Assembly: GCA_015232315.1 (NCBI GenBank) | Contig: JADFZZ010000001.1 | Coordinates: 62,001 to 126,000 of the forward strand | Length of the DNA stretch: 64,000 nt | Origin: SAR324 cluster bacterium | GTDB lineage: Bacteria; SAR324; NAC60-12 | Direction: 5' to 3' | Part shown: positions 1 to 64,000 of the stretch, piece after piece | How positions within the stretch are numbered: position 1 is the first letter of the stretch | How the letters are laid out: every line of letters begins with the position of its first letter | Position numbers and translations under genes: made by a program | Notes under the pieces: generated by a model | Databases searched by the model: none | The model's input: the letters and a program-made list of their open reading frames with translations, nothing else | Told to the model about the DNA's origin: nothing

Positions 1-830
1 TGTTGGGTTGCGTCATTGACTTGTCCCAGCACATTCTTCAAAATACTTACTGTCTTCTCCATTTCGCCATAAACCCCTCTCAATCCATGCGTATCAAAAG
101 CAATCATCAAGTTCCCTTCGGCTATTTTACGCATCACCTCCGCAAGCGTTCCGGGTTCATTCCCCAATTGTTTCAAAATGCCTTGTGTAATAATGGTTCC
201 AATTAAAAGACTGACCAACACGCCCAACACACCGCCAATAATCAGGACCATCTTGGTTTGAGATTCCAAGCGTTCCATGTCTTCACTCCTTTTGCCTAAT
301 AAAGAGCTTTCTTCATTGATCATGTCACTGATGATTCCTCTCATTCCATCCATGGACTGCTTCCCTTTTCCTGACGCGATGAAACTAACCACATCCTCTG
401 TTGTCTTGCGACCGTCATTGGCCTCACGACGTAATTTTATGAGCGCGTCAATTTCATCAGCAAACCAGCGGTTGTATTGTTCCCGCAAACGGTTGAATCG
501 TTCTTGCTGTTTCATGTTATCAGAGGTTAATGATTTTGCTTTATTGAAATGTTCTTCAAAGGCAATTTTGCCACCATTGAGCGGTTCCAGAAAGTTTTCC
601 TTGCCTGTAATGGCGTAGCCTCTTTCACCTGTCTCAATGTTAATCAGCGATTCCAAAATTCCGTTGACCTCGCCGATGACCTGATACGTATGAATATTCC
701 ATTTACTGGCCTGGCCTTGATTGGAGAAATTTACATAACTGACAGATATAACGACCAACAGTATTACGACTACAGTTCCAAAGCCCATCGTTAATTTACG
801 ACCCATTTTCATATGATCCAACCACGCCAT
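1..830 (-). CDS. Methyl-accepting chemotaxis protein, N-terminal part (runs off left edge)
   Basis: The minus-strand frame is open from an ATG at 830 to the window edge (276 codons); an AGAGGA Shine-Dalgarno sits just before the ATG. The translation starts MAWLDHMKMGRKLTMGFG, followed by a first membrane helix (about residues 13-33). A CHASE3 periplasmic domain comes next, recognised by the ETGERGYAITGKENFLEPL signature (about residues 65-85). A second membrane helix (about 187-208) leads into the start of a HAMP domain. This is the classic layout of a chemoreceptor or of a CHASE3 histidine kinase. The kinase or methyl-accepting output domain lies outside the window, so the receptor call is likely but not proven. 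No che gene is adjacent; the nearest chemotaxis-like gene is the CheB-CheR fusion 42 kb away. Confidence 0.8.
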   Translation of the reverse strand, partial: MAWLDHMKMGRKLTMGFGTVVVILLVVISVSYVNFSNQGQASKWNIHTYQVIGEVNGILESLINIETGERGYAITGKENFLEPLNGGKIAFEEHFNKAKSLTSDNMKQQERFNRLREQYNRWFADEIDALIKLRREANDGRKTTEDVVSFIASGKGKQSMDGMRGIISDMINEESSLLGKRSEDMERLESQTKMVLIIGGVLGVLVSLLIGTIITQGILKQLGNEPGTLAEVMRKIAEGNLMIAFDTHGLRGVYGEMEKTVSILKNVLGQVNDATQ

Positions 831-1163
831 AAAATCCTCTTCAAAATAGTTTTTGTTTAAGCTTGATGACTAAAGAATGTTCCACAAAAATTAACCGTAG
901 CAATGAGTTAACTTTCATAGAACCCCAGCGACGACTAAACTCATCACATCCTGGTAAGTGAAGTGTCAGTTTGAAAAGTGTTTATCAAGATCATTCAGAG
1001 TTTTTTCTGCGATGCTCCGTCTCAACACAAACAAGGTTACACAGTCATTTGTTGGCGTGACTCAAATTAACCGATCATGACATTGACCGGAGGTGGGTCA
1101 TGGAACGGTTACGAACGGGACGTTCGTAACCAGAACGTTTTCCCTGTTATTTTTTGAATGGTC
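831..1163. other. Intergenic stretch with an interspersed palindromic repeat
   Basis: This 333-bp gap lies between the start of the chemoreceptor gene and the end of the beta-lactamase-fold gene, both on the minus strand. It must hold the promoter of the chemoreceptor gene, but no convincing -35/-10 pair was seen. The only distinct structure is the repeat copy from 1101. No coding potential was recognised on either strand. Confidence 0.6.
1101..1160 (+). repeat. Interspersed palindromic repeat, copy 1
   Basis: Positions 1101-1134 are identical to the reverse complement of 13004-13037. The similarity continues at three mismatches over about 60 bp (to 1160, paired with 12978). The core, 1107-1131, is a hairpin with perfect 11-bp arms (GGTTACGAACG and CGTTCGTAACC) around a GGA loop. 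It lies between genes, downstream of the serine hydrolase stop and upstream of the chemoreceptor start. It carries no ORF. It could be a REP-like element, a non-autonomous mobile element or a transcript-end structure. Confidence 0.85.
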
Positions 1164-2471
1164 CTAAAACGCGGATTTTTCCATTTTTGCAGGATCCATA
1201 TATGAAAATTGTGACCGTGTTTTTAGATCAATTGTATGCGTCGCGTATTTTACCAGTTCATTTCTGCCGCAGGCTTCAAACCCCTGATGCTGGTTCATGA
1301 ACCAGGCGTAAATCATTTCGGAAATACGCCGCATTCTGTAACTTTGCACTGCGGCCCAACGGTTTCCCCCCCCACGTATACGCCAATAATCTTCACGATC
1401 AATGATACTGACCACCGAATACGCCTTGCGACCTTGCGGAGTGTCAATTTCAATAATACCGCTGTTGCCATTCAAGCCCCGCACAAATCCAGTCTTGTCC
1501 CAGATTTTCACCGAATCAAACTGTTCAAAACAGGTTCCATCTTTAAGTCGGTCGCGTGAATGTCGGTGTCCTTCAATACCGAGCAGACTCAACATGAATT
1601 CAGAAGCCTGCTGATTGTCTTCCTGACTGAAGCCCGAGCCAAGAATCCTCTTTTTCCAGATTCTCGCGAACAAACGGTTCAGATCGCTGGCTGAGATTTT
1701 ATTCTGGTAAGTCCGGCCTCCTGCGGGAATATATTCCACCAGTTTGAGGTGATTGTACAAGCCTGTGTTTCTCAGCAGTTCAGACACATGCTCAGGTCCG
1801 CCCAGTGTTTTCAAAATATGATTGGTGCTGTAGTTGCTGCTGAGATTGATCATGCTTCTCAGATGACGATACAGAGAATCGGTATGGGTGATATGCCCGC
1901 GATACCATTCCAGCATGTAGGCATGCAACACTGGAACCTTGATCAGACTGGCAGCTTTTACCTGTTCCTGCGCCTTCACAGACACCAGCATTTGCCCTGT
2001 TTCAAGGTCCTGAACCATCAGTTGCAACTGATCTTTACCACCACCACCATTCAGTTTATTCTTTTCGATAAACCCAAACACAGCCTGTTCCAGATAAGAA
2101 GTATATTCTGAACCTGTTGAATGTTGTTTATCCAGATTTGGTTGCGGTTGGTAATGCCGGAGATATTTTTCCTGAGTCCAGCCTTCAGAGCCATCAGGCA
2201 GAACAACCTGAACCCACCCTCTTGAATCGTGACGGTTGACAATCCTGAGATGACTGCCTTTGCTCAACATCCGGATTGTCTGGGATTTTGCCTGAGGCTG
2301 TTGTTTTAAATTAAGTCTGCTGACCCGGGTAATGGCATAATCTGGTGCCGATACCGCAGGGAAGGAAAATCCTGTTGTCATTAATATTACAACGATTGAT
2401 AGTAATTTGGCCCATCCTGGGCCTGAAAAATTGCGCGTCATGCTCAATCTCAAAAAAAATTTGATACTCAT
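1164..2471 (-). CDS. Secreted SH3b plus class A beta-lactamase-fold serine hydrolase
   Basis: The 435-residue protein has an N-terminal export signal (hydrophobic stretch LLSIVVILMTTGFSF ending near AVSA). A bacterial SH3 domain follows (about residues 48-105, with the GWVQVVLPDGSEGW motif). The rest is a class A beta-lactamase/penicillin-binding fold. The catalytic motifs are visible: SLIK (SxxK) near residue 178, SSN (SxN) near 213 and KTG near 328. The SH3b part suggests peptidoglycan binding in the periplasm. True lactamases usually have SDN and no SH3 domain, so this is more likely a cell-wall hydrolase or an uncharacterised serine hydrolase than a resistance enzyme. An alternative start at Met11 (2441) gives a more compact signal peptide; neither start has a strong ribosome site. 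Confidence 0.8.
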   Translation of the reverse strand: MSIKFFLRLSMTRNFSGPGWAKLLSIVVILMTTGFSFPAVSAPDYAITRVSRLNLKQQPQAKSQTIRMLSKGSHLRIVNRHDSRGWVQVVLPDGSEGWTQEKYLRHYQPQPNLDKQHSTGSEYTSYLEQAVFGFIEKNKLNGGGGKDQLQLMVQDLETGQMLVSVKAQEQVKAASLIKVPVLHAYMLEWYRGHITHTDSLYRHLRSMINLSSNYSTNHILKTLGGPEHVSELLRNTGLYNHLKLVEYIPAGGRTYQNKISASDLNRLFARIWKKRILGSGFSQEDNQQASEFMLSLLGIEGHRHSRDRLKDGTCFEQFDSVKIWDKTGFVRGLNGNSGIIEIDTPQGRKAYSVVSIIDREDYWRIRGGGNRWAAVQSYRMRRISEMIYAWFMNQHQGFEACGRNELVKYATHTIDLKTRSQFSYMDPAKMEKSAF

Positions 2472-2692
2472 GAAATGGAAAAACGTTCATTCCAATACGC
2501 AAATTTCATACCGTCAGAGGCGATTGCTTTGAATAATATTATGACAGTGGCTCTTGATCAGGGCTGTTCATTGCTCCTTATTTTGAGCGTCAGGATGGCG
2601 GCGGGGATTACATGTCCCGTAAACGCCAACAATCGTAGGTTTAAGTGCGAAGGGGCTGTTATTCTGTGTCTCTTCTTGATCAAGAGAGGACG

Positions 2693-3394
2693 TCAAACTT
2701 CAGTATTTGCGGGGATGGTGGAGGGCAAAATCTCAATGGATTGCAACAGTGCTTTGAGTACCAGTGCGGCCTGTGTCAGTACCTGAGTGGCGTTTTTAAA
2801 AAAATCCGCCAAAAATTCCGCATTACCAAAATCAGAAATAACACGAAACGCATGGGCTGGAATCCCATACTGACTGCAAACTGCCATGACCGGCGCGCTT
2901 TCCCAATCTCCACACCATGCGCCATAAGTTTCCCATAAGATTTGTTTCTTGAGATCATTATCAATATTCTGGTCTGACGAAACAATAATGCCTGAATGAA
3001 TTGAAAAATTCTCGCAGCAGGACTGCGCTATGAATTCAGTGCCGGACTGCAACAGACCAAAATCATCAGGCATACAATAAGCGGCTGTTCGATAGGACAA
3101 TACCATATCCCCGATAGCGGAATGAGGCGCAATCGCGCCGGCTGTCCCGAAATTAAGAATATAACCCGGATGATACGTTTCAATCAGCAGACGGGTGGCT
3201 TTTCTGGCCGCATCCTTTCCCGGGCGTCGGCTGATCACGACAATGATTTGGCAGTCACCACGATTCCAGCGAATCCAGCGGTGTCCCCTGTCAAACACAA
3301 ATTCTGGTTCAGGAAACCATGAAATCAGACTGAGGGCTTCAAGTTTCAGCGCACAGACGACACCCAAAACAATTTTTTTGTCAGAGACTCTCAT
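2693..3394 (-). CDS. MTA/SAH nucleosidase-like phosphorylase-superfamily protein
   Basis: The 233-residue protein belongs to the purine-nucleoside phosphorylase superfamily. It has the nucleobase/ribose signature LNFGTAGAIAP with IGDMVLS, and the MTAN-type catalytic stretch DWESAPVMAVC followed by FRVISD, where the Asp and Glu correspond to purine and ribose contacts. Family members hydrolyse methylthioadenosine, S-adenosylhomocysteine, futalosine or related nucleosides; the substrate cannot be set from sequence alone. A canonical MTA phosphorylase is encoded at 59046-59897, so this protein may act on another nucleoside. Its start codon overlaps that of the divergent tilS by two bases (CATG at 3392-3395), so each promoter must lie inside the other gene. 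Confidence 0.72.
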   Translation of the reverse strand: MRVSDKKIVLGVVCALKLEALSLISWFPEPEFVFDRGHRWIRWNRGDCQIIVVISRRPGKDAARKATRLLIETYHPGYILNFGTAGAIAPHSAIGDMVLSYRTAAYCMPDDFGLLQSGTEFIAQSCCENFSIHSGIIVSSDQNIDNDLKKQILWETYGAWCGDWESAPVMAVCSQYGIPAHAFRVISDFGNAEFLADFFKNATQVLTQAALVLKALLQSIEILPSTIPANTEV

Positions 3395-4766
3395 GGCTCA
3401 TACTCAACAATTGATTAATACCTTCAGCTTCAATCTTACGCGTCATTGCGGGATTCCTGCCGGCAGTCGTGGAATTGTCTGTGTCAGTGGCGGTTCTGAT
3501 TCTGTGGCGTTGTTGTTATTGCTGCTGGAATTGCGCCAGTCCCTGAATCTGGAATTGCATGTGCTGCATTTTAATCATGGATTGCGTCCGGAATCGCTTG
3601 AAGAACAACAATTTGTTGAACAACTGGCACAAAAACACAATATTTCCTGCACCGTAAAAATTTCGGATAAGCTGATTTTAAAAAAAACAGCCCTTCAGGA
3701 ACAGGCCCGAACTTGGCGTCTTCAAGAAGCACAAATTCTGCGGAAAATCATTCAAGCCGACTGGATTGCCACAGCCCATCATCAACAGGATCAGCTTGAA
3801 ACGCTATTGATGAAATGGTTACGAGGGGTTCACCTCTCTCATTTCAGCGGAATGGCCTGGCGCAGAGACCATCAGATTCGTCCGTTGCTGAACATCAGCA
3901 AACAGGAACTTCAGGATTATTTAAAGGACCGTCATCAATCATGGAAAGAAGACGCGTCCAATCAATCCTCCAAATATCATAGAAACAGGGTGCGACTCGA
4001 ACTTCTGCCGCTGTTGAATGACTTGGCTCGTGAAAATCTTGACGCGCGTCTTCAAGACATGAGCGAACAAAGTCAGCAACTGAAAGAGTTGCTTGAGTCG
4101 TTACCAGTTCCCGCTGGACTCAGCATGGAGGCCTTGTCATGGAATCTTGAGGAATGGCACACACTTCCTGTTTTACAGCGTGATCATCTTCTGCATCAAT
4201 GGATTTTGATCAGAACAGGAGAGCATCTGACTTATGCGAAATTAAAGTTAATCCAACGGGAGCTTTTTACAGACAGGATCTCAAACGAGCATCAACTTTC
4301 CAGTCATTGGAGACTATTGCGTCAGAACAGAACCCTGAGTTTGCGATCAACAGTCACGTCATCCAACACGATGATTTCAACTGAAAATGGAATTCAGCTC
4401 ATCCACCCGTCAGCATGGATCGTTCAAATCACTGTTTTGTCTGGCAATGTAACGATGTCACCGGCAGAAGGAATTGTGCTGTATAACATTCCGCCCGGAA
4501 CATGCCTCGAACTCCGAAACAGACTTCCCGGAGATGTCTTTCATCCACCTTGGAAGGAACATCCGGTAAAAATCAAAGATTTTTTAAGAGATCAGCACAT
4601 TCCCCTGGAGCAACGGGATTTCCTGCCACTGATCGTGGTGGATGGAAGGGTCGGGGCCATTTATCCGCGTTTCCGCTCTATCCGCCAGGAAGCGAGCCAT
4701 TCTTCGTATCCTCCTGTTTTGATCCGTATTGAGCGCAGGCATTATTTCCCCAAAAACTGCCTGTGA
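3393..4766 (+). CDS. tilS: tRNA(Ile)-lysidine synthase
   Basis: TilS uses ATP and lysine to modify the wobble cytidine of the AUA-reading isoleucine tRNA, making it specific for AUA. The 457-residue product has the N-type PP-loop motif SGGSDSVAL near residue 32, the HFNHGLRP motif, the TAHHQQDQ stretch and the YHRNRVRLELLP signature. The C-terminal domain contains IKDFLRDQHIP and GAIYPRFRSIRQ. Met at 3393 was chosen because it lies about 25 residues before the PP-loop strand; the frame is open further upstream but that stretch covers the divergent gene. The last ten codons overlap, in another frame, sequence that reads as the start of the SpoIIE phosphatase domain. The natural TilS C-terminus may therefore have been altered by a deletion. 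Confidence 0.93.
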   Translation: MAHTQQLINTFSFNLTRHCGIPAGSRGIVCVSGGSDSVALLLLLLELRQSLNLELHVLHFNHGLRPESLEEQQFVEQLAQKHNISCTVKISDKLILKKTALQEQARTWRLQEAQILRKIIQADWIATAHHQQDQLETLLMKWLRGVHLSHFSGMAWRRDHQIRPLLNISKQELQDYLKDRHQSWKEDASNQSSKYHRNRVRLELLPLLNDLARENLDARLQDMSEQSQQLKELLESLPVPAGLSMEALSWNLEEWHTLPVLQRDHLLHQWILIRTGEHLTYAKLKLIQRELFTDRISNEHQLSSHWRLLRQNRTLSLRSTVTSSNTMISTENGIQLIHPSAWIVQITVLSGNVTMSPAEGIVLYNIPPGTCLELRNRLPGDVFHPPWKEHPVKIKDFLRDQHIPLEQRDFLPLIVVDGRVGAIYPRFRSIRQEASHSSYPPVLIRIERRHYFPKNCL

Positions 4767-5162
4767 TTCCTAATGTGGCATTGGCCGCGTTTTACCGGTC
4801 AGCCTCAGAAACAGGGGGCGACTGGTATGGCATTTTTGACAAGTTCAAGGATCATGTTTTTTTTCTGATTGGAGATGCCACAGGGCATGGTGCTCCGGCG
4901 GCTCTTGTAACGGCAGGAGTGTGTGCCTCTTCCCGGATGCTGGAAGAATTATGGAGCAGAACAGAACATGTTTCTTCGCCCGCGGAGGTCATGACTTATC
5001 TGAATAAATCGGTCTATGACAGTGGACATCCGCACTTTATGATGACTTTTTTTATTTTGTCGCTCAATTTGAACACATTGACCATCACTTATTCTAACGC
5101 CGGTCACAACTTCCCATTTCTCATCCGTTCCAGTTCAGAAGAACTTGTACCGTTACTGAATA

Positions 5163-5170
5163 AAAATCCC
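5163..5170. repeat. Target-site duplication, left copy
   Basis: The 8 bases AAAATCCC immediately precede the MITE and are repeated exactly at 5309-5316. Removing the element and one copy restores the phosphatase frame. Confidence 0.9.
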
Positions 5171-5308
5171 GTAAGCGTTCAGCCGTCAGTTATCAGTTTT
5201 CAGGAATTCTCAAGGCCTGGAAGCCAAACGATATTTTCTGCTATTGAGTTATAATGCTTCTGAAGCGCATAAACACTGAAAGCTGAATACTGAAAGCTGA
5301 ACGCTTAC
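5171..5308. mobile_element. 138-bp MITE inserted in a phosphatase gene
   Basis: The element begins GTAAGCGTTCAGC and ends with the exact reverse complement GCTGAACGCTTAC (13 bp); weaker complementarity continues about 12 bp inward on both sides. It is bounded by 8-bp direct repeats (5163-5170 and 5309-5316). It has no transposase and only short internal motifs, among them a tandem CTGAAAGCTGA. Ends starting GTAA together with 8-bp target duplications are characteristic of the IS66 family, so it was probably mobilised in trans by an IS66-type transposase (inference). No full-length relative or second copy was found in the window. Confidence 0.88.
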
Positions 5309-5316
5309 AAAATCCC
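5309..5316. repeat. Target-site duplication, right copy
   Basis: AAAATCCC, identical to 5163-5170, directly follows the right end of the MITE. Confidence 0.9.
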
Positions 5317-5856
5317 TTGTTAGGGTACAGTTTGGAAACCCGGTATGTTGAAGATGAGACAAGGAGGGAATGGGGGGATAAATTGTTTTTTTATACCGAT
5401 GGACTTATTGAAAACATGAATGAACAGGAGCAATGCTGGAATCAAAGAAATTTGCGGACGTTTCTAAAACAGCACGCTTCTGATTCAGCCTCCATGCTAA
5501 CCGGCAAACTGGTTCAAAATATCCAGGAGTTTTACGGTAGCCATCCCATGAATGATGATGTGAACCTCCTCTGCGTTGAACTCAATCCTGACGCTGTCGG
5601 AGGACAAATCTATTGATCCATCAGTTATTAAAAATGGAGCTATGATGATTCACCGGGTTTGGGGGGTGTCACGTAGGGGCAGAACTATTATCCCTCTGGT
5701 TTCTCTGGCTGACGGAAGTACCTCCCGGTTGAAAGTTTCCTTGTGGGGAGCCGATTTTTAAAGCATCACTAATGAACGATAAAAGAATAACATGGAAACT
5801 TTTACCAAAAAATATCTTCTATTAATATGTCCCTCATGTGGGTCTCATGTAAGAAA

Positions 5857-5885
5857 TTGACATTCCATGATGTGAATTCTATCAT
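5857..5885 (+). promoter_or_regulatory. Sigma-70-type promoter for the MntA-like gene
   Basis: TTGACA at 5857-5862 is followed after exactly 17 bases by TATCAT at 5880-5885. Transcription would start near 5892, about 15 bases before the ATG at 5907. That leaves a very short leader without an obvious Shine-Dalgarno. This is the best consensus promoter noticed in the window. Confidence 0.6.
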
Positions 5886-5906
5886 TCAGATTGATGGCTT
5901 ACAATA

Positions 5907-6236
5907 ATGTTTCAATCCTCTCACCTACAGAATGCAATGCTTGATTTTAATGGATATCAATCAAGAATAACAAACATCTGTCAAAAGTTTTCCGTACTTC
6001 GGCTGGATGTGGTCGGTTCTGCATCAAGAGATGATTTTGATCCTCAAAAGAGTGATCTGGATTTTTTGATTCAGTTTGAGGGAAAAGAAAACCTTTTTAA
6101 CAGATATTTTGAATTAAAGTTTGAGCTCGAAAAATTATTTGGAAGAAAAGTTGACCTTATTCAAGAACAGGCAATCATTAATCCTTATATTAATCAATCA
6201 ATTCAACATGATCGAAAAATAATTTATGCAGCATGA
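5907..6236 (+). CDS. MntA-like minimal nucleotidyltransferase (antitoxin type)
   Basis: The 109-residue protein has the minimal nucleotidyltransferase (MNT) fold. The signature runs VVGSASRDDFDP then SDLDFLIQF, which gives the GS...DxD metal site. The C-terminal part FGRKVDLIQEQAI...NPYINQSI is typical of MntA. In HepT-MntA systems MntA adds AMP groups to a tyrosine of the HepT toxin and neutralises it. The next gene overlaps the end of this one and starts like HepT, which fits the pair. Because the HepT partner is truncated, this antitoxin is probably an orphan here. A good sigma-70 promoter lies just upstream. Confidence 0.82.
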   Translation: MFQSSHLQNAMLDFNGYQSRITNICQKFSVLRLDVVGSASRDDFDPQKSDLDFLIQFEGKENLFNRYFELKFELEKLFGRKVDLIQEQAIINPYINQSIQHDRKIIYAA

Positions 6237-6426
6237 TCACAAAGCGTATCTTTATGACATCTTGCAAGCATGTCTCTCGATCCTTGAGTATACAAGGGAG
6301 ATAGATTATAAAGGATATCTCCAAAATAGAATGATCCAAGATTTGGATTCTTCTGGCTGGAATTTTACAACAGGGACATTGTCCAAAAACAACCTGACTT
6401 GCACAAAAGATGATGACTTCTTGTGA
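6226..6426 (+). pseudogene. Truncated HepT-like (DUF86) toxin remnant
   Basis: The 66-residue reading frame overlaps mntA by 11 bases. Its first 40 residues (DILQACLSILEYTREI, then YLQNRMIQD) match the start of HepT/DUF86 proteins. A family member of about 110-140 residues would continue with an IRNxxIIGEA helix and the catalytic RxxxxHxY motif. Here the sequence after residue 40 is unrelated (LDSSGWNFTTG) and stops at 6426, so the RNase or active-site motif is absent. This points to a toxin inactivated by internal deletion or frameshift. The following 190 bp up to the kinase gene hold no clear gene. Confidence 0.65.
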
Positions 6427-6616
6427 ATCAATGGAAGTTATTTAGAGTATTCCTTCAGACCCACGCTCTTCCAACTCAAATATGGATCACCCATCTGATG
6501 CTGAATTAACACGCCCCTCATATTGGTCTAACTGAACATGGAGATCTTATACAAAAAGCGCAGATTTTTCATGTGGTGAACAGTTGCCGAACAATAAATA
6601 TTTAGGGGGGTGTGTT

Positions 6617-8698
6617 ATGGAGTCATTGATGCAGAAATTTGAAAACGCATTACAATGCCAGGATGAGAGTGACTGTGACACATGCATCACAAAACATTGT
6701 CTAAAAAGTCCGAAATTCAAGGAACTCTGCTATGCCAGAGATCTGGCAGAAGCCGCATGTCGGGCAAAGTCTACATTTCTGGCCAGCATGAGCCATGAGA
6801 TCCGGACTCCCATGAATGCTGTGATCGGAATGAGTAATTTGCTGTTGAAAACCAGATTGACCGCCAAACAGAAGGAATATGCAGAGTCGATCCAGATTAG
6901 TGGCAACCACCTTCTGACCCTCATCAATGACATTCTGGATTTATCAAAAATTGAAGCCCATAAGATGTCTCTGGAATATCAACCCTTCGGTTTAAACGCT
7001 TGCGTTGAGGAAGTGATGGATATCTTTGGGGCAAATTTAAGACCTAAAAATGTAGAGTTGATGTATCTGATTGATCCGGAACTCCCTAAAGTCATTTCAG
7101 GCGATATGACTCGTTTGCGTCAGATTTTAGTCAACCTCTTGAGCAATGCTCTCAAATTCACACATCAGGGAGAAGTTTTATTATCCATCGGGATTCAGTC
7201 GGTTTCAGAAAATGAAATTGAGCTATTGTGTTTTGTCAAGGACACCGGAATCGGGATTTCTGAAAGTCAAATCCAACATATTTTCGACTCATTTTCACAG
7301 GCGGAACAATCTACCACGCGCAAATATGGTGGCACCGGGCTGGGTTTATCGATCTCTTCACAGTTGGTCCAAATGATGGGTGGCAGGATGTGGGTGGAGA
7401 GCCGGGTCGGTTATGGCTCAACCTTTTATTTTACCTTCAAAACCAGAGAGGTTTCATATGAGGAACAGGCCTATCTTCAGCAAAACATCCCGGAACTCCT
7501 GAATTACCGTGTGCTCCTGATTGACCACAACCCGACACACACGTGCATTTGGAAAACACAACTGGAACATTGGGGTCTGCGTGTTCGGACCACCGACTCC
7601 ATTGAAGTTGCGTGTGAATGGCTTGCTGCGGGCTACAGATTTGACAGGGTCATACTGGATTTTGAGGCACTTCAAACCCCTAAAGAAATTAAAAGGTTGA
7701 GAGAGAAAAGTCAGGTTCCGAATCTCCCGATATTGCTGTTCGCCAACATCCTGCAACCGCTACCGGATGAACCAAACTTGGTCTGTTTGCAAAAACCATT
7801 GAGGCAGTCACAAGTTTTCAGGGAACTTCTAAAAATGGTAAGGTGTAATCCTGAAGCCGCATTGGTCGAAAATATTGATGAGCAGGATCCTTCAACTCAG
7901 AAGAACCCTTTAAGAATTCTGGTTGCCGAAGATAACGAAATGAACCAGATTTTCACGATGGATCTGCTGGAATCAATGGGGTATCAGGCTGAATTGGCAG
8001 GCAATGGAATGGAAGCCCTGCAATTGTTGGAACAACAGTCATTTGATGTCATTCTGATGGATGTCGAAATGCCCATCATGGGTGGGTACGAAACCACTGA
8101 ATGCATTCACCAAACCTACTCTGATGACGATCGCCCCATTGTGATCGCATGCACTGCCGAAGCTCAGGAAGCGGACCAAACCAGATGTTTGGAAGCAGGT
8201 ATGGATGATTATCTCAGCAAACCCATTGACGAAGATAAACTCCTGGAAAAGCTGGTGCGTTGGGAGCATAAAATCAAGGATCGCAATAAACTGCTCAAGA
8301 GTGAGCAAAAACCGATCCTGGAGCAGAATACTCTTTCAGGACTCAAACCGGACACTCAAAAAAGGCTGTTTCAACTATTTATGGAAACAGCACCTGTTTC
8401 CATCAGTAAAATCAGACAAGCCGCAGAAATCGGGAATTGTGAACAACTTGAGAAAGAAAGTCATTATTTTAAGGGAAGTTGCATAGCGATAGGAGCCTCT
8501 CAGTTATCGTCCATGTGCAAAATTCTTCAGAAAAAAGGCCAGAACAAGGATTTGTCAAACATTGATTTCATCTTCAAACGCCTCGACCGAATTTATCAAA
8601 CGACAATTGACGAATTAAAACATGATGTCACGGATAAGGCTCACAGGATGGTACTCTCTCGTCAAACAGAATCCGTCACAGCAAATCCTTGCGTTTGA
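6617..8698 (+). CDS. Hybrid histidine kinase with cysteine-rich N-terminus, two receivers and Hpt
   Basis: The 693-residue cytoplasmic protein has no membrane helix. Domains in order: a short cysteine-rich region (Cys 14, 20, 23, 28 and 38, spaced C-x5-C-x2-C-x4-C); HisKA with His60 in MSHEIRTPMNAVIGM; HATPase with NLLSNALKFT, DTGIGIS and GGTGLGLSIS. A degenerate receiver follows (YRVLLIDHNP, possible acceptor in ILDFE), then a canonical receiver (AEDNEMNQ, acceptor in ILMDVEMP) and a C-terminal Hpt domain (SHYFKGSCIAIGA). It is a BarA/LuxQ-like phosphorelay protein. The ATG at 6617 was chosen over the TTG at 6584 because AGGGGGG precedes it at good spacing. The cysteine cluster could bind a metal or Fe-S centre or sense redox state (inference). 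Its 3' end overlaps the convergent CorA gene by 23 bp. Confidence 0.9.
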   Translation: MESLMQKFENALQCQDESDCDTCITKHCLKSPKFKELCYARDLAEAACRAKSTFLASMSHEIRTPMNAVIGMSNLLLKTRLTAKQKEYAESIQISGNHLLTLINDILDLSKIEAHKMSLEYQPFGLNACVEEVMDIFGANLRPKNVELMYLIDPELPKVISGDMTRLRQILVNLLSNALKFTHQGEVLLSIGIQSVSENEIELLCFVKDTGIGISESQIQHIFDSFSQAEQSTTRKYGGTGLGLSISSQLVQMMGGRMWVESRVGYGSTFYFTFKTREVSYEEQAYLQQNIPELLNYRVLLIDHNPTHTCIWKTQLEHWGLRVRTTDSIEVACEWLAAGYRFDRVILDFEALQTPKEIKRLREKSQVPNLPILLFANILQPLPDEPNLVCLQKPLRQSQVFRELLKMVRCNPEAALVENIDEQDPSTQKNPLRILVAEDNEMNQIFTMDLLESMGYQAELAGNGMEALQLLEQQSFDVILMDVEMPIMGGYETTECIHQTYSDDDRPIVIACTAEAQEADQTRCLEAGMDDYLSKPIDEDKLLEKLVRWEHKIKDRNKLLKSEQKPILEQNTLSGLKPDTQKRLFQLFMETAPVSISKIRQAAEIGNCEQLEKESHYFKGSCIAIGASQLSSMCKILQKKGQNKDLSNIDFIFKRLDRIYQTTIDELKHDVTDKAHRMVLSRQTESVTANPCV

Positions 8699-9656
8699 GA
8701 TAGAATAAGGTGAAGAGCGCGATAACCATAATCGCCAGCATGCACAAGGGGTAGCCCCATTTCATGCCCAGTTCCGGCATATGGTCAAAATTCATCCCGT
8801 AAATTGTGGTGATCAGCGTGGGCGGCATGAAAATTCCTGAAATGATGGTGAGAACCTTCATGACATGATTGAGCCGGGTGCTGGTCGCGGAATGAAACGC
8901 GTTGCGAGAAGCGGAAAGCGTGTCCCGATACGTGACCACCATATCCACCAGTTGAGCTGTCTGTTCATACAAATCCCGAAAATAAATCAGATTGCTTTCT
9001 TCTACAAAATCCAGTTGCCCTTTTTGCAAAAACCGGATGGCTTCTCTCATTGGAAGCAAAAAGTTATGAATAGCCATGATTTCCCTGCGTAAATAATAGA
9101 TTTGCTGCAATTGCTGGGGTTCCGGCGCATTCATGATGGCTTCCTGCAACAACTCAATCTGCTGTTCAATCTGTTCCATATTTTTGAAATAATTTTCTAC
9201 GACAGCGTCAATCAGGGTATAGACGAGATAATCCGCGCCCATTTTTCTGATTTTATTATGGGTGTTTCTCAGATTTTTCCGGACACTGTCAAAAATCCCA
9301 AAGTCATATTCCTGCAACGTAATGACAAAATGATCCCCCAGGATGAACGCGATTTGACCCCGGCGAACTTTTCGATATGGAACGTCATAAAAAATATTTT
9401 TCAGGATGATCAACAGGCAATTGGAGAATTCTTCGATGCGTGGAGGTTCATGGATGTTCAGAATGTTTTTCAGTAGCAGAGGGTGCATTTCAAACAGATG
9501 CTGGATTTGCGGAATAATGCGGTTGTCATGAAAGGAACACAGATCCAGCCAGGAAACCCCCTGTTCAAGGCTCAGGGAAAAACCCAGTTCCTTGAGTGGT
9601 TTCTCTTCAAAAAAAGTCGCATCGTAATTGGTGAGCACAAGGCTTGGGAGTTTCAT
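8676..9656 (-). CDS. CorA-family divalent cation transporter, second of a tandem pair
   Basis: The 326-residue protein has the CorA layout: a long cytoplasmic alpha/beta funnel, then two C-terminal membrane helices joined by the periplasmic loop. The selectivity motif is complete: IYGMNFDHMPEL. Charged residues at the end (YLKRKDLL) sit on the cytoplasmic side. CorA proteins form pentamers that pass Mg2+, Co2+, Ni2+ or, in ZntB relatives, Zn2+; the ion cannot be told from sequence. It follows the paralogue 9660-10709 after three bases and is likely co-transcribed. The pair probably arose by duplication, though the two have diverged strongly. Confidence 0.88.
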   Translation of the reverse strand: MKLPSLVLTNYDATFFEEKPLKELGFSLSLEQGVSWLDLCSFHDNRIIPQIQHLFEMHPLLLKNILNIHEPPRIEEFSNCLLIILKNIFYDVPYRKVRRGQIAFILGDHFVITLQEYDFGIFDSVRKNLRNTHNKIRKMGADYLVYTLIDAVVENYFKNMEQIEQQIELLQEAIMNAPEPQQLQQIYYLRREIMAIHNFLLPMREAIRFLQKGQLDFVEESNLIYFRDLYEQTAQLVDMVVTYRDTLSASRNAFHSATSTRLNHVMKVLTIISGIFMPPTLITTIYGMNFDHMPELGMKWGYPLCMLAIMVIALFTLFYLKRKDLL

Positions 9657-9659
9657 GGG

Positions 9660-10709
9660 TCAAAACCATTTTTTACGTTTAAAATAGCCCAGCATGAGCA
9701 GCATCAGCCAGACCATGACAAGAATCACCAGCGGATATCCCAGATTCCAGTGAAGTTCAGGCATGTGCTCAAAATTCATTCCGTACACGCTGGCAATGAA
9801 TGTTAAGGGAATAAAAATGGTGGAAAGCATGGTCAGGGTTTTCATGACTTCATTCATTTTATAATTCATGCTGGATATGTAGGTATCCACCATGTCGGTC
9901 AAAATATCGCGTATGGAAACAAACATTTCCATAGCCTGACTCATATGGTCATAGATATCCCGAAAATAAATCAACGTGGATTCCCTGATGAGTAGCGTGT
10001 CACGCTTCTGCAAGGCTCGCATGGCATCAATCGATGGCAGGATTATTCCCCGCAGCCAGATGATTTCTTGTCGGAGATTGTGAATTTCTTCAAGAACTTC
10101 CGCCGACGGCGACGATAGCACGGTTTCCTCTATCCTGTTCACTTTCCCATAGATCCGTCCCAGCACCACAAAGTAATAATCCACCACGGCATCAATCAGC
10201 GCGTACAACAAATAATCTATCCCCATTTTTCGAACTTTCCCGGTATTTTTTCTAAGCCGTTCGATGATGGGATTGAAAGTGATGCCACTGACTTGCGGAA
10301 ATGAGACCAGAAAATCTGCGCCCAGGATAAAACTGATTTGAGGTGTCTGGATTTCATGGGTCTGGTCGTCGTAATTGATTTCTTTCAGAATCACCAGCAG
10401 TGTTTCTTCATACAGTTCTGTTTTGGGACGCTGATCGTCACTGGTGATATCTTCCATCAACATCGGATGGATCTCGAACACACGGCCAAACTGTTCCATG
10501 AACTGACTATTGTGTGTTTGATGCACATGAATCCAGGTCATGGATTGCCCACCCGATTCCTGGGAAATCGGCAAATACCATAAATCCATGTTGGATAAAT
10601 CTGCTTCATACAATTCACGCTCATGAAACACGTTTGCGTTAAAACTCATGACGGTCATCAGCAGTGAACCCTGTGGAGTGCTTTCTGTGTTTTTCTGACT
10701 TTGATCCAT
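9660..10709 (-). CDS. CorA-family divalent cation transporter, first of a tandem pair
   Basis: This 349-residue paralogue of the downstream gene has VYGMNFEHMPEL between two predicted C-terminal membrane helices and a basic tail (YFKRKKWF). The cytoplasmic domain shares blocks with its neighbour: KVRKMGIDYLLYALIDAVVD here against KIRKMGADYLVYTLIDAVVE there. Two adjacent CorA genes suggest either hetero-oligomers or two specificities (inference). The start codon follows GAGATGTT. The upstream 200 bp separate it from the divergent pentapeptide-repeat gene. Confidence 0.88.
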   Translation of the reverse strand: MDQSQKNTESTPQGSLLMTVMSFNANVFHERELYEADLSNMDLWYLPISQESGGQSMTWIHVHQTHNSQFMEQFGRVFEIHPMLMEDITSDDQRPKTELYEETLLVILKEINYDDQTHEIQTPQISFILGADFLVSFPQVSGITFNPIIERLRKNTGKVRKMGIDYLLYALIDAVVDYYFVVLGRIYGKVNRIEETVLSSPSAEVLEEIHNLRQEIIWLRGIILPSIDAMRALQKRDTLLIRESTLIYFRDIYDHMSQAMEMFVSIRDILTDMVDTYISSMNYKMNEVMKTLTMLSTIFIPLTFIASVYGMNFEHMPELHWNLGYPLVILVMVWLMLLMLGYFKRKKWF

Positions 10710-10855
10710 AACATCTCAAAATGCGCTTATAATAAAGAATGGGCCTGACTCAATTTCATATCTCCGGAAACTCTATGAATCAAGTGATCATTCAATGACC
10801 AAAGGTTAATGAAGGCCTAATATCTGCCAAACAATATCAGTCTAATCTCATGGAC

Positions 10856-10896
10856 AGGTGAATCACCTACAGGGGAGACCAATCAAAAACCTGTAG
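10856..10896 (+). other. Overlapping small inverted repeats in a leader region
   Basis: AGGTGA/TCACCT (10856-10861 and 10863-10868) overlaps a second pair, CTACAGG/CCTGTAG (10867-10873 and 10890-10896). Only one of the two stems can form at a time. They lie just before the AAGGAGGG ribosome site of the pentapeptide-repeat gene, so they might modulate its translation. Both stems are short and could be chance. Confidence 0.3.
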
Positions 10897-10909
10897 CAAG
10901 GAGGGAACC

Positions 10910-11578
10910 ATGACGATCATGGAATTGATTCATTCACATCAAGAGTGGCTGAGTAGTGATGGCCATTCAGGAAAACAATTCAATGCATTTAATCTCAGAA
11001 GATATGCTATTGAATTGCATAGCGCTGATTTGCGTGGCTGTGACTTACGCTATGCCAATCTATCGGGATTGCATTGCAGTCATATCAATTTTAAGGATGC
11101 GGATCTATACCATGCCGATCTAAGCAATGCTCAATTGTATGATTGTTGTTTCGATCATGCCAAAATGGAAAAAGTTGATTTAAGTGATTCCAATTTGTTT
11201 GGCAGTACCTTTCAGGATACATTTCTCAGTTCCGCGACACTGACAGGCTCGGAGTTTTGGAATACCTCATTCCTGAATGCTGATTTGCAAAACGCGATGT
11301 GCGACAAAACCCAATGGGTTAACGCCGGGTTAACAAATGCCAATCTGGCTGGCACCAATTTCAGTCATGCTCAGTTGTATGGAGTGGATTTTCGTGGTGC
11401 GTATCTGATCTGGACCAATTTTAACTGTGCCCTGCTGGAGTCGTGTTTCATTCAAAAAAACGATATCAAACAGAAATACTTATTTTGCCTTACCTATGAA
11501 AAACTGATGCAGTTATGTTTGCATCAGCAACGTCATTCCGGGGTTATCAGTAAACGATCATTCATGGTTGTTGAGTGA
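10910..11578 (+). CDS. Pentapeptide-repeat protein
   Basis: The 222-residue protein consists largely of A(D/N)Lxx pentapeptide repeats from about residue 38 to 180, such as ADLRG, ANLSG, ADLYH, ADLSN, ADLQN and ANLAG. These repeats fold into a right-handed quadrilateral beta-helix. Some members mimic DNA and bind gyrase; most have no known role. There is no signal peptide and the C-terminal 40 residues are non-repetitive. An AAGGAGGG ribosome site precedes the ATG. The gene stands alone between the divergent CorA pair and pstS. Function unknown. Confidence 0.88.
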   Translation: MTIMELIHSHQEWLSSDGHSGKQFNAFNLRRYAIELHSADLRGCDLRYANLSGLHCSHINFKDADLYHADLSNAQLYDCCFDHAKMEKVDLSDSNLFGSTFQDTFLSSATLTGSEFWNTSFLNADLQNAMCDKTQWVNAGLTNANLAGTNFSHAQLYGVDFRGAYLIWTNFNCALLESCFIQKNDIKQKYLFCLTYEKLMQLCLHQQRHSGVISKRSFMVVE

Positions 11579-11665
11579 CTCTTTTGTTCAACGGTCTCAA
11601 CCATCCGTGAACATGGAAAGAGTCCTCAAACAAAAGTTTTGTCCCTCGCTAATGAAACTCTAACA

Positions 11666-11684
11666 ATGTCATAATACATTTCAC
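11666..11684 (+). promoter_or_regulatory. Possible Pho box upstream of pstS
   Basis: ATGTCAT, four bases, then CATTTCA gives two imperfect PhoB-like half-sites (consensus CTGTCAT with 11-bp spacing) about 95 bases before the pstS ATG. PhoB control of pst genes is expected, and phoB lies at the end of this cluster. The match is partial. Confidence 0.28.
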
Positions 11685-11777
11685 GGGCGTCAATGGCGAT
11701 GCGGTGGTTGAGGGAGTTTGCTTCCTGCTGAAGAAGGCTCCCTCTCATTTTAATCAAATAATTTGGAGTAGTGATCT

Positions 11778-12740
11778 ATGGCACGATATATCCTGACAGG
11801 GATGATTGCTATGTGTCTTGCCGGGCAAGTAGCATTCGCCCAGGTGAAACTGGACAGCAATCTGAAAAATTATAAAAAAACAACAGGCGTTTCAGGAAAT
11901 CTGAACAGTGTGGGTTCTGATACCCTGAATAACCTTATGACGTTCTGGGCAGAAGGATTTCGCAAGGCCTATCCGAATGTCAACATCCAGATCGAAGGCA
12001 AAGGTTCCACCACAGCGCCACCGGCTCTGATCGAAGGAACCGCCCAGTTGGGACCAATGTCCCGAAGCATGAAATCCCAGGAAGAGGAAGCTTTTGAAAA
12101 TAAATATGGCTTCAAACCCACCCGGATTGGTGTGGCGCTGGATTCTCTGGCGGTTTTTGTCAACAAGGATAATCCGGTCAAAGCACTCTCACTGGTACAG
12201 GTGGACGGAATTTTCTCCCAGAACCGCAAAGGTGGATCTGCGGAAATTACCATCTGGGGCCAATTAGGTCTGAGCGGACAATGGGGAAATATGCCTATCA
12301 GTCTGTATGGCCGTAATTCAGCTTCTGGAACCTATGGTTATTTCAAGGAAACTGCTTTGTTCAAAGGCGATTACAAAAACAGTGTGAAAGAACAGCCGGG
12401 ATCCGCTTCCGTGGTCATGGGCGTCACTGAAGACATGGGTGGCGTTGGCTATTCCGGAATCGGCTATAAAACCTCCGGTGTCAAAGCAGTCCCTCTCTCA
12501 AAAAAAGATGGGGAAACCGCCTATGAACCATCCTATGAAAATGTGTTGAATGGCAAATATCCATTGTCACGGATGCTGTATGTTTATGTGTCCAAAGCAC
12601 CCAACCAACCCATTGATCCCCTGGTTGGCGAATTCCTCAGATTTGTCCTTTCCAAACAGGGACAGGAAATTGTGGTGAAAGATGGTTATCTCCCCTTGAC
12701 CGGAAAAGTGATCGAAAAACAACTCGATCTTCTTAAATAA
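11778..12740 (+). CDS. pstS: Phosphate ABC transporter, periplasmic phosphate-binding protein
   Basis: PstS captures inorganic phosphate in the periplasm and delivers it to PstCA. The 320-residue precursor has a signal peptide ([21 protein letters not shown], cut near residue 21). The phosphate-contact motifs are [33 protein letters not shown] and [14 protein letters not shown]. The last part ([15 protein letters not shown]) is typical of the family. GGAG precedes the ATG. It leads the pst cluster but is separated from pstC by 376 bp holding a repeat, so pstS may have its own transcript and higher expression. Confidence 0.95.
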
Positions 12741-13116
12741 TAATGGGAAAAGAAAAAAACTTTAGAACCTCCCCCCTCTCATCATTGAACTAAGGATGGG
12801 AGATCATGCTGCCTTTTACGCTCCCCTGTGAGAGGCAGATATGGGGGAATTCATGCGCAACCGGGCTTTTTCATGTCATTTCTTCAACGTTCCTATTCCA
12901 ACGGAATCAATCTGAAATGATGTCATTCTAAATGAAATGAAGCCTCTTCAATTGATTCTTTTGCCGTTCCTAAGGAACGTTCAAAAAATAACATGGAAAA
13001 CTTTCTGGTTACGAACGTCCCGTTCGTAACCGTTCCATATTTTTACAACTTATTCTGTTACCGTTCCTAAGAAACCAACTGGCACCATGGGTATCACTTA
13101 TTAACAGGGAGAAAGT
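12741..13116. other. pstS-pstC intergenic stretch with repeats
   Basis: These 376 bp hold no recognised gene. Visible structures are a weak nested hairpin (CTGCCT...AGGCAG, about 12812-12839), CGTTCC-TAA-GGAACG (12965-12979), repeat copy 2 (12978-13037) and another CCGTTCCTAAG at 13071. No T-run terminator was found. A processing or attenuating structure here would allow pstS to be made in excess over the membrane components. Confidence 0.55.
12978..13037 (-). repeat. Interspersed palindromic repeat, copy 2
   Basis: This copy is inverted relative to 1101-1160. The segment 13004-13037 is a perfect 34-bp match with the same 11-bp-arm hairpin, and similarity extends to 12978. It merges into a small palindrome, CGTTCC-TAA-GGAACG, at 12965-12979 that copy 1 keeps only in degenerate form. 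It lies between pstS and pstC. Confidence 0.85.
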
Positions 13117-15339
13117 GTGGGCGCATCCGTCTTTGATAAAGCCAAACGAACAGATAAAATCGCCCGTATCATCATCACCTGGGGTGGTATTTTTGTGATC
13201 GTGTGTGTGATCGGAATTCTGGTTCTGATCGCGAAAGTCGCGATTCCGCTGTTTTTACCGCCGACCGCTGACAATATCGCCCGGTTTCAGCTTCCGGAAA
13301 AAACCAAGGCTCTGGCTGTCGGGATGGATGAATATCTGGAAACAGGATTTGTGCTGTCAAGCGATGGGCATTGGCGTTTTTTCTCTCTGACTGACGGAAA
13401 CACCCTGGATGAAGTGACGTCCCAACCTGCTCTTGAAAATGCGACACTGATTTCCGTGGCGCAACACGAAGGCCTGAAATATACGCTGGTCTGGAGCGAT
13501 GGACGCACCACCCTGGAAGAAGTCTCGTTCAGACCTGTTTTCTCCGGAAGCGATCGCAGCATCCAGCACAAGTTAAAAACCATAAAATCCTTTTCTGCCC
13601 CTGAACAACCTTCCCCATTTGTTTTTATACGCTATTCCGAGCATTCTGATGAAAAAGTGACCACAGCAGTCCGTCTGAATGAGGACGGACTGCTTCAGGT
13701 CAATCAATCCGTAACCCGTGAAAATATGTTTGGCGATGAAGAAACTGAAGATGCGAACGCAACGCTTCCAACAGAACTTCCCGGAAAAATCATTGCGGCC
13801 ACGCTGGATGGTCAAGGTAAAAAATTATATGCGGGCACAAGCAATGGTTATCTGTTGCGCTGGAATCTGGAAACCATCGGAGAACCCCGCTTTGTGGAAA
13901 AAACCCTGGCATTTGAGGATGGCCGGGCCATCACGGCACTGGGGATGATTTTTGGTGGCAACTCACTGGCTGTCGGCGATGAAAAAGGCGGACTTACCAC
14001 ATGGTTTCCAGCATTGGTGGAAGGCAGTAGCAACATTCGGAAAATGCAGAAAATTCATGATCTGGAAAGTCAGGAGTCCGCCATTGTCAGCATTGTGCCT
14101 TCCCGGCGTGACAAATCCCTGACAGTCCTGGAACAAAATGGCACCCTGCACGCGCATCACATGACGAGTGAGCGGCATCTGCTTCAACTTCGAGGCGATA
14201 CGCCACTCAAAATTGTGAACGACTCGTCTCGTGGCAACGGATTGATTGGCCTGGACGAAAAAAATCAGGTTTATGTCTGGGCTGTGGATAACCCTCATCC
14301 GGATGTGAGCTGGAAACTCCTGTTTCAGGAAATCTGGTATGAAAGTTATCCCGAGCCGGCCTATGTCTGGCAATCTTCTTCGGCCAGTGATGATTTTGAA
14401 CCGAAATACAGTCTGATCCCCCTGGTATTCGGTAGCTTCAAGGGAACCGTCTATGCCATGCTGTTTGCGATTCCCCTGGCGTTGTTGGGGGCCATTTATA
14501 CCAGTCAGTTTGCGCAGGATTCTTTCAGGAATGTGATCAAACCCGCGGTGGAGATCACCGCCGCCATGCCATCGGTGATCATTGGTTTTCTCTGTGCCTT
14601 GTGGTTGGCGCCGATCATTGAGTCGTATGTGGTCAGTGTGTTTCTGGTCATGATGGTGCTTCCCTTTGTCTTTGCTGGCTTTGTGGGGTTGTGGCACAGA
14701 ATTCGACATCTTGATTTTGCCAAGCATGTGGAACAGGGCTATGAATTTTTGATGATCCTTCCCGTGCTGATTGTTTCAGTTGCCCTTGCGCTCTGGCTGC
14801 AACCCCTGGTGGAAACCGCGTTTTTCGGCGGTGATTTCAAACTCTGGCTGTTTCAGGAAATGGGCCTGCGTTATGACCAGCGCAACAACATCATTATTTC
14901 CTTCGGTCTGGGGTTTATGGTCATTCCCATCATTTTTACCATTGCGGATGATGCCTTGTCCAATGTGCCGTATAATCTGAAAGCCGCGTCGCTGGCCTTG
15001 GGCGCAAGCCGCTGGCAAACGGTCTGGCGTGTGGTGCTCCCCTCCGCGAGTTCAGGGATTTTCGCGGCGATTATCATTGGTTTTGGCCGGGCTATTGGTG
15101 AGACCATGGTGGTGCTGATGGCCACTGGCAATACCCCGATCATGGACTGGAGTCTGTTCAACGGCATGCGAACCCTGTCTGCGAATATCGCGGTGGAGAT
15201 TCCGGAAGCACCCGCGGATGGCACCTTGTATCGCATTCTGTTCCTGTCCGCGGTGTTGTTGTTTCTGATCACGTTTGTCCTGAATACATTAGCGGAACTT
15301 ATTCGCCATCGCTTACGTAAACGCTACGGCCAAATGTAA
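13117..15339 (+). CDS. pstC: Phosphate ABC transporter permease PstC, long form
   Basis: PstC forms half of the inner-membrane phosphate channel. The 740-residue protein is far longer than the roughly 320-residue enteric form. One membrane helix (about residues 20-45) is followed by about 370 residues rich in beta-strands with WD-like blades, such as LYAGTSNGYLLRWNLE. The permease domain (about 440-735) carries the ATPase-coupling loop ASLALGASRWQTVWRVVLP and the GRAIGETMVVLMATGN segment. Long PstC proteins are known in several proteobacteria; the extra domain has no assigned role and may be a periplasmic sensor or lid (inference). GTG starts at 13115 and 13117 are possible; GTG at 13117 is the one in frame. 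Confidence 0.92.
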   Translation: MGASVFDKAKRTDKIARIIITWGGIFVIVCVIGILVLIAKVAIPLFLPPTADNIARFQLPEKTKALAVGMDEYLETGFVLSSDGHWRFFSLTDGNTLDEVTSQPALENATLISVAQHEGLKYTLVWSDGRTTLEEVSFRPVFSGSDRSIQHKLKTIKSFSAPEQPSPFVFIRYSEHSDEKVTTAVRLNEDGLLQVNQSVTRENMFGDEETEDANATLPTELPGKIIAATLDGQGKKLYAGTSNGYLLRWNLETIGEPRFVEKTLAFEDGRAITALGMIFGGNSLAVGDEKGGLTTWFPALVEGSSNIRKMQKIHDLESQESAIVSIVPSRRDKSLTVLEQNGTLHAHHMTSERHLLQLRGDTPLKIVNDSSRGNGLIGLDEKNQVYVWAVDNPHPDVSWKLLFQEIWYESYPEPAYVWQSSSASDDFEPKYSLIPLVFGSFKGTVYAMLFAIPLALLGAIYTSQFAQDSFRNVIKPAVEITAAMPSVIIGFLCALWLAPIIESYVVSVFLVMMVLPFVFAGFVGLWHRIRHLDFAKHVEQGYEFLMILPVLIVSVALALWLQPLVETAFFGGDFKLWLFQEMGLRYDQRNNIIISFGLGFMVIPIIFTIADDALSNVPYNLKAASLALGASRWQTVWRVVLPSASSGIFAAIIIGFGRAIGETMVVLMATGNTPIMDWSLFNGMRTLSANIAVEIPEAPADGTLYRILFLSAVLLFLITFVLNTLAELIRHRLRKRYGQM

Positions 15340-15360
15340 TTTTCCCTGCCTGGAGACTTC

Positions 15361-16977
15361 ATGTCAAATTCTGATAGCAAAAAACCATACTGGTCCATTG
15401 GTGAACCGATGGTCTGGATTACCGGCCTTGCACTGAGTATCACCTTACTGTCCGCAATCATTCTGCTATTGGTTGTGATGCGAAATGGATTGGGCGTGTT
15501 CTGGCCTTCCGAAGTGCTGGACTTCCAGCAAAAAGATGGCTCACGAGCCATCGGTGTTCTGATGCAGACAGAGGATCATCCCCACACTGGAAAACAACGA
15601 TTTCAGCTTTATACTGGCAATCGGGACATCTATGGACTGGATTTTCGCTGGGTGGATGCCGCGGATATCCGGGAAACCTCAGTTCCGGAAAAGCTGATTG
15701 TGCTGGAACGCATGGAATATGGAAATTATCTGGGTTTTCTGAAAAATGTGGAATCTCCTGCGTCTCATGCCCTGGAATCACAGGAGTTGACTCAGAAATT
15801 TGAAGAAATCCTGGATTACGCTCATGAACGGAAAAAAGACATTGAAGCAATTGAAGACCAGATCACCGAGGTGAATTATGCGATGGAAAATATCCTGCGT
15901 CATGAATTGAAACTCAAATATAAGAAAGTTCCCGGAGATGATCCCGAATTTCAGGAAATCAAGGACCAAAAAGCTCAGTTGCAGAAAAAATTCCAGGACC
16001 TGATGGTCCAACAGAATCAGAAAATCCAGGAACTCTCGGTATTCACCGCTGAGTTTGAAGACGCGTCCGGCAAGACAAACCAAATCCCGGTCATGAATAT
16101 TGTCCGGTTTTTTTATCCCAATCAAATGTCTGTTCCGCAAAAAGTCGGATTCTATATTGGAAAAATCCATGAACTGCTGTTTGATGAACCCCGGGAAGCG
16201 AACACTGAAGGCGGACTCCTGCCGGCGATTTTCGGCACAGTGATCATGGTGCTCCTCATGAGCATGTTTTCCTTTCCGCTGGGCGTGATCACCGCCGTGT
16301 ATCTGCGAGAATACGCCAAAGAGGGCTTTGTCGTCAGGCTGGTACGCATCGCGGTGAATAATCTTGCGGGAATTCCCTCCATTGTCTATGGCGTTTTTGG
16401 ACTGGGCTTTTTTGTGTACGGTATTGGTAGCACCATTGATCAACTGTTTTTTCCTGAAGTTTTACCGACCCCAACCTTTGGAACCGGTGGTATTCTGTGG
16501 GCCAGTCTAACCCTTTCCCTGCTCACAGTGCCGGTTGTGATTGTGGCAACCGAAGAAGCCTTGGGCTCGATTCCTTCTGGAATCCGTGAAGGTTCACTGG
16601 CATTGGGCGCTACCAGATTTCAAACCCTGATGCGGGTCGTATTGCCCATGTCTTCACCCGGCATCATGACCGGATTCATTCTGGCCATGGCTCGTGCCGC
16701 CGGTGAAGTGGCTCCTCTGATGATCACCGGAGTGGTTAAATTGGCACCATCACTGCCGATTGATGGAAGGTTTCCCTTTGTGCACCTTGAACGTAAATTC
16801 ATGCATCTTGGATTTCATATTTATGATGTGGGTTTTCAATCCCCCAATGTCGAAGCGGCCAAACCGATGGTGTTTGTCACCACGTTTTTACTGGTGTTGA
16901 TTGTTCTGGGGATGAGCAGTGTGGCGATTTATATGCGCAACAAAATGAAAAAACGCTACACCATCAAATCCTTTTGA
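15361..16977 (+). CDS. pstA: Phosphate ABC transporter permease PstA, extended
   Basis: The partner permease of PstC has 538 residues, against about 300 in enteric bacteria. A first membrane helix (about residues 15-40) is followed by an insert with a charged coiled-coil (about 140-230: HERKKDIEAIEDQITEVN, then KDQKAQLQKKFQDLM). The permease domain follows, with the coupling loop GSLALGATRFQTLMRVVLP and ARAAGEVAPLMITGVV. The coiled-coil could lie against the PstC extension; both permeases are enlarged together. The gene starts 21 bases after pstC behind GGAGACTTC. Confidence 0.93.
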   Translation: MSNSDSKKPYWSIGEPMVWITGLALSITLLSAIILLLVVMRNGLGVFWPSEVLDFQQKDGSRAIGVLMQTEDHPHTGKQRFQLYTGNRDIYGLDFRWVDAADIRETSVPEKLIVLERMEYGNYLGFLKNVESPASHALESQELTQKFEEILDYAHERKKDIEAIEDQITEVNYAMENILRHELKLKYKKVPGDDPEFQEIKDQKAQLQKKFQDLMVQQNQKIQELSVFTAEFEDASGKTNQIPVMNIVRFFYPNQMSVPQKVGFYIGKIHELLFDEPREANTEGGLLPAIFGTVIMVLLMSMFSFPLGVITAVYLREYAKEGFVVRLVRIAVNNLAGIPSIVYGVFGLGFFVYGIGSTIDQLFFPEVLPTPTFGTGGILWASLTLSLLTVPVVIVATEEALGSIPSGIREGSLALGATRFQTLMRVVLPMSSPGIMTGFILAMARAAGEVAPLMITGVVKLAPSLPIDGRFPFVHLERKFMHLGFHIYDVGFQSPNVEAAKPMVFVTTFLLVLIVLGMSSVAIYMRNKMKKRYTIKSF

Positions 16978-16989
16978 GAGGAACAGACT

Positions 16990-17781
16990 ATGGCTGAAAA
17001 AACTATGACAGAAAAATATGTGATCAATGATCCGATCCTCACAGTCAGGAATCTGGATTTTTTTTATGGAACGTCCCAAGCGTTGTTTCAGGTTGAAATT
17101 GAAATACCGCGTCATGAAGTCACTGCATTTATCGGCCCCTCCGGTTGTGGGAAATCTACCTTTTTAAGATGCCTGAACCGGATGAATGACCTGGTGGACG
17201 CTACCCGTATGGTGGGCAGTATCAAACTGGATGGGGAAGAAATCAATTCACCTGTTACGGATGTGATCCGCTTGCGCAGAAAAGTGGGCATGGTGTTTCA
17301 GAAATACAATCCGTTTCCCAAAACCATCTATGAGAATGTGGTGTATGGCCTGCGGATTGCCGGGATCAATGACAAAAAAACACTGGATGAAGTGGTCGAA
17401 AAAAGTTTGCGAAGAGCCGCCTTGTGGGATGAAGTCAAGGATCGTCAGCACACCTCGGCCTTGGGGCTTTCCGGTGGGCAGATGCAACGCTTATGCATTG
17501 CCCGGGCAGTGGCGGTGAACCCCGAAATCATTCTGATGGATGAACCCTGTTCCGCCCTGGATCCACGATCGACCTCCAGAATCGAGGACTTGATCGCTGA
17601 GTTGCGCTCAGATTACACCATCATCATTGTGACGCATAACATGCAGCAGGCCTCCAGGGTTTCTGACCACACCGCGTTTTTTTTCGAAGGAAAAATGATC
17701 GAGCGCGGACACACGGAAAAAATCTTCACCAGCCCTGACAAAAAACAGACAGAAGATTACATCACCGGACGGTTCGGGTGA
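16990..17781 (+). CDS. pstB: Phosphate ABC transporter ATP-binding protein
   Basis: PstB hydrolyses ATP to drive phosphate import through PstCA. The 263-residue protein has Walker [11 protein letters not shown], the Q-loop in [11 protein letters not shown], signature [14 protein letters not shown], Walker [14 protein letters not shown] and switch His in THNMQQA. The Asn-Pro-Phe-Pro after the Q-loop is typical of PstB. It lies 12 bases after pstA behind GAGAGGAAC. Confidence 0.96.
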
Positions 17782-17948
17782 TTTTGACAGAAGACTACCA
17801 GAATTTTGGATAAAATATTGCATGGTTTTGACTCTCCGGAAAGAGGACGCGAAGTGAAAAACAGTCAGCAGAAAATCTTTTGTAGAAACGCACGATCGTG
17901 TGTCTCTATTCATAGACAGAGTCCGTCATCCCCAATTCGGAGCGATTC

Positions 17949-18830
17949 ATGTTATCACGTCTGAAACAGGAATTTTCACGGTTAAGACGCAGGATTTCGG
18001 GATTGCCTGGACAGGTCATAGAAAACAGTCTGATTGCGGTTCAGGCCACCAATCTTCTGCCTCGAAAGGAAAAAACAGATTTTAAAAGGTTGTCAAAGGA
18101 TGACAGCCACCCTGGAGGATATCCCTCACTCATGCCTTATATGGAGCGGTATATGTCATTGCACCTGGAACGGGAAGTTTCCCGTTTAAAAAAACAGATT
18201 CTAGCTCTCTGCTCAATGGTGGAAGAAAGTTGCCTCAAGGCAATTCAGTCTTTAGAAGACAACGATATCAGACTGGCACAGTCTGTGATCGGCAATGATG
18301 ATCAAATTGATGATCTGGAAATACTGGTAGAAGAGGAGTGTATGAAGATCCTGGCACTGCATCAGCCAGTTGCTGTGGATTTGCGCTACATCGTGTCCAT
18401 GCTGAAAATCAACAACGATCTGGAACGTATTGGAGACCTGTCCGTGGATATTGCTGGACACGTCATTAATTTACAGAGCAAACCAACCTTTGTTAATCCC
18501 GTTGATCTGAAGAGCATGGCTGAAAAAGTATTGAGGATGGTCAAAGATGCGCTGGATGCGCTCATTCGCCTGAATCACAGAGCAGCCTATCAGGTTTGCT
18601 CCATGGATGATGAGGTAGATGCCGACTGCATCGAGATTCAACGAGCGCTCGAAAGTGCCATACAAAAAGATCCTCACCATGTTTCCGCTCTCATGGATGT
18701 GTATTCTATGGCAAGCTATCTGGAACAAATGGCCGATCATGCCAAAAAGGTATCTGAGGATGTGATATATCTCGTGGAAGCGCATATTGTCCGCCACCGG
18801 AAATGGCAACCACAACAAGACAAAAACTGA
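17949..18830 (+). CDS. phoU: Phosphate signalling protein PhoU with N-terminal extension
   Basis: PhoU links the Pst transporter to the PhoR/PhoB system and represses the Pho response when phosphate is ample. The typical part starts near residue 65 (SLHLEREVSRLKKQILALCS) and has the two three-helix repeats with metal-binding E/DxxxD motifs, such as NNDLERIGDLSVDIA and YLEQMADHAKKVSEDVIYLV. The 293-residue frame adds about 60 residues that resemble a first PhoU helix (LSRLKQEFSRLRRRISGLP). The start at 17949 has GGAG seven bases upstream. Internal ATGs at 18132, 18141 and 18153 would give the standard length. The 167-bp gap before it contains TTGACA (17784) with TAAAAT (17811), but 21 bases apart. 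Confidence 0.88.
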   Translation: MLSRLKQEFSRLRRRISGLPGQVIENSLIAVQATNLLPRKEKTDFKRLSKDDSHPGGYPSLMPYMERYMSLHLEREVSRLKKQILALCSMVEESCLKAIQSLEDNDIRLAQSVIGNDDQIDDLEILVEEECMKILALHQPVAVDLRYIVSMLKINNDLERIGDLSVDIAGHVINLQSKPTFVNPVDLKSMAEKVLRMVKDALDALIRLNHRAAYQVCSMDDEVDADCIEIQRALESAIQKDPHHVSALMDVYSMASYLEQMADHAKKVSEDVIYLVEAHIVRHRKWQPQQDKN

Positions 18831-18838
18831 ACAGGATT

Positions 18839-19531
18839 ATGCCCAAAGAAAATATTCTGGTCGTGGAAGATGAACACGATATTATGGAGCTGATCACTTA
18901 CAACCTCATCCGTGAAGGCTATCGGGTTTCAGCGGTATCGAGCGGAGAAGAGGCGCTGACCGCGATTCATGAATCGCCTCCGGATCTGGTGATGCTGGAT
19001 ATCATGATGCCGGGACTGGACGGACTTGAAGTGTGTCGCCGGTTGAAGGCAGATAATCAAACCGCGAGAATCCCGGTCATCATGCTCACCTCAAAAGGCC
19101 GTGATTCTGATGTGGTCCGGGGTCTGGAAATGGGTGCGGATGATTACATTGTCAAACCGTTCAGCAACAAGGTGGTCAATGCTCGCATCCGTGCGGTTTT
19201 ACGAAGGCTTCCCGCAGAAAAGGATGAAGGCGAGTTTGTGCAGATCCACGATCTGATGATCAATCCGGGCAAACATGAAGTGATGGTTCATGGAGAGCCT
19301 GTGGAACTTACCTTCACGGAGTTTAAAATACTGCATTATCTGACAAAGCATCCGGGCTGGGTTTATACCCGCTATCAAATCGTTGAAGCCGTCAGAGGTC
19401 AGGATTATATTGTCACTGACCGGGCCGTTGATGTCCAGATTGTCGGTTTGCGCAAAAAGCTGGGTTCCATGGGCAAATACATCGAAACCGTCCGCGGTAT
19501 TGGTTACCGGTTCCGTGAAATCAATGGCTAA
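18839..19531 (+). CDS. phoB: Phosphate response regulator PhoB (OmpR family)
   Basis: PhoB binds Pho boxes and activates phosphate-starvation genes. The 230-residue protein has an N-terminal receiver (VVEDEHDI acidic pair, acceptor Asp in VMLDIMMPGLDG, Thr in MLTSKG, Lys in YIVKPF). A winged-helix DNA-binding domain follows (FTEFKILHYLTKHPGWVYTR, and VHIRxLRKK-like VQIVGLRKKLG with YIETVRGIGYRF). ATG at 18839 is preferred, eight bases after the phoU stop; an in-frame ATG at 18803 overlaps phoU. No PhoR kinase follows, so its partner must be encoded elsewhere. Confidence 0.9.
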   Translation: MPKENILVVEDEHDIMELITYNLIREGYRVSAVSSGEEALTAIHESPPDLVMLDIMMPGLDGLEVCRRLKADNQTARIPVIMLTSKGRDSDVVRGLEMGADDYIVKPFSNKVVNARIRAVLRRLPAEKDEGEFVQIHDLMINPGKHEVMVHGEPVELTFTEFKILHYLTKHPGWVYTRYQIVEAVRGQDYIVTDRAVDVQIVGLRKKLGSMGKYIETVRGIGYRFREING

Positions 19532-19586
19532 GGAATAGACAAACAATAACCTGTAAACACCTACTCACCTGCTGTTTTTCAGGACT

Positions 19587-19614
19587 GTAGAGACGCGCTA
19601 TAGCACGTCTCTAC
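19587..19614. repeat. GTAGAGAC-type palindromic repeat, copy 1
   Basis: The 28-bp element begins GTAGAGACG and ends CGTCTCTAC with GCTATAGC in the centre. Fourteen-base arms have a single mismatch. It lies between convergent phoB and tesB and could end transcripts from both sides, though no T-run follows. A related copy is at 51456-51484. Confidence 0.8.
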
Positions 19615-19697
19615 GAGCCCCATCAGAAGAAATTTTTTGAAATATTGCATTCTTATCACGTTTCTGAGTGGACAAAGGTATCCCCTGAATATTGATC

Positions 19698-20558
19698 TTA
19701 TTTTTGCCGCAATCTGATCAACCCTTCCTGTGCGGTGGATGCGACCAATTTGCCCTCACGAGTGAAAATACTTCCCCGATTGAAGCCCCTCGCATGGCTG
19801 GCGCTGGGGCTGTCCATCACATACAGCAGCCAGTCATCCATTCTGAAATCCCGATGAAACCACATGGCATGATCCAGACTGGTGACCTGCATGGAGGGTT
19901 CCCAGAAGGTGTGTCCATGCGGATACAGGGCTGTACCCAGCAAGCCGAAATCAGAAGCATAAGCCAGCATGTATTTGTGAATGGCAGGGTCATCTGGCAG
20001 TTTGTCAATCGCACGGAACCAGGAATATTTCAGTGGAGGCTGTTTTTCAGGTGAAAACGGGTTGATTGGATTGATCTGTCGAATTTCAATCGGCTTGTCA
20101 CAAATAATTTTGTCACGAATCACCCGCGGGATTTTATCTTTTATACTCCGTACACGTTCCTGATCGGAGATGAAATTTTCCGGCCCCTGAACTTCGGGCA
20201 TGGATGACTGATGCTCAAAACCTTCTTCCGCAATCTGAAATGAGGCGGACATTGAAAAAATAGCCTGTCCTTTTTGAATGGCCATCACCCGGCGTGTCGA
20301 AAAACTTTTGCCATCCCGGATACAATCCACCTGATACACAATCGGCAAGGCTGAGTCACCGGCTCTCAGAAAATAGCCCTGCATGCTGTGAGCGCTCAAA
20401 CGCGGTTCTACGGTGCGTGATGCCGCGGACAGCGATTGACCCAGAACCTGACCCCCAAAAACATTGCCAAACCCCAGATCCTGGCTTTTTCCCCTGAACA
20501 GGTTTTCTTCAATTTTTTCCAAGCCCAACAAACTCAATAATTCTTCCAGAACATTCAT
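19698..20558 (-). CDS. tesB: Acyl-CoA thioesterase II
   Basis: TesB hydrolyses medium- and long-chain acyl-CoA to free fatty acid and CoA. The 286-residue length matches the family. The double-hotdog fold is shown by FGGQVLGQSLSAASRTV and HSMQGYFLRAGDSALPIVYQ in the first half, and by LDHAMWFHRDFRMDDWLLY and SIFTREGKLVASTAQEGLIR in the second. The catalytic Asp of the second hotdog lies in the LDHAMWFHR segment, with Thr/Gln near STAQEG. It is transcribed alone; CTGGAGAA precedes the ATG. It may take part in fatty-acid overflow or degradation. Confidence 0.94.
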   Translation of the reverse strand: MNVLEELLSLLGLEKIEENLFRGKSQDLGFGNVFGGQVLGQSLSAASRTVEPRLSAHSMQGYFLRAGDSALPIVYQVDCIRDGKSFSTRRVMAIQKGQAIFSMSASFQIAEEGFEHQSSMPEVQGPENFISDQERVRSIKDKIPRVIRDKIICDKPIEIRQINPINPFSPEKQPPLKYSWFRAIDKLPDDPAIHKYMLAYASDFGLLGTALYPHGHTFWEPSMQVTSLDHAMWFHRDFRMDDWLLYVMDSPSASHARGFNRGSIFTREGKLVASTAQEGLIRLRQK

Positions 20559-20665
20559 GGTTTTCTCCAGATAAAAAGTGGTTCATTATAAAACGTCATT
20601 CCCTGGTAGTTGAGGCATAACATGTTACGTCTCTGCTATTCATTCCGAGATTAGCAAAATATATT

Positions 20666-21430
20666 TCAGACATCAGACTTAGCAAAAATCTGCTCGAGAT
20701 ACTCCGGTTCAATTTTTTTGAATTCAACCAGTATTTCCGGATTGGTCTGGTTCATGTTGAAATGTCCTTTGCCGTTTCTATGGTGTTCCAGCGCGATCAA
20801 CAGCATTCCCCCCCGAAGCGGTTGGCGTTTCCATGCTTGTTGGGTCAAGCGTACACATTCTTTGAGGCCTGTGTCTTCATCGGGTTGGTCCAGTTGACAT
20901 TGTTTGGTGGCCAACAGACCGCGGCATCCCATGGGACGTACAGGATAAATCGCACAGGCTCTGGCTTCCTGATCCAGAAAAGGGCATGGTTTGTATTCCA
21001 ACGAGGACACCAGCGGTTTTCTCACCTGTTCCAGCAGTTTTTGGCGAATGTTTGCGGGCATATGCTGTTGAATGAAATGCAGAATTTCTTCCAACTCAAG
21101 GCCGGTTGAAGCAATTTCGGTATACCAGCAGCAGGCATCACACCCCTGACCACAGGCAATCTGGAGGTTTTTCCCAACCAAGTCATCCGCGGTTTGTCGG
21201 GAGACGGCATCACACAAGTCATGCACTATTGCCACAATTGGATTCTGTTTGGGTAGCTTCTGTGTGTCGATCAGCTTTTTTCCCTGCTGGTGCCAGGGAT
21301 CCAGAAATTTTTTAATATTCATTCTCTGGGATGGTTGATTTTGCGGTGAAGTTTGTTCAATACGTTGCAGGGCTTTGCTTCCGTCAAGAACAGCCAGACG
21401 AAATCCGGTTTTTGTTCGAGTTGGCTTCAT
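20666..21430 (-). CDS. YkgJ-family cysteine-cluster protein
   Basis: The 254-residue protein contains the YkgJ-type zinc/iron-chelating domain: CGQGCDACCWY (C-x3-C-x2-CC), then CPFLDQEARACAIYPVRPMGCRG. Proteins of this family are thought to bind metal through these cysteines; their reaction is unknown. The first 65 residues are basic and not conserved. Its ATG overlaps the stop of the upstream LpxH-like gene by four bases (ATGA), so the two are translationally coupled and may act in one process. Confidence 0.78.
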   Translation of the reverse strand: MKPTRTKTGFRLAVLDGSKALQRIEQTSPQNQPSQRMNIKKFLDPWHQQGKKLIDTQKLPKQNPIVAIVHDLCDAVSRQTADDLVGKNLQIACGQGCDACCWYTEIASTGLELEEILHFIQQHMPANIRQKLLEQVRKPLVSSLEYKPCPFLDQEARACAIYPVRPMGCRGLLATKQCQLDQPDEDTGLKECVRLTQQAWKRQPLRGGMLLIALEHHRNGKGHFNMNQTNPEILVEFKKIEPEYLEQIFAKSDV

Positions 21431-22227
21431 GTTTGATCCGGGTTTGAATTAAAAGTAAGGGTTTCAACCGTTCCTTGAGGATCAATTCTCAAAATAGACT
21501 GGCGGGAAAACCAGTCAGGAACAAGCCTGAGTGCGACAGGATGCGCAGGATTGATGATTTCCCTGTCCTGGTGAAAATGTCCCAGAAAAAACCGGGTGAG
21601 TTCCGGATGAAGGTGTTCCATGAATCTCTGGATTTCCTCCTCGGGAAACGAAATTTTGTAGTCCATATTGGTCTGAGACATTCCTTTTTCGGTATTATGG
21701 GCGATCCAGCGTGTCAGGGCACCTGGCATTGCTCTGAAACACCATTCAAACGGAAGACTGTGGCTGAGAGCATACCATCGCAAATAATTCCGGTCTTGTT
21801 GATTGACTTGATCTCCATGCTCAAAACCGTAATGGCGTTTTCCCCATTGAATATAAAAATCCCGATGCGTCAAGTGGGTGAAGGGCAGGTATTGCCTCCA
21901 TTCTTCGGTATAGGTTTTGGGCAATAGAAGTTCCCGGTTTCCAGCAACCAGAACCGTTGGGATGTTCTTTTCCCGGAGTGCCCGGATGCCCTTGAGGACT
22001 TGCATATGAGAGTCATCCTGAAACTCAGGCAGTGCGAGCCATGCCTTGAACACATCGCCCAGAAAGACGATGACTTCTGCGTCATTCAGCGTGGACAACA
22101 TTTTCAGAAAGGGTGCAATGGCCCCCTGATGGAGATGTGAATCCGCAATAATGTACAGTGGTCCGGTTGGTGTTTCGATCGCTAAATTGATGGAAAATTT
22201 GCTGTCAGTTGATTTCATGGTTCCCAT
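21427..22227 (-). CDS. LpxH-like calcineurin-type phosphoesterase
   Basis: The 266-residue protein has the metallophosphoesterase motifs DSHLHQG (D-x-H), FLGDVFKAWL (GD), VAGNRELLL (GN-R/H-E) and GHFHQDREI (GHxH). The arrangement, with Asp-x-His and a GNRE block, is close to UDP-2,3-diacylglucosamine diphosphatase LpxH, which makes lipid X in lipid A synthesis. DxH is followed by a Gln-Gly rather than the usual LpxH residues and no lpx gene is nearby, so a different phosphoester substrate is possible. Start 22227 (MGTMKS) or 22218 (MKSTDS). Confidence 0.68.
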   Translation of the reverse strand: MGTMKSTDSKFSINLAIETPTGPLYIIADSHLHQGAIAPFLKMLSTLNDAEVIVFLGDVFKAWLALPEFQDDSHMQVLKGIRALREKNIPTVLVAGNRELLLPKTYTEEWRQYLPFTHLTHRDFYIQWGKRHYGFEHGDQVNQQDRNYLRWYALSHSLPFEWCFRAMPGALTRWIAHNTEKGMSQTNMDYKISFPEEEIQRFMEHLHPELTRFFLGHFHQDREIINPAHPVALRLVPDWFSRQSILRIDPQGTVETLTFNSNPDQT

Positions 22228-22490
22228 GGTGAATAGGGGAATAGAACTTGTATTTACGCACTCATCAGGTATGCTTCGGCCCGTTTGCCAAGCGAATAAA
22301 ATGGTTTGCTTTTTTCAAGAGTCATTTCATATAAATGATTTAGAGGAAAATAAAATCAAAAAATGCGGAATCATCGAATCAGGATGTTTGATGAGGCACT
22401 GAATTACAAAATTTTTATTTTATCTGCGTCTTTATTGAAGACAGCGTTTAATGCGTCATTCTCGTTTCAAGGTTTCAGGAGATGCCACAC

Positions 22491-23828
22491 ATGAAAAATC
22501 AGTCTTACAAAGTTCTGGTGGTTGATGATGATGAAACCATTTTGTACCTTTTGGAAAAAATTCTTTCCACACAGTACGAATGCATTTCAGCAAAAAACGC
22601 ACTGGATGCTCTCAAAATCATGGAATCTGAACCCATTGATATTGTGCTGACAGACATTCATATGCCTGAAATGGATGGGGTAACCTTTCTCAAGAAAGTC
22701 AAAAACCTCAAACCGCATATTCCTGTCATCATCATGACAGCCGATCCCAATATGCCTCTTGTAAAAACCGCGTTGAAAGAAGGCGCAATCGATTTTCTGG
22801 AAAAACCGTTTGATCTGGATAATATTTTTGAAGTTATTTCCCGTTATGCCGCGAAACGGATCACAGGTCGGGTTGTCAGTGTCAAAAACAAGGCTATTCT
22901 TCTGGTAACAAACCGGGATAATAAAAACCAGTTGAGGCGCGCTCTGGCATCGACACAAGGCAATCTGGTCGTGGTCGCAACCGAAGCCGAAGCGTTGGAG
23001 ATCCTGCGTCAGCAACCGTTTGATCTGATGGTGCGATCCATTGAAGAAGGTGGAATGCCCAATCCTGAATTTCATCGGGAAACTCAAAGCCTGTCTCCGC
23101 ACATGAAAAGCATCTGTGTGCTTGAGCAGTATGATATGGCACAAATGAGCATTTTGCTGGATATTCCCAATATCGACAGCATTGTTTTCAAAAATAACAC
23201 TTTTTCTGAATCCGAATTTCTGGTCGGAATCAGAAAATTGTTCAGTCGTGATATTTTCGGGCTGGAAAAATACCTGCGCTGGGGATTTGAACCGATCCAG
23301 CATGTCACGCAACACACGGATGACCGGTTTCAGTTTATTGAACGGATGTCGGAATTTCTCCGAAGTTTGAAAATTTCCAATCATTTCATCTCCCGTCTGG
23401 AAAATGTAGCGGATGAGTTTTTATCCAATGCGCTGTATAATGCGCCGGTGAAAGCCGATGGCTCTCCTCTGTATCGTGCCACGGAACGCACCAGTTCACG
23501 GGCTTGCACCGAGCGTGAGAAGTGCATTTTGTCCTATGCCTATGACGGTCGCTATTTTGGTATTTCCATTCAGGATAATTTTGGAGCGATCACCAAACAG
23601 GATATATTCAACGGAATTCGGCGCTGTCTGGAAGAACAGGGAAATCCATCACAGAAAGCCGGAGGCGCGGGATTGGGTTTGTATCTGTCTTTTCTGACGT
23701 TGAATAAATTCATCATCAATGTTTCCCCCGGACAAAAAACGGAAATGATCGGTCTGTGTGATATCCGTTCCTCTCTCAAGGAATACAACCTGCTTGATAA
23801 ATCTTTGACCATGTTCATGGAGTCCTGA
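22491..23828 (+). CDS. Response regulator with GHKL ATPase output domain
   Basis: The 445-residue protein opens with a good receiver (VVDDDET, acceptor in IVLTDIHMPEMDG, Thr in IMTADP, Lys in LEKPFD). A second, degenerate receiver-like segment follows (about residues 135-250, AILLVTNRDNKNQLRRAL). The C-terminus is a histidine-kinase-type or RsbW-like ATPase domain with N-box VADEFLSNALYNAP, ISIQDNFG and GGAGLGLYLSF. There is no HisKA dimerisation helix with a phospho-accepting His. This suggests an anti-sigma-factor kinase or a regulator that turns phosphorylation into ATPase output (inference). AGGAG precedes ATG 22491. Its stop overlaps the proC start (TGATG). Confidence 0.82.
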   Translation: MKNQSYKVLVVDDDETILYLLEKILSTQYECISAKNALDALKIMESEPIDIVLTDIHMPEMDGVTFLKKVKNLKPHIPVIIMTADPNMPLVKTALKEGAIDFLEKPFDLDNIFEVISRYAAKRITGRVVSVKNKAILLVTNRDNKNQLRRALASTQGNLVVVATEAEALEILRQQPFDLMVRSIEEGGMPNPEFHRETQSLSPHMKSICVLEQYDMAQMSILLDIPNIDSIVFKNNTFSESEFLVGIRKLFSRDIFGLEKYLRWGFEPIQHVTQHTDDRFQFIERMSEFLRSLKISNHFISRLENVADEFLSNALYNAPVKADGSPLYRATERTSSRACTEREKCILSYAYDGRYFGISIQDNFGAITKQDIFNGIRRCLEEQGNPSQKAGGAGLGLYLSFLTLNKFIINVSPGQKTEMIGLCDIRSSLKEYNLLDKSLTMFMES

Positions 23829-24631
23829 TGCGAATTGCGGTGATTGGAGGCGGCAACATGGGCAGTGCCATGACCAGAGCTTTTTTTAGAAATAAACTTG
23901 TGCAGAGTGCGGATGTCTGTTTTGTGGAACCTGACGCGGAAAAAAGAGCAGCACTTGCGGGGGAATTTGGCTGTCAAATTCTGGATTCTTGTTCTGAGAC
24001 ACTGCGGGAATATGATTTTATCCTGCTGGCTGTCAAACCCCAAATTGCGATTAAAGTGATGCAAACGCTCAAATCAGGCATGGATTCCAAACAGGTGGTG
24101 ATGTCTATCATGGCTGGCGTTTCCATTAAAACCATCAGCGAAACCCTGAACCATGCAAGAGTGGTTCGGATAATGCCCAATACGCCTTCACAAATCGGGG
24201 AAGGCATGAGTGCGTATTATGCGGAAAGCTCCATTCTGCCTGAAGAAAAACAGACGATTGCACAATTGCTGGAGGCCTGTGGAAAATGCATTGAAGTTCC
24301 GGATGAATCCTGGATGGATGCCGTGACGGCGGTTTCAGGAAGCGGTCCGGCTTATCTGTTTTATCTGGCAGAACAGATGGTCTCTGCCGCTCTTGCCTTT
24401 GGATTCAATGAAACAGACGCCGTCACCATGGTTGCGCAAACTCTCAAAGGAGCTGTTCTTCTTTGGGAAAATTCCGGAATTTCTCCGCAAATTTTGAGGA
24501 AACAGGTCACATCTCCCGGGGGAACCACTGAAGCCGCACTCAATGTGTTTGAGGCGCGGAATGTCGGCCCTTCCATTCAACAGGGAATCCAGCGTGCGTG
24601 CGAACGCTCCCGTGAACTTTCCCGCCAATAA
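23828..24631 (+). CDS. proC: Pyrroline-5-carboxylate reductase
   Basis: ProC reduces pyrroline-5-carboxylate to proline with NAD(P)H, the last step of proline synthesis. The 267-residue length is standard. The Rossmann motif IGGGNMGSAM is at the start, AVKPQ near residue 77, MPNTPSQIGEGMSAY near 118 and the C-terminal signature AVSGSGPAYLFYLAEQM, then VTSPGGTTEAALNVFE. The gene overlaps the preceding regulator by one base and is probably translated from the same message. Confidence 0.95.
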   Translation: MRIAVIGGGNMGSAMTRAFFRNKLVQSADVCFVEPDAEKRAALAGEFGCQILDSCSETLREYDFILLAVKPQIAIKVMQTLKSGMDSKQVVMSIMAGVSIKTISETLNHARVVRIMPNTPSQIGEGMSAYYAESSILPEEKQTIAQLLEACGKCIEVPDESWMDAVTAVSGSGPAYLFYLAEQMVSAALAFGFNETDAVTMVAQTLKGAVLLWENSGISPQILRKQVTSPGGTTEAALNVFEARNVGPSIQQGIQRACERSRELSRQ

Positions 24632-24672
24632 AATTCAAATTTTCAACGGATTCTCGTTTTATCAATCATTAA

Positions 24673-25974
<1,302 letters not shown>

Positions 25975-25989
25975 TCAGGAACTGGAGAC

Positions 25990-26014
25990 GATCCTGAGCC
26001 TGAAGCTCAGGATC
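25990..26014. terminator. Perfect hairpin between convergent purA and 26022-26306
   Basis: GATCCTGAGC (25990-25999) and GCTCAGGATC (26005-26014) form a perfect 10-bp stem with the loop CTGAA. It sits 16 bases after the purA stop and eight before the end of the convergent gene. No T-run follows on either strand, so it may stabilise 3' ends or act with Rho rather than as a classic intrinsic terminator. Confidence 0.5.
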
Positions 26015-26021
26015 TGGAGAA

Positions 26022-26306
26022 TCATGTGCTGTATTCCACAGAAACAGCATTCAGTGCTAACTGGCCGGGAGACATTTCAATCACAGAAGCAATTTTGTAG
26101 CGTTTCTTTTCGAAAATAAAAATATTTTCCGGTATCACATGGTCGTTTTCAAACTGTAAATCGAGACAACGAGTATATCCAATCAGGCCATACACTTTTA
26201 CGATCATTTTATTATTTGGAACGATCACGGCATCGGCTGTATTATCCGCAATCAGTTCGGGACTGATTGCTTCCTCAGTGTCCTGGTGTGCGTCAATTAC
26301 TGTCAT
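26022..26306 (-). CDS. Hypothetical protein, 94 residues
   Basis: The family is not recognised. The product is acidic at the start (IDAHQDTEEAISPEL) and then looks like an all-beta fold (KMIVKVYGLIGYTRCLDLQF, KRYKIASVIEMSPGQLALNAVSVEY). There is no signal peptide. AAGGAT precedes the ATG. It follows the 414-residue unknown gene on the same strand after 31 bp, so the two are probably one transcription unit. Confidence 0.6.
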   Translation of the reverse strand: MTVIDAHQDTEEAISPELIADNTADAVIVPNNKMIVKVYGLIGYTRCLDLQFENDHVIPENIFIFEKKRYKIASVIEMSPGQLALNAVSVEYST

Positions 26307-26337
26307 ATTGTATCCTTAGGGGTTAATAATCAGGAGT

Positions 26338-27582
26338 TTAATCATCATCTTCCTCAGTGTTTTCATCCTCCTGTTGTTCATCCTGCGTGTTTTCCTTCTC
26401 ATGTTCTTTTTCTTCCTTGGCAGATTGATAGTCCATCATCAGTTTTCCGAGAGAATTCTGCAATTCAATAACGCCGGGTTCGTCAGAAATTTTTCCCAGA
26501 ACCTTGACGGCATCTTCCATGCGCTTGGTAATATCTGCGGGTGGAAGTCTTCCGATGGCGGGTGAATCCCGAAAGGCCATGTGGCATACCAGTGCGTTTT
26601 CCCTTAAACAGGCTTTTTCCAGTTTTGATACCGGTGGATCAGATACCTGGGACATCATGGTACTGCTGGAATTAAGAGCCGCGCCGATCTGTTTGGCACA
26701 TTCATTTCCTGCTGTTTTATCCCCCATGCCATATGCCGCCATATAGAGCTTTTCTGCATAACGATGCCGTCGTGTTTCATAAAAAGCACCAATTGGGGAC
26801 TGGGGAACAACTTTTTTCATAGCTTCTGTCAGTCCTGGGCCATTGGAGTGGGCCAGCGGCAACACAACAAACGCACCCATCATGGCAGATATCACATTAT
26901 TGATTTCTTCTTTGGACGGTGGTGTGGTCAATATATCCTGGATGGACAGGCTGAATTCCTGATGACTTAGTTTGGCGCGCAGAAGGTTGGAGCATTCCAC
27001 CACAAAGCGTCCTCCACGTTTGATTTTTTCCATCTGCTCAATGATCATGGCCTGCCGACCGCTTTTGGATGCTTCATCAATTTTTGACTGAAGATACGCA
27101 ATTTCATCCTTTAGAAATTCAACCAACTTATCCAGATAGCGACGTTGTGCCATCAGTGCGATGTTGAGCTTGTGCGGAGTGATATGCACACCCTCAACTT
27201 CCAGCATCGCATGCAAAAAAACATCTCGATACACCAGCAGATTTCCCTTGATCCCCTTGACTGCAAAAGGTTCCAACATACCCAGGCGTGCCTCTGAATT
27301 GGTTGGATCAAATTTAAGGACATCATAAAACTCCTGCATTTTTTTAACAGGGAAATATTTGGCGATGCGGGCGCCCGTGATATCCAGAGTATCCGCTTGA
27401 GGAGTCTTGGTGGAAATGGAGGACATGGCTCTGCGGAACAATTTGGTACCAATTCCGACAGAAGAATGCTGTTTCATGTCAGCTTTTAAACGGTCCAGAT
27501 CACTTTGAAGGATATCAAAAAGTCGAAACGGTTCTTCAACCTCAGGCAATCGTCTAAATATCTGTCGTTCATCGTAGGACAT
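26338..27582 (-). CDS. Hypothetical protein with very acidic C-terminal tail, 414 residues
   Basis: No known domain was recognised. The protein seems mostly helical and soluble. A central segment (about residues 145-215) could form a coiled-coil (KLVEFLKDEIAYLQSKIDEA). The last 40 residues are almost entirely Glu, Asp, Lys and Gln (KENTQDEQQEDENTEEDDD). No signal peptide or membrane helix is visible. It lies directly downstream of uvrA on the same strand (79-bp gap) and upstream of the 94-residue unknown gene. Codon use and length support a real gene. Confidence 0.6.
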   Translation of the reverse strand: MSYDERQIFRRLPEVEEPFRLFDILQSDLDRLKADMKQHSSVGIGTKLFRRAMSSISTKTPQADTLDITGARIAKYFPVKKMQEFYDVLKFDPTNSEARLGMLEPFAVKGIKGNLLVYRDVFLHAMLEVEGVHITPHKLNIALMAQRRYLDKLVEFLKDEIAYLQSKIDEASKSGRQAMIIEQMEKIKRGGRFVVECSNLLRAKLSHQEFSLSIQDILTTPPSKEEINNVISAMMGAFVVLPLAHSNGPGLTEAMKKVVPQSPIGAFYETRRHRYAEKLYMAAYGMGDKTAGNECAKQIGAALNSSSTMMSQVSDPPVSKLEKACLRENALVCHMAFRDSPAIGRLPPADITKRMEDAVKVLGKISDEPGVIELQNSLGKLMMDYQSAKEEKEHEKENTQDEQQEDENTEEDDD

Positions 27583-27661
27583 AGGGCACGTTTCAAAAAA
27601 TGGTTACAAATAAAGGGCATAGAGAGTAAATAACCATTTATTTCAATTATGGCAAGTGAGT

Positions 27662-30600
27662 TTAAACCATTAAAAATGGTCGTAGAAACCGGCCTGTATG
27701 GCTGGTTTCGCAATTCTTTATTTCTTCAGGCGTCCCTGTGAAAACAAGCTGACCGCCATTTTCGCCGCCTTCCGGACCAAGATCAATCACACAGTCCGCG
27801 GTTTTGACCACATCCAGATTGTGTTCAATCACAATGACCGTGTTGCCCGCATCCACCAGATGATGCAGCACTTGCAGCAAACGTGCTGTGTCATCAATGT
27901 GCAGTCCGGTCGTGGGTTCATCCAGAATATACAACGTTTTTCCTGTAGAGCGTTTGGCCAGTTCCGCTGACAGTTTGAGTCGTTGGGATTCTCCACCGGA
28001 AAGGGTGTTGCCGGGTTGACCCAGTTTGATATAACCCAGTCCGACGTCCTGAAGTGTTTTGCAGATTCTTAGAATTCTAGGTTGGTGATCAAACAGTTCA
28101 ACAGCCTGATTCACTTCCATGTTGAGCACATCGGCCATCGTGTGTCCTTTGAAGGTGACACTGAGGGTTTCCCGATTATAGCGCTGTCCCTTGCATTCAT
28201 CACACTGGACCCACACATCCGACAAAAAGTGCATTTCAATCAACACATGTCCCTGGCCTTCACAGGCCGGACAGCGGCCTTCCACTGCATTGAATGAAAA
28301 TCTGCGTTTGGTGAATCCCCGCTTTTTGGCTTCAGGCATTTCCGCGAATAACTCCCGGATGGGTGCCAGAACGTTGCTGTAAGACGCAGGGTTGGAGCGT
28401 GGACTCTTGCCGATCGGGTCCTGATCAATCACCATCAGTTTATCAATGTGTTCCACTCCACTGAGTTTCTGGTGCTTTCCTACAGGTTGCCGGGTTTTGT
28501 TGAGTTTTTTCTGAATAGTTTTTTGCAGAATATCAATCACCAGTGACGATTTACCGGAACCTGAAACCCCTGTCACAACAGTGAAAACACCTATTGGAAA
28601 CGAGACATCAATATTTTTCAGATTATTCTCTTCCGCGCCATGCACTTTCAGGCATACATCTTCAGAAAAAGGCCGTCGTTTTGCGGGGACATTAATGGTT
28701 TTGATACCATTCAGATATTGTCCTGTCAGCGAATTTTCATTCTTCATGATTTCAGGCACCGTTCCTGAGGCCACTACCTGTCCGCCGTAATGTCCGGCTC
28801 CGGGGCCGATATCCACCACATGGTTGGCACTGCGGATCGTATCCAGATCGTGTTCCACCAGAATGACAGTATTGCCCAGATCCCTGAGTTTGTGCAGTGT
28901 ACTGAGCAGACGGTCTGTGTCACGGGAATGAAGGCCGATTGTGGGTTCATCCAGAACATACATCACCCCCACCAGTCCCGAACCGATCTGTGAAGCCAGA
29001 CGGATGCGCTGTGCCTCACCGCCAGAAAGCGTAGCTGTCCGCTGATCCAGCGTCAGATAGGTCAAACCGACATTGTCCAGAAAATCGAGCCGACCTGTGA
29101 CTTCTTTCAGGGCTTGTTCCGCTACAATTGTCTGATTTTCAGACAATTTCCAAAGATTGATTTCAGCTTGAGCCATCCGCACATTCATCGCGCAGAATTC
29201 ACTGATATTTTTCCCATTGACACGAACCGCCAGATATTCTGGCTTCAGGCGTTGTCCCAGGCAGGTCGGGCAGGTTGTTTCATCTTCCCTCTGGCCCAGT
29301 CCATCACAGGCCGGACAGGCACCGACGTGCGAATTGAAAGAAAACATCCGTGGTGTCAATTCCTCTTCCAGATAAAAATCACAGGCCACGCACCCGGGTT
29401 TTTCTGAAAAGAATACTTCCTGATTGGCATGATCCGCCCGTCTCACTTTGAGAATGCCATGTCCTTTCTGAAAGGCCACTTCCGCAGATTCTGCCAGACG
29501 TTTCTGCTCAATTTCCGAAACGTGGATCCGGTCAACCACCAGATCCACATTGTCTTTCTTTTTAAGAACCAGATTCTTGTGGGTGGTGTCCCATTCATCC
29601 AGTCTGATCAGTTGATCTTTCACATACACCCGGGCAAAACCATCGTGTTTCAAATGGTCCACAACCTGTTTCAAATGAGATGCCTCATCCAGCAGTGTGA
29701 TTTTTTTGGAACCCGGACGATACAAGGGCGCCAGAATTTCCAGACGTTCTTCAGGAAAAAGCTGAAGCCAGGCCTGCGCAACTCGAGTGGGCGTGTAGCC
29801 TTTCAGCGGTTGACCGCAATGCGGACAGTGAGGTTCTCCAATTCGGGCAAACAGAAGCCGCAGATAATCATAAATTTCGGTTGTGGTGGCCACGGTCGAA
29901 CGTGGATTCCGGCTGGTACTTTTTTGATTGATCGCGATAGCTGGAGCCAATCCGTCAATGGAATCCACCGGAGCCTTGTCCATCCGTCCCAGAAAGCGTC
30001 GGGCATACGTAGAAAGTGATTCCACATAGCGGGCCTGTCCTTCGGCGAAAATCGTATCAAACGCCAGGCTGGTTTTGCCGGAACCGGAGACGCCAGTGAT
30101 GACGGTCATTTGATTGACCGGAATTTCAAGGCTGACATGCCGTAAATTATTTTTTGAAGCCCCCTTGATTACAATGTTGCGCTCCTGTGACAGTTCGGTT
30201 GTTGCGTTTCTGGAACCCGAAGTAGTATGAGATTTGTCTGTCAGCCAGGGTTTTTCCAGTTTCAGGGTGGGTTTCAGAAACTTGCCGGTGAGGCTCTCCT
30301 TCAACGCCAGTTGTTCCGGCGTGCCGCAAGCGACCAGTTCGCCACCATATTTTCCACCACCCGGCCCCAGTTCGATCACATAATCCGCGGTTTTCAGCAC
30401 ATCCAGATTGTGTTCAATGACCAACACGGTGTTGCCCTGTTCCACTAGTTGGTTGAGGCATTGCAGTAACAGGCGGATATCCTGAAAATGTAGTCCGGTC
30501 GTGGGTTCATCCAGGATGTACAGTGTTTTTCCAGTGGCTTTCTTGCGTAATTCTGAGGCCAGCTTCACCCGTTGTGCTTCTCCCCCGGAAAGAGTGGTGG

Positions 30601-33079
30601 AGGGTTGGCCCAGATGGATGTATCCCAGTCCGACTTCCTTGAGAACACGCAGAATGTTGGAAATTTTGGGAATGGCCTGAAAAAAATCCGCGCCTTCCTC
30701 GACGGTCATTTCCAGCACCTCATGAATGTTTTTTCCCTTGAAAAAAATTTGCAGGGTTTCCGTGTTAAACCGCTTTCCTCCGCAGGTATCGCAAGGAATC
30801 TGCACATCACTTAGAAACTGCATTTCAATGGTCTGGATACCTGCGCCTTCACAGTCTTCGCAACGTCCACCCTTGACATTGAAGGAAAACCGTCCGGATT
30901 TGTAGCCCCGAGCCCGTGATTCGGGAACACTGGTGAACAGATTGCGGATTTCATCAAATACCTTGGTGTAGGTTGCCGGATTACTGCGTGGTGTTCTGCC
31001 AATCGGCGACTGATCAATTTCAATCACCTTGTCGATGTGTTCAATGCCGGTGATTTTTTCATGAGCGCCGGGAACATCCTGACTGCGATGCAGTTGACGA
31101 CTCAGTGCTTTTTTCAGAATGCCATCCACCAGTGATGATTTGCCGGAACCTGAAACTCCCGCAATCGCCACAAACAGACCCAGCGGAATTTCGACAGTGA
31201 TTTGTTTGAGGTTATGGAACTCTGCCTTGTGAACGGTCAGAACCACATCTGAGGGTTGTCGTCTTTGGGAGGGGATCACAATATTTTCAGCGCCTGACAG
31301 GAATTTTCCGGTCATCGAAGGCGACTGAATGATATCCTTCAGCGTTCCCTGCGCAATGATATATCCTCCCAGACTTCCGGCTGTCGGGCCAATATCCACG
31401 ACATGATCGGCGGCGGCAATGGTTTCTTCATCATGCTCCACCACCAGCACGGTATTGCCCCGATCACGTAGCATTTTGAGGGTATGAATCAATTTCTGGT
31501 TATCGCTCTGATGCAGTCCGATGGAAGGTTCATCCAGCACATACAGCACGCCCTGAAGTCCTGATCCCAATTGTGACGCAAGCCGAATTCGCTGTCCTTC
31601 ACCGCCTGATAACGTAGCGGCAGAACGGTCCAGCGACAGGTAACCGACTCCCACTTCATTGAGAAACAGCAGACGGTCCCGAATTTCCCTGAAAATATCC
31701 CGGCCTATGGTCTGTTCTCTGGGTGTCAGGGGCAGAGTGCTGAAAAACCGGAGCGATTCCTCAATCGGCAGTCCGGTGAGAGAATGAATCGAATGTCCAT
31801 GGAATTTGACCGCAAGTGCCATTTTGTTCAGACGTTTTCCTTCGCAGTCGGGGCATCCGGAGGTGTGCTGGAATTTTTCAAGTGGCCCTTTCACAAACTT
31901 GTACACAAACTGCAGAATCGGAATGATGCCCGGCCATTGTTTTTTATTCAGCTTACTCATCAATGATTCAGGATAACGGAATACATTGGAGATCCCCAGC
32001 GCAAAGGACGCATTGCCATGCATAATCAGATTTCGGTGTTCCCCGGACAGCAATTTCCACGGGACATTGCCGGGAATGCCAAAGACCTCCAGCATTCTTT
32101 CAATGTGTTCCATTTCAATTTTGGTGAACAGAATATTGCCTCGTTCCGTGAAGCATTGCAGAGATCTTTGTTCAATGCTTTTCTCAGGATCGCAAAGTTT
32201 TTCTTCATGAAAGGTGTTCAGCACGCCTAGTCCAAGGCATGTGGGACATGAGCCTTGAGGGGCATTGAAAGAAAATAGCCGAGGTTCCATTTCGGGCAGG
32301 GAAATCTGACATTTCGGGCAGGCCATGAGTTGACTGAACAAATGGTCTTTTTCAGCGTAATTGACAATAACAAGTCCGTTTGCCAGGCGAAGGGCTTTTT
32401 CCAGGGCTTCCACAAACCGGCTTTTTTCATCATCCGTCAATGTCATGCGGTCCAGCACCAGATCAATGGAATGCTTTTCGTAACGGGCGAGTGTGATTTT
32501 TTCATCCAGACGGCGGAGTTGGCCATCAATTCTGGCCCGGATATAGCCTTCTGCCAGCCAGTCCTGTAATTCCTTGCGGTATTCTCCTTTGCGTTCCTGA
32601 ACCATGGGCGCCAGCACCATGCAGGCTTGATCCCGTGCGTCGGCATACACATGATCGGTGATTTGCGCAGGCGTCTGCGAGGTGATGCGCTCTCCACACT
32701 GGGGGCAGTGAGGTTCTCCAACCCGTGCAAACAGCAGGCGGTAATGGTCATAGATTTCAGTGATGGTTCCCACGGTGGAGCGGGGATTGCGGTTGACCGT
32801 TTTCTGGTCCACGGAAATGGTCGGACTCAACCCTTCCACATGCTCCACTCTGGGTTTGTCTGTCTGTCCCAGAAACTGCCGGGCATAGGGTGACAGCGAT
32901 TCCACAAACCGGCGCTGACCTTCCTTGAAAATTGTATCAAACGCCAGCGATGATTTGCCTGAACCACTGACCCCTGTAAACACGGTCAAGGTGTCTCGTG
33001 GAATCCGGATGTTCACATGTTTCAGATTATGTTCATATGCGCCGATGACCACAATTTCGCTGGATTTATGCTCTGACAT
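27662..33079 (-). CDS. uvrA: Double-length UvrA (tandem fusion of two excinuclease A units)
   Basis: UvrA recognises bulky DNA lesions in nucleotide excision repair and loads UvrB. A usual UvrA has about 940 residues; this frame encodes 1,805, two complete copies head to tail. Copy 1 starts with [11 protein letters not shown] and [16 protein letters not shown] and copy 2 with [11 protein letters not shown] and [16 protein letters not shown]. Four Walker A motifs (two per copy), four LSGGE signatures and four LDEPT/S Walker B motifs are visible. Zinc-binding clusters such as CEDCEGAG with CDTCGGKRF and CPACEGQG with CDECKGQRY remain in both copies. Both halves look functional, so one chain could replace the usual dimer. 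Similar fusions exist in chlamydiae and some other bacteria. ATG 33079 preferred; TTG 33091 also possible. No uvrB or uvrC is in the window. Confidence 0.93.
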
Positions 33080-33150
33080 GGAAGGACTCAAAGAGAGAGG
33101 AAGAGAAGGTTGAAGGTGCCAATTATGAAAAATCCAGACCGAAGCTTACC

Positions 33151-33195
33151 GTCTCAAGGTGGGATGTCAAGACAGGTTCAGGACTTCCTTGAGAC
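33151..33195. repeat. Inverted repeat in the uvrA/lolA-like divergent region
   Basis: GTCTCAAGG (33151-33159) and CCTTGAGAC (33187-33195) form perfect 9-bp arms 27 bases apart. The pair lies between divergent uvrA and the export operon, just before a likely promoter. It could be an operator. It does not resemble a LexA box. Confidence 0.45.
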
Positions 33196-33201
33196 AGACA
33201 C

Positions 33202-33231
33202 TTGACTATAGGTCACAAGAGCCGATAGATT
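33202..33231 (+). promoter_or_regulatory. Possible sigma-70 promoter of the ABC export operon
   Basis: TTGACT (33202-33207), 18 bases, then TAGATT (33226-33231), followed by an A/T-rich stretch. Transcription would begin about 50 bases before the ATG of the LolA-like gene. Confidence 0.4.
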
Positions 33232-33287
33232 ATAAAAAATGCTGATTATTTCTCATGTGGAATGCGGTCTGGAGAAAGGAAACATCG

Positions 33288-34046
33288 ATGAAAAAAAAAT
33301 GGCTCAGTCTGTCGCTTCTTTTATGTGCCTCAAGCGTGTTGTTGTGCGGTTCTATTGCGTTTGCGGATCAACAGGTCGATGATCTGCTGGACCGTGTGGA
33401 CCGGTTGTATCGCAGTGACAAAAGTTATTCAGAAGTGGAAATGGAAATCACCACGCCTGACTGGCAACGCACCATGAAAATGCGGATGTGGTCACGAGGG
33501 ATGGAGGACACGCTCATTGAAATTCTGGCTCCGGTCAAAGATGCCGGTGTCAAGACGTTGAAACTGGATAACCAGATGTGGAATTTCCTGCCAAAGATCG
33601 GCCGGGTGATCAAGGTTCCACCTTCCATGATGATGAATTCCTGGATGGGGTCCGATTTCACCAATGATGATCTGGTGAAAGAAAATACGCTGAAGGATGA
33701 TTATGTGTCACAACTCCTTCCGCATCCAATCGATCCCGATTTGTATTATTACATCGAATTGCACCCCCAACCTGAAACAGTGACGGTCTGGGGGAAAGTC
33801 ACACTCAGTATCCGCAAGGATGATCTACTGCCGGTGGAATATGCCTATTTTGATGAACGCGGAGAAAAAATCCGGACCATGAGTTTGTCCGATGTGCGTG
33901 AAATGGGTGGAAAAAAAATTCCGGCTGTGATGGAAATGAGAACGCTCCAGAAGAACAGTCGAACCATCATCCGTTATCTGAACATGGAATTCAATCCGCA
34001 ATTTGAGGATGATCTGTTTTCTTTCAGCAACCTGCGACGACGTTAG
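33288..34046 (+). CDS. LolA-like outer membrane lipoprotein-sorting family protein
   Basis: The 252-residue precursor has a clear signal peptide (MKKKWLSLSLLLCASSVLL, cut after SIAFA). The mature part is of the COG2834 type: SYSEVEMEITTPDWQRTMKM, KDAGVKTLKLDNQMWNFLPK and MNSWMGSDFTNDDLV. These proteins share the half-barrel fold of LolA/LolB and probably carry a lipid or lipoprotein through the periplasm. It heads an operon of two FtsX-type permeases, an ATPase and an outer-membrane barrel. That points to lipid or lipoprotein export rather than classic Lol sorting. AAAGGA precedes ATG 33288; the longer frame from 33255 would spoil the signal peptide. Confidence 0.85.
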   Translation: MKKKWLSLSLLLCASSVLLCGSIAFADQQVDDLLDRVDRLYRSDKSYSEVEMEITTPDWQRTMKMRMWSRGMEDTLIEILAPVKDAGVKTLKLDNQMWNFLPKIGRVIKVPPSMMMNSWMGSDFTNDDLVKENTLKDDYVSQLLPHPIDPDLYYYIELHPQPETVTVWGKVTLSIRKDDLLPVEYAYFDERGEKIRTMSLSDVREMGGKKIPAVMEMRTLQKNSRTIIRYLNMEFNPQFEDDLFSFSNLRRR

Positions 34047-34057
34047 GATCAAACTTC

Positions 34058-35278
34058 ATGCTGGAATTTAAAATTGCGTTTCGTAATCTTTTCCGTCAGC
34101 GTAGCCGCTCCTTGCTCAGCGGGTTAAGCATGATGCTGGCGTTTATGCTACTGTCGTTGTCACTGGGGTTTGGCGAGGGGAGTTATTCCAACATTATTCG
34201 CCTGTTAACGGATAACCAGACCGGCCATATTCAGATCCACCAGCAGGGATATCTGGATCGTCCCACGCTGTATAAAAATTTTGAAGTCACTCCTGAAATT
34301 ACACAAATTCTTGAAAACGAACCTGCCGTCAAAGCTTTTTCCTCGCGGGTTCATTCGGCGGGACTGATCTTTGGTGAACAGAAATCCTCCATCGTGCGCC
34401 TGATCGGGATGGATCCTGAAAAAGAACCGCAGGTGTCCCAAATCACGGCGTTGGTTCATACCGGAAATTATTTTGATGAAGTGAACGTCCGCAATCCTCT
34501 GTTGTTGGGATACGGCGCGCAACGTCTGCTTCAGACCAAATTAGGCGATGAAGTCATTCTGCTCACCCAGGGGGCCGATGGATCCATGGCGAATGATCTA
34601 TTCACGGTTACGGGAATCGTGGGCAATGAGTCCGATCCCTCCACAGCCAACACGGCGTATGTGCCTTTGTCGGTGATCCAGCAGTTTTTGACGATGGGCA
34701 ATCAGGTCCATGAAGTGGTCATCCGACTCAACAGCTATAAGGATTCACGACGTGAGACCAAGGTGTTGAGCAAGAAGATTTCAGACGAATCTCTGGATAT
34801 TGAGCCGTGGGAAGTCGTGGCCTCTGATTTTTACAAAGCCATGCAGGTTGACAAGCAGGGCAATTGGGTTTCGATCATCGTGATTATGATCATGGTGGGC
34901 GTGGTGGTGCTGAATACGGTGCTGATGAACACGCTGGAACGTCAGAGCGAATTCGGCGTGATGAAAGCTCTGGGAACCGCACCATGGCTCATTTTCCGTG
35001 CGATCCTTCTGGAAATGTTTCTGCTTAGTCTGATCAGTTGCGGCATCGGTGGAGTGCTGGCGCTGGGACTGAATTATTATTTCACAGTAGCGGGAATTCC
35101 TGTGGACCCGCCCATCGAATTTGGCGGAATCGTGTTTGAAAAAATGGTGTCCGAAGTGTCCTGGTTTGTATTCTGGGTTCCTGGATTATTAACGATCGCA
35201 ACCGCTGTGATTGTGGCCGTGTATCCTGCCATCAAGGCCGCACGCACCATTCCTGTCAAAGCCATTCGGGGAGAATGA
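34058..35278 (+). CDS. FtsX/LolCE-type ABC transporter permease
   Basis: The 406-residue protein has the MacB/LolC topology: an N-terminal helix (FRNLFRQRSRSLLSGLSMMLAF pattern), a large periplasmic domain (about 45-270), and three C-terminal helices with the FtsX core (VVVLNTVLMNTLERQSEFGV, MKALGTAP). It starts 11 bases after the LolA-like gene and ends four bases before the second permease. The two permeases probably form a heterodimer, as LolC and LolE do, with the ATPase encoded at 38479. Confidence 0.9.
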   Translation: MLEFKIAFRNLFRQRSRSLLSGLSMMLAFMLLSLSLGFGEGSYSNIIRLLTDNQTGHIQIHQQGYLDRPTLYKNFEVTPEITQILENEPAVKAFSSRVHSAGLIFGEQKSSIVRLIGMDPEKEPQVSQITALVHTGNYFDEVNVRNPLLLGYGAQRLLQTKLGDEVILLTQGADGSMANDLFTVTGIVGNESDPSTANTAYVPLSVIQQFLTMGNQVHEVVIRLNSYKDSRRETKVLSKKISDESLDIEPWEVVASDFYKAMQVDKQGNWVSIIVIMIMVGVVVLNTVLMNTLERQSEFGVMKALGTAPWLIFRAILLEMFLLSLISCGIGGVLALGLNYYFTVAGIPVDPPIEFGGIVFEKMVSEVSWFVFWVPGLLTIATAVIVAVYPAIKAARTIPVKAIRGE

Positions 35279-35282
35279 TATC

Positions 35283-36506
35283 ATGTTCTGGAAACTGGCC
35301 TGGCGCAACATCTGGAGAAACAGTACCCGGACCTTTCTGTCGGTGCTGATCATCGCGATCGGGATAGCCGCACTGATTTTTACGGATGGATTATTCCTGG
35401 GAATGACCAGCAACGTGATCAAAAATGCCACGGAAACGTTCATTGGGCAGGCACAGGTTCACCGGAAAGGATTCCGGGATGATTATGCCATTGAAAAAAC
35501 AATCCATCAATTGCCCCTGGTGCTGGCACAGTTGAAACAACAGTCCCAAATCACACACCTCAGCGTCCGTTTGGTCGTGCAGGGTATTCTTTCCGGCGCG
35601 GGTGGCACGGAACCTGTGACCATTTATGGGGTTGATCCTCAAACCGAGCAATCCCTTTCCAAATTTGATGAAGGCATCATTGAAGGCAACTATCTGACTT
35701 CCACAGATGGACGCGAAATCATTCTGGGCCGAAAACTCCGGGAAAAACTGGAATTGCGTCTTGGCGACCGTCTGGTGATGTCAGCGGTCGAACCCCAAAA
35801 CAATGAAATGGCACAGGAATTGTTCCGGTTGAGTGGGATTTTTCATCTGGGTGAAAAACAACTGGATGAAACAGTGGTGCTGGTTCCCATTGAAATGTTG
35901 CGCAAGATGGTAGGACTTCAGGGAGAAGCCCATGAAATTGCCCTTCGCTTCGATAAACTTGACGCCAGGGGACAGCCGTTGTTTCCTGCCAAACTGGACG
36001 ATCCCGAACAACAGAATGAGTTATTAACCTGGAACAAGCTTCTGCCCTCGTTGGATGTCATGATGCAGACCTCTGATATGAGCATGGGCATCATCGGCGC
36101 GATTCTGTTTTTTATTGTAGGGTTGGGAATCATGAACTCGCTCTTGATGGGCTTGTATGAACGGATGTTTGAATTTGGCGTGCTCCGTTCTATCGGAAAC
36201 ACCCCCCGACAAATGCTGAAACTGATTTTTTATGAAACCGTGTGTCTGGCTGGAATCAGCGTGATTGGCGGGCTGATCCTGTCGGCAATCCTGATGACTC
36301 TCATGGGGTATGTCGGTATTGATTATTCCGGCATTGATTTTGGCGGCATCACGTTTCAGGAAAAAATATTTCCGCAGTGGACCCTGTACCAATGTATCAA
36401 ATATCCCGTCTGGGCAGTGATCTGTACGTTGTTGGCCGCGATCTATCCGGGTTGGGTGGTCAGCCGCATTTTGCCGGTGGAAGCGTTGAGGAAGCGTAAA
36501 TTATGA
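35283..36506 (+). CDS. FtsX/LolCE-type ABC transporter permease, second subunit
   Basis: This 407-residue paralogue of the preceding permease has the same plan: WRNIWRNSTRTFLSVL with a first helix, a periplasmic domain and C-terminal helices with MNSLLMGLYERMFEFGVLRSIGNTP. ATG 35283 follows GGGGAG; the longer frame from 35211 overlaps the upstream gene. Its natural partner ATPase is pushed about 2 kb downstream by two Uma2-family genes. Confidence 0.9.
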   Translation: MFWKLAWRNIWRNSTRTFLSVLIIAIGIAALIFTDGLFLGMTSNVIKNATETFIGQAQVHRKGFRDDYAIEKTIHQLPLVLAQLKQQSQITHLSVRLVVQGILSGAGGTEPVTIYGVDPQTEQSLSKFDEGIIEGNYLTSTDGREIILGRKLREKLELRLGDRLVMSAVEPQNNEMAQELFRLSGIFHLGEKQLDETVVLVPIEMLRKMVGLQGEAHEIALRFDKLDARGQPLFPAKLDDPEQQNELLTWNKLLPSLDVMMQTSDMSMGIIGAILFFIVGLGIMNSLLMGLYERMFEFGVLRSIGNTPRQMLKLIFYETVCLAGISVIGGLILSAILMTLMGYVGIDYSGIDFGGITFQEKIFPQWTLYQCIKYPVWAVICTLLAAIYPGWVVSRILPVEALRKRKL

Positions 36507-36520
36507 AGAAAGGAGAACCT

Positions 36521-37363
36521 ATGAGCATCTCTGTTGAAAATAGTCAGGAGATTGATCCGTTAATGGTTCCCACGCGTGAAGCCTGGGAAAACATGTCACC
36601 TGTCGAACGGCGACAAAAGGAAATGTCAATCATTGCCGCATTGGAACAGGAATCCAGTCTCATGGGAGAAACAACGATTCATTTTGAGTCCCGTGCGTCA
36701 GCAACGGAAGTTCTACGCCGTTTCTTTCAGGGAAAAGGCCGAACAGCGTTTATTGCCTCGGATTTACATACATTGTATCCGGGAGAACGGGCGTTTTATC
36801 CGGATTTACTGGTTGTCTTTGATGTGGAAACACATCATCGCCGCAGTTGGAATGTTATGCGGGAAGGACGGGGACTGGATTTCGCTCTGGAAATTTTATC
36901 CAGGGAAACACGGCGCAAGGATCGGGTCGAAAAGCTCAATCTCTACATGCGTATAGAGATTCCGGAATATTTTATTTTTGACCCTGATTTATTTTCTTTG
37001 AAAGGATACCGGCTTATCCAGCAAATTTATCAGGAAATTCCACCGGAGGATGGAAAAATATTTTCACAAATCCTTGGACTGTATTTGAAAGTTGAGGCGG
37101 ATAAATTACGGTTTTCCGTTCCGGATGGTTTGGAAGTTCCCTTTGCCTATGAGTTGGTGGAGCAACTCAATCAAAAACTTCTGCACAAGGAACGGATCAT
37201 CGAAGATTATGCAAGAGACCTGGACGAGGAATATCAACGGGCCGAGGATGAAAAACAACGAGCCGAGGATGAGAAACAACGAGCCGAAGCAGAAAAACAA
37301 CGGGCAGATAAAGCCGAAGCCGAGTTGCAACGGCTTCGGCAACTTCTGGACTTAAAAAAGTGA
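36521..37363 (+). CDS. Uma2-family (DUF820) putative endonuclease, copy 1
   Basis: The 280-residue protein has the PD-(D/E)xK nuclease-like Uma2 domain (about residues 60-205). Motifs are AFYPDLLVVFDV, GLDFALEILSRETRRKDRVE (catalytic Glu and basic residues) and NLYMRIEIPEYFIFDP. After residue 220 it turns into a charged helix (RAEDEKQ repeats) ending in AEAELQRLRQLLDLKK. Uma2 proteins are widespread in multiple copies in cyanobacteria and other bacteria; their role is not established. AAGGAG precedes ATG 36521; an ATG at 36503 overlaps the permease stop. It lies inside the ABC operon and is followed by a close paralogue. Confidence 0.85.
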   Translation: MSISVENSQEIDPLMVPTREAWENMSPVERRQKEMSIIAALEQESSLMGETTIHFESRASATEVLRRFFQGKGRTAFIASDLHTLYPGERAFYPDLLVVFDVETHHRRSWNVMREGRGLDFALEILSRETRRKDRVEKLNLYMRIEIPEYFIFDPDLFSLKGYRLIQQIYQEIPPEDGKIFSQILGLYLKVEADKLRFSVPDGLEVPFAYELVEQLNQKLLHKERIIEDYARDLDEEYQRAEDEKQRAEDEKQRAEAEKQRADKAEAELQRLRQLLDLKK

Positions 37364-37498
37364 GGAACTTCAAACCAGCGAATGGCTCAGCTCTACCTGT
37401 TAATCAGTGTGCCGGAGAACCACTATGGAGTGTGTTGACTCTGGCTTGTGGAACATACATGTAAACGTTTTTTCAAAAGATATCATCGAGGAGACTTT

Positions 37499-38467
37499 AT
37501 GGGTTCACATCTTGATCGCAATAGCGCAACAGATCCGCTTATGGTTCCAACACGGGAGGTTTGGGAACAAATGTCTCCTGTTGAGCAAGATCACAAGGAA
37601 TCTTCCATCATTGCCGCGCTGGAACAAGAATTCAATTTGATGGGAGAAACGACGGTACATTTTGATTCACGCGCGTCAGCGACAGAGGTGTTGCGACGTT
37701 TTTTTAAAGGAAAGGGAAAGACCGCATTCATTGCCTCGGATCTGCACACCCTCTATCCCGGCGAGCGGGCCTTTTATCCGGATTTGCTGGTTGTTTTTGA
37801 TGTAGAACCACATCATCGCCGCAGTTGGAATGTCATGCGAGAGGGCAAGGGGCTTGATTTCGCGCTGGAAATTTTATCAAAAGAAACAAAACGCAGAGAC
37901 AGGGTGGAAAAACTCAATCTTTATGCGCGTCTGGCGATTCCGGAATACTTTATATTTGATCCGGAATTACTGACTTTGCATGGATATCAATTGTTCCAAA
38001 AGTCCTACACAGCAATTGAATCCTCGCAGGGAAAAGTCTTTTCTGAAATTCTCGGACTTTATTTAAAAGTTGAGGAAGACAAACTCCGGTTCTCGGTTCC
38101 TGACGGTTTGGAAATACCCTTTGCCAATGAATTGATGCATCAACTCAATGAAAAATTAACGCGCAAAGATCGGGTGATCGCTGATTATGCGCGTGAACTG
38201 GCCGAAGAAAAACAACGAACCCTGGAAGAAAAACAAAAGGCTAAGTCCGCACGGCAAAAAGCAAAAGAAGAACGGCAAAAGGCAAAAGAAGAACGGCAAA
38301 AAGCAAAAGAAGAACGGCAGAAGGTAAAAGAAGAACGGCAAAAAGCAAAAGAAGAACGGCAAAAAGCAAAAGAAGAAAAACAACGGGCCTTAGCCGAAAA
38401 AGAACGGGCCGATAAAGCCGAAGCCGAGTTACAGCGACTTCGGCAACTTCTGGACTTGAAAAAGTGA
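37499..38467 (+). CDS. Uma2-family (DUF820) putative endonuclease, copy 2 with ER/K repeat helix
   Basis: This 322-residue paralogue shares the Uma2 core with copy 1 almost residue for residue (ATEVLRRFFKGKGKTAFIAS, YPDLLVVFDV, LEILSKETKRRDRVEKLNLY) and the same last 20 residues. Its C-terminal helix is extended by six 7-residue repeats (RQKAKEE), encoded by 21-bp DNA repeats. Such alternation of Glu, Arg and Lys can form a stable single alpha-helix or coiled-coil. GAGGAG precedes ATG 37499. The 135-bp gap before it has no evident promoter of consensus quality. Confidence 0.85.
   Translation: MGSHLDRNSATDPLMVPTREVWEQMSPVEQDHKESSIIAALEQEFNLMGETTVHFDSRASATEVLRRFFKGKGKTAFIASDLHTLYPGERAFYPDLLVVFDVEPHHRRSWNVMREGKGLDFALEILSKETKRRDRVEKLNLYARLAIPEYFIFDPELLTLHGYQLFQKSYTAIESSQGKVFSEILGLYLKVEEDKLRFSVPDGLEIPFANELMHQLNEKLTRKDRVIADYARELAEEKQRTLEEKQKAKSARQKAKEERQKAKEERQKAKEERQKVKEERQKAKEERQKAKEEKQRALAEKERADKAEAELQRLRQLLDLKK
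38252..38377 (+). repeat. Six in-frame 21-bp tandem repeats
   Basis: Six units of 21 bp run from 38252 to 38377, each starting CGGCA and ending AAAGAAGAA. Four units are identical; units 2 and 4 differ by one or a few bases. Each codes for RQKAKEE (RQKVKEE in unit 4). High identity suggests recent expansion by slippage. The unit number is likely to vary between strains (inference). Confidence 0.92.
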
Positions 38468-38478
38468 ATAAGGAACTC

Positions 38479-39168
38479 ATGACAGAAACAGTGATTGAAG
38501 TGCGAAACGCCACCAAATCGTTTGGTGAAGGCGAAATTCAGGTGCAGGCTCTCCGTGGTGTGAGTGTGTCCATTCAGCGTGGCGATTTTGCCGCCATTGT
38601 CGGCCCCTCCGGTTCGGGCAAATCCACTCTGCTGAATATCATGTGCGGACTGGATGTGCCGTCTGATGGCGAAATCAAGGTGGCCGGACAGGATTTGAAA
38701 AGCATGAGTTCAACCGAGTTGACCCTGTTCCGGCGTAATCATGTGGGGTTGGTGTTTCAGGCCTATAATCTGATTCCGGTGCTGACTGTGATGGAAAACA
38801 TTGAATACATCATGCTCATCCAGGGACGCCCTGTCGCGGAACGTCGGCAACGTGTGCAGGATTTTCTGAAAAAAATCGGACTGGAAGGCAAGGAAAACCG
38901 TTTCCCCCATCAGCTTTCAGGTGGTCAACAGCAACGGGTGGCAATTGCCCGGGCCATGGTCTCACATCCCGATATTATTCTGGCGGATGAACCCACTGCC
39001 AACCTGGATTCTGATACTGGACACCAACTTCTGGAAATGATGCGCCAGTTCAATGAAGAGCAACGCATGACTTTTGTGTTTTCCACTCACGATGAAAAAA
39101 TCATGAAAATCGCCAAACGTCTCATTATTCTGGAAGATGGCCATATTCAATCCGATGAACGCCGATAA
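38479..39168 (+). CDS. ABC transporter ATPase (LolD/MacB type)
   Basis: The 229-residue ATPase has Walker A GPSGSGKSTLLN, Q-loop VFQAYNLIP, signature LSGGQQQRVAIARA, Walker B IILADEPTANLD and switch His in FSTHDEK. It is of the LolD/MacB/FtsE class that works with FtsX-type permeases, so it is the likely motor of the two permeases at 34058-36506. AAGGA precedes ATG 38479; a GTG at 38464 overlapping the Uma2 stop is less likely. Two Uma2 genes separate it from its permeases. Confidence 0.93.
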   Translation: MTETVIEVRNATKSFGEGEIQVQALRGVSVSIQRGDFAAIVGPSGSGKSTLLNIMCGLDVPSDGEIKVAGQDLKSMSSTELTLFRRNHVGLVFQAYNLIPVLTVMENIEYIMLIQGRPVAERRQRVQDFLKKIGLEGKENRFPHQLSGGQQQRVAIARAMVSHPDIILADEPTANLDSDTGHQLLEMMRQFNEEQRMTFVFSTHDEKIMKIAKRLIILEDGHIQSDERR

Positions 39169-40369
39169 ATTTCTGAAACGGTTTGCTCTCTGTTTCATGG
39201 TGATAGGGTTTTGTGCAACCCCGCCACTTCATGCGTTGGAATGGACGGCCAGTTTCCGTAGCATGGCCGCCCGTCAAACCGATGATGCGGAAAACAGCTT
39301 CTGGTGGAATCGCCTGCGTTTACAGGCCAATCATGAAGTGTCCGCCGATTGCCTGATGGAAATGGCGTATGAACTTCGCCCCGTCTGGGCCAATCACCTT
39401 CAGCAATTATCCTCCTTTTTTTCTGTTGAAAGCGACTCTTCATCCATCTACCGTTTTGACGATCTGAACAATCCGGTTTATCCCACTGCGGACACTCTCG
39501 AAAACACGGATGATGCACATCTCCTGTTGACACAAAATCTGGACCGGATGCTACTTGCTTGCCATGCCGGAAATCTGGATGTCACCCTGGGCCGACAGAC
39601 CGTGGCCTTTGGTGGTGCCCAGACCATCAACCCCACCGATGTTTTTGTGCCGCTCCGGTTCAATTCTCTGGATGGTGAATACCGGGTGGGTGTCGATGCG
39701 CTACGGATGGTTTGGGGCATTTCTCCGACCACTGAAATGGATGTGGGATATCTGCTGGGAAAAAATGGCAATTCGGAAAATAACGGGGCTTATGCCCGAT
39801 TGCATTTTGTTGTGGAATCCACCGATATCACCCCCATGCTGGCTTTATTTCGCGAACATCAAATGCTGGGACTGTCTCTGCAAACAGCGTTGCCTGGCGA
39901 TGTCGGACTCGTGTTTGATGGCGGGTCTTTTTTTCTGAAAGAGGAGGAGCATCCTTTTTCCCTGTGGACGCTGGGATTCAATTATCAATGGAATGAAGAC
40001 TGGTTCACCGCACTGGAATATCATCGCAATGAAGCTGGGGTCAACAAACCCGCAAATTATTTCCAGAATACCGGTTCCTACCGTTATCAACAGACCCCCA
40101 TCTCCCTGATGGGACCATCCTATCTCATTCCGGTGCTCAGCTATCAGATCCATCCTCTGTGGAATGCCAGCGCGTCGCTGTTCCTCAATCTGGCAGATCA
40201 CTCTGCACTGATCAGTCCACAACTGGAATGGAGCGCCGATGAGAACGTCATGGTGGAATGGGGCGGTTTTCTGGCACAAGGCCTTTCCTCCGGAGATCCC
40301 CTCAATCCCAAATCCGAATTCGGTGAATCCGAAAACCTGATTTTCATGGCAATAAGATATTACCTGTAG
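39155..40369 (+). CDS. Outer-membrane beta-barrel protein of the ABC export operon
   Basis: The 404-residue precursor has a signal peptide (MNADKFLKRFALCFMVIGFC, cut near PLHA). The rest alternates hydrophobic and polar residues in short strands, such as ADCLMEMAYELRPVW, LDVTLGRQTVAFGGAQTINP and NVMVEWGGFLAQGL. The chain ends in an aromatic/leucine C-terminus (FMAIRYYL) like outer-membrane barrels. The phrase GRQTVAFGGAQTINPTDVF resembles proteins found with LolA-like/ABC operons. It overlaps the ATPase gene, so the exporter seems to reach the outer membrane. ATG 39137 is a possible longer start. Confidence 0.75.
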   Translation: MNADKFLKRFALCFMVIGFCATPPLHALEWTASFRSMAARQTDDAENSFWWNRLRLQANHEVSADCLMEMAYELRPVWANHLQQLSSFFSVESDSSSIYRFDDLNNPVYPTADTLENTDDAHLLLTQNLDRMLLACHAGNLDVTLGRQTVAFGGAQTINPTDVFVPLRFNSLDGEYRVGVDALRMVWGISPTTEMDVGYLLGKNGNSENNGAYARLHFVVESTDITPMLALFREHQMLGLSLQTALPGDVGLVFDGGSFFLKEEEHPFSLWTLGFNYQWNEDWFTALEYHRNEAGVNKPANYFQNTGSYRYQQTPISLMGPSYLIPVLSYQIHPLWNASASLFLNLADHSALISPQLEWSADENVMVEWGGFLAQGLSSGDPLNPKSEFGESENLIFMAIRYYL

Positions 40370-41201
40370 TGACGTAGCACGCAACGGCTATGCGGGGTTA
40401 GGACTCAACTGTTATTAAAATCCGAAACTCAAGCCAGCACTCTTCGCACCTTAAAGGTTTTAGTCAGTTTAAGCGAAAGCCAGCTAAGAATTTATCAGGC
40501 TTCTGTCATACACGCGAAGGCCGACATAATTCCGGATATGTTTATAGCTGGTGATCGCTTTTGTTTCGGATCTTGTTTAATTTTCAATCCATAAAAGTTT
40601 GAAAGTGACATCCCGACAGAGCAATGGGGGAACCATCCCGGAACGGGCATACCTGCTCAATAGTCTTCTCGGAATTGGGAGTTGTCTATTTTTATCACGG
40701 ATCATTCTCCGGTTGACCAATAATCACCATGCGGGATTGTTCGCGGGAACGTTGATGAAGGATGATATGGTGACATTGTTGCAGGATGCGGTCAATCGGG
40801 TCATGCCAGCCATCAGGGATGATCCGTTCTGCGAAAACAAGGTGGCACTGAATGTTCTGCAGATTGCGGCATCCGTTCCTGTCACGCTTGACCATGAATG
40901 GTTCCGGAAAACTTTCAGTAGCTGTGAAAGGTTTGTGCCGTTATTGCACTGATAATTTATGTGTGAATTTAAAATGGAAGAATGCACCAGTCTGGTAGAA
41001 ACGGGATAACCCTACAGAGGTATCCACCAATTTCTAGACAATAGATTCGCCTTTCTGTTGTTGCCTAAACCCGTTGGGCTATGTGGAATTGGCCTGGTTT
41101 AATCTTCTTGATTCTTGTTGTTTTAATGTTCATTAATTCATCGGTTAGAAAACCATTTCGAAAAATATATGCAACTCTCATTATTTCAGGAGAACTGAGT
41201 C
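40370..41201. other. 832-bp stretch without a confident gene
   Basis: One frame, 40599-40952 (+, 117 codons), reads GLFAGTLMKDDMVTLLQDAV and NKVALNVLQIAASVPV and looks partly protein-like. It has no ribosome site and no recognised family, so it may be a gene remnant. Another frame at 41081 (MWNWPGLIFLILVVLMF) gives a single membrane helix but runs into the next gene in a wrong frame. No repeat or strong promoter was seen. The region probably contains decayed sequence. Confidence 0.4.
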
Positions 41202-41789
41202 ATGCCGGAAAATCAAACACCTGTCAAAGACCCCAAAACCATTTTAATCATTGTCCTGTTGCTCGCTGTTGTTGTTCTTGGAATTTTATTTGTGACACGT
41301 AAACCTGAGCAACAGGTCATTTATCGCACAGATCCTGCCCAGCAATCTCAACGAAAAAGTGAGGTAACACCTTATGTTCGTAACGAAGTCAACAACACCA
41401 TTGCCAAAAAATGGAAAGAACTCAATGGTTGTTACAATCAGTTTTTGGCATCAGAACCGACGCCAACGGTGACTGATGGCAAAGTGGTTGTGGACTGGCA
41501 GGTGGAAGCGGATGGAACTCCGGTTAATCCTGAAGTAGTTTCCTCTGAAATCAACCATCCTGTGTTGGAGAAATGTCTGGTTGCCCAGATCAATGAATGG
41601 AAATTTCCTCCGCCACCACCCAGCGGACGCAATGAATACGTGGTCTACAAATTTTTCTTCAAGAAAGAAGTGCCTGAAACACAGACGGACACGTCAACGC
41701 CCTCTGTGAAAGCTCCGGTTGTTGATTCAGGAACAAATCCAGCGGTTCCTGCACCAGTAGTTCCTGCGGCAACCAATCCTGCACAATAA
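41202..41789 (+). CDS. AgmX/PglI C-terminal-domain protein, membrane-anchored
   Basis: The 195-residue protein has one N-terminal membrane helix (TILIIVLLLAVVVLGILFV). A periplasmic TonB-like domain follows, as found at the C-terminus of AgmX/PglI gliding proteins: KWKELNGCYNQFLASEP, VDWQVEADGTPVNPEVVSSE and CLVAQINEWKFPPPP. The tail is rich in Pro, Val, Thr and Ala. In myxobacteria such domains occur in gliding and adventurous-motility proteins. The cysteine pair (NGCYNQ, EKCLV) is typical of the domain and probably forms a disulfide. AGGAG precedes the ATG. It lies 12 bp before the DUF900-like gene. Confidence 0.78.
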   Translation: MPENQTPVKDPKTILIIVLLLAVVVLGILFVTRKPEQQVIYRTDPAQQSQRKSEVTPYVRNEVNNTIAKKWKELNGCYNQFLASEPTPTVTDGKVVVDWQVEADGTPVNPEVVSSEINHPVLEKCLVAQINEWKFPPPPPSGRNEYVVYKFFFKKEVPETQTDTSTPSVKAPVVDSGTNPAVPAPVVPAATNPAQ

Positions 41790-41801
41790 TCCGGATGTTT
41801 T

Positions 41802-42782
41802 ATGATTGTGGTCAGCAACAGAAATCTGCAACCCAAACATCCGCCGCTGGAGCGGTTTGGCTCAGGATTCAATTCCAAAGGGCCTGACGAATTACGGGTG
41901 GCCAAGGCTTGGAAAGAAAGCAACAGTTGGCAGGTGGAGATTTTACCGGACACAATGCGCGGGGCCAGTGGCAAACGGATAACGGCCAGTGAATCCGTGT
42001 TTTTGGAGACACAGGAACGGGCTCGCACTCAAGGCATCGATATTCTGGTTTATGTTCACGGATTCAATGATGATTTCGGAAAAATGCTGGAACGCTGCTG
42101 GCAGATGGAACAGCTTTACGGGTTGGAAATCATTCTGTTCAGTTGGCCCGCCAATGGCCGGAACGGATCAGCGGTTTCTGGTCGTGTGGAAGGCCTGCTG
42201 TCCTATCTCAGTGATAAACGGGACGCGTTACGCTCGGTCATTGCCTTTGACCGTTTTCTGGAAAAACTCAATCAGCATTTTCGCAAACATTCTGAAGTGT
42301 CACAAACCTGCAACCGGAAAATCTCCCTGTTGGTTCATAGCATGGGGGTCTATCTGCTCAAAAACTGGCTCAAATCTTCTGCGTATCAAGGGGAAACGAG
42401 TGTGTTTGACAACATCATTCTGGCGGCGCCCGATGTGAATCATGAGGCTCATGCGGAGTGGGTGGACCAGATTGAGCATCGCCGCAGGTTGTATATCACG
42501 ATCAATGAAAACGATGTGGCACTGATGGCCTCACGCATGAAATGGGGAGAACGACAACAAACCCGGTTGGGACATTATGCCCGCAATCTGGTCGCGAAAC
42601 ACGCAGTGTATCTTGATCTGACCCGGACAGCTCATGTGGGAGTTTCCCATACCTGTTTTGTGGGAGATCCAGTGGAACAAAACCCGCATTTGCGTCGGGT
42701 TTTTCATGCCCTGTTTCATGGAGATCCCATTGAAAAGGAGCTTCAATGGGACCTCCAGAGCGGTGCGTTTCTGGTGAGATGA
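41802..42782 (+). CDS. DUF900-type alpha/beta hydrolase
   Basis: The 326-residue protein has the alpha/beta-hydrolase core. The oxyanion strand is ILVYVHGFNDDFGKML, the second motif LEIILFSWPANG, and the nucleophile elbow LLVHSMGVYLLKNWL (Ser in HSMG). An acidic residue follows in LAAPDVNHEAH. A His near the end (TAHVGVSHTCF) could complete the triad. Substrate unknown. No signal peptide; likely co-transcribed with the AgmX-type gene just upstream. Confidence 0.8.
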   Translation: MIVVSNRNLQPKHPPLERFGSGFNSKGPDELRVAKAWKESNSWQVEILPDTMRGASGKRITASESVFLETQERARTQGIDILVYVHGFNDDFGKMLERCWQMEQLYGLEIILFSWPANGRNGSAVSGRVEGLLSYLSDKRDALRSVIAFDRFLEKLNQHFRKHSEVSQTCNRKISLLVHSMGVYLLKNWLKSSAYQGETSVFDNIILAAPDVNHEAHAEWVDQIEHRRRLYITINENDVALMASRMKWGERQQTRLGHYARNLVAKHAVYLDLTRTAHVGVSHTCFVGDPVEQNPHLRRVFHALFHGDPIEKELQWDLQSGAFLVR

Positions 42783-42800
42783 CTGAATAATTTCCTGTGC

Positions 42801-45731
42801 TCAACGAAGGGAACATGATTGGCTGTTTCCAAGCGGACATTGGACCATGCCACTGTTCACATCCTGAATCACGCCTAATATGCCCGAGGGTTCGCCCTGG
42901 TGATTTCTGATCACTTTCAATTTTTCCCGGACCAAGAAAACCTCTCCATTTTTTATAAGACGATGCTCCAGTATTTCGTCGCTTTCCTGCACGACAGTCT
43001 TGCGAATGAAACTGTTCAGATTTTCCTGATCATCAGGATGGGCCTTACTGATAAATTCATCCAGCGTCAAGGGAACGTTCCGGGGATGGTCCAAAATCTC
43101 AAACGCAAGATCAAAACACTGGATCAGTTCTGACTGAAGATCCAACTCCCAACTGCCGATTCCCACAAGTTCCTGAGACAGGTCCAGTCGCCTTTTTTCC
43201 TGTTCCAGTTCCTGCTGGGTCAGTTTCAAGGACTGAATATCAATGGCTGAGATCACAACACCTAAAGGCTCGCCATCTTCATAGTAGGGATTGATTTTCA
43301 GCAGATACCAATGTTGCTGATCATTGATGACTTCCTGCTCGATTAAAGTATCATTGTCCAGCACCTCCTGAATCCAGGCAAGCGGATTCACCTTAATCAA
43401 TCGATGATTCAAGTGTGTGATGGGGCGTCCAATGTCGCTGTCAATCACTTGAAAAATCCTGTTAATTTCCTGTGTGAATTTGCGGATTTTCAGATCAGGT
43501 CCCAAAAAGAGCATGCCGACATCCCTGTTTTTTAACAGGTTATCCATGTCATTGTTCAGTTGTGTCATTTCAATGATTTTCTGCTGCAATTCAGCGTTCA
43601 CCGTATAGAGTTCCTCATTCACGGATTGCAATTCTTCATTGGTGCTTTGAAGTTCTTCATTGCTGGCGAGCAGTTCTTCGTTGGTTGCCTGCAATTCTTC
43701 ATTGGAGGTTTCCAGTTCCTCTACTGTTGCCTGAAGGTTTTCACGGGTGAACTGAAGTTCATGCTCCAGATCCAGAATACGTTGCTCACTTTCCTTGCTG
43801 ACATCAAACGTGTTCTTTTCCGGCAACATTTCACTGATGACAGGTTGTTTGGATTCCGTAATGAAAATGCCGACCAGACGTTCGCGGTTTCGTTTTTCCG
43901 GTAATGGACAAATGCGAATATCCACACTCAGGGGAGTGTTTCCGGAATAAATCCGTACACTGTTGTAGCGGAGTGTTTCATTGGAACTGAAGGCTTTCTG
44001 CAGACCTGTGGAGATCGGGATTTTAAGTTCATCAATGATAACCTTGTTGATCTCCTGTGAGGTTTTACCAAAAGGATATTTCAGAAAATGATTCTGGTCA
44101 TTGAGCACAAACACCAGTTCCATGTGTTCATTCACCACCACAGCAAACGGTTGATAATCCTGAGCAATGAATTCCAGAAAACGTTGTAAAAACCGGTCTT
44201 GTTCATAATCCGATTGCTTGACACTGGTCGGGTAACCATTGCGTTTTTCGACGACATGCGGCAATTCCGACATTTGTGTCAGGTATTTGGAGCGTCCCCG
44301 TGAAAGATAGATTTTCCATTTATGGTCCACAGCCTCAAAAAAATCAGCCATGTCCCCCAACGACTCACTGGGTCCCAGCAATAGAATGCCATGAGCGTTC
44401 AGAGAAAAATTAAAGAGCTGAAAAACCTTTTTCTGCAGAACAGGTTGCAGATAGATCAGCAGGTTCCGGCAACTGATCAGATCCATGTTGGTGAACGGCG
44501 GGTCCTTGATCAGATTATGTTGGGCAAAGACCACCATTTCCCTGATTTTTCGTGTAACCACATAGTTTTCATCGCGTTTCTGGAAATATTTGGTGATGAG
44601 TTCCGGCGAAAGATCCGCCGTGATGCTTTCCGGATACGCTCCGGTTCCGGCAATCGTGATGGCATCTTTATCCACATCGGTGGCGAAAATCTTGACATCC
44701 AGAAACACGTTGAGTTCTTCCATGCATTCCCGGCACAGCATGGCCAGTGAGTAAGCTTCTTCTCCGGTCGAGCATCCGGCGACCCAGATTCGGAGCTGTT
44801 TATTTTCGGCTTTCTCTATCAGTGTCGGCAACCATTTGGTCCGGAGTGTTTCAAAGGCTTCTCCATCCCTGAAAAAATAAGTCACGCCAATGAGCAATTC
44901 ATTATACAATGAGAGCAATTCTCTGGGGTAGCTTTCCAGAAATTTGACATAGTCTGTCAGTTTTGGAATCTGATTGACTGTCATGCGCCGTTCAATGCGC
45001 CGGATAACCGTGTTGGGTTTGTAATAGGTGAAATCGACACGGTGTCGTTCCCTTAACAAGGAGAAAATTCGCATCAAGCCATCTTCACTGGGAAACAGAC
45101 CGGATGAATGTTTGGTCGCACCATAAGGATTTTTTACAAAGGATAATAGTTGGGAGGGCATTTGCTCAGGGCGCAGAACAAAATCAGGCACGCCGGTGGC
45201 GATAGCGCTACGGGGCATTCCGTCAAATTTGGATGAATCTTCATCCTGCACCATGACCATGCCGCCATTTTCCTTGATGGCTCGCACACCCCGTGTGCCA
45301 TCACTGCCTGTACCAGACAAAATGATGCCGATGGCTTTCTCTTTCTGGTCATCGGCTAACGAACGGAAAAAAATATCAATCGGGAGGTTGATCCCCCGTG
45401 GAACTTCCTGTTCGTTGAGCAACAATGTCCCATGGAAAATGGTCAGGTTTTTTTTGGGTGGAATCAGATAAACCGTGTTCTGGCAAGCCTGCATGCCTTC
45501 TTCAATGGTGACAACTTCCAGGGCCGTATGTTTTGATAGCAGTTCCACCATCAGCGTCTTGTAATCCGGAGAAAGATGCTGAATCACGATAAAGGTTAAT
45601 CCAGTATCAGCAGGCATGTGCTTGAAAAAGGATTCCAGCGCTTCCAGGCCTCCGGCTGAGGCACCGACGCCTACATAGTACATCGGTTCTGTAGGAGTTT
45701 CTTGAATTTCATTAATAATTTCAGGTTCCAT
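42801..45731 (-). CDS. CheB-CheR fusion with C-terminal coiled-coil and PAS domains
   Basis: The 976-residue protein joins a CheB methylesterase domain (about 15-200; catalytic Ser in GASAGGLEAL, His in VIQHLSPDYK, Asp in GTGSDGTRG) to a CheR methyltransferase domain (about 225-490; RIWVAGCSTGEEAYSLA SAM motif, ISCRNLLIYLQ). A coiled-coil of NEELQ heptads (about 650-740) leads to two PAS segments (about 745-975). There is no kinase domain, so the fusion stops at the PAS stage. Such fusions may work in non-chemotaxis signalling. Expressed with the RHH gene 12 bp upstream; two hybrid kinases diverge from it. Confidence 0.93.
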   Translation of the reverse strand: MEPEIINEIQETPTEPMYYVGVGASAGGLEALESFFKHMPADTGLTFIVIQHLSPDYKTLMVELLSKHTALEVVTIEEGMQACQNTVYLIPPKKNLTIFHGTLLLNEQEVPRGINLPIDIFFRSLADDQKEKAIGIILSGTGSDGTRGVRAIKENGGMVMVQDEDSSKFDGMPRSAIATGVPDFVLRPEQMPSQLLSFVKNPYGATKHSSGLFPSEDGLMRIFSLLRERHRVDFTYYKPNTVIRRIERRMTVNQIPKLTDYVKFLESYPRELLSLYNELLIGVTYFFRDGEAFETLRTKWLPTLIEKAENKQLRIWVAGCSTGEEAYSLAMLCRECMEELNVFLDVKIFATDVDKDAITIAGTGAYPESITADLSPELITKYFQKRDENYVVTRKIREMVVFAQHNLIKDPPFTNMDLISCRNLLIYLQPVLQKKVFQLFNFSLNAHGILLLGPSESLGDMADFFEAVDHKWKIYLSRGRSKYLTQMSELPHVVEKRNGYPTSVKQSDYEQDRFLQRFLEFIAQDYQPFAVVVNEHMELVFVLNDQNHFLKYPFGKTSQEINKVIIDELKIPISTGLQKAFSSNETLRYNSVRIYSGNTPLSVDIRICPLPEKRNRERLVGIFITESKQPVISEMLPEKNTFDVSKESEQRILDLEHELQFTRENLQATVEELETSNEELQATNEELLASNEELQSTNEELQSVNEELYTVNAELQQKIIEMTQLNNDMDNLLKNRDVGMLFLGPDLKIRKFTQEINRIFQVIDSDIGRPITHLNHRLIKVNPLAWIQEVLDNDTLIEQEVINDQQHWYLLKINPYYEDGEPLGVVISAIDIQSLKLTQQELEQEKRRLDLSQELVGIGSWELDLQSELIQCFDLAFEILDHPRNVPLTLDEFISKAHPDDQENLNSFIRKTVVQESDEILEHRLIKNGEVFLVREKLKVIRNHQGEPSGILGVIQDVNSGMVQCPLGNSQSCSLR

Positions 45732-45743
45732 TCACTTGTCTCA

Positions 45744-46154
45744 TTAAAGTTTTTTACCGCTTTGCATCTGAAGTCTGCTGTTTGCAATCAACTTTTTGCT
45801 TTCGTTCACCATTTTCTGGGCTAAGGCCAAATAGAGACTGCTTTCCTGAAGTGTATCATTTTTCTCAATCAGTCTGGTTGATTGAAGAGCTGGCGCTGTT
45901 TGCGGCAATGGCGCAGGTGCTCTCAAATCAGTGTCCGACTCTGTTGGTGTGCTGTTTTCCGTAGGTTCATTTTCTTCAGAATAAAGATCTTTGCTGTATT
46001 GACTGATAATTCGTTGAACCAGTTCTGATTTGCTGGAACCGTTGCGAACACAATGATCTTCCAGAAATTTTAACAGCTCATCTGGCAGGCGAATAGTCAG
46101 TCTGTCGGACATTTTTGATTTAAATTTGACTGGTCTTCCACGAAGTTCTTGCAT
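45744..46154 (-). CDS. Ribbon-helix-helix regulator with extended C-terminus
   Basis: The 136-residue protein has an N-terminal ribbon-helix-helix domain (DRLTIRLPDELLKFLEDHCV, NGSSKSELVQRIISQYS). The RLTIRL strand is the DNA-reading ribbon. Residues 60-95 are a Pro/Thr/Glu-rich linker, and the last 40 form a helix (LYLALAQKMVNESKKLIANS) that might bind a partner. It precedes the CheB-CheR fusion by 12 bp and probably controls it. A perfect 9-1-9 palindrome lies six bases before its ATG and is a likely autoregulatory operator. Confidence 0.8.
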   Translation of the reverse strand: MQELRGRPVKFKSKMSDRLTIRLPDELLKFLEDHCVRNGSSKSELVQRIISQYSKDLYSEENEPTENSTPTESDTDLRAPAPLPQTAPALQSTRLIEKNDTLQESSLYLALAQKMVNESKKLIANSRLQMQSGKKL

Positions 46155-46159
46155 AAATT

Positions 46160-46178
46160 ATTTTTGTCTGACAAAAAT
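46160..46178. promoter_or_regulatory. Perfect palindrome, likely RHH operator
   Basis: ATTTTTGTC-T-GACAAAAAT gives 9-bp perfect arms with a one-base centre. It is placed between the divergent RHH/CheBR unit and the hybrid kinases. RHH proteins bind such inverted repeats, so this is a candidate operator controlling one or both units. A second, shorter inverted repeat (CGCTC...GAGCG) starts at 46183. Confidence 0.55.
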
Positions 46179-46312
46179 AAAGCGCTCATATTGGAGCGGA
46201 TTAATAAATAAACAAGATGATTTAAGTTGCAGGTGTTCTATTATCAATATTGGACTAGACCAAGTTCAGAAGGACCCGCTATTTGAACTCCTGATTTGCA
46301 GAATAGAGAAAC

Positions 46313-48031
46313 ATGGAAGATATTTCTACAAAAATATTACAATTAAAACAAGACCCACGTTATGCAAATTTGTATCAACAGGCGGCTGAACTCCTGAAAA
46401 AAACACAGGATGAATCGAATCGGGACGGCATAGATACCTTGCAGGAGGCTTTGCATGAAATCAATGTGTATCAAGTGGAACTCCTGATGCAAAATGATGA
46501 ACTGCAACATACTCAAAAAGAATTACAGCAGGTGAATCAGAGATATGTCCATTTGTTTGAAAATGCGCCTGTCGGATACATGATCATCAATCAGCACCTG
46601 CAGATTCTGGAAGCCAATAAGACTTTGTGCGTTATGTTGTCCATGACTCGCAATCAACTGCTCAAACGGTCGTTGATTCCCTTTCTGCGTTCGGGTGACA
46701 GCAAATATTTTTTTCAATTTCTGAATGAGCTGGAACACGGAAACAAGGCCTGTCGTGTGACTGCGCTCAAAGGACTGGAGGGGTTGTATATCCCAGTAAG
46801 AATGGATGGGATAAAACTGGATCTCGAGTCAGGGGATGTGCAATATCAGATTGCGCTCACTGACATGACCTCGCAGGCCCTCCTGGAAAAACAGCTTCGC
46901 ATGATTCAGAAAACCGATGCGGTGGGAACGCTGGCCACAGGCATTGCGCACGACTTCAATAATGAAATGAATATCATTCTGGGATTCACTAATCTTATTG
47001 CGGAAACAAAAGACAATGCGGAAGAGCATCCGCGCTATTTACAGATGATATTAAATGCAGGGGGACGGGCCACACAATTGGCGAAACAGATTCTCAGCTA
47101 TCAACGGGATGTGAACCCGCATCTGGATCTTGTGGATATCACACCGATTGTCAAGGAAACGTTCAACATGATCAAAACACTTGCTCCAGCAAATGTGGAT
47201 GTAACAAGCATGCTTCCAGCCAGTTGCGCACCCGTGTTAACCAATGCTTCGAGCATCCATGAAATATTGGTCAATCTTTGTACCAACGCGATTCAGGCCA
47301 TGTCACAGAACGAATTCGGGAAACTCCATGTATATCTTGGCACAGCACATATCGCGGCGAGCCAGGGTTCAAAGAAAAATATTCTACCCGGGGATTATGT
47401 GAAACTCACCGTGAGTGATACCGGCGGGGGAATTCCGCAAAAATTCCGACAAAAAATTTTTGAACCCATGTTTACCACCAAAGAGCGTGATATTGGCACA
47501 GGGTTGGGACTTTACAATGTGAAAACACTGGTGGAGCAACAGCATGGGTATATTGACTTTGAAAGTATCTTGGGTCAGGGAACCGCGTTTCATGTGCTGT
47601 TTCCGGTTCAGCCTCAGCAAACGGTGGTTAGTGGTGTGTCTGAGGAGAAAAAAATTCTTTCCGGAAGCCATAAACTACTCATCATTGAAGACAGTTCAGA
47701 ACAACTGGAGTTGTATTCGCTGGCACTTTCATCACTTGGATATTACATCGTTGGCTGTGAAAATGGCTATGATGCGTTACAACAGTTACAACAGAACCCA
47801 CACCACTTTGATGTCATTATCGTGGATCATCGCCTTCCTGATATTCAGGGGCGGTATTTGATAGAACAGATGCATGAACTTTCACCCGCAACACCCATAA
47901 TCCTGACCACAGGGTATATTGGTGACACTGATCTGGAAAAGTTGAAACAGGCAGGTGTTCTTTCTTTTATGCACAAGCCGGTTTTGTTCAACGAACTCAC
48001 ACACTTGATCCATCATCTCGCAAAGGCTTAA
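46313..48031 (+). CDS. PAS hybrid histidine kinase with receiver
   Basis: The 572-residue soluble protein starts with a helical linker ([20 protein letters not shown]) and a PAS domain (about 75-190, [20 protein letters not shown]). The kinase core has the His in [19 protein letters not shown]-box [18 protein letters not shown] and [12 protein letters not shown]-terminal receiver follows (IIEDSSEQ, acceptor in [13 protein letters not shown], Lys in FMHKPV). It is followed after eight bases by a larger paralogue with the same linker. No membrane helix; the signal is unknown. Confidence 0.92.
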
Positions 48032-48039
48032 GGATTTTT

Positions 48040-50568
48040 ATGAATGTTCCGATAGAGACGGTTGTGCAATTCATTACGGATATGGCCTCAGGACAACTGG
48101 GCAATCGAATGTCTGTGACAGGTACCAGTGAAGAACTGGATGCCATTGCGTTAGGTTTGAACATGCTCGCGGAGGAGCTCCAGGCGACCATGGTTTCCAA
48201 CGCGAAGTATCTACAGGCTGAAAAGGAGTTAAAAAGAAAAATACTTGAACAGAACAGTCTTTATGAAATCTCAAGACTGGAGAACCAACAGGAAATTTCT
48301 CAAGATGAGTATTTTGAAAAGGCCCTGGCTTTGATTCAAAAAATATTGCCCGGGGACATCCATATTTGTGTCATTCTTGAGACAGGCGAGGTTTATAAAA
48401 CGGCAGGTTTTACAAAAAAGCTGAAGCCTCAGGTCCATGAGTTGAGAATTGGCGGAAAATTTTGGGGACTGATTGAATTTCATGGCACAGATCAACGGAT
48501 TTTTGATTTGGACTTACTGGCGTTGTGGACCTCTCACTTGTGTGGTTTTCTATACAAAAGGCATAACCACAACAGATTGATGGAAACAGCGGAGCAATTG
48601 CGGATCCATCAGGTAGAACTGGAGATGCAGAATGATGAACTGCGCCAGACACAAAAAGAACTGGAAATATCGCATGATCGTTTTGCGAATTTGTTTGATT
48701 TCGCGCCAGTGGGATACATGCTGATTGATCCACATGGAATTATCAAACAGGTTAATCAGACGGCCTCCCACATGCTCAACCGGACCAGGCAAAAACTGGT
48801 GCAAAAACCATTTTCCCTGTTTTTAAGAGACCATTCCCCTGAAATCTTTTTTCATTTTTTAATGAAAATGTTTCGTGACAATCATGCGGAGTCCTGTGAC
48901 CTCCGTCTGTATATTTCGGCAACGGATTATCTGGATGTCAGCATCAGTGGTTCTATTTCAGCGAGTGCTGGTGGAGACCGGTTATGCCATATCAATCTTA
49001 CCGATATCACCAGAATCAAATCCACGGAGAAACAACTTAAAATCAAGGACCATGCGATTCAGTCTTCCAATAACGCGATTGTCCTGACTGATTCATCGGG
49101 GCAAATCACGTATTTAAATCCCGCATTCAAACAAATGTGGAAGGTTCCAGATGGTGAACGTGTGGTTGGGCAGAACCTGGTCAATTATTTTGAGACCGAA
49201 GAACGCTGTTATGAAATGATCGCCAGCATCTATAAAAATGGCCAGCAATTGAAGGAAATGTCAGCCAAAGGGAAAAATAATAAAATGTTCCCTGTGCAGG
49301 TTTCAGGTTCTCTCATCAGAACTGATGTTGAAGATCCTGCGCAAATCATGCTTTCCATGGTCAACCTTACCAACCAGAAACAGTTGGAAAAAGAGTTGCT
49401 CCATGCCCAGAAAATGGAATCGTTAGGGCATCTTGCCGGAGGAATTGCCCATGAATTCAATAATATTCTGCATGCGATGATGGGCTTTGCCGAGATGTTG
49501 ATGGACAACCATCAGGATGAAAAAACCCTCAGGTATGTGAAACATATTCTTGATGGTGGCTCCCGTGCTTCGGATCTGATCAAGCAGATTCTGACGTTCA
49601 GTCGTGCGGGAAATGTCAAATATGAACCGCTGACTCTGTCTGAAATTGTCAAGGACTCTGTCAATATGATGAAATCCATCATTCCGGCGACCATTGAAAT
49701 ACAAACCCATTTTTCCTGTACAGATTGCAAGGTCAACGCAAACGCGACACAGATTCACCAGATTTTGATGAATCTGTGTACCAATTCATTCCATGCCATG
49801 CCCAAAGGTGGAATACTCACCATCTCACTGGAACGGATTCAGCACAAAACCTTAGGAAAAGAATATGATTTTGAATGGGAACAATCAGATTATGTCCGGT
49901 TATCCATTCGTGACACTGGCGAAGGCATCCCTGAACTTATCCAGAAAAATATCTTTGATCCATTTTTTACCACCAAGGAAGTCGGAAGCGGTACAGGCTT
50001 AGGCCTGGCTGTGGTGCATGGCATCGCCCAGGCGCATAACGCGCATATCCATCTGAAAAGCAAACCGGGAAAAGGAACAACCATTGAAATTCTGTTTCCC
50101 GTTGTTGAAACGGTAGAATCAAATCCGGACATTGCACTTGAGGCACCTCTTCCGGAGAACGCTCCTGTTGAGCAGAATTTTAAAATTGTGATTGTGGAAG
50201 ATGAATCGGTTCTTTCTAAAATCTATCAAGAATTTTTGACTGAAAAAGGTTATGACGTGTCCCTGTTCAACAACGGGTTGGAGGCCTGGCAATTCATGGG
50301 GGAAAATGGAAAATTTGTGGATCTGGTGCTGACGGATTATTCCATGCCTAAGATGTCTGGTGTTGAATTGAGTAAAAACCTGAACGAACTTTGTCCTGAT
50401 ATTCCCGTTGTGTTGATCACCGGCTTTGGTGACATGATCAAACATGATCGGAGCAAATATCCCAACATAAAATCATATTTGCCTAAACCCACGACACTTC
50501 AGTCATTGCTGGGCGCCATACAACAAATATTGTCAAACAAAGGAAGTCAGGAAGGAACAGGCACCTGA
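48040..50568 (+). CDS. HAMP-like/GAF/PAS-PAS hybrid histidine kinase with receiver
   Basis: The 842-residue protein starts with a HAMP-like linker ([20 protein letters not shown]) without a membrane helix. A GAF-like segment (about 75-180), a [18 protein letters not shown] linker and two PAS domains (about 215-325 and 335-450) follow. The kinase core has the His in [37 protein letters not shown] and [11 protein letters not shown]. The C-terminal receiver has EDESVLS, acceptor in [13 protein letters not shown] and Lys in YLPKPT. AAGGA precedes the ATG. It shares long blocks with the 46313 kinase, so the pair arose by duplication and may form one relay. Confidence 0.92.
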
Positions 50569-50582
50569 AAAACAAGCACCCT

Positions 50583-51362
50583 TCAGCGAAAATGCCGCAA
50601 GGTATGGCGTTTCTGCACGATAACGGCTGATTGCAGGGATTGGGTGATATAATCCTTGGCTTGCTGAATACTCTGCTTCAGGGATTTTCCGGTTGCCAGA
50701 CCGGCCGTTATGGCGGCAGATAACGTGCATCCGGTACCATGCACATCGCTGATCGGTAGAAATGACGCCCGAAAATCAAAGTCCTCAAGGCCATCATAAA
50801 AATAATCACAAGATTCTTGATCGACAGGCAGGTGGCCACCTTTCAGCAACACCGCGGTATGAAACCGATCATGGATTTTTTTCGCGGCCCGGCGCACGGA
50901 TTCATAATCTTTAATTGGCATATCCGCCAGAATTTCCGCTTCACGGGTATTGGGGGTGATCAACCGCGCAATCGGCAGTAAATCCCGCGTCAGGGATTGA
51001 ATCGCTGCTTGTTCCAGGAGCACAGCTCCGCTCGAAGCAACCATGACCGGGTCCACCACCAGCCATTGTGGACTGAATTGACGCAATGCCCGCACCACCT
51101 GTTTAATAATATCAGCGGAAAACAGCATTCCTGTTTTAACCGCAGGCACGGGATGCCAGTCAAACACAGCCTTGATCTGGGCAAATACTATTTCGGGAGG
51201 AACTGGAGAGATCGCGATGACTTCACCCGGATTTTGTGCCGTGATGCAAGTGATGGCGGAAGTTCCAAAGACCTGATGGGCGGCAAATGTTTTCAGATCA
51301 GCCTGAATGCCGGCTCCGCCACTGCTGTCTGAACCGGCGATGGTCAAGGCAAAAGGAATCAT
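50583..51362 (-). CDS. thiD: Hydroxymethylpyrimidine/phosphomethylpyrimidine kinase
   Basis: ThiD phosphorylates HMP and HMP-phosphate to the pyrophosphate used in thiamine synthesis. The 259-residue protein has the PfkB-like signatures AGSDSSGGAGIQADLKTF, TAQNPGEV, VVDPVMVASSGA and VHGTGCTLSAAITAGLA with the anion-hole GTGC. It stands alone, convergent with the hybrid kinase and separated by 366 bp of repeat-rich sequence from the next gene. No other thiamine gene is nearby. Confidence 0.95.
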   Translation of the reverse strand: MIPFALTIAGSDSSGGAGIQADLKTFAAHQVFGTSAITCITAQNPGEVIAISPVPPEIVFAQIKAVFDWHPVPAVKTGMLFSADIIKQVVRALRQFSPQWLVVDPVMVASSGAVLLEQAAIQSLTRDLLPIARLITPNTREAEILADMPIKDYESVRRAAKKIHDRFHTAVLLKGGHLPVDQESCDYFYDGLEDFDFRASFLPISDVHGTGCTLSAAITAGLATGKSLKQSIQQAKDYITQSLQSAVIVQKRHTLRHFR

Positions 51363-51455
51363 ATTATTTCTCTATGACAATATTTCAAAATAACCTGGAA
51401 CGGAAAAAGAATAACTTACCAAAGTTTTTTTAACACACCGCTCTTGCTCAGGTCT

Positions 51456-51484
51456 GTAGAGACGTGCGAATCGCGCATCTCTAC
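51456..51484. repeat. GTAGAGAC-type palindromic repeat, copy 2
   Basis: The 29-bp element starts GTAGAGACG and ends CATCTCTAC; arms pair over 13 bases with one mismatch and one G-T pair around an AAT loop. It shares the GTAGAGAC outer arms with 19587-19614. The flanks share CTGTAGAGACG and a weaker run (GAAAT-TTTTTGA, TTCTGAGT), so the element may extend to about 100 bp. Confidence 0.72.
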
Positions 51485-51562
51485 CCATGCCCGGCAGGAA
51501 ATGTTTTTGAGAAGTTATTGAAGTTATTTTCTGAGTATTTCTAAGTTAATAAAAAATCCTCG

Positions 51563-51660
51563 TTCCGATGCTCCTGCGTCGGAATGCTCAATCCGGCGCT
51601 TCTGCGCCCGCACCGCAGGAGCAGTGCCATCCTGGTTCCCACTCAGAGCATGGGAACCAG
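51563..51660. repeat. Compound hairpin repeat element
   Basis: Three hairpins follow one another: TTCCGATGC/GCGTCGGAA (51563-51584), GGCGC/GCGCC (51595-51608) and CTGGTTCCCA/TGGGAACCAG (51632-51660, perfect 10-bp arms). GCTCCTGCG (51570-51578) can instead pair with CGCAGGAGC (51614-51622). The pattern of GTTCC-(C)AcgCTCC hairpins resembles a REP-like repeat seen in many bacterial genomes (recognition from memory, not a search). Confidence 0.7.
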
Positions 51661-51728
51661 TGTTGTAACCTTAATTTGCCTTGGTCGGGATGTATCGCCG
51701 ACCCGACATTGTGCGAGATGCCCGTTCC

Positions 51729-53009
51729 TCAATAACCTGTCCCGGGTGGCCATAAGCTCTGGCCGACGTCGGTTCGATAATAACTGGCCAGACAACGAAT
51801 TTTCCGGATATTCGCATACGTTTTCTGAATCACCTCCTGCAGATCGGAACCGCACACATTCACATCCGCAATACGGTGCCCCATTTCGGCCACTTTGTGA
51901 TCTCTCATGTGCAACTGTCCTTTGACCTGTTCCACTTCATTCCACCAGATGTCACAGTCCGGATCCGGTGAACCCGATACTGTCACGGGAATGCTGGGAG
52001 CTTGAGGAACCACATAGGGATAACCATAACCAGCAAGACTCAGCGAACATCCAAATGGTTTTTGCGCATTCCAGTGGAATTTGGGGGGCGTTGCCCGCAT
52101 GATGTCCAACACAACTTCCAGCGAATTTTCAAGCATACTCAGAAACAGTGCCCCGGATGTCACACCAAGCCGGACATTGTATTCAATCGCATGCCATTGT
52201 TCCTGATAACGGATTGCCGTGACCTGAAGCGGACCATAAAAATGATTGGCTTTCAGCCAGGGTTGGAGCGGCATGATCAACTCTTTTGCCAGGCCATATT
52301 TGTCTTGGGGATCCTGTTCCACCAGTCCTCCCATGGGGGCACCCGCCACGGGTCCCATGTTTTGATTGAAAGCCCGTTTATATTCCTGATTGGTGGCAAT
52401 GCTGAAAATTTCTCCATCACTCACAAACACAAAATGTCCGGCTTCAGCAGTACCCAGATACTCCTGCAGAAAAACTCCTTCCGCATAATCAATCCGGTCA
52501 AGCCATCCCAACGTGTCATCGATGCTTTCACACACAACCGTATGCACTGGACTGAAGGGGGAGCATAACGGATTTTTAATCACATAGGGTTTGGGATCTT
52601 TTTTCATCAACGAGAGTGCTTCAATTCTGTTTTGAACCCGATAGGAACTGGGGAACGGAACACCATATTCCCGGCACAAATCCCTGGCAAAGGCACGGTC
52701 CACTTCAAGCTGGATGGCTGTTCCTTTCGGACAGAAAACCGGTATGTTCTGTGCCAGCAATTCTTCAGACCAGGCTGAAGTGTGCCAGTCAATGGACATT
52801 GGGATGATCAGATCCGGTTTGATCTGTTGAATGACCGGAATCGGCGAAGGGTGTTGACGGGAGTCCCAGACCTGACCTTCCTGCGACGGGCCGTAGTGGC
52901 CATAATTTCGGGTAAGATAACAAAAAACCTCAGCTTGTTGCCTCCGCATGATACGCATGATCGACTGGGCAAATGCGCCCACTCCGAGAACCAATATTTT
53001 GGGTGCCAT
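51729..53009 (-). CDS. PurD-like ATP-grasp protein of unknown substrate
   Basis: The 426-residue protein has a Rossmann-like front end (KILVLGVGAFAQSIMRIMRR) and an ATP-grasp domain resembling phosphoribosylamine-glycine ligase: YVIKNPLCSPFSPVHTVV, GVFLQEYLGTAEAGHFVF, and the metal-binding IEYNVRLGVTSGALFL in place of the PurD EFNxRFGDPE. The last motif differs enough that true GAR synthetase activity is doubtful. It is the last gene of the rodZ-to-ATP-grasp operon, three bases after the gspE-like gene. It may join an amine or amino acid to a carboxylate (family knowledge); the substrate is not evident. Confidence 0.7.
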   Translation of the reverse strand: MAPKILVLGVGAFAQSIMRIMRRQQAEVFCYLTRNYGHYGPSQEGQVWDSRQHPSPIPVIQQIKPDLIIPMSIDWHTSAWSEELLAQNIPVFCPKGTAIQLEVDRAFARDLCREYGVPFPSSYRVQNRIEALSLMKKDPKPYVIKNPLCSPFSPVHTVVCESIDDTLGWLDRIDYAEGVFLQEYLGTAEAGHFVFVSDGEIFSIATNQEYKRAFNQNMGPVAGAPMGGLVEQDPQDKYGLAKELIMPLQPWLKANHFYGPLQVTAIRYQEQWHAIEYNVRLGVTSGALFLSMLENSLEVVLDIMRATPPKFHWNAQKPFGCSLSLAGYGYPYVVPQAPSIPVTVSGSPDPDCDIWWNEVEQVKGQLHMRDHKVAEMGHRIADVNVCGSDLQEVIQKTYANIRKIRCLASYYRTDVGQSLWPPGTGY

Positions 53010-53012
53010 AAT

Positions 53013-54509
53013 TTATTCCGTTAGAAAAGGTCGTAATTCCTCATCAGTTGTGATCTGGCGACGGATCAGTTCCAACGCGGTGCTTCGGAATGACTGATAA
53101 TAAAATCCATCACCTGTGAATAACGCATGTCCTGAAATGCCCTGACGAATTTTTTCCTGCATGGGTGTGTCAATCCTGAGAATTTCATAAATCGGTGTGC
53201 GGCCATGATATCCTGAACCATGGCACAGGGAGCAGTTGGTTTCCGTTTCAGGGTGTGTGCACACACGGCGTACCAATCTTTGGGAGATCACCAGTTTGAC
53301 TGTTTCGGCCAGCAGATCAGCGGACACACCCAGATTGAGCATCCGTTGAATGGTGGTGGCACAATCCACGCTGTGCAGTGTGGATAGCACCAGATGTCCC
53401 GTGAGTGCGGCTTTCACAGCGACTTGTGCCGTTTCTTCATCCCGTATTTCTCCAACAAGAATCACATCCGGATCTTGTCTGAGAGACGCTCGTAGCACAC
53501 TGGCAAAGGAAACATTCGGGTCCTGTTTCACGGATACCTGATTCATCCCGTCAATGTGATATTCCACAGGATCTTCAATGGTGATGATGTTGCGGGTCAC
53601 CGAATGGATTTCATGCAACATGGCATACAACGTGGTGGTTTTTCCACTTCCGGTAGGCCCAACCACCAGTAGCAAGCCACTGTTCAACTGGCAACCCCGC
53701 AACAGCACGCCCAAATCCTCTTTCATGAATCCCAGCGATTCCAGTTGATATTGAACCGGGGTTTGATCCAGAAGGCGCAACACGATTTTTTCACCGGTTT
53801 CAGTTGGTAGCGACGAAACTCTGATATCAAAGGTTTTGCCATTGGAGGCATGATAAGAATGGTGTCCATCCTGAGGTTTACGGCGGATGGCAATATCCAT
53901 TCCAGATCGGATTTTAACATGCGAGAGGACCAGGCTTTGAAGATAAAGGGGAAGTCTTGTCAATTCACGGAGGTGTCCATCAACGCGAACGCGGACTTTT
54001 AAGCCCTGATTTGAGGGTTCCAGGTGGATGTCAGAACCGCCCAGTTCCACGGTCTGCTTCAGGATTTTTTGAAATTGTTCCGCGGCTGAAATCTGGTCAG
54101 CCTGTTCGGGTGCGTCACTTCCGTTCAACGGACGATTGATTCGAGCTTCAGGGCAAAGAACCCATTCCACAGGTCTTCCCCAGCGGAATCGGGCATAATC
54201 CATTTGAAACCAGTCGGAGTGGATCGATAACAAACCGCATGTTTTCTGGTCAATGACCAGAATCATGATGCGGGTTTTCTCAAAGATCTCAAGGGCCAGT
54301 GGTTCGGGGATCATATCCGGGAAATCGGACAACAGGGGGAGATGATAGCGCAGGGACAAAGCATTCAGGATGCTCTCTTCAGCAATCCAGCCCTGTTTGG
54401 TGAGAAACCGCAGTTTTTCCCAGTCTGACGAAACATTGGCGCCGTTCAAAATTTCCAGAGCGTCCGCATCAATCAGACCTTCTGTGATAAATTCATTCAG
54501 GAGGCTCAT
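53013..54509 (-). CDS. GspE/PilB-family secretion or pilus assembly ATPase
   Basis: The 498-residue protein has an N-terminal GspE-N domain (LRFLTKQGWIAEESILNALS). The ATPase domain has GGSDIHLEPS, Walker A GPTGSGKTTTLYAM (about 284-297), the Asp box ITIEDPVEYHI, Walker B VILVGEIRDEETA and His box LVLSTLHSVD. The usual tetracysteine zinc motif is reduced: CTHPETETNCSLCHGSGYHG keeps CxxC only once. It overlaps ftsQ by four bases (ATGA). No gspD, F, G or pilin gene is near, so the partner machine is unknown. Confidence 0.9.
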   Translation of the reverse strand: MSLLNEFITEGLIDADALEILNGANVSSDWEKLRFLTKQGWIAEESILNALSLRYHLPLLSDFPDMIPEPLALEIFEKTRIMILVIDQKTCGLLSIHSDWFQMDYARFRWGRPVEWVLCPEARINRPLNGSDAPEQADQISAAEQFQKILKQTVELGGSDIHLEPSNQGLKVRVRVDGHLRELTRLPLYLQSLVLSHVKIRSGMDIAIRRKPQDGHHSYHASNGKTFDIRVSSLPTETGEKIVLRLLDQTPVQYQLESLGFMKEDLGVLLRGCQLNSGLLLVVGPTGSGKTTTLYAMLHEIHSVTRNIITIEDPVEYHIDGMNQVSVKQDPNVSFASVLRASLRQDPDVILVGEIRDEETAQVAVKAALTGHLVLSTLHSVDCATTIQRMLNLGVSADLLAETVKLVISQRLVRRVCTHPETETNCSLCHGSGYHGRTPIYEILRIDTPMQEKIRQGISGHALFTGDGFYYQSFRSTALELIRRQITTDEELRPFLTE

Positions 54510-55444
54510 GAACGGCGGTCAGCAGGTGTGCGATAAACAATCCGGATTTTGTCAGCATGGCGGAGATCCACGGAGAGTATCTGATCTGACAGTTTCTGCT
54601 CAGACAGCATTTCCGAAAACTGTTTCAGGCGATCAAGGTGTTGTTCCTGACCAAGATTCACTCTGATGGTTGATTGACGTAGACTGAGTTGGAGATTTAG
54701 AGGATCAGAAACATTGATTTCCAGAATCATCGGGATCATTTCCGCAACTTCCCGTTCAATCAGATCCAGCAATTTCATGCCTCGTTCAAGATCCGCAGAC
54801 CGGATGGTTTTTCCCTGCACAATTCTGCCAAAATTGCCGGTGATGACAGGAACAGGTTCAGGGAGTTTTTTCACCACTTTCAGCGGAACCTGATCCCGGG
54901 AGATCCACAACCAGGATTTCCCATTTTTAATGAAGGCGGCCGGGCGATGTTCCCTGATTCGAATGTGGAGTGTGTCAGGATAGGATTTACGAACCCAGGC
55001 CGACCGAATTACGGGCTGTTGCTGAAGATTTGATGCCAGAAAATACGGATCCCACTGCATGAGAGACTCCCCGGGGTGGATTCCTGTAGCTTGAACAATC
55101 TCATTTTTTGACAGCAACGTTTGGCCTTCAATGCCGATTTTGCGCGCGGGTTGTTCAAAAAATGAATCGCTCTGTGCCAGACTGCCGATCATTGTAAAAC
55201 ACACGAAGCCCAAGGCGGCCATGCCAGTCAGGTATTGAATCACTTTGAGTAAAGTAAGTTTCGAAATATCAGACAAGGCCAGAGATTCACTGAATTTTTG
55301 ATGCAGGACGCCCTTGTTTTTAATCATGACCATTTTGAGGCGATGTTTTCGGTCTTCACTGATTTTCAGCTTCAATGCCGGTTTACGGGCGACCGGTTTC
55401 CCCTGGCGTCTGGTTGAATGATTTTTGAGATCCTGCATACCCAC
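54506..55444 (-). CDS. ftsQ: Cell division protein FtsQ (POTRA)
   Basis: FtsQ bridges early and late divisome proteins in the inner membrane. The 312-residue protein has a basic cytoplasmic N-terminus, one membrane helix (about 64-88, VIQYLTGMAALGFVCFTMIG), a POTRA domain (IGIEGQTLLSKNEIVQATGI ... WVRKSYPDTLHIRIREHRP) and an FtsQ beta domain (SWLWISRDQVPL, KIRIVYRTP). It follows murB after 11 bp, as in dcw clusters, but ftsA and ftsZ do not follow; a GspE-type ATPase gene does. Confidence 0.88.
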   Translation of the reverse strand: MGMQDLKNHSTRRQGKPVARKPALKLKISEDRKHRLKMVMIKNKGVLHQKFSESLALSDISKLTLLKVIQYLTGMAALGFVCFTMIGSLAQSDSFFEQPARKIGIEGQTLLSKNEIVQATGIHPGESLMQWDPYFLASNLQQQPVIRSAWVRKSYPDTLHIRIREHRPAAFIKNGKSWLWISRDQVPLKVVKKLPEPVPVITGNFGRIVQGKTIRSADLERGMKLLDLIEREVAEMIPMILEINVSDPLNLQLSLRQSTIRVNLGQEQHLDRLKQFSEMLSEQKLSDQILSVDLRHADKIRIVYRTPADRRS

Positions 55445-55455
55445 CCCTGGATATA

Positions 55456-56394
55456 TTAATTGGGAATTTCCATGATTTGAACTTCCGGTTCCAGTCTGAT
55501 TCCATAATTCTGAGACACTGTTTCCTGAATAACACGCATCAGTTTCAGCACATCGTCAGCCGTTGCATGACCAAGATTGACGATAAAGTTACTATGCTTT
55601 TCACTGACCTGCGCATCCCCAATCCGATAACCTTTAAGCCCTGCCTGTTCAATCAACTTTGCCGCAGGATTCGATGGTGGATTTTTAAAAACCGATCCAC
55701 AATTTGGCATATGTTTGGGCTGCTTGTCTTCACGAAACTGTTTGTATTCCTTTATTTTTTGCTGAATGAGATCAGGATTTTCCTGTCTGAGTTGGAATAA
55801 ACCCCTGACCACAATTTTATTGAGGGAACCATTGATGGATGAATGCCGATAAGAAAAATCGATTTCATCTACAGATTGTTCATGAAGTTCCCCATGAAGA
55901 TCAAGCCACCCTACTTTTTTCAGCAATTGACAGGTTTCTGTACCATGTGCTCCAGCGTTCATCGCAACCGCTCCACCAATGGTGCCTGGAATACCGGCCA
56001 GAAACTCCGCACCGCTCCAACCCAGATGAGCACAGCGTTGGGCAAATGTCACATCGGCCAGTCCTGCTCCTGCCATGACCTGGCAGTTTTCAGGAAAAAC
56101 TTCCCATGATTTGAATCTCTGCCCCAATCGAATCACGATCCCCGGCCAGCCTGCGTCCGTGACCAGTATGTTAGACCCTTTACCAATCAGAAACCATGGA
56201 ATGCTGTGATGGTCAATCAGAGTCAGGAGTTGCTTCAAATCATCGATGTTTTCCACTTCAACAAAACAGCGTGCCGGACCCCCGATTTTCAGGGTGTTGT
56301 AGCGTCGAAGCGACAGATCCCAATGAATTTTTGAATTCAGGGACAACGTTAACAGTTCAGTGTGCCATGGTTCGGAACTGTGCATGAGGCTCAA
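55456..56394 (-). CDS. murB: UDP-N-acetylenolpyruvoylglucosamine reductase
   Basis: MurB reduces UDP-GlcNAc-enolpyruvate to UDP-MurNAc with NADPH and FAD in peptidoglycan synthesis. The 312-residue protein has the FAD motifs YNTLKIGGPARCFVEVE, LIGKGSNILVTDAGWPG and LAGIPGTIGGAVAMNAGAHG, and the C-terminal GCGSVFKNPP-like NCGSVFKNPPSNPAAKLIEQ with the catalytic Ser and Glu. This is a type II-like, short form. It overlaps rsfS by four bases and is followed by ftsQ. Confidence 0.95.
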   Translation of the reverse strand: MSLMHSSEPWHTELLTLSLNSKIHWDLSLRRYNTLKIGGPARCFVEVENIDDLKQLLTLIDHHSIPWFLIGKGSNILVTDAGWPGIVIRLGQRFKSWEVFPENCQVMAGAGLADVTFAQRCAHLGWSGAEFLAGIPGTIGGAVAMNAGAHGTETCQLLKKVGWLDLHGELHEQSVDEIDFSYRHSSINGSLNKIVVRGLFQLRQENPDLIQQKIKEYKQFREDKQPKHMPNCGSVFKNPPSNPAAKLIEQAGLKGYRIGDAQVSEKHSNFIVNLGHATADDVLKLMRVIQETVSQNYGIRLEPEVQIMEIPN

Positions 56395-56741
56395 TCATTT
56401 TCACGGGATTGAATCAGATAGGGTTTGAAGAGTTCTTCAATTTTATAGTACTGACGTGTTTCCGGATGAAATACATGCACGATCACAGTATCATAATCCA
56501 GCAAGACCCAACTGCCTTCCTGATAACCTTCCGCATCGCCCTGAATCTCCTGATTTTTGAAATGCTTCACGACCCGGTCTGCGATTCCCTTGACGTGAGT
56601 TTGAGAAGTTCCTTCCGCGATAATCACATAGTCTGTGATGGTTGAAACCTCACGAACATCAAACAGCATCAATCGTTTACTTTTCGCGTCAGCCAGTTGA
56701 TCCATGATGGCGTTGGCCAGATCCATTCCAATGATTTTCAA
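56391..56741 (-). CDS. rsfS: Ribosomal silencing factor RsfS
   Basis: RsfS (YbeB/Iojap) binds ribosomal protein uL14 and blocks subunit joining when nutrients are short. The 116-residue product carries the family pattern: SKRLMLFDVREVSTITDYVIIAEGTSQTHVKGIADRV and WVLLDYDTVIVHVF. The TTG at 56741 was chosen because GGAGGA lies five bases before it and it falls just after the upstream gene; the open frame reaches 56867, and ATG 56726 is also possible. It overlaps murB by four bases. Confidence 0.9.
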   Translation of the reverse strand: MKIIGMDLANAIMDQLADAKSKRLMLFDVREVSTITDYVIIAEGTSQTHVKGIADRVVKHFKNQEIQGDAEGYQEGSWVLLDYDTVIVHVFHPETRQYYKIEELFKPYLIQSREND

Positions 56742-56760
56742 TGATTCCTCCACACAGGGG

Positions 56761-57036
56761 TTAAGAGTGTTGTTCCTGTTTCTGACGAAATGCGTCAGCA
56801 CAGGTTTTTCCGCAAAAATATTGTTGCTCACCATTAATTTTTGCAACATAAGCTGTATTGGTATCAATAAAAACGCCGCATTCAGGATCCATCACCGTGT
56901 TGGTAATACCTCCATCTTTGGCGGTTTTAGGCGATTTCGTCATGTCCTGAAACAAGCCGGCCGAAAATTTTTTGTAAAGCTTAAAAGCGGCATAACCCAG
57001 CATGCCCAGAATCAGTAAGCGGATGATCATCAGCAT
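56761..57036 (-). CDS. Small membrane-anchored YHS-like metal-binding protein
   Basis: The 91-residue protein has one N-terminal membrane helix (MIIRLLILGMLGYAAFKLYK). A short YHS/PP0621-like domain follows with cysteines in MDPECGVFID and QQYFCGKTCADAFRQ. The Cys residues probably bind a metal. Function unknown. It overlaps the radical-SAM gene by seven bases and lies 19 bp before rsfS, inside the operon that runs from rodZ. Confidence 0.7.
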   Translation of the reverse strand: MLMIIRLLILGMLGYAAFKLYKKFSAGLFQDMTKSPKTAKDGGITNTVMDPECGVFIDTNTAYVAKINGEQQYFCGKTCADAFRQKQEQHS

Positions 57037-57998
57037 TGTATCCTTACATAATGTTTGCCCTGCCAGCTTTGATTTTGCCGCATGGTATCTTCAATAAATT
57101 GGGTGGGTCTCATTTTTTCACGGGTCCAGTCAGGAGCAACTAGCTCATCCCAGCGGGACGCAACGGCTGCCAGACGATGCACCGCGATTTCGGGTGAAAG
57201 ATGTTCCAGAAACAGTGACACCTTGCGTGCGTATTCCTCAAGGTCGACAGGGGTGAAAAGTCCTTTGTTGAATAGTGTTTCAAGGGGTGTGTTTTTAAGC
57301 ACATGCAGATTGTGGAGTTTCACGCCTGTAATTCCCATCGCCGATAATTGGTGTGCCGTTTGAACCAGTTGTTGGTCTGTCTCTCCGGGGAGTCCAAACA
57401 TCAAATGCGCGCAAATATCCTGCAATCCCGCGTCTCTCAACTTATTGATCGCACTGATAGAGCATTCTCTGTCATGGCCACGGGAGAGAAATGCTAATTG
57501 CTCATTATCGAGAGTTTGAATTCCTAATTCTACTGAAATAAAATGTGTTTTTGAAATTGTTTCAAACAGTTTTACAATTCGGGAAGGCAGACAGTCCGGA
57601 CGGGTTCCGATCACAAGTCCAACCACATCCGTTTCCTGCATTGCGGCATGAAACAGCGTTTCCATTTCCCTGATTTTTCCAAAAGTATTGGTATAGGACT
57701 GAAAATAAATCAGGAATTTTTCAGCACGGTATCGTGTCCGAATGGCTTCCCGGTTGATTCGGATTTGTTCGCTCAAGGATTGCTGGGCTATGGTGTGATA
57801 AGCGGCAGAACCCCATTCGTCACAAAAAATACAAACCTGCTGGTTTTCACGGTTCGGGCAGGTTTGCGCAACAGAGACACTGACTTTAAACACTTTCTGC
57901 TTAAAAATCCTCCGATAATGCTGACTCAACGGAAGATAGGGTTTGTCATAATCAAAACCGTGGCCGGATCTTTGTGGCGCGGCATTTGTGTTATTCAA
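57030..57998 (-). CDS. TIGR01212/YhcC-family radical SAM protein
   Basis: The 322-residue protein has the cluster motif CPNRENQQVCIFC, the last three cysteines matching the family's extended spacing, and the downstream features LIYFQSYTNTFG, IGTRPDC and ELGIQTLDNEQLAFLSRGHD. YhcC-family proteins bind a 4Fe-4S cluster and SAM; their substrate is unknown, with tRNA modification sometimes proposed. It overlaps the end of rodZ by eight bases and the next gene by seven, which suggests tight coupling. Confidence 0.88.
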   Translation of the reverse strand: MNNTNAAPQRSGHGFDYDKPYLPLSQHYRRIFKQKVFKVSVSVAQTCPNRENQQVCIFCDEWGSAAYHTIAQQSLSEQIRINREAIRTRYRAEKFLIYFQSYTNTFGKIREMETLFHAAMQETDVVGLVIGTRPDCLPSRIVKLFETISKTHFISVELGIQTLDNEQLAFLSRGHDRECSISAINKLRDAGLQDICAHLMFGLPGETDQQLVQTAHQLSAMGITGVKLHNLHVLKNTPLETLFNKGLFTPVDLEEYARKVSLFLEHLSPEIAVHRLAAVASRWDELVAPDWTREKMRPTQFIEDTMRQNQSWQGKHYVRIQC

Positions 57999-58851
57999 GC
58001 ATATCTCTGGTAATCGTCCAGTTGACCAACAAATCTTTCTTCTGGTCGACCTTGAGCGGTTTGCTGTTCAATAATACGTCGACATGTTTGGTATTGCTGA
58101 TGTTCAGCAGGTAATTTTCAGAAGCACTCCATTCCATCGCTTCGCCGGGTTGCAGCAGAATTTCATGCGGTTTTTCATTATCCGCAGTAACTGTAAGCCA
58201 AGTCAGTTCACGTGCGGATATTTTTAGTCGTAAATAATCCATAGATTCAGGTACGGGTGCCTGTACGGGTGCCGTTTCCACAGGTTTGACGGTAGCTACA
58301 GGCTCTGGCGTTTTTGCGGGTTCCTGAATTGCAGGTTCGGGCACTGGTTCCGGCGCTACTTCTGGTGCTGATGCCGTTTCCGGTTCGGGTTCCATCATGA
58401 CTTCAACTTCCTCAACTTCTTCAGCGAGCTGTGGGTCACTGTCCTGTTTGCTGAAGGTGGCAAAGCCAAGATATGCTACGGCCACAATCACCAGAATGAT
58501 ACCACCCAGAATAAAAGGCTGCATCGAGACTTTACCACTGTCCCCCACTGATTTGATCGGATCCATGTGATGCAGTTGTTCATCGCCCTGCAAGGCGGGA
58601 ACAGATTGAATCATTTCCTGGATTTCCTGATCGTTCATGCCTACCTGTCGGGCATAGGACCTGATAAAACCTCTCACAAACACAGGCCCTGGTTCTTCAC
58701 GCAGAATTCCTGCTTCAATATCTTCCAGCATCCGGAAATTGATACGGGTGATGTCAGAAATATACCCGAGAGAAAATCCTTTATGCTCTCGTTTTTCTTT
58801 AAGCGTTTGTCCAATGGATTCGATGATTTTAAGGCTGTCTTGATTGTCCAT
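57991..58851 (-). CDS. rodZ: RodZ-like cytoskeletal/cell-shape protein
   Basis: RodZ links MreB to the envelope and helps keep rod shape. The 286-residue protein has an N-terminal helix-turn-helix (LKEKREHKGFSLGYISDITRI, VFVRGFIRSYARQVG), a membrane helix (PFILGGIILVIVAVAYLGFA, about 113-133), a linker rich in Pro, Glu, Ala and Val, and a C-terminal DUF4115 beta domain (RELTWLTVTADNEKPHEILL). It is first in the operon that includes murB and ftsQ, which fits a cell-envelope theme. Confidence 0.88.
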   Translation of the reverse strand: MDNQDSLKIIESIGQTLKEKREHKGFSLGYISDITRINFRMLEDIEAGILREEPGPVFVRGFIRSYARQVGMNDQEIQEMIQSVPALQGDEQLHHMDPIKSVGDSGKVSMQPFILGGIILVIVAVAYLGFATFSKQDSDPQLAEEVEEVEVMMEPEPETASAPEVAPEPVPEPAIQEPAKTPEPVATVKPVETAPVQAPVPESMDYLRLKISARELTWLTVTADNEKPHEILLQPGEAMEWSASENYLLNISNTKHVDVLLNSKPLKVDQKKDLLVNWTITRDMLE

Positions 58852-59045
58852 GTCAGTGCATCAGATGGATTTTGAAAAATTTCCGGATTTTATAAAAATT
58901 CTGTTTGACGTTTTCGTTTTCTGAGGAAGTATTTCTACTAATCAACCTATTAAGCTGTTTCGGTTTACGCAAGAGAAAACTTTGAAAATGACAGAACTTT
59001 CCGGAACCAGAACGATCGGTGTTGTTTTGTTTGTATGGAATACCC

Positions 59046-59897
59046 TCAAAGATATTTGCCGATAATGATACTGAGATTTTTCTGAATTTCTTCAGGGATT
59101 TTATCCCGCTGGGTCACAATGGAATACTGCAGGGCATTTTCCTGACTGCAAGGGAAATCAGGTGTCAGGAGTTCCAGTGTTCGAGCCACAATTTTTCTGG
59201 AAGTTTCGATATTGGCATGCATGACTTTCAGAATTTGCTCAATCGTGACTTCTTCCGCGGATTGATGCCAGCAGTCATAATCCGTTGCCAGCGCGATGGA
59301 GACAAACGCCATTTCAGCTTCCCGGGCCAGTTTTGCTTCCTGCGCATTGGTCATGCCGATCACCGAAGCACCCCAGGAGCGGTAGATGGTGGATTCTGCA
59401 CGGGATGAAAAAGAAGGGCCTTCAATACAGACATAGGTACCACCCTTATGAAAGGTTGCTCCCACATCATTGGCGGCTTTGATCATCACGTCTGTGAGTT
59501 TTGAACAGACAGGATCGCCAAACTGGGTGTGTGCCGCAATGCCATTGCCAAAAAAGGTGGATCGACGCTGTTTGGTCAGGTCTATGAACTGATCAGGAAA
59601 AACGATATGTCCCGGCTCAATTTCCTCTTTAAGACTTCCCACCGCACTGACAGAAATCAAATGGGTCACGCCAAGTTTTTTCAAGCCCCAGATGTTGGCC
59701 AGAAAAGGAATCTCTGTTGGTAAAAGGCGGTGTCCCCGTCCGTGACGTGGTAAAAAAACCACAGGGATGTCATGCAGTTCTCCACACACAAAAATATCAG
59801 AGGGTTCGCCAAAGGGCGTGGAAATGCGAATTTCTTCAACATTTTTCAGACCAGCCATGTCATAAAGCCCACTGCCGCCAATAATTCCTACTTTCAT
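59046..59897 (-). CDS. mtnP: S-methyl-5'-thioadenosine phosphorylase
   Basis: The enzyme splits methylthioadenosine with phosphate to adenine and methylthioribose-1-phosphate in methionine salvage. The 283-residue protein has IGGSGLYDM, FLPRHGRGHRLLPTEIP (phosphate contacts), SAVGSLKEEI, CIEGPSFSSRAES and the family-specific ATDYDCW with the catalytic Asp. The MTNAQEAKLAREAE loop lacks the more common Pro. It stands alone; about 200 bp on each side hold no gene. Some relatives act on methylthioinosine or guanosine. Confidence 0.9.
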   Translation of the reverse strand: MKVGIIGGSGLYDMAGLKNVEEIRISTPFGEPSDIFVCGELHDIPVVFLPRHGRGHRLLPTEIPFLANIWGLKKLGVTHLISVSAVGSLKEEIEPGHIVFPDQFIDLTKQRRSTFFGNGIAAHTQFGDPVCSKLTDVMIKAANDVGATFHKGGTYVCIEGPSFSSRAESTIYRSWGASVIGMTNAQEAKLAREAEMAFVSIALATDYDCWHQSAEEVTIEQILKVMHANIETSRKIVARTLELLTPDFPCSQENALQYSIVTQRDKIPEEIQKNLSIIIGKYL

Positions 59898-60042
59898 AGA
59901 TCACTCCTTGAAATTTATGATTCTAGTTACGCAACAACTGTCAGTTCCAGACGTTCAGTTGTCAATTTATTCTAAATGAATGAAATCAATATACTTTGTA
60001 AAGATAACTTGGGTTGCCCCTATTTTCGGCTACAAATTGTAG

Positions 60043-60093
60043 GGGTGAACCTGTGTGTTCGCCCTGATCCCGGGCAGACATACAGGTCTGCCC
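60043..60093. repeat. Tandem hairpin repeat
   Basis: Two hairpins lie side by side: GGGTGAAC/GTTCGCCC (60043-60064, one G-T pair, loop CTGTGT) and GGGCAGAC/GTCTGCCC (60072-60093, perfect 8-bp arms, loop ATACAG). The two are similar to each other in layout. It falls between the LigA-like gene end and mtnP start, both on the minus strand. Confidence 0.65.
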
Positions 60094-60094
60094 C

Positions 60095-60460
60095 TTACGA
60101 ATCAGGAAAATTCAACTGATACCCCAAACGTTCTACAAACTCGGGAAATCGCATAGTACTGTTTTTATAACGTGTTTGATATAAAAGATGAATTGCCGCA
60201 CTCACAATGCCCGGTGGATACTGACGGATTGTGAAACCGGAGGCCTCTGCGCCCAGAGCTGATTCTACCAGATCACGAAACTCCACAGGTTCCGGACTTT
60301 GTTGGAGCATTCTGCCAAGTTCGACGCAAAGCTGGTCATATTCAGAATCACTGATCACTGATTCGCTGAGTTGGTAGTAGAGAAACGAATGGACCAGAAA
60401 CTGTCTGATTTTCTGCTTCAGGATGTCATGTTGAGTCTTGAACAAGGGAAGGTCATTCAT
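60095..60460 (-). CDS. Small LigA-related protein
   Basis: The 121-residue protein contains a helical segment, SFLYYQLSESVISDSEYDQL, matching the adenylation-domain start of NAD-dependent DNA ligase LigA (YY-x-S-x-SDxEYD). It has no catalytic lysine or nucleotidyltransferase core. Such LigA-like fragments exist as stand-alone genes in other bacteria; the function is unknown. GAGGGA precedes ATG 60460; GTG 60466 is an alternative. It follows metA by about 12 bases and may be co-transcribed. Confidence 0.65.
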   Translation of the reverse strand: MNDLPLFKTQHDILKQKIRQFLVHSFLYYQLSESVISDSEYDQLCVELGRMLQQSPEPVEFRDLVESALGAEASGFTIRQYPPGIVSAAIHLLYQTRYKNSTMRFPEFVERLGYQLNFPDS

Positions 60461-60472
60461 GTCCACATTCCC

Positions 60473-61363
60473 TCAAATACTGATCTGATCATAACAATAT
60501 TTCAGCCAACTGAAGAAAAATACATTTCGGTTTCCCCTCCAGCGATTGACTGGATGATGGATATCGAAATTGGCAGGTTCTGGAACGTTATGCATTTGCG
60601 CATCCCGTAAGGCCTCTTGAACCAGACGCCTGGCATTGTATTCCGGATGTCCGATGTGCATGATGCTTCGGTGATCCGGTGTTTCAAAAATGACATATCC
60701 ACATTCCTGACTGTGGGCCAGCAGGTTCAGACGCCCGTCATTGCGTGCCTGCTCCAGAATCCGGTCATCAATGCCCGCATGACGACTTTGGGGGCACCAG
60801 AACAGATCATCCATTTCGCCCACGACAGGATGAGATGGTTTTGAAATATTGTGGAGTTCAAACACTCCGAATAATTTTTTCTGATAGTTGAATTTGTCAA
60901 TCCCCTGAAGTTTAGCCAAGGCAAGCCCGCCCCAGCAAATTCCCATGACACTCGTGCAATTTTTTACAGCATGTATCAGGATTCCGCTGATTTCTTCCCA
61001 GTATTTCACCTTCTCAAATTCAATGTGCTCGACGGGTGCTCCTGTAACAATCATCCCATCCAGCGGTTCTTCCACGACAGCATCCTCATAAGTAATATAA
61101 AGTTCGTTGATGTGTTCCTGATTGGAACTTTGATAGTTATGAGATGCCAGTTTGATCCAGACAGGATCCACCTGCAGGATAGAAAGTCCGAGCGGATGAA
61201 GAATATTGAATTCATAATCCTGACACTGCGGCATAATATTCAAAATACCGATTCGGAGCGGACGGATATCCTGACGGGATGCGTCCTGGGGGGAGATGCA
61301 TTTGATCCGGTTGGTTTCCAGCAACTCCCGGGCATGGTATAAATCAGGGATTATAACTGTCAT
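60473..61363 (-). CDS. metA: Homoserine O-acyltransferase (MetA family)
   Basis: MetA activates homoserine by transfer of an acyl group, usually succinyl, at the start of methionine synthesis. The 296-residue protein has the catalytic Cys in SVMGICWGGLALAKL, the oxyanion segment GMIVTGAPVE, and the His and Glu of MHIGHPEYNARR. Whether it uses succinyl- or acetyl-CoA depends on one residue near the active-site Gly, which I did not align. It starts about 75 bp from xseA and is followed by the LigA-related gene. Confidence 0.93.
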   Translation of the reverse strand: MTVIIPDLYHARELLETNRIKCISPQDASRQDIRPLRIGILNIMPQCQDYEFNILHPLGLSILQVDPVWIKLASHNYQSSNQEHINELYITYEDAVVEEPLDGMIVTGAPVEHIEFEKVKYWEEISGILIHAVKNCTSVMGICWGGLALAKLQGIDKFNYQKKLFGVFELHNISKPSHPVVGEMDDLFWCPQSRHAGIDDRILEQARNDGRLNLLAHSQECGYVIFETPDHRSIMHIGHPEYNARRLVQEALRDAQMHNVPEPANFDIHHPVNRWRGNRNVFFFSWLKYCYDQISI

Positions 61364-61439
61364 AAAACAGGTCTGAAAGGTTCAATAAATCAGAATGTTT
61401 GTCAGATTGCCGAAGTGTGGCTGATGTCGCAAGATATTT

Positions 61440-62885
61440 TCAGTCAGGCATTGCTCCCTGCTGTTTCTGCGGTATTGTCCGGAGCACCCGGGTCTCTGCT
61501 TCACCATCTGAAAGTTTGAGGGTCACTAGCTCATCTGGCAAAAGTTTACTGACCGAACGAACAGGCTTGTTTTTCTTGTCGAGAATGATGCTGTATCCAC
61601 GTCCCAATGTGGCCAGCGGGCTAAGTGAATCCAACAGTTGGACCTGTTGATGAAACTGGTCCTGTGCTTTTGTCAGATGAGCTTCAAGTGCCTTGATCAA
61701 ACGGATTTCCTGCTGTTTCAGCATTTGTTGCTGATTGTGTAATTCTTTGGAGGGACTCAACAGTTTCAATTTCTGTGACGCGGTCTGCCATTTCCTGAAC
61801 CGAAGCAGTCTCTGGCTCATGAATGAACTGCTTAAACGTGAGGACAGATCATCGACTCGTTGCAGATACTGAACAATCAGAGTTTCCGGATTGCTGAGGA
61901 TTCGGGTTGTTAAATCCAGACGTTGTTTCAGCTCCTCCATGCGTCGGGACATCACCCGTTCAAATCTGAGAGAATAATCTTCCAGCAGCAATTCAAGTTC
62001 TCTCCGTACTGGCACGGCAAGTTCCATCGCCGCTGAAGGTGTGGGAGCCCGTAAATCACTGACAAAATCCGCAATGGTGAAATCGGTTTCATGTCCTACA
62101 GCGGAAATCACCGGGATTTTTGAGGAAAAAATTGTTCTTGCCAGACCTTCATGGTTGAACGCCCACAAATCTTCCATGGAACCACCGCCCCTGCCAATAA
62201 TGATCACATCCACAGACTGAGGGCTGATTTCATTGAAGTAACGCAAGCCTTCCATCAGTTCTGCCGGAGCCGGTGTTCCCTGCACTGCCGCGGGAAATAA
62301 AATGACATGCACTCCCGGGAATCGGCGGTTGAGCACGTTGAGCATGTCATGGATGACAGAGCCTGTGGGAGACGTGATGATGCCTATTCGTTTAGGGAAA
62401 AACGGAATTTTCTGTTTATGCTCGGGTAAAAACAGACCTTCTTCAGTCAGTTTTTTTTTCAATTGTTCAAAGGCCAGTTGCAGAGCTCCAATGCCTTTCG
62501 GTTCCATCGAGGTGATGGTCAGTTGATACTCACCTCTGGGGGGATACACGCTCAGCGACCCTTTCACAATCACTTCCAGGCCATCTTCTACCCTGAATTT
62601 AAGGCGCTGTGCCGACTGACGGAACATCACTCCCCTGATCTGGGCCTGGGCGTCCTTGATTACAAAATATAAATGTCCCTGGGCGGATTGTTTGAAATTG
62701 GACAGTTCCCCCTGAAGACTCACTGCACCCAGTCCTGTTTCCAGAAGTGCTTTGATACGTCGGGTTAGTTCTGTGACAGTCCAGATGGATGTTTTGTCTT
62801 CGTTTCCTGAGTCGGTGTTCTGATAACTGTTGGGCGTTTCAGCCGTCAGGATGGCAGGAACTTCAATTTCAAAAGGAACAGCCAT
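61440..62885 (-). CDS. xseA: Exodeoxyribonuclease VII large subunit
   Basis: XseA with XseB forms an exonuclease that degrades single-stranded DNA. The 481-residue protein has an N-terminal OB-fold (VTELTRRIKALLETGLGAVS, VSLQGELSNFKQSAQGHLYF), the catalytic core GIITSPTGSVIHDMLNVL, IGRGGGSMEDLWAFNHEGLAR and AVGHETDFTIADFVSDLRAPTPSAA, and a long coiled-coil. The small subunit gene xseB is not in the window. It lies six bases after aroE. Confidence 0.95.
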   Translation of the reverse strand: MAVPFEIEVPAILTAETPNSYQNTDSGNEDKTSIWTVTELTRRIKALLETGLGAVSLQGELSNFKQSAQGHLYFVIKDAQAQIRGVMFRQSAQRLKFRVEDGLEVIVKGSLSVYPPRGEYQLTITSMEPKGIGALQLAFEQLKKKLTEEGLFLPEHKQKIPFFPKRIGIITSPTGSVIHDMLNVLNRRFPGVHVILFPAAVQGTPAPAELMEGLRYFNEISPQSVDVIIIGRGGGSMEDLWAFNHEGLARTIFSSKIPVISAVGHETDFTIADFVSDLRAPTPSAAMELAVPVRRELELLLEDYSLRFERVMSRRMEELKQRLDLTTRILSNPETLIVQYLQRVDDLSSRLSSSFMSQRLLRFRKWQTASQKLKLLSPSKELHNQQQMLKQQEIRLIKALEAHLTKAQDQFHQQVQLLDSLSPLATLGRGYSIILDKKNKPVRSVSKLLPDELVTLKLSDGEAETRVLRTIPQKQQGAMPD

Positions 62886-62891
62886 TTGCGC

Positions 62892-63743
62892 TTATTTTGT
62901 GGAGATTTGTTTCAGTAATTCAGTTTTCATCACTTCTTCAGGCGCTTTCTGTCCTGTCCAGAATTCAAAGGCTTCACATCCCTGGAATAACAGCATTCCG
63001 AGTCCATTCATCGCTGGAATTCCCAGTTGTCGGGCCTGTTCCAAAAATTTTGTTTCAGGGGGATTGTAGATAATATCCACTACATTCCGGATGGTTGAGA
63101 AACGTTTCAGATCAACAGGGGCTATCGGTTCTTTCATGCCGGCAGACGTGGTGTTGATCAGAAGGTCCAGTTCCTGCGGGTAGAGTGCTTCCAGAGAAAC
63201 GGCTTCCAGGGGGATGTGTGGGAAAAGAGGCTGGAATTCCGCAACAAGCGCTTCAGCTCTGGCATGAGTCCGATTGTTTAACAGCAGATGCTTTGCACCG
63301 TTTTTAGCGAGGGTTGCCAAAATAGCTCTGGCAGATCCTCCAGCCCCAAGGATTCCAATGGTTTTTTGAGCAGGATCAAAGGAAATTTTCTGTAGAGATC
63401 GAACAAATCCGGGCCCATCGGTGTTGGTCCCTGTCAAACATCCATTGTGATGGATCACCGTATTCACAGCACCAATGCTTTGAGCCAGTGGTGTGATGTC
63501 GTCCAGAAATGGTATGATGGCTGTTTTGTAGGGCACTGTGACGTTGATTCCGGCAATGTTGAGCGCTTTCAGTCCTTTGACGGCTGATTCCAGTAGTTCT
63601 GGCAAAACGGGAAAAGCAACATAAATGGCATTAAGATTCAGTGCTGAAAAAGCACCATTGTGCATGGCAGGGGAAAATGTGTGCTGGACAGGATTCCCGA
63701 TAATGCCATAGAGTCGGGTGTTTCCATTGAGGGAACCGGGCAT
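62892..63743 (-). CDS. aroE: Shikimate dehydrogenase
   Basis: AroE reduces 3-dehydroshikimate to shikimate with NADPH. The 283-residue protein has the shikimate-binding SPAMHNGAF, catalytic Lys in NVTVPYKTA, GAVNTV, NTDGPGF, and the nucleotide-binding GAGGSARAI with the NNRT motif. ATG 63743 was chosen because GGAG is five bases upstream; a longer frame to 63809 overlaps the HPr gene. The start is one base after the HPr stop, so the two are coupled. Confidence 0.95.
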   Translation of the reverse strand: MPGSLNGNTRLYGIIGNPVQHTFSPAMHNGAFSALNLNAIYVAFPVLPELLESAVKGLKALNIAGINVTVPYKTAIIPFLDDITPLAQSIGAVNTVIHHNGCLTGTNTDGPGFVRSLQKISFDPAQKTIGILGAGGSARAILATLAKNGAKHLLLNNRTHARAEALVAEFQPLFPHIPLEAVSLEALYPQELDLLINTTSAGMKEPIAPVDLKRFSTIRNVVDIIYNPPETKFLEQARQLGIPAMNGLGMLLFQGCEAFEFWTGQKAPEEVMKTELLKQISTK

Positions 63744-63744
63744 A

Positions 63745-64000
63745 CTACTCCAGTTCGTTGAACTTGTTATTGATGAGTTCAACAATGGCCTCAACAGCGG
63801 CATCTTCATCGGCGCCTTCCGCGGTGATGGTCAGGGAGGTTCCCTTGGTTGCGGCCAGCATCAGAAGTTCCATGATGGTCTTTGCGTTGGCTTTTTGAGT
63901 GCCTTTGATCAAAGAGATGCCAGACTTGAACTGGTTAGCCAGTTTAAGGAGCTGGGCGGCGGCCCGGGCGTGTAAACCCAGGCGATTTATGATCGTGACA
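63745..64000 (-). CDS. ptsH: HPr-family phosphocarrier protein, C-terminal part (runs off right edge)
   Basis: The frame reads in from the window edge and stops at 63745 with 85 codons visible (84 residues). HPr carries phosphate from PEP in the phosphotransferase system. The active His lies in NRLGLHARAAAQLL. The second site has NAKTIMELLMLAATKG, so Thr replaces the usual regulatory Ser46. The first few residues and start codon are outside the window. It may instead be a regulatory NPr-type protein. It precedes aroE with a one-base gap. Confidence 0.85.
   Translation of the reverse strand, partial: VTIINRLGLHARAAAQLLKLANQFKSGISLIKGTQKANAKTIMELLMLAATKGTSLTITAEGADEDAAVEAIVELINNKFNELE

Follow-up and report, generated by a model that had tools for sequence, protein, structure and literature searches.

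Within the window, a 64,000-nucleotide stretch of DNA, a gene for a SpoIIE/PP2C-type phosphatase is interrupted by a short element that is well supported as a mobile MITE (Table 1). The initial annotation had described a 138-bp element with exact 13-bp ends and an 8-bp duplication, and the sequence at 5163-5316 agrees. The 13-bp ends are perfect inverse copies, an imperfect inverted match reaches 33 bp at 85%, and the single-strand hairpin of the element is much stronger than that of shuffled sequences (z -6.6). Its sole long reading frame is read-through from the host gene, which ends at 5254, 84 bp into the MITE.

Table 1. Features of the interrupted phosphatase gene and of the inserted element, in window coordinates.
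Feature	Position	Strand	Basis
Host gene 5' part, SpoIIE/PP2C-type phosphatase after a linker remnant only (AQALFPQKLPV)	4733..5170	+	
Target-site duplication, left copy AAAATCCC	5163..5170	.	sequence read directly
MITE, 138 bp, without transposase gene	5171..5308	+	sequence, copies across genome
Left terminal inverted repeat GTAAGCGTTCAGC	5171..5183	+	
Left iterons, four 7-bp units GTTCAGC CGTCAGT TATCAGT TTTCAGG	5177..5204	+	sequence; plan matches 126 ends elsewhere
Family-specific core, not common to compared elements of other genomes	5205..5274	+	
Right iterons, from right end inward: GTTCAGC TTTCAGT ATTCAGC TTTCAGT	5275..5302	-	
Right terminal inverted repeat GTAAGCGTTCAGC	5296..5308	-	
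Target-site duplication, right copy AAAATCCC	5309..5316	.	
Host gene 3' part, same SpoIIE domain (profile 105-191 after 3-101)	5317..5616	+	

Excising 146 bp restores the host frame, as had been proposed, and joins ...LLNKNP to LLGYSLE... in one open frame. An uninterrupted site is also present in the same genome, in a paralogue rather than in a strain allele without the insertion. This paralogue, at locus L259, is a 737-aa PAS/GAF-SpoIIE protein (the PAS/GAF label comes from reading the N-terminal half rather than from a family scan). Its phosphatase domain, at C48:13847-14578, has 79% protein identity and ~81% DNA identity with the window gene. The paralogue reads straight through CTGAATAAAAATCC at the position of the MITE; the 5' and 3' parts of the window gene overlap by the duplication and align to it without gaps once the 146 bp are omitted. 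A stop immediately precedes the linker remnant AQALFPQKLPVIPN with which the window phosphatase frame opens, whereas the paralogue has ~490 more residues at this end, and the upstream tilS gene (TilS_C recognised) runs across this linker out of frame, ending in GTGA, the only plausible phosphatase start. The tilS tail and the linker AQALFPQKLPV thus overlap out of frame at 4733-4766, with a GTGA stop/start overlap. Together, the position of the linker, the longer paralogue, and the tilS overlap indicate that the MITE probably inserted into a duplicate that lay against tilS and had already lost its 5' part. The earlier description of both gene halves as intact therefore holds for their open frames, but probably not for the phosphatase as a whole. 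SpoIIE-type phosphatase domains are matched 56 times in this genome and 41-61 times in three relatives (G004, G005, and G010), with at most 10 matches in other members of the same family.

A search of the genome (5.25 Mb, 88 contigs) with the element and its ends found that both recur. There are ~40 copies of the 138-bp MITE, 86-100% identical and with four identical over 138 bp, while the end 13-mer occurs 91 times at no more than one mismatch, compared to twice for a reversed control. Among the ~40 copies with paired ends, the 8-bp flanking repeats are perfect in 27 and match at 7/8 positions in 3. One of the four identical copies, at C48:4446, has no matching duplication and may for this reason be a recombinant. 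The element is therefore short, without a transposase gene, dispersed in multiple copies, bounded by inverted ends and duplications at many loci, and absent from an empty site in a paralogue, as is characteristic of MITEs. The copy number, the 27 perfect duplications, and the empty site bear out the initial view of a mobile, non-autonomous MITE, and the excess of the 13-mer over its control, the ~40 copies, and the uninterrupted paralogue argue that the observation is not due to chance. The insertion had further been called recent; the four identical copies and the 27 duplications are consistent with recent activity and suggest that the family has moved recently. Mean pairwise divergence is 7% across 26 full-size copies.

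Copies of 131, 124, and 117 bp differ from the 138-bp form mostly by whole 7-bp units, mainly in the right arm, and those of 108, 78, and 41 bp have other internal deletions, with a perfect duplication in each. The 41-bp copy (L070 1858-1898), which is barely more than two ends within a perfect 8-bp duplication, represents either a minimal mobile unit or a deletion in place. Target duplications are 80% AT, compared to 55% in the loci. Open frames of 150 or more codons contain 10 of 31 sites, compared to 79% of positions picked at random in these loci. Because the random positions come from the flanks, and open frames were counted regardless of real genes, the size of this bias is approximate while its direction is clear. 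The MITE clearly favours AT-rich, mostly intergenic sites, which makes its insertion in the phosphatase gene unusual.

In each arm of the element GTAAGC is followed by four 7-bp nnTCAGY units, except that the innermost unit on the left ends in G. Scanning genome contigs with GTAAGCGTTCAGCYDTCAGY returned at least 120 stretches from many phyla, and the groups with this end plan, among the matches listed, include deltaproteobacteria, Nitrospinae, Methylomirabilota, Chloroflexi, Cyanobacteria, and Acidobacteria, as well as others. Four loci in this set, all from Bacteroidales, match by chance within an rnf-like coding gene and were rejected as elements. Of 126 foreign ends among the matches listed, 89 have TCAG again at offset 23 and 53 at offset 30, while past the selected part no other offset has it in more than 6; four units are found in 53 of these ends, three in 35, and two in 25. 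TCAG is conserved but the nn positions are not, and foreign ends turn unrelated past ~position 34. Pairing with an opposite end across a duplication that matches at 7/8 or 8/8 positions succeeded in 26 cases among the matches listed (three elements counted from both sides), compared to 0-1 with shuffled duplications. Nearly all of these elements measure 114-237 bp, and one of 982 bp, with a weak end, is doubtful. Foreign interiors, clustered after trimming 34 bp from both sides to exclude the right-hand iterons, are alike only within a genome, and the core of the window element matches none of them. In the phylum of the source organism, the end pattern was matched 50 times in this genome and not at all in 51 others.

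Individual foreign elements add to this range of forms. One (L133 1878-2086) has more than 10 TATCAGC units in a row in one arm and a perfect 8-bp duplication, and in unrelated lineages (loci L089, L094, L116, L128, L135, L151, L152, L159, and L160) element lengths cluster at 145-148 bp, several of these elements having a AAAACAAGG-like sequence beside the iterons. In the literature, the end sequence occurred in no text, and the few matches to shorter iteron strings were in unrelated papers. We tentatively suggest, at somewhat less than even odds, that these elements constitute a class of MITEs with GTAAGC and ~four nnTCAGC iterons at each end, patchily distributed over phyla and with unrelated interiors, in which the iterons are a putative binding array for the transposase.

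The initial annotation had assigned the element to the IS66 type. As in that family, its ends begin with GTAA and its duplication is 8 bp, and positions 8-12 of GTAAGCGTTCAGC fit the TTCAG/TTCAC inner end by which elements of the single-ORF (ISBst12-type) branch are recognised. In the loci that we retrieved, single-ORF IS66 elements of 1.5-1.8 kb, with termini defined by 8-bp duplications, start with GTAAnnnTTCAG or GTAACnGYTCACC. These include a 1684-bp Moorena element (GTAASCGTTCAGG, position 5 being both G and C within the one element), further Moorena copies (GTAAGCATTCAGG and GTAAGGATTCAGG), two loci from the phylum of genome G061 (GTAACTATTCAGC), and ISUnCu16, ISAs21, and an Oscillatoria element (GTAACnGYTCACC), all with 8-bp duplications. 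ISDge4, of the ISBst12 group, has the end GTAACTGCTCAGCA and an 8-bp repeat (PMC12898284), and both ends of a Pyrinomonadaceae IS66 read GTAAGCGTTCAGTTGG, with no matching duplication. Three-gene IS66 elements of 2.2-2.7 kb have another inner end, mostly GTAAGCGnnnnATnAACC; those of 2.2-2.5 kb (with room for tnpA, tnpB, and tnpC) start with GTAAGCG and mostly go on with nnnnATnAACC. The strongest single likenesses are a 12-base identity, GTAAGCGTTCAG, between the MITE end and the IS66 of Moorena (L212/L219) and Pyrinomonadaceae (L220), and both of these genomes also carry the MITE end pattern. From these termini, the MITE very probably belongs to the single-ORF branch of IS66 and not to the three-gene branch. 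The assignment rests on the ends and the duplication length, since the search for an autonomous partner sharing these ends gave none.

We therefore favour, with a probability of about 0.8, a non-autonomous MITE moved in trans by the DDE transposase of a single-ORF (ISBst12-type) IS66. Such a transposase would recognise GTAAGC and then the TTCAGC-type motifs at each end, with the iterons acting as repeated binding sites. It would cut AT-rich, mostly intergenic DNA with an 8-bp stagger and join the element to the cut ends, and repair would then produce the 8-bp duplication. The copy in the window landed in the probably 5'-truncated paralogue of the PAS/GAF-SpoIIE phosphatase gene and ends its frame.

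The iterons might instead have no role in transposition, as products of slippage or recombination that spread with copied ends, which would be compatible with an IS66 origin. The stepping of size classes by whole 7-bp units and the L133 arm with its long run of units fit this explanation, but most of the 126 foreign ends hold two to four units in which TCAG is kept while nn varies, around unrelated interiors. Drift alone would not be expected to hold the iterons across phyla in this way, and we consider this explanation unlikely.

The full-length IS66 with the same ends, for which a search had been proposed, was found neither in this genome nor among the IS66 loci retrieved elsewhere. Within the genome no full-length element carries the MITE ends, orphan ends being decay products or chance, and the GTAASCGTTCAS sites outside MITE copies and fragments all either stand alone or terminate another IS66. 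This absence is weak evidence, because the genome's own IS66 genes lie at contig ends (C45 and C65) or are broken by stops (C24); their ends read GTAACCGTTCAAG (C24) and GTAACCGTTCACC (C65). Nor did the IS66 loci in 44 carrier genomes, or those in relatives, have iteron ends. Among 395 genomes sampled from the G061 phylum, IS66 was matched in 94, and of the 8 that carry the end pattern it was matched in 2. MITE presence was not associated with IS66 presence in this sample, which does not support the IS66 reading, although eight fragmented carriers are few. IS66 fragments beside iteron ends in L214 and L227 were rejected as partners, the ends belonging to separate complete MITEs nearby, as was L275, which has a lone end. 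In IMG/VR the end pattern was unmatched and no IS66 relative was confirmed.

It is rather improbable that the MITE belongs to a transposase family not yet recognised, with GTAAGC ends and an 8-bp duplication, and resembles IS66 by coincidence or convergence. Iterons are absent from every IS66 end seen, several carrier genomes lack any IS66 match, and no transposase-like protein cluster recurred inside the ends across 150 loci, where there were just ordinary neighbouring genes. Conversely, two end-pattern genomes contain IS66 elements with the 12-base identity, the duplication length is that of IS66, and carriers are largely fragmented MAGs, from whose assemblies multi-copy IS are often missing. 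A cellular structural or regulatory repeat (REP/ERIC-like or an RNA gene) would suit the strong hairpin and the intergenic bias, but it is contradicted by the 27 perfect 8-bp duplications and the paralogous empty site and is highly improbable. Rfam returned no family for the MITE, only sub-threshold miRNA models, and promoter and terminator searches gave no match.

The single insertion is that of an ordinary MITE, and it is the iteron plan across phyla, with no transposase found, that is of broader interest. A signature of GTAAGC, nnTCAGC repeats, and an 8-bp duplication could annotate many unexplained short repeats in environmental genomes. The end plan also raises the testable questions of whether a single-ORF IS66 transposase binds tandem 7-bp sites, and why iterons are found in the small elements and not in the IS66 seen.

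Among known systems, ISDge4, ISAs21, ISUnCu16, and the Moorena 1.68-kb element are like the MITE in their GTAAnnnTTCAG/C ends and 8-bp duplication, whereas the MITE differs in its 138-bp length, its lack of a transposase gene, and its four 7-bp iterons per arm, which are unseen in these IS. Three-gene IS66 elements (for example, L379, L383, and L384) share the GTAAGCG start and the 8-bp duplication, but have the inner end nnnnATnAACC without TTCAGC and measure 2.2-2.5 kb. MITEAba12 and prokaryotic MITEs generally are short and often intergenic, with inverted ends, a target duplication, and high copy number (PMC10969869, PMC6382973); the window MITE shares these general traits, although its ends differ, and IS66 is absent from the text of the review of prokaryotic MITEs (PMC10969869). 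The BrickBuilt MITE of Porphyromonas gingivalis also contains tandem repeats and is intergenic (PMC4596501). In BrickBuilt, however, a 23-nt minisatellite lies in the body of an element of one species (PMC4596501), whereas the arms of the window MITE are made of 7-nt units that are found in many phyla.
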